DNA of 21,009 nucleotides from positions 92,445-113,453 of the forward strand of contig MU646608.1 in assembly GCA_026770585.1 (NCBI GenBank). The letters run 5' to 3'. Below the pieces are notes generated by a model, which worked only from the letters and a program-made list of their open reading frames with translations, was not told the DNA's origin and did no database searches. The position numbers and the translations under genes were made by a program. Source of the stretch: Baffinella frigidus (taxonomy: Eukaryota; Cryptophyceae; Cryptomonadales; Baffinellaceae). Shown piece after piece: positions 1-21,009 of the stretch. The first letter of the stretch is position 1, and the number at the start of each line of letters is the position of its first letter.

Positions 1-974
1 CCCCCCGTCCGTACTCTCAGAGCCGTGTTCGCAGATAACTTAGGTATTGGCCGTATTTGGACGGTTCACCACTCAGAAAACCTTCCCCCCCGGGGTACAT
101 GTATTGCCAGCCGGGTCGGAGAAAGCGCCCAAGAAGCGCATCTCGTGGGGTGGAGACAAATTCCATTTCTCTATCCCAATCGTTTTGCACTCACAAAATA
201 TCGCTTTTTTGCGCTATCCTCCTGGGACGTCCCACAGCCGTGCCGTCAGGACTTTCATAAGTCTAGCGCGGGGTCCAAGTGATCGGCCTAGCTACAGCTG
301 TAGGGCGGGCGGAGGGGTGTGCAATCGTTGCATGCGAGATATGCGAGACATCCCGTGCATATCCCTGTAAAGTACGTGCTCAGTTACAAACGAAGGATCG
401 CCGCATGCGTGCATGGCCTTTCTGCAGGATAAGTTCCGGTGTCCGCCTATGTTGGGAGCTCGAAGAACCTAACGGACCTAACGGATGTGAAACCACGCAG
501 CGCGCACACACTACTTCGGAGCCCAGGCTCCACCCTCACCAGGACTTTGGCTCTTTTCACGGGTGAAACAATCCCGTGAGTCGCGATGCGGTTAAATTTG
601 ACGGCAAAGAGGTCCTGGGCAGGTCCTAGGGCCCTACGGCCCTACCGCAGGGCGTATGAGCCTACTCGCAACTTAGGGATGAGGATGTGGAGGCGGCGGT
701 GTTTCTCTTTGTAGAACCCTTACAAATCTGAGGGCGAAGGGACCAGGGACGCCGAATCTGGAACTGAGAGGAGTGGAATGAGGGGGGGGGGCAGCGAGCG
801 CAGCGAGAACAGTGAGGCCGATGATCAAGAAACGAACCCACCGTTTTCCCTGCTGTTCTTAATCTTTAAATTTTCAGTACGTGCCACCGCCCGTTCTCAG
901 ATTTGCACCTTCTGAGTGAAGTTCTGCATGAACTGTGCATGCTCACTTCTAATGCAGCCTTGTGCTCTGCCGTG
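1..974. other. No supported gene; intergenic or intronic
   Basis: I see no reading frame here with family similarity or convincing splice signals. Open frames run through 25-370, but none resembles a known protein. A short minus-strand stretch near 917-955 could be a small exon (acceptor-like TGCACAG, donor-like GTGCAA) continuing the minus-strand reading frame at 975-1499; this is very weak. The only clear structure is one copy of a dispersed repeat at about 411-485. A G-run lies near 782-791. Confidence 0.5.
411..485 (-). repeat. Dispersed ~80 bp repeat, copy A (inverted)
   Basis: Read on the minus strand this matches copies at 15225-15308, 18144-18226 and 18385-18474. The shared order is a 9-mer GGTCC(T/G)TTA repeated twice, GTTCTT, CTCCCA(A/C)CATAGGCGGACACCGGAAC, CTGCAGAAA and GGCC. 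Read on its plus strand it keeps open a peptide containing SGVRLCWELEEP that recurs in copies C and D. Possibly part of a transposable element or a conserved non-autonomous repeat; no terminal structure seen. Confidence 0.75.
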
Positions 975-1499
975 TCAAACAGCAACCTGGCTTGATCCTT
1001 CTGGGGTCAGCTGATGAGCCATCCCGTCGAAATCCGGTGCCATGCGTCTTTGCCCAATCCGGTGCCATGCGTCTGAATCCGGTGCCGTGCGTCTTCGCCC
1101 ACGCATGCCTGTGAAATGATCGCCTGATTCCTGAACCTGCCCCATCGCCAGCTCGAAAGAGTTGCACAGCCGGCTGGACTCGCTGGTTGACGAGTCACAG
1201 GGCGCAGACGCGACCTCCTGGTCCGCAGCCGAGCCGTCATCGCACTCCATGGTCTCGCTGTCCAGAAAAGACGCGGCGTTTTCGACTCTCTTGTTCACGT
1301 CACCCGCATCCTCCAACTTGAGAGCGAGGGCGCTTCTGCCGCGGCGCTGCAAAAGGCCATTGTGTGGGCAGGTCTCGCCGAGATCTGCCCACTGGTCGAG
1401 AAGGTGCGTGACGTCGGGAGAAGCTGAGCTTTGCTGCTCCGACGGCTGGGACTGGTTCCTTTGTAGGATGCCGAGGTATGGGTTACACGGCTGCTCCAT
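975..1499 (-). CDS. Hypothetical protein, probable first exon
   Basis: I do not recognise this product. The first ATG in the frame is at 1499 and the frame runs 174 codons to a TGA at 975-977. The first ~120 residues are Ser/Glu/Asp/Gln-rich and look like ordinary low-conservation eukaryotic coding sequence. The rest is translated from a short tandem repeat (1031-1100) and is less believable. A donor-like CAG|GTTCAG at 1137/1136 is in phase 0, so the real exon may be 1137-1499, with later exons lower in the window or outside it. It would be divergent from the exon at 1635. The opposite strand is also open over much of this stretch, so the strand choice is not certain. Confidence 0.35.
   Translation of the reverse strand: MEQPCNPYLGILQRNQSQPSEQQSSASPDVTHLLDQWADLGETCPHNGLLQRRGRSALALKLEDAGDVNKRVENAASFLDSETMECDDGSAADQEVASAPCDSSTSESSRLCNSFELAMGQVQESGDHFTGMRGRRRTAPDSDAWHRIGQRRMAPDFDGMAHQLTPEGSSQVAV
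1031..1100. repeat. Short tandem repeat, three units
   Basis: AATCCGGTGCCATGCGTCT begins at 1031 and 1056 and, with one change, at 1076, so spacings are 25 and 20 bp. It lies inside the tail of the minus-strand hypothetical reading frame and probably marks where that frame ceases to be coding. Confidence 0.8.
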
Positions 1500-1634
1500 A
1501 ATCACGCGCGACCCAATCTGGCGAGTGAGGATGGGCCCGAAGCAGGTGGGGGCCCTTCTGGTCACGAGGGTGTCAGTATTAAAACCTACTTGTTGTCAGT
1601 GGTCACGAGGCGTCCGGTTGGTCCAAAGTGGATA

Positions 1635-1787
1635 ATGAGCTCTGAAGTTGACGAGTTGGAGCCATTGCCCAGTTCTCAACGCTCTCCGGACCCTCTCACC
1701 TCGCTCTCCTCCCCGTTTCCCGCGCGTGGCGCCCATTCTCGCGCGGAGAGCAGCGACCATGCCGGTAGATGTCGGCACTGCCTCTGG
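1635..1787 (+). CDS. Hypothetical protein, possible first exon
   Basis: The frame starts at ATG 1635, runs 51 codons and meets a consensus donor TGG|GTGAGT at 1788, leaving phase 0. The peptide begins MSSEVDELEPLP and is Ser/Pro-rich. I recognise no domain. No following exon could be fixed: 1788-2274 has open stretches, for example around 1985-2170, but nothing I can place. The start lies 135 bp from the minus-strand ATG at 1499, so the two may share a promoter. It could also be an upstream exon of the ankyrin gene that begins at 2275, because an acceptor-like GTGCTTGCAG ends at 2240. Strong donor, unknown product. Confidence 0.35.
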
Positions 1788-2274
1788 GTGAGTGTGCCTC
1801 CAGGGTTTTCCCCGTGATTTTCGGTGTATTGTTCAGGAACTTGCCCGGGCAGCGGAGGTGTTCGTTCAGCTGACCACAAGGTGGAGGGCGCGTGTAGCTC
1901 GGGGGCACGCCGTATGGCCGTTCTCGCGTGTAGCCCGGAGGCGCGGCATATGGCCTTCCGCGGGTGTTCAGTGACGTTCACAACCCCCCCTGTATCGCTA
2001 TCTTGCGTGTCTTGGCCGCTCGCCAGCTCTCTCGCCTCAAATATCCTGGACCTGCTTGGCTCCGGGCAGGCCGCTCTAGAGGGGCGCTACTCATGCTGGG
2101 GTCCAGACCTCCCTGTTATCCCTGCACTCACTCCTCTCGTCTGGAGGGAGGGCTGTTGTCCGTGAGCTAGAGGTTGGCCACGCATCCACTAGCTTGACAG
2201 GTTATGGCGGTGAGTGACGGCTGGCGCGGTGTGCTTGCAGGGGGCATCATCGGCTCGGCACGAACGAGTCTTTA
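1788..2274 (+). other. Intronic or intergenic, with a 36 bp two-unit repeat
   Basis: No gene could be fixed. Two ~36 bp units (GCGTGTAGC start, at 1890 and 1926) lie in tandem. An acceptor-like sequence GTGCTTGCAG ends at 2240, just before the start codon of the ankyrin gene, so a 5' UTR intron is possible. Confidence 0.4.
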
Positions 2275-5200
2275 ATGAGCGCGGTGGATGAAATGGTGGA
2301 TTATGACCAGCTGGACCTGGACCGAAACGATCATCTGGACTCCGACGGCATTGACGATTTTCACATCGGAGGTCAGCTGCTTCACTTTGCTGCTTCACTT
2401 TGGGAGCTTCTGAATTTTGCCGTATATATAAAGAATCCTTTGATTGACCCTGTGTCTGTGTGCTGGTAAAAAAATCGTGCATTTGTCAGTCGTGCATTTG
2501 TCTGGCACGCAGCTGAATCTGGGGAGGTTATGTTTGCAGTCGAGGCAGGCGAGGTTGGAGGGGGAAGGGAAAAGCACAAGATCCGAACGCTGGAGAAGTC
2601 GCTGGAAGACGAGAAGCGGAGGCTGGCCGCCATGGAGATGGAGCTGCGCGACGCGAAGAAGCAGCGCGGGGCGGAGCAGCAGCTGACCGTGATGCGCAAG
2701 CAGAGCAAGATGCTCCAGAACATGATGGGCACGCTCTCGTCGTCGGCGCGGAAGGAGCACGCGGAGCGGCGCGAGTGGGAGGACGAGTGGCGGCAGAAGT
2801 TCGACGACTTCCACCGGCAGCACCGCGACATGGAGGAGGCCCTCAAGCGGCGGCACTTCCAGGAACTGAAGGCGCTCCAGGAGGATATCCAGCGCGGGGT
2901 GCGGAAGGTGGCGGGGGAGGTGAGCAAGAGCCAGGGCCGGAAGATGCCGTCGCCGCGGAGCCTCAAGAACTTGCAGGAGACCAACATGGAGGGGCTGGTG
3001 CTGCTGTTCCACAAACATGGCCAGGAGCGCCTCTTCCTCGCCAACAAGCTCGCCAAGCAGGTGCTGCATTGCTTGCGTCCATCCAACCATAGATACAGGT
3101 ACTTGGTTGTGTCCGCCAACCAAAGCATGCTCCCCCCGATGCACAGCCGCTCGGCTCCCGTGGTGCATCGCTGGGTTGGAGCCCAAGCTTACGAAGCGCT
3201 GGCCAGCTGCTCATGATGCCTCTCGAAAATAGTGGGTCAACGCTGGTGCTGCAAATGGTAGGTTTTTCTGAGAGCGTGTGTGGTTTTTTCAGGTGTGCTA
3301 GGTTTCTGACAGTACAGTACGTGTGGTTTGTCAGGCGTGCTAGGTTTTTCTCAGGTGTGCTAGGTGTCTGACAGTACGTGTGGTTTGTCAGGTGTGTTAG
3401 GGGTTTTTCAGGTGTGCTAGGTTTCTGACAGTACGTGTGGTTTGTCAGGTGTGTTAGGGTTTTTTCAGGTGTGCTAGGTTTCGGACAGTACGTGTGGTTT
3501 GTCAGGTGTGCTAGGGTTTTTTCAGGTGTGCTAGGTTTCTGACAGTACGTGTGGTTTGTCAGGTGTGCTAAGGTTCTGACAGTTGAGAGTGGTTGCCAGG
3601 TGTGGTTGGGTTCTGACAGTGAGTGTGGTTTGGCAGGTATGCTAGGGTTCCGACAGTGAGTGTGGTTACCAGGTGGGGCAGGGTTCTGACAGCGAGTGTG
3701 GTTTGGCCTGGTGTGCGGCAGGAGGAGATCCTGGTGCGCTCGAAGAACTCGGCTCTGCAGAGACGCATGGCCTCTTCGCAGGGCGAGGCCAACACCCTCT
3801 ACCGCCAGTACAACCTCCCCACTGTCAAGACACCTGGTGTGCAGCGACAACTGACAGGAGGGGGGGGCGGAGAGATGATGGCGCATGGAGGGGGGCTCTC
3901 GGCTACGATGCCGTCGACGATGGCGCAGCGGTCGACGATGGGCACCCGCGGGGGGATGGGCGAGACGGGCGAGAGCCGCCGCACGGGTGCCAGGTCGCTC
4001 CCTCACCGCCGGTGTCATTCCAGATAGAGATCGAGCCGGGGAAATCCCCTCAGAGAGGTCTTGCTTCGAAACATGATGCACCGCAACATCGCTCTGGGGT
4101 AGTAAGTGACAGGGATGGTGCTCTGCGGTGGTGGCAGGACGGCGGGGACGTTCCGACGAGAGGCGCTCCCCTCGCCGCGAATGGCGGATGGCACCTTCAC
4201 TTTCCTCACTGAGATCGAGAATCCTGAGGACGAGTGGGGCTCCAAGCTCACCAAGCAGGTCCCCCCGAGCCGCAACCTCCTGCTCCCCGCTGCTTCTCCC
4301 ATCCCCAGCCTCCTGAGATGCCACGCAGCCTGCGAACCCGAAGCTCCGTGGTACCGGCCAAGGTGTGCTCAATGCTGAATGCAGAAGTGCTGGCTGTTGG
4401 TGAGCAGAGTCACGGGTCACGAGACACGCCGAGCACAGCTCCGGTGGGGCAGCAACGCCAGAGTGGAGGCCTCGCGCCCCGCGGGAATGACCTCTCGCAC
4501 TCCAAGCCTGGCTTCCCAGCGCCAGAGACGTCAGGCGTGTGGGGAGAGGCAGGGGGGGGCGGGGAGGGTGAGGGGGGGCACATGCCCGGGAAGGAGTTCG
4601 CGGGGTGGGCGAAGCCGACGCTGCAAGTGAAGCACTCGGGGAACGGGTGGGACGAGTCAGCGGCGGGGCGGACGGCCCCGCCGCTGCAGCAATCGTGGCA
4701 CCCCAACATCATCGCCTTCGAGTCCTCGACGCGCCGCGCCCCCCAGCAGCACACGGACAACTCGCCGTACAACCTCGCGCCCCTCTCGGGAACCGCGCGC
4801 GGCAAGCGCACCAAGACGGCCGGGTCGCGCGCCACTGGGCGCAGCAATGCGTCGTCGAGGGGCGCGCCGTCGCAAGCCTCGGCCGGAGGGGGGCGCGCCT
4901 CCACAACAGGCGGGGGGGGCTTCTCCGGGCCCAAGGTGGTTCGGGGGCGGGAGCTGCCGTCGATGGCCGCGGCGGGCATTCAGACGTCCAAGTCTCAACC
5001 CACGGACCAGAACTACAACCGGCCATTCACGCTCCTGGGAGACAACGAGGACTTCCCCGAGCGCGAGGAGAAGCTTGCCAAGCTCGAGACATGGATCGAG
5101 AGCAAGATCAAGGGCGTCCTCGGGGACGGCGGCGACCGCTCCTCGTTCCTCTCGACCATGGGGGGAGGCTCGACGCATGGGTCAGTCCCCTCCACGGCGG

Positions 5201-6219
5201 GTGTGCTCCAATCGCAGCCGCCCTCGCGCCACGGGGCCTCGATGGGCCGCGGCCAGTCCTTCTCGGTCAACACTTTGGCCTCGGAGGAGCTGTCAGACTC
5301 GGCGATGAACCGCGAAGACTTGGACCAGCGCGGGGCTACTGCCGGCTCCGAACAGGTCCCTGGAGGGCTGTTTGGGCGGCTACGGACAGGCGGCACGGAG
5401 CGGCAGGGGGGCGGGGGGGACAACTTGGTCGGGCTGCGGTTGGAGGAGGGGCAGCGACGCGGGGAGGGCGAGACGCGGGGGAAGGTGAGCATTCCGCAGG
5501 CGGGGGGCGACGACGTGGATGTCGAGATCGAGGGGCGCATGGACCGGCAGGGGCACCGCGTGGCGATGGCGGCGTCGGACGACGTGGGGGAGCGCCGCGA
5601 CGCCCTCGAGGCTGCCCAGGTCCGCGCCACCACCGGCAAGTCCCGCAAGTCTGTCGTCTGGGACCTCAACGGCGGCGACGGCGACGAGAGGGGACCGGGC
5701 GACGGGAGCGTGAACCTGATGCGGCTGGACTCGGCGCCCGACGGGGGGCTCTCAACGCGGCCCACCACGGGTGCGTCGAGCGCCACCAACAAGTCGCGGC
5801 CCGGGACGTCTGCCTCGAGCTTCCGGGACCAGGACAGCGAGGGGGACTCGCCGCGCGCCGCGCCCAAGCGCACCGAGGACGTCAGCGCCGAGGAGGAGAA
5901 AGACTTCTTCTCGCTCGTGCGCCACAACAAGGTCACCGAGGTGGACGGCATGCTCGCGGGGGGCTTCCCGATCGACAAGCGCGACGGCTTCGGCAACACA
6001 TGCCTGATGGTGGCCGCGCAGAACGGGCACAAGCGCATCGTCAAGATGGCCCTCAAGTACCAGGCGGACCCCAACTCGACCAACCACCACGGCAACACCT
6101 CGCTGCACTTCGCCACGTCCTACGGCTACTCGGCGCTCTCCAAGTATCTCATCGGGCACGGCGCGGACGACACCCTCATGAACATGAAGGGCCTCACTTG
6201 CTACGACGGCATCGGCTGA
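2275..6219 (+). CDS. Coiled-coil and ankyrin-repeat protein, about 6 exons
   Basis: Proposed exons: 2275-2371, 2540-3060, 3722-3993, 4030-4098, 4138-4258 and 4309-6219; phases agree throughout and give about 996 residues. Residues ~1-33 are acidic. About 40-205 is charged, Leu/Gln/Arg-rich coiled coil. The middle is Gly/Ser-rich and low-complexity. The last ~110 residues hold tandem ankyrin repeats (GNTCLMVAAQNGH, then GNTSLHFATSYGY) and end in GADDTLMNMKGLTCYDGIG. From memory, that ending resembles ankyrin proteins conserved among flagellated protists; a cytoskeletal or flagellar role is inference only. Introns 3 and 4 (36 and 39 bp) are the least certain. Intron 5 is 50 bp, and an in-frame 45 bp stretch at 4363-4407 could be a further intron. 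The C-terminal exon is certain; the join to the upstream coiled-coil exons rests on matching phases and shared strand. Confidence 0.8.
3300..3721. repeat. Minisatellite in intron 2 of the ankyrin gene
   Basis: The marker CTGAC (or CGGAC/CCGAC) recurs at 3306, 3368, 3425, 3482, 3539, 3576, 3613, 3650 and 3686. Spacings are 62, 57, 57, 57, then 37, 37, 37, 36. The 57 bp unit equals the 37 bp unit plus about 20 bp (TTTTTTCAGGTGTGCTAGG-like). The array reaches the 3' splice site at 3721, so the acceptor AG sits in repeat-derived sequence. Confidence 0.9.
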
Positions 6220-6527
6220 TCAAGGCATCACCTCATCACCCTCCCACCCGCCAGGAGTGCCGCCCCGGGCTGCCACGTACATGTCAATGCTGCACAAATA
6301 AATATTCAGATGAAAACAGCGCTCGCGAGGTTGGAAGAGGGGTACAACTACAGTAGACAGAGATGAACACGTCCCTTTACTTGCATGCGCCACTCGCCTG
6401 ACCCTACGCCACCCGCGGCTTACACCATCTTCATGTACATTTGCGTCTCACGATTCCCTTGCGCCATGGCGTCACATGGGGCGCGGCGCCTCGAACCAGG
6501 CACCTTGCTCCAGGCAGAGAAAGGTGG
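6220..6527. other. Convergent 3' region between ankyrin gene and RAB4
   Basis: The 308 bp between two convergent stop codons should hold both 3' UTRs. On the plus strand an AATAAA lies at 6297-6302. On the minus strand a TGTAA (plus-strand TTACA at 6420-6424) lies about 100 nt past the RAB4 stop and could be an alga-type polyadenylation signal. Nothing else was recognised. Confidence 0.5.
6297..6302 (+). terminator. Possible polyadenylation signal (AATAAA)
   Basis: AATAAA about 78 nt beyond the ankyrin-gene stop codon, in an A/T-rich patch. Position and sequence fit a poly(A) signal; whether this organism uses AATAAA is unknown. Confidence 0.4.
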
Positions 6528-11459
<4,932 letters not shown>

Positions 11460-11628
11460 TTTCGCCTCGCCCGCACAGGATCAGGTGCCCGTCTCTCGCA
11501 GGCTCTCTTGGAAGCAGAAGAGCCCTCCCAGCGCCGCCCGATGATCGTCAAAAGTTGTTTGTCTGCTGCTGAAATTGACTTTTGACATCCAGGAAAATCC
11601 GGATCCGGGGTGGGCGCTCGGCGGGGGG
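11460..11628. promoter_or_regulatory. Putative bidirectional promoter, RAB4/TAF9
   Basis: Only 169 bp separate the RAB4 start codon (minus strand) from the first in-frame TAF9 ATG (plus strand), so both 5' UTRs and both core promoters must lie here or overlap. No TATA box stands out. This is inferred from gene layout only. Confidence 0.5.
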
Positions 11629-14194
11629 ATGACAGAACCACAGCAGAATGATACGATGGCGGGAGGGCCGGCGGCCGCTGAGCCAGATCATCAGCTCGCC
11701 CCTGAGTCGGGGGGCAGGGCTGGGGGCAGCGCAGTCCCGCAGGATTCACCTGGCGGGGCGCAGGGGCATGCGGCGGGTGGTTCCTCCCAGTCAGCCGCTG
11801 CGGTGCGCGGGTCGCAGGAAGGGGACGTGGTTGTAGAAATGGTGAGCGGAAATGAGAGTGCAAAGGCGAAGCGTGACGCGGAGTGCATCGTGCGAATCCT
11901 CAAATCCATGGGCGTCAACCAGTTTGGTGCGCCCCCCTAGCCCGCCCAAAAAGTGCCAGCCGCGGTGGGATGCTGCCTCCTCCAGGGCGACCTGCTGACG
12001 TCACGGCTGGACGGTGCAGATACGCGGGTATTGCATCAACTCCGGGAACTGCTGTACTGGTATAGTATGGACGTTCTGCAAGAAGCGCTGTACGTGTCGC
12101 AGGTTCCCGCTCCCCTCATTCCCTTCGCTGTGCCCTCCCAAACTCCTCCGTCGCCCACGTGCGCCCCCCACCCTGCCTTCCGCGAGGATAAACCGCCAGT
12201 TTTGACGCACGTCTCTGCTGTGTGCACTAGATTTTCGTTTCCGGCCGCGAGGAGCTTGGGTGGTGTGCCCCCGAGAGCCACGAGGTTGCCAGGATGTCAC
12301 ATCTCTGAGGCGGCCCTGCCTGCCGACCCTTGCGCCCCACGCAGCACGCGCATGCCTCGTGTTCAGCGCCCCCGAGTTGGGGGTTTATCTGAAACGCCTA
12401 TCGCTAAGCCCTACACGCATATACCCGGGAACGGCTGGTGCCTAAACCCTCGATTCAAACTTGTACCTAAGCCCAGAGCGCCTTCCCAGTAGGACAACCC
12501 CCCCCGCGCCTGGATCGGTGTTCGGGATGCCAGAAGGCGTTTTCGCTGGCACGCAGCGCCGCCAGCGGACGATGTGCCGCGAGCGCGTGCTCACTGCGCA
12601 TGTCGGCTCTCACTCTCTCTCTCTCTGACTCTCTCGCTCTGTCTCGCAGCACACGGTGCCGCCGAAGAAGGAGGTTGACATCGAGGATGTGCGCCTCGCC
12701 ATCAAAATTAAGGTCCCCACTCCGCAGCAGCGCCCATTGCACGGATATCTGCCCCGTGCTCTGGCCTTGGCAGAATTGTGGTGACTTGACCATCGATGCT
12801 AGTGGGGCACTCAACCCTAAACCCGAAACCCTAAACCCTGAACCCTAAACCCTAGACCCTAAGCCCTAAACCCTAGACCCTAAAATCTTAACCCTTAACC
12901 CCAAACCCTGAGCCATAAACCATGAACTCTAAACCATGAACCCTTAGCTCTAAACCATGAACTCTGAACCCTGAACCCTGAACCCTAAACCCTGAACCCT
13001 AAACCCTAAGCCCTGAACTATGAATCTCTCAACCATGAACCCTAAACACTTAATCCTAAACCCCAAACCCTGAACCCCAAACCCCAAATCCTAAACCTTG
13101 AACACTAAACACTGAACTCTAAACCCTAAACCCTAAACCCTACACCCTACACCCTAAACCCTAAACCCTAAACCCTAAACCCTGAACCCGAAACCCTAAA
13201 CCCTAAACCCTATGCCCTAAACCCTGAACCCCAAACCCTAAACCCTAAACCCCATACCCTCAACTATGAACCCTAAACCACAAGCCCTAAACCTTGAAAC
13301 CCTAAACCCAAAAATACACAAACCCTAAACCTTAAAACCCTGCACCCAATAAACCCTCAACCCCAAACTCCAAACCCCGCACCCCGAACCCCAAAACCCA
13401 ATCCTCAAATCCCAAACCCCAAACCCCAAATCAAAAACACAAAACACAAAACACAAAACACAAAACACAAAACACCAAATCCTAAGAACTTATCCTTCAA
13501 CCCTCAACCCTAAAATTTAAACCTTCAACCCTCAACCCTACAACCTAAACCCTAAACCCTAAACCCCATACACTCAACTCCAAACCCTAAACTCTAAACC
13601 CTGAACCCTGAACTCCAAACCCTAAACCCTACACCCTACACCCCAAACCCTCAACCTTGAACCCTGAACCCTAAACCCTAAACCCTAAACCCTAAATGCT
13701 AAACCCTACACCCCAAACCCCAAACCCTATACCCTAAACCCTAAACCCTAAACCCCAGACCGATCTGTGGGTGGCATCTGGCATCGTGGCGTTGAGGCTG
13801 TGACCCTGCAGGGGAAGGGACGGGGCACGGCGCTGGGACTGAGACGACTTGCCGTAAGTGACACGACAGCGTGGGCTGACGCCTCGGCGGGATGAGGCGG
13901 CAGGTGACGCACAACGGGGAGTTCTCAAACCGGCCGGACCAGGAGCTTCTGGAGCAGTGGGCGAAAGACAAGAACTCGCGCAAGCTCCCAGCGTACCCTT
14001 CGCGCGGGGGCATCCTCCTCCCGCCGGAGGTGTTCCAGCTCACGTCGACCAACTACAACCTGATGCCCCCGCGCGCGCTGCCGCCCAACGGCGACGCGCC
14101 GCGCGCTGACGCCGCCCCGGCCAAGAGGCGCCGCTTCGGCGTCAAGCCCTGCGCCCCTGCCAACCTCCTCGTCGTCACCCTCGATCCCCGATGA
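11629..14194 (+). CDS. TFIID/SAGA subunit TAF9, 4 exons, complete
   Basis: Exons 11629-11926, 12020-12102, 12650-12712 and 13904-14194 join in phase to 244 residues. TAF9 pairs with TAF6 through a histone fold in TFIID and SAGA-type complexes in the nucleus. Residues 1-80 are Gly/Ala/Ser-rich linker. The histone fold follows: DAECIVRILKSMGVNQF (end of exon 1), then DTRVLHQLRELLYWYSMDVL and EALYVSQ (exon 2) and DIEDVRLAIKIK (exon 3), matching the helix order of human and fly TAF9. Exon 4 carries the conserved tail with WAKDKN (167-172), LPP (187-189) and QLTSTNYNL (193-201), then a basic KRRR (222-225). I start at ATG 11629, the first in frame; ATG 11656 is an alternative. Intron 3 (1191 bp) is mostly telomere-like repeat. 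The final exon could instead splice on to 14236. Confidence 0.93.
12810..13757 (+). repeat. Degenerate telomere-like array in TAF9 intron 3
   Basis: About 950 bp of heptamers of the form CCCTAAA with variants CCCTGAA, CCCCAAA, CCCTCAA and CCCTACA. The CCC core and 7 bp step are well kept, while positions 4-6 vary. At about 13434-13474 the unit drifts to ACAAAAC, still with a 7 bp step. The array begins ~100 bp after exon 3 and ends ~145 bp before exon 4, so it is flanked on both sides by exons of one gene. Confidence 0.95.
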
Positions 14195-14235
14195 CTCCCT
14201 CGAATCTCTCTCTCTCTCCCCCTCCGGTGTCTCAG

Positions 14236-14637
14236 TACATGTACACACGTTGGAAGTCCGCGTGCAAGGGCGTGAGTGGGTGTCTCGGTGCCGCTCGTAC
14301 TTGCGTGGTGCCCTGGTGGAGAGACCAGGCGTCCTTCCACGCTCGCGTTCTTCTCTTCGATGTATGCGGTCCATGCACTGTTCTCTACGGGTGCCATGCG
14401 ACTTGTGCGAGCGTACCTAGGCCCGCCAGGTACCCACCCGTCTCTCGTTTCTCAACGCGGTGCCTCCAATCATGAAAACAGGATCCAGCGGTGGACACCT
14501 TGAGGTGCCCACCGGTGGGCTCCCTCTGGAGACATGCTCAAAGCTGGTACACAGTGTATCATAACTACAAGTCGTTCACAATCCCCGAAGACGTCATGTT
14601 TAAAACGATGAGTGTGAAGCTGGTGTACCAGAAGTAA
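14236..14637 (+). CDS. Unassigned spliced reading frame 3' of TAF9
   Basis: Exon 14236-14271 follows a strong pyrimidine tract (TCTCTCTCTCTCCCCCTCC..CTCAG) and ends at a consensus donor GTGAGT. It encodes 12 residues (YMYTRWKSACKG), including a possible start ATG at 14239. A second exon, 14482-14637, opens after AAAACAG in phase 0 and encodes 51 residues ending SFTIPEDVMFKTMSVKLVYQK and TAA. I do not recognise the family. It may be a separate small gene, the 3' end of a longer TAF9 isoform (for example by splicing from a GTCGTC donor near 14170), or the tail of an unseen gene. The paired splice signals and the Tyr/Lys-rich, well-mixed tail are the support. Confidence 0.4.
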
Positions 14638-15224
14638 GCTGCTCACCAATCAACTCCTCCAACCTCTTTCGGGATTACCAAACTTATCAGAACTTGCAAG
14701 CAGGGAGGCCATCTGCAGGAGAATCCTCATTCGTCAAAGAAGAGCGTGTCGTCCGCGGTTCTGTCAAGGCAGAATCCCTCGAAAAAATGTCATAATGTGA
14801 CAAGGACTGTCTCTAGAGCTGCTTTCTTCTTATGTGGTGGATTTTTTTCAAGAAACGTTCAGCACTCTCCCTGAAATCAAAGTGTCAAGGATTCTTTGGC
14901 CTACCAGAACTTCCAAAAAACAGGCTCCTTTTTTGACAGGACCCGTTAGCTTTTTTGCGCAATTGCAGGAGCATCAAAAAAATCGGGACAATTTCCTCAA
15001 TTAGAGTAGAGTGGCTGGAGCCATCGGACACAGAACAGGACCCTTGCCCTACTCCAGGAAGGTGTCCGTAGACTGAGGGTACTCCAGGGACAATCAGAGC
15101 ATGCGGGTTTAGGGCCTCGTGCCGTTCTCCTTCGTCGATACACGCCTGGCCGAGACACGTCTTCGCTTCAGACCTGAAACGGTTCTTTCAAAAAGATACA
15201 CACTAAAAAGACTCTATTTCTTTT

Positions 15225-15308
15225 TTAGGTCCTTGAGGTTCTTTCGACTTCCACCATAGACGGTCAATAAAACGTATCCTTCAAAAATGGCCTGCTTCCT
15301 TTTGGATC
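15225..15308 (+). repeat. Dispersed ~80 bp repeat, copy B (most diverged)
   Basis: Same order of blocks as copies C and D (TTAGGTCCTTGAGGTTCTTTC, CCACCATAGACGG, ACGTATCCTTCA, GGCCTGCTTCCTTTTGGATC) but with many changes and a broken minus-strand peptide. It stands 31 bp before the palindrome at 15340. Confidence 0.65.
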
Positions 15309-15339
15309 GCCACCCGGTGCAGAAGGACCGCAACAAACC

Positions 15340-15381
15340 CGGCTAAAGGGTAGTCCTCTCGAGAGGACTACCCTTTAGCCG
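15340..15381. repeat. Perfect 42 bp palindrome
   Basis: Two 21 bp arms with no loop, centred on CTCGAG (centre between 15360 and 15361); each arm reads CGGCTAAAGGGTAGTCC and then TCTC. The symmetry stops abruptly on both sides (C at 15339 against A at 15382). It could extrude as a cruciform, be the target of a symmetric DNA-binding protein, or be a cloning or assembly fold-back. Confidence 0.95.
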
Positions 15382-15744
15382 AGGACTGTGCAGCGTTGAC
15401 AGGTGCGACTTTCCTGCTCAAAACAAGCTGCAAAGTTGTCCTGACCCTACCAGGCCACGGCCCGTGACCAGTTTTCACAACCTTTGGCTGTGCGCTACCA
15501 CAGCCAAATTTCAAGGGGTCAGACTGAAAAGGGTAGAGTGGCCGACGAAAACCCATCATCCAGTCTCATTGCTACTAGTTTTTGATTAAACACTGAAACT
15601 GGCTGGGGTGTGGGTACCAGTTTTGAAGGTTATTTATCCCCCCTTCACGAATAAAGCGCAAATGACCGCAGCTAAGTGAAATGTTTGCCTCTCCGTAGAA
15701 CACTCTCACCAAATATGCCCACAGGTTTCAAATCAGATGCACTC

Positions 15745-16325
15745 AGGATTTAGTAAGAACAACTCAGAATTCAATCAGGACAACTGAGGATTCCATCAGA
15801 GCGATTTAGGACACATTTATGAGGACTCCAGACTTTGTCAGAAAGACACAAGATTCAGTCGCAACGACCCACAATTCAGTAAGGACGGCCCAGGACGCCG
15901 TGCAACACAGAACTCCGGTGCCAAGGTGCAGGACCTCTTGGCGGTTGGGAGGGTTGGTGTCCTGCTATCGTAAGGCCTGTGGACCAAATTATCAGACATT
16001 TAGACTAAATCCTCAGACCTCCTGGCCGAATAGTAAGACCTTCCAAGTGAACCTGGCTGTCACTGGCGTCATTTTGACTAAATCCTTAGCCCTTTTCACT
16101 AAATCCTGAGTCTTGCTGACTAAATCCTAACAATTTATTCTGTGCCCATCTGACTGAAATCCTGCGCTCTACCAAAAAAAATATGAGTCTGACAGAATCG
16201 TGAGTCGTCCTGCCTAAATCTTGTATCCTTGGGAAAACAAACACACTCGTTTTGCGGACTGAATTCTGAAATCAGTTTCCTGACTGAGTCCTCAGTCGTT
16301 GTAAATAATTCTTGAAACCTCTGAA
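15745..16325. repeat. Inverted pair of 21 bp-period arrays
   Basis: Left part (15745-15905): units start at 15745, 15766, 15787, 15808, 15830, 15850, 15871 and 15892, with consensus near AGGATTTAGTCAGGACAACTC. Right part (about 15980-16325): the inverse unit, GACTAAATCCTGAGTC-like, at 15982, 16003, 16024, 16047, 16076, 16097 and 16118 and less regularly beyond. The two parts face each other across ~75 bp of unrelated sequence. Confidence 0.85.
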
Positions 16326-16338
16326 TTGAATTCTAAAA

Positions 16339-16850
16339 AGGGTTGGGGTTTGGGGTTCAGGGTTTGAAGGTCTGGAGTTTAAGGGTTTAGGGTTTAAGGG
16401 TTTAGTGTTTAGGGTTCAGGATTTAGGGTTCAGGGTTTGGGGTTTGGGGTTCCTTTAGGGTTTAGGGTTTAGTTAGGGTTTAAGGTTTAGGGTTGAGGGT
16501 TGAGGGTTGAGGGTTAAGGGTTTAGGGTTTAGGGTTTAGGGATTAGCAACAAAATTTCAGGGTTGAGGGATCAGGTTTAGAGGTTAAGGGTTTAGGATTC
16601 AGGATTTGGCGATGAGCAATTAGGCCTAAGGCTTTAGGGAATAGGGGGTTAGGTGTTATTCTGAGTTAGGGTTTAGGGTTTAGGGTTTAAACCCTAAACC
16701 CCAAACCCTAAAGCCTAAACCAGGTTAGGGATTAAGGCTGGGTGAGTAAGGTTAAGGGGGGGGGGGGTAGGTTTGGGGTGTAGGGTTTAGGGGTTGGGGT
16801 CGAGCGATTAGAAGGCAAAGGCTTGAGGCTTCAGGAATTAGGGATTAGGA
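16339..16850 (-). repeat. Degenerate telomere-like sequence, G-rich on plus strand
   Basis: Runs of GGGTTTA with GGGTTCA, GGGTTGA and GGGTTTG variants, dense at 16339-16545 and sparser to about 16850. C-rich strand is the minus strand, opposite to the arrays at 12810 and 19218. Contains a short inverted segment at 16689-16711. Confidence 0.9.
16666..16711. repeat. Head-to-head telomere-repeat junction
   Basis: Three units of GGGTTTA run directly into TTTAAACCCTAAACCCC, giving inverted arms of about 23 bp with one mismatch, centred at 16688/16689. The C-rich orientation lasts about 25 bp before G-rich units resume near 16724. Confidence 0.85.
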
Positions 16851-17026
16851 ATTCAATTTTGGCACATCACATGATCTGTACCGCCTACGATCTGTACCGC
16901 CTCTTCAGGCTTTCAACGCTAAGGTTAAGGGTAGTTATGTTCTTTGAGGGATAAAAGGAGGATTACAATAGCATGAATCAGGACACAATCAGACCGATTC
17001 TGGTGTGTTTCGAGATACGATATATA

Positions 17027-17113
17027 GGGTTTTGTGTTTGGGGTCAAGGGTTCAAGGTTTAGGGTTGAGGATTCAGGATTTTGTGTTTGAGGTTTAAGGT
17101 TTAAAGCTCAGGG
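17027..17113 (-). repeat. Second short G-rich telomere-like block
   Basis: About 85 bp of GGGTTT/GGGGTCA/GGGTTGA-type units on the plus strand, separated from the larger block by ~175 bp of unique sequence. It ends near the stop codon of the minus-strand open frame that reads through 17183-17259. Confidence 0.8.
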
Positions 17114-17182
17114 AAGCCGCAATTAACCACCAGCCCCGCGAGAGTCGCAAGAGAAGCTGTCAGAAGCTGGCTGGGCACGTAC

Positions 17183-17259
17183 GCACTGAACCGCCCCTTG
17201 TCGTTCTTGAAGAACACGGCCTCGCCAGCGTGAGAGCTCATGCGGACGAAGATGCCGAC
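17183..17259 (-). CDS. Unidentified exon, divergent from NNT exon
   Basis: On the minus strand GCGCAG|GTCGGC opens an exon that reads VGIFVRMSSHAGEAVFFKND and then KGRFS, and closes at a consensus donor GC|GTACGT (intron from 17182). Its codons strongly prefer G or C in third position, as in the ankyrin gene. I do not recognise the family. Either it is an internal exon as given, or a first exon starting at the ATG at 17241. In the latter case it would be divergent from the NNT start codon at 17352. The frame also stays open past the donor to a TAA near 17104, so a terminal exon with a hydrophobic end (LLTASLATLAGLVV) is a third possibility. Confidence 0.4.
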
Positions 17260-17351
17260 CTGCGCGCTATGCGCCGACTTCAGTGGTCAGGCTGCCCGCG
17301 ACTGCGCACGTCGTGGGGGCCACCCGCGCAGCTTTCATTGCGGTGCGTCCC

Positions 17352-17527
17352 ATGGCGCTCGCTCGGATGCCGTCGCGCGGATTCGCAGACGAGGCTGCCA
17401 AGCCTGCCCCCGTGGGCACCCCGTACGAGAAAATCACGCTCGGCGTGCCCAGGGAGACCTTCTCTGGCGAAAAGCGCGTCGCCACCACCCCGAAGGTAGT
17501 CGAGAAGCTCACGAACCTGGGCATGAA
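17352..17527 (+). CDS. NAD(P) transhydrogenase, first exon only
   Basis: ATG 17352 has a good context (CCCATGG) and opens a frame of 58 codons plus two bases to a donor AA|GTGCTA. Residues ~1-16 (MALARMPSRGFADEAA) look like a mitochondrial presequence. KITLGVPRETFSGEKRVATT then matches the start of the alpha-subunit/NAD(H)-binding domain of proton-pumping transhydrogenase (family motif GVPKE..EKRVA). The same fold occurs in alanine dehydrogenase, but presequence plus motif favours NNT. The enzyme couples hydride transfer from NADH to NADP+ to proton entry across the inner membrane. The next exon should encode a V-V-V-E-x-G-A-G motif; I found none before the TRIAP1-like gene at 18570. The rest may lie beyond the window, or this may be a detached fragment. 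Confidence 0.78.
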
Positions 17528-18143
17528 GTGCTAACCATGTTCTCGACAGGCGACAGAACTGGGATTTTTGCAAGGTTTCCTCTTGCACGGCGACAGGTCC
17601 GCCGTTTTATCGCAGTTTTGTGTGCTTGTCCGCATTCCGCTCAACGCTCGAGGAACCGTGCCACAATGAGCTCCTTGTCTTATGATAGGTTTACTGAGTT
17701 AGGTTTACTGAAATGGACGGAATGCTTTGAGAGGGCTTTCTAGCTATCAACCTTCAACGGATCCAATCCTTTCAGGATATGCGCATAACTTTACTCCTCA
17801 GGTGCCCTTAGAGCCTAAATACCCACAATGACGTGAGTTTCTTGACACCCTCCTTGCGAGAATCTTTCTTGTTTCGTGAACCCAGGTTGCCTCATTTAGA
17901 GCTCTGGAGCTCACGTCTGTGAGCAACTTTGCCTTAGATTGTGAGAGTGCTGTCATGTGATTCAAAAACATCGCCACTGCCATCACTTGACAATTGTGTT
18001 CAACACATCAACTGTGTTCACCACACCCACCGTGCTGGTTGAGTAACAGCCAGGCAAGAAGCATCGAGATTACCGTGACTCGCTCTAGCCGATTCCATGC
18101 TCCCGGCCCTCCAACGATTTCCTCTGCCGCCATGACGTTCGGC

Positions 18144-18226
18144 CTTTAGGTCCTTTAGGTTCTTTTAACTCCCACCATAGGCGGACACCGGAACTTTTCT
18201 GCAGAAAAGCCATGGTTCCTTTCGGC
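18144..18226 (+). repeat. Dispersed ~80 bp repeat, copy C
   Basis: Carries the doubled CCTTTAGGT 9-mer, GTTCTTTTAACTCCCACCAT, AGGCGGACACCGGAAC and CTGCAGAAAAGCCATGGTTCC. On the minus strand the peptide SGVRLWWELKEPKGPKG is intact. Confidence 0.85.
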
Positions 18227-18384
18227 AAATAAAAGATTCCACGAAAGGCGCGTAAACCCGACGTTGGGCCATCTGCCTGCGAGACTAAGGAGAGCTTCAT
18301 TTCATCCAGGGCCTCCATGGCGACAGTACTCGGGGGACGAAGCACCCCTGGCTGGCGAGTCACCCCTTTGATTTTGGGCGAGCG

Positions 18385-18474
18385 AGGTCCTTTAGGTCCT
18401 TTAGGTTCTTCGAGCTCCCAACATAGGCGGACACCGGAACGTATCCTGCAGAAAGGCCGTGCTTCCTTTCGGAT
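18385..18474 (+). repeat. Dispersed ~80 bp repeat, copy D
   Basis: Closest to copy A: doubled TCCTTTAGG 9-mer, GTTCTTCGAGCTCCCAACAT, AGGCGGACACCGGAACGTAT and CCTGCAGAAAGGCC. On the minus strand it keeps PFCRIRSGVRLCWELEEPKG. Same orientation as copy C, about 240 bp away. Confidence 0.88.
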
Positions 18475-18569
18475 CACATCAGGACGCCAGATTTTGCCTG
18501 TCCAAAAAACAACAGATTTTGCTTGTCTTGCAAAAATATCCGGGGATTTGGTTGGGCCGTCTCTTGAAG

Positions 18570-18904
18570 ATGGCAGGTGCTGGGAGCGAGCAAGCGTCGT
18601 CGTCGCAGCCACCCGTTGAAGAAGGCGCCAAGAAGCCGGACTGTGCACAGCTCAAGGTCAGTTTCTTCGTGCGCGTGTGCTAGGAAGCCCTGCCATCCTT
18701 GCTGCTGTGACCCTGCCCCAGCAGGGTAGTTTCGCAAGCGACATTTCCCCTGCGCGTCCTGTTTATACACCGCGTTATGTTCTGCTGAAACTTGGCGTCC
18801 TTGATGGCTTTGAGCAGAAGATGTACGAGAGTTGCTTTCGGGAGTGGTACACAGACAAGTTTCTGATGGGGGATTCCACTCCGGCCTGCGCGGATCACTG
18901 GGAG
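18570..18904 (+). CDS. TRIAP1/Mdm35-like twin CX9C protein, exons 1-2 (partial)
   Basis: Exons 18570-18656 and 18818-18904 join in phase 0 to 58 residues. Across the junction DCAQLK|KMYESC forms the first CX9C (C25-C35), with K-M-Y at the place of human TRIAP1 K-R-E-Y. FREWYTDKFLMGDSTPAC then follows the family signature of W and KFLKGD before the third cysteine (C53). Family members are imported through Mia40/CHCHD4 into the mitochondrial intermembrane space, where they partner PRELI/Ups proteins in phospholipid transfer. The fourth cysteine is expected at residue 63, just past the end of exon 2 (donor GAG|GTGCGT). I found no exon with Y-x-x-C in the rest of the window, so the 3' end must lie beyond it, across an intron of at least 2.1 kb. 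Confidence 0.85.
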
Positions 18905-19217
18905 GTGCGTGCCCGCGCTCCGTCAGAGAGAGACAGGTTTATTGACTGATACCACGCCTCGATCCCAAACGGCCCGGGGCCAACCGATCCCTCCTGTGTC
19001 ACGGCCCTAACTGTCCCGTTCGGACCTGGCGAGAGCAACCTGTACGGATGGGGTCGAATTCACCCCCCCACCTCCTCGTCTGCCTGTTATGTTGCCTGTG
19101 CCAACCCATCTTCGCCCCTTACTCACCTGCCTTGCCCGCCTGCCCGCGGCTCCTCTTGCTCCTCTCAAGCCGCTCGGCACCATCCGCGCGCGCCATCCCT
19201 GCCTCCTCTCTGTGTAA

Positions 19218-21009
19218 TCCCTACACCTTAAAACCATGAACCCTAAACCCTAAACCCTAAACGCCAAGCCCTGAACCCTGGACCCGAAACCCTGAACCCT
19301 GAAAACCCAACTCTCAACCCTGACTGCACTTCTCCCAGTGTTTCCCCTAGCGACACTGGCCGCCTGAGCTCTGGGAGAGTCCAGGGGGTCCCCCGGCAGG
19401 GGGTGACGGAACCGTTTGCGCGGTTGCAGCGCTTGCAGCCGTTTGCCATCCTCATTTCAGCTCGCCCCGGGTTCCCGGTTGCCCGCGCAAACCCTCCACA
19501 CTGTACCCTATACCCTTGCGCCTAAACCCCAAACCCTAAATCCTAAACCCTAAACCCTAAACCCTGAACCATGAACCCTAAACCATATATCCTAAACCCC
19601 GAATGTAAATAAAACCCTAAACGCTGCACCCTAAAACCTGAACCCTGAACCCCACACCACATACCCCACACCCCAAACACCAAACCCTCAACCCTGAAAC
19701 TTGAACCCTGAACTCTAAACCCTAAACCCTAAACCCCAAATCCTGAACTCTAAACCCTAAACCCTGAAAATTGAACCCTAAACCACCAACCACCAACCCT
19801 GCACCTGATACTCGCGACCCTCAACCCTCAACGCTGAACCTTGAACCCCTACACCTGAACCCCAAACCCCAAACCCTAAACCCTAATCCCCAAACCCCAA
19901 ACAGCAACCCTCAACCCTCAACCCTCAACCCTGGACACGGAACCCTACACCCTATGTCCCCAACCCTCACCACAAATCCATACACCCTAAACCCGAAACC
20001 CTAAACTCCAAAACCCAAACCCAGAAATCTGAACCTTGAACCCTACACCCTACAACCTAAACCCTAAACCCTCTCATCCTCAAACCCCGACCCCTGAACC
20101 CCAAAACGCAAACCCGAAACCCGGAACACTAAACTCTACACCTCAAGCCCCATACACTAAACCCTACACCCTACACCGTACACCCTAATCCCCAAACCTG
20201 AACCTGGAACTCAGACCCTAGACCCCAAACCCTAAACCCTAAGACCAAACCCCCAAACTCTCACCCGAAACCCCAAACCCTAAACTCCAACCCCTAACCC
20301 TCAACCCTCAACCCTCAACCCTAAGACCTCAACCCTGAAACCCAATCCCCAAACCCCAAATCCCAAACTCTAAACCCAAAACCTCAGACCCTGGACCTTG
20401 GACCCCAAACCCTAAACCCTGAACCCTGAACCCAAAACCCGAATCCCTCACCCCTGAACCCTAAACCCTGAACCTTAAACGCTGAACCCTAAACCCTGAA
20501 CCCTACACCCTAAATCCTAACACCGTAACCTGAACCCTGAAACCCAACCCCGAAATGACAAACCCCAACCCCTACAGCCTAAACCCCAAAACCTCAAGCC
20601 TAACCCCTAACCACTAACCCCTAAACCCTGAACCCCACAACCCAAACAAACCCTAATCCCTAAACCCTGAACTCTACACCTTAATCCCTAAACCGTGCTC
20701 CGTACAACCTAGACCTAAACCCTCAAGCCCAACCCCCAACACTCATTCCTCAACCATCAACCTAGAACCCTGAACTCTCAACCCTAAACCTGAATCCCGA
20801 AACCCCAAACCCTAATACAAAACCCCAAACCACACACCGCTGAAACCTAAATCCTGAACAAAAAACCCCAAACCTTAAGCCCCCAAACCTAAACTCCTAA
20901 CCTTATACCCCAAATTCCCAATCCTGAACCCTCGACCCTAAACCCTAAACCATCACCCCAAACCCCTGAACAATAAACTCTAAACCCTGAACCCCAAACC
21001 CCAAACCCC
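19218..21009 (+). repeat. Degenerate telomere-like array to window end
   Basis: About 1.6 kb of CCCTAAA-type heptamers with the same variants as the TAF9 array, interrupted by a unique island at 19322-19495. The variant mixture is high and does not purify toward the window end. It starts ~310 bp after TRIAP1-like exon 2 and probably lies in that gene's second intron. Open frames within it are repeat translations. 18905-19217 between exon and array is C-rich and shows no exon. Confidence 0.93.

What the first reader, a model, noticed from the sequence alone, without database searches (positions are those of the whole stretch)
12810..13757. Telomere-like array enclosed in an intron of TAF9
Both flanking exons belong to TAF9: exon 3 ends in the histone fold and exon 4 resumes with the conserved C-terminal tail, in phase. 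About 950 bp of telomere-like heptamer must therefore be transcribed and spliced out of a general transcription factor mRNA. It is interstitial, not terminal. It could be a scar of break repair by telomerase, or a repeat class that spreads into introns.
Basis: partly seen in the sequence, partly recalled or inferred. Interest (0 to 1): 0.75.

Follow-up and report, generated by a model that had tools for sequence, protein, structure and literature searches.

The report
Telomere-like repeats filling algal introns
In this alga (probably a cryptophyte) long runs of a chromosome-end-like repeat sit inside many introns, nearly always facing the same way relative to the gene and often reaching up to the splice sites, so the run seen in TAF9 looks like one case of a widespread pattern.

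Summary
A degenerate CCCTAAA array (12810-13761) fills 80% of intron 3 of a genuine TAF9 gene whose exons join in phase. It is not a lone scar: (CCCTAAA)3 occurs 53,120 times in the 382-Mb assembly, against 27 for the reversed pattern.

New result: in 20 gene spans with assigned strand, 103 arrays are C-rich on the sense strand and 15 G-rich (16,529 vs 1,043 bp); all 19 spans that hold an array have a sense-C majority. The idea to test was noted beforehand. Of 54 modelled introns, 35 hold a sense-C array and 4 a sense-G array; array edges abut splice sites more than random placement gives (18 at the 5' site vs 8.7). In CCT1, 14 of 15 introns contain one.

Best explanation: CCCUAAA RNA has no GU, no AG and no fold, so it is a splice-silent filler; UUUAGGG carries cryptic donors and acceptors and folds, so one orientation persists. 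Arrays turn over by local slippage. Whether arrays also created introns is open; a target-duplication test was negative. No RNA data were available.

The parts
11629..11926 (+). TAF9 exon 1
   Evidence: Joined product matches TFIID-31kDa
12020..12102 (+). TAF9 exon 2 (histone fold)
   Evidence: the same residues occur in an independent metagenome protein P0002
12650..12712 (+). TAF9 exon 3 (end of the histone fold)
12713..13903 (+). TAF9 intron 3, GT-AG, phase 0, 1,191 bp
   Evidence: splicing inferred from reading frame and homology
12810..13761 (+). Degenerate CCCTAAA array inside intron 3, C-rich strand as sense; 0 GT, 0 GG, 9 AG in 952 bp
13904..14194 (+). TAF9 exon 4 with stop
16339..16849 (-). 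Heptamer array in the opposite orientation (CCCTAAA on the minus strand), between TAF9 and a transhydrogenase exon, apparently intergenic; a short plus-strand piece lies at 16688-16721
17025..17103 (-). Short array, opposite orientation, apparently intergenic
19215..19321 (+). Short CCCTAAA array downstream of a UPF0203-like exon; intron or intergenic not settled
19489..21008 (+). CCCTAAA array running to the end of the window; possibly in an intron of the transhydrogenase gene

Best explanation
The TAF9 array is one of many telomere-like heptamer arrays that make up much of the intron sequence in this alga. Shown in the sequence: the repeat is abundant genome-wide; in the gene spans examined it lies with the C-rich strand as the sense strand in most cases; it often runs to within a few bases of the splice sites; in CCT1 none of it lies in exons; and it carries local clusters of variants as slippage or tandem duplication would leave. 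Inferred: the orientation is kept by selection on the RNA. CCCUAAA has no GU, no AG and no stable fold, so the spliceosome sees only the real sites at the edges. UUUAGGG offers a donor-like G|GU and an acceptor-like UUUAG|G in every unit and can fold, so such arrays in transcribed introns are mostly lost. The seed heptamers most plausibly came from telomeric DNA or telomerase at breaks, after which the arrays grew and drifted by slippage. In TAF9 the array is a passive spacer removed with intron 3.
For: Abundance 53,120 vs 27. Orientation 103 vs 15 arrays and 16,529 vs 1,043 bp in 20 spans, 19 of 19 array-bearing spans sense-C, stable at score thresholds 12, 14, 20 and 30; sign test 3.8e-6. 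Two unrelated gene families agree: kinesins 64 vs 7, CCT1 15 vs 1. The idea was noted before the data. The four sense-G arrays in the 54 modelled introns are all 23 bp or more from a splice site. Ten CCCUAAA units: 0 kcal/mol; ten UUUAGGG units: -14.3 kcal/mol, z -7.8. A variant base recurs in the next unit in 30.5% of cases and in about 10% at 20 to 24 units.
Against: The bias is not absolute: between the two Pfam-defined exons of the helicase gene in L015 there are five arrays each way (1,041 vs 383 bp), and one of the sense-G arrays there lies a few bases from a codon-model exon. GT and AG are no rarer inside intronic arrays (8.4 and 19.0 per kb over 11,966 bp) than in the opposite-strand intergenic array of the window (9.8 and 21.5 per kb), so purging of new splice-like sites is not visible. 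Intergenic orientation was hardly sampled, so a mechanistic rather than selective cause is not excluded. No transcripts. The telomere unit of the organism was not read.
Confidence: 0.55

Rival explanations
1. Telomere-repeat capture creates introns. Heptamer arrays inserted into exons, for instance at breaks, and became introns at once by using a donor and an acceptor at or near their edges. Only sense-C insertions are cleanly spliced, so both the orientation and the edge-to-edge layout follow.
For: Array edge within 10 bp of the 5' site in 18 introns (8.7 expected, not reached in 20,000 random placements), of the 3' site in 15 (8.8, p 0.0006), of both in 8 (5.5, p 0.0097). Six of 18 introns of 260 bp or less are over 90% array. 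The next exon starts with GT in 17 of 35 array introns and 3 of 19 others (p 0.021). The string array-CCAGG occurs 450 times and array-CCGAG 17 times.
Against: The paired-junction direct-repeat test is negative (3.20 vs 3.15 expected, p 0.29). Six of those 18 short introns hold no array at all, and the TAF9 array is interior. The CCGAG control contains CpG; its CpG-free counterpart did not complete, and in held sequence AGG outnumbers TGG only 25 to 15. No intron-absent relative could be examined. Because arrays lack GT and AG, an aligner cannot place splice sites inside them.
Confidence: 0.28
2. A strand-directed mechanism. Transcription-linked breakage or telomerase priming lays the G-rich strand on the template strand, so arrays come out sense-C without selection on splicing.
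For: The bias is strong, and GT/AG purging inside the arrays is not seen. A transcription-associated mechanism was proposed for plant telo boxes (PMC3022908, passages).
Against: It does not by itself explain array edges at splice sites; nothing here tests it directly.
Confidence: 0.12
3. Ordinary telomeric DNA at or near a chromosome end, or an assembly join, with no particular link to introns.
For: The unit resembles a plant-type telomere (recalled), and contig C1 ends inside such an array.
Against: 53,120 matches genome-wide, arrays in 19 of 20 gene spans, and coding exons in phase on both sides in TAF9 and CCT1.
Confidence: 0.04

Closest known systems
Interstitial telomeric sequences of mammals (PMC7215372, passages seen)
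   Same: Telomere-like repeats at internal sites, some of them in introns; insertion at double-strand breaks is the accepted origin there.
   Different: In human 31% lie in introns, which the paper calls compatible with random insertion. Here they are long, degenerate, numerous within single genes and strand-biased. The paper names the effect of intronic repeats on splicing as still to be tested.
Plant telo boxes / short interstitial telomere motifs (PMC3022908, passages seen)
   Same: The same heptamer (AAACCCTA) inside genes.
   Different: Short motifs enriched in 5' UTRs (680 per Mb in Arabidopsis); introns are at about genome average (150.7 vs 155.2 per Mb). Here arrays of up to some 134 units fill introns.
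Introners (PMC9860276, passages seen)
   Same: Repeated DNA lying as whole introns in many genes.
   Different: Introners are copies of transposon-like families, some with 3-9 bp target duplications. Here the introns share only a degenerate heptamer, begin it in different registers, and show no junction duplication.
Cycad telomeric-repeat blocks (PMC9827991, search listing only)
   Same: Massive internal telomeric repeats and variants.
   Different: Pericentromeric blocks according to the title, not introns.

Membership tests
Interstitial telomeric sequence | Telomere-like tandem repeat at a non-terminal site | tested here: met
   Array 12810-13761 within bases 92,445-113,453 of a 462,698-base contig
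Interstitial telomeric sequence | Unit identical to the organism's own telomere | tested here: inconclusive
   C1 start withheld; C1 end lies in a degenerate array
Interstitial telomeric sequence | Inserted in one step at a break, with empty sites in relatives | not testable with these tools
   No orthologous genomic locus could be fetched; local variant clustering suggests later growth
Introner | Introns that are similar copies of one element beyond the simple repeat | tested here: not met
   Array introns begin in different registers after GT and have different lengths (by inspection of the printed junctions; no all-against-all comparison)
Introner | Target-site duplication at the ends (some families) | tested here: not met
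   Junction repeat 3.20 vs 3.15 in permuted pairs, p 0.29
Introner | Splice sites at or near the element's edges | tested here: met
   18 and 15 of 35 array introns within 10 bp at the 5' and 3' site, above random placement
Plant telo box | Short single motif concentrated in 5' UTRs | tested here: not met
   Long arrays inside introns; 5' UTR density was not measured

The most novel reading that the evidence does not exclude
Telomere-repeat introns: in this algal lineage telomeric DNA has been a major raw material for new spliceosomal introns. Arrays that inserted into genes became introns directly, spliced only in the CCCTAAA-sense orientation, giving a simple-repeat, non-transposon route to large-scale intron gain.
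Probability: 0.28. Interest if true: 0.9.

Novelty: new variant of a known kind. Interest (0 to 1): 0.72.

Why it matters
Where introns come from is a long-standing question, and whether telomeric repeats inside introns affect splicing is named as untested in PMC7215372 (passage). A genome in which one heptamer fills introns with a strong strand bias is a natural experiment on both: it makes testable whether a simple repeat is splice-neutral in one direction and harmful in the other, and whether telomeric DNA can seed introns. Nine searches of the held library turned up no report of it in their listings; most subscription papers are not held, so this is no proof of absence from print.

Tried and rejected
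Rejected: chance or low complexity. Rejected: a lone scar. Target-site duplication as general evidence for intron gain: a striking AAGGT at both ends of the 132-bp kinesin intron did not generalise. Depletion of GT/AG inside intronic arrays: not seen overall, although the TAF9 array itself has no GT.

Inconclusive: of 20 stretches of 10 kb fetched (one beside the window, 19 at chosen arbitrary positions), 14 read N throughout and 6 were partly readable. Of those 6, three enter the orientation count (L009, L015, L020). L016 gave no Pfam family on either strand and codon-model calls on both strands; L011 has two small C arrays amid codon-model calls on both strands; L021 has no array. L001-L008 (one place on C1, three C arrays) have no strand: L001 gave no Pfam family. 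None of these is in the count. The cryptophyte identity rests on one protein: the best named hit of the kinesin-14 is Guillardia theta at 64% over 84% of the query; named plant proteins in the list of 120 stand at about 40-45%, and four unnamed environmental proteins score higher. The 18S search did not complete.

Rows dropped before counts: of 15 contigs with two or more nearby kinesin matches on one strand, 14 were fetched, C112 was not. Of 59 modelled kinesin introns, 36 were kept (GT donor, no N, support from at least two homologs or in L029); with 15 from CCT1 (one holding 205 withheld bases) and 3 from TAF9 that makes 54. L045 (no array) is outside the 20 spans. L015, L020 and L009 enter that count whole. 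L020's strand rests on a codon model that called 84 sense and 6 antisense segments in kinesin spans and was trained partly on L029; L015's and L009's rest also on Pfam.

Full report
What is there. The array reported at 12810-13757 is real. Tandem Repeats Finder places it at 12813-13755, unit AACCCTA, 133.7 copies, 75% matches. A wraparound alignment to CCCTAAA places it at 12810-13761 with score 542.5, against at most 10.5 in six shuffles of the window. The gene is TAF9: four exons (11629-11926, 12020-12102, 12650-12712, 13904-14194) joined in phase give 244 residues that match TFIID-31kDa at 2.6e-31 and solved TAF9 chains. Intron 3 is 12713-13903 with GT-AG ends, phase 0. The array takes up 952 of its 1,191 bases and contains no GT, no GG and nine AG. 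The window lies inside a 462,698-base contig, so the array is interstitial.

It is not unique. The pattern (CCCTAAA)3 has 27,288 forward and 25,832 reverse matches in the 382-Mb assembly, against 14 and 13 for the reversed string. The window holds further arrays at 16339-16849 and 17025-17103 (opposite strand), 19215-19321 and 19489-21008. The organism is probably a cryptophyte alga: the best named hit of a kinesin-14 from this genome is Guillardia theta at 64%, named plants standing at about 40-45%. No ribosomal RNA check was possible.

Strand bias. Before fetching other genes I noted that CCCTAAA has neither GT nor AG while TTTAGGG carries both, and that orientation in introns should be tested. 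Kinesin exon matches (45) gave genes with known strand. Fourteen spans with 60,429 readable bases hold 64 arrays with C-rich sense (9,244 bp) and 7 with G-rich sense (375 bp); one shuffle of each span gave none. An unrelated gene, CCT1, gave 15 and 1. Adding a second chaperonin fragment (L044), three stretches not chosen for arrays (L009, L015, L020; strand from Pfam or a codon model) and TAF9, the total over 20 spans is 103 vs 15 arrays and 16,529 vs 1,043 bp. All 19 spans with any array have a sense-C majority by length (sign test 3.8e-6). The direction holds at score thresholds 12, 14, 20 and 30. The exception worth naming is the helicase gene in L015 (Helicase_C 1.9e-17; DEAD 0.00049, below its cut-off): between its two Pfam-matched exons there are five arrays each way, 1,041 against 383 bp.

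Introns made of array. CCT1 was aligned by a spliced aligner to a TCP-1 sequence typed from recall, giving 15 introns; the joined product scores 491.7 bits against Cpn60_TCP1. Fourteen of the fifteen introns hold a sense-C array, and none of the 1,356 exon bases lies in an array. Some introns are almost nothing else: in CCT1 one of 149 bp (93%) and one of 195 bp (96%), in kinesins one of 149 bp (98%) and one of 132 bp (93%). Of 18 introns of 260 bp or less, six are over 90% array and six have none. Over 54 introns in 16 genes, 35 hold a sense-C and 4 a sense-G array. The array edge is within 10 bases of the 5' splice site in 18 introns (8.7 expected with random placement, not reached in 20,000 trials), of the 3' site in 15 (8.8 expected, p 0.0006), and of both in 8 (5.5 expected, p 0.0097). 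The four sense-G arrays are 23 bases or more from either site. A caution: since arrays lack GT and AG, an aligner cannot place splice sites inside them, though it does not choose where the coding exons lie. TAF9 intron 3 is not of the edge-to-edge kind; its array starts 97 bases after the donor and stops 142 before the acceptor.

Genome-wide hint. CCCTAAACCCTAAACCAGG, an array running into an acceptor-like CAG|G, occurs 450 times, and CCCTAAACCCTAAACCGAG 17 times. The control contains CpG and may be rare for that reason; the CpG-free control did not complete. In the held sequence the counts after [AG]AACC are AGG 25, TGG 15, GAG 7, GGA 13, so the true excess is probably much smaller than 26-fold.

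How it most likely works. As RNA, ten CCCTAAA units and a 141-base stretch of the TAF9 array have no predicted structure (0 kcal/mol), while ten TTTAGGG units fold at -14.3 kcal/mol. A sense-C array is thus a spacer with no internal splice site and no structure; a sense-G array offers cryptic sites in every unit. I infer that arrays arise or land in both directions and that the harmful direction is removed from transcribed introns. Within arrays a variant base recurs in the next unit in 30.5% of cases and in about 10% twenty or more units away, which points to growth by local slippage or duplication rather than decay of one perfect insert. Against selection on new sites, GT and AG are about as frequent in intronic sense-C arrays (8.4 and 19.0 per kb) as in the opposite-strand, apparently intergenic array of the window (9.8 and 21.5 per kb).

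Did arrays make introns? The edge-to-edge layout and the excess of following exons that start with GT (17 of 35 vs 3 of 19, p 0.021) fit intron gain. The paired-junction test shows no target duplication, and no orthologous introns could be compared. One protein from a 15.7-kb metagenomic contig runs uninterrupted through both intron positions of the kinesin on C942, but whether that contig is genomic is unknown. I keep intron gain as a serious rival and as the boldest reading rather than as the conclusion.

Comparison with the known. Human interstitial telomeric sequences fall in introns at a rate compatible with random insertion, and their effect on splicing is left to be tested (PMC7215372, passages). 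Plant telo boxes are short motifs enriched in 5' UTRs, not in introns (PMC3022908, passages). Introners are transposon-like families; the words telomer, cryptophyte and simple repeat do not occur in that paper's main text (PMC9860276, passages). Nine library searches listed no paper on introns filled with strand-biased telomeric heptamers.

Noticed in passing
window 17352-17531 and L009:8039-10000: A transhydrogenase (PNT) N-terminal exon lies in the window, and AlaDh_PNT_C and PNTB matches lie about 12 kb further on the same strand, with a UPF0203-like exon (about 18818-18904) in between: a nested gene, or a partial duplication of the PNT start.
   Followed up: partly
L043:6740-6850: Decayed copies of the start of the following CCT1 exon lie inside the preceding intron, amid heptamer array (by eye): remnants of local tandem duplication.
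   Followed up: no
L031, L032, L033: The same stretch of a kinesin query matches at two or three successive places in one gene: possible duplicated or alternative exons, or chance with weak matches.
   Followed up: no
window 3282-3707: A tandem repeat with 37- and 57-base periods lies between coding stretches of a coiled-coil/ankyrin gene, apparently in an intron; it is not the telomere-like heptamer.
   Followed up: no
L047 (end of contig C1): The contig stops inside a degenerate telomere-like array; these arrays may be where the assembly breaks.
   Followed up: no
window about 421-485, 15225-15300, 18143-18220, 18385-18470: A dispersed motif seen by eye, in both orientations: GGTCCTTTAGGTTCTT followed by a C-rich stretch and CATAGGCGGACACCGGAAC or similar. 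Possibly a dispersed or mobile repeat.
   Followed up: no
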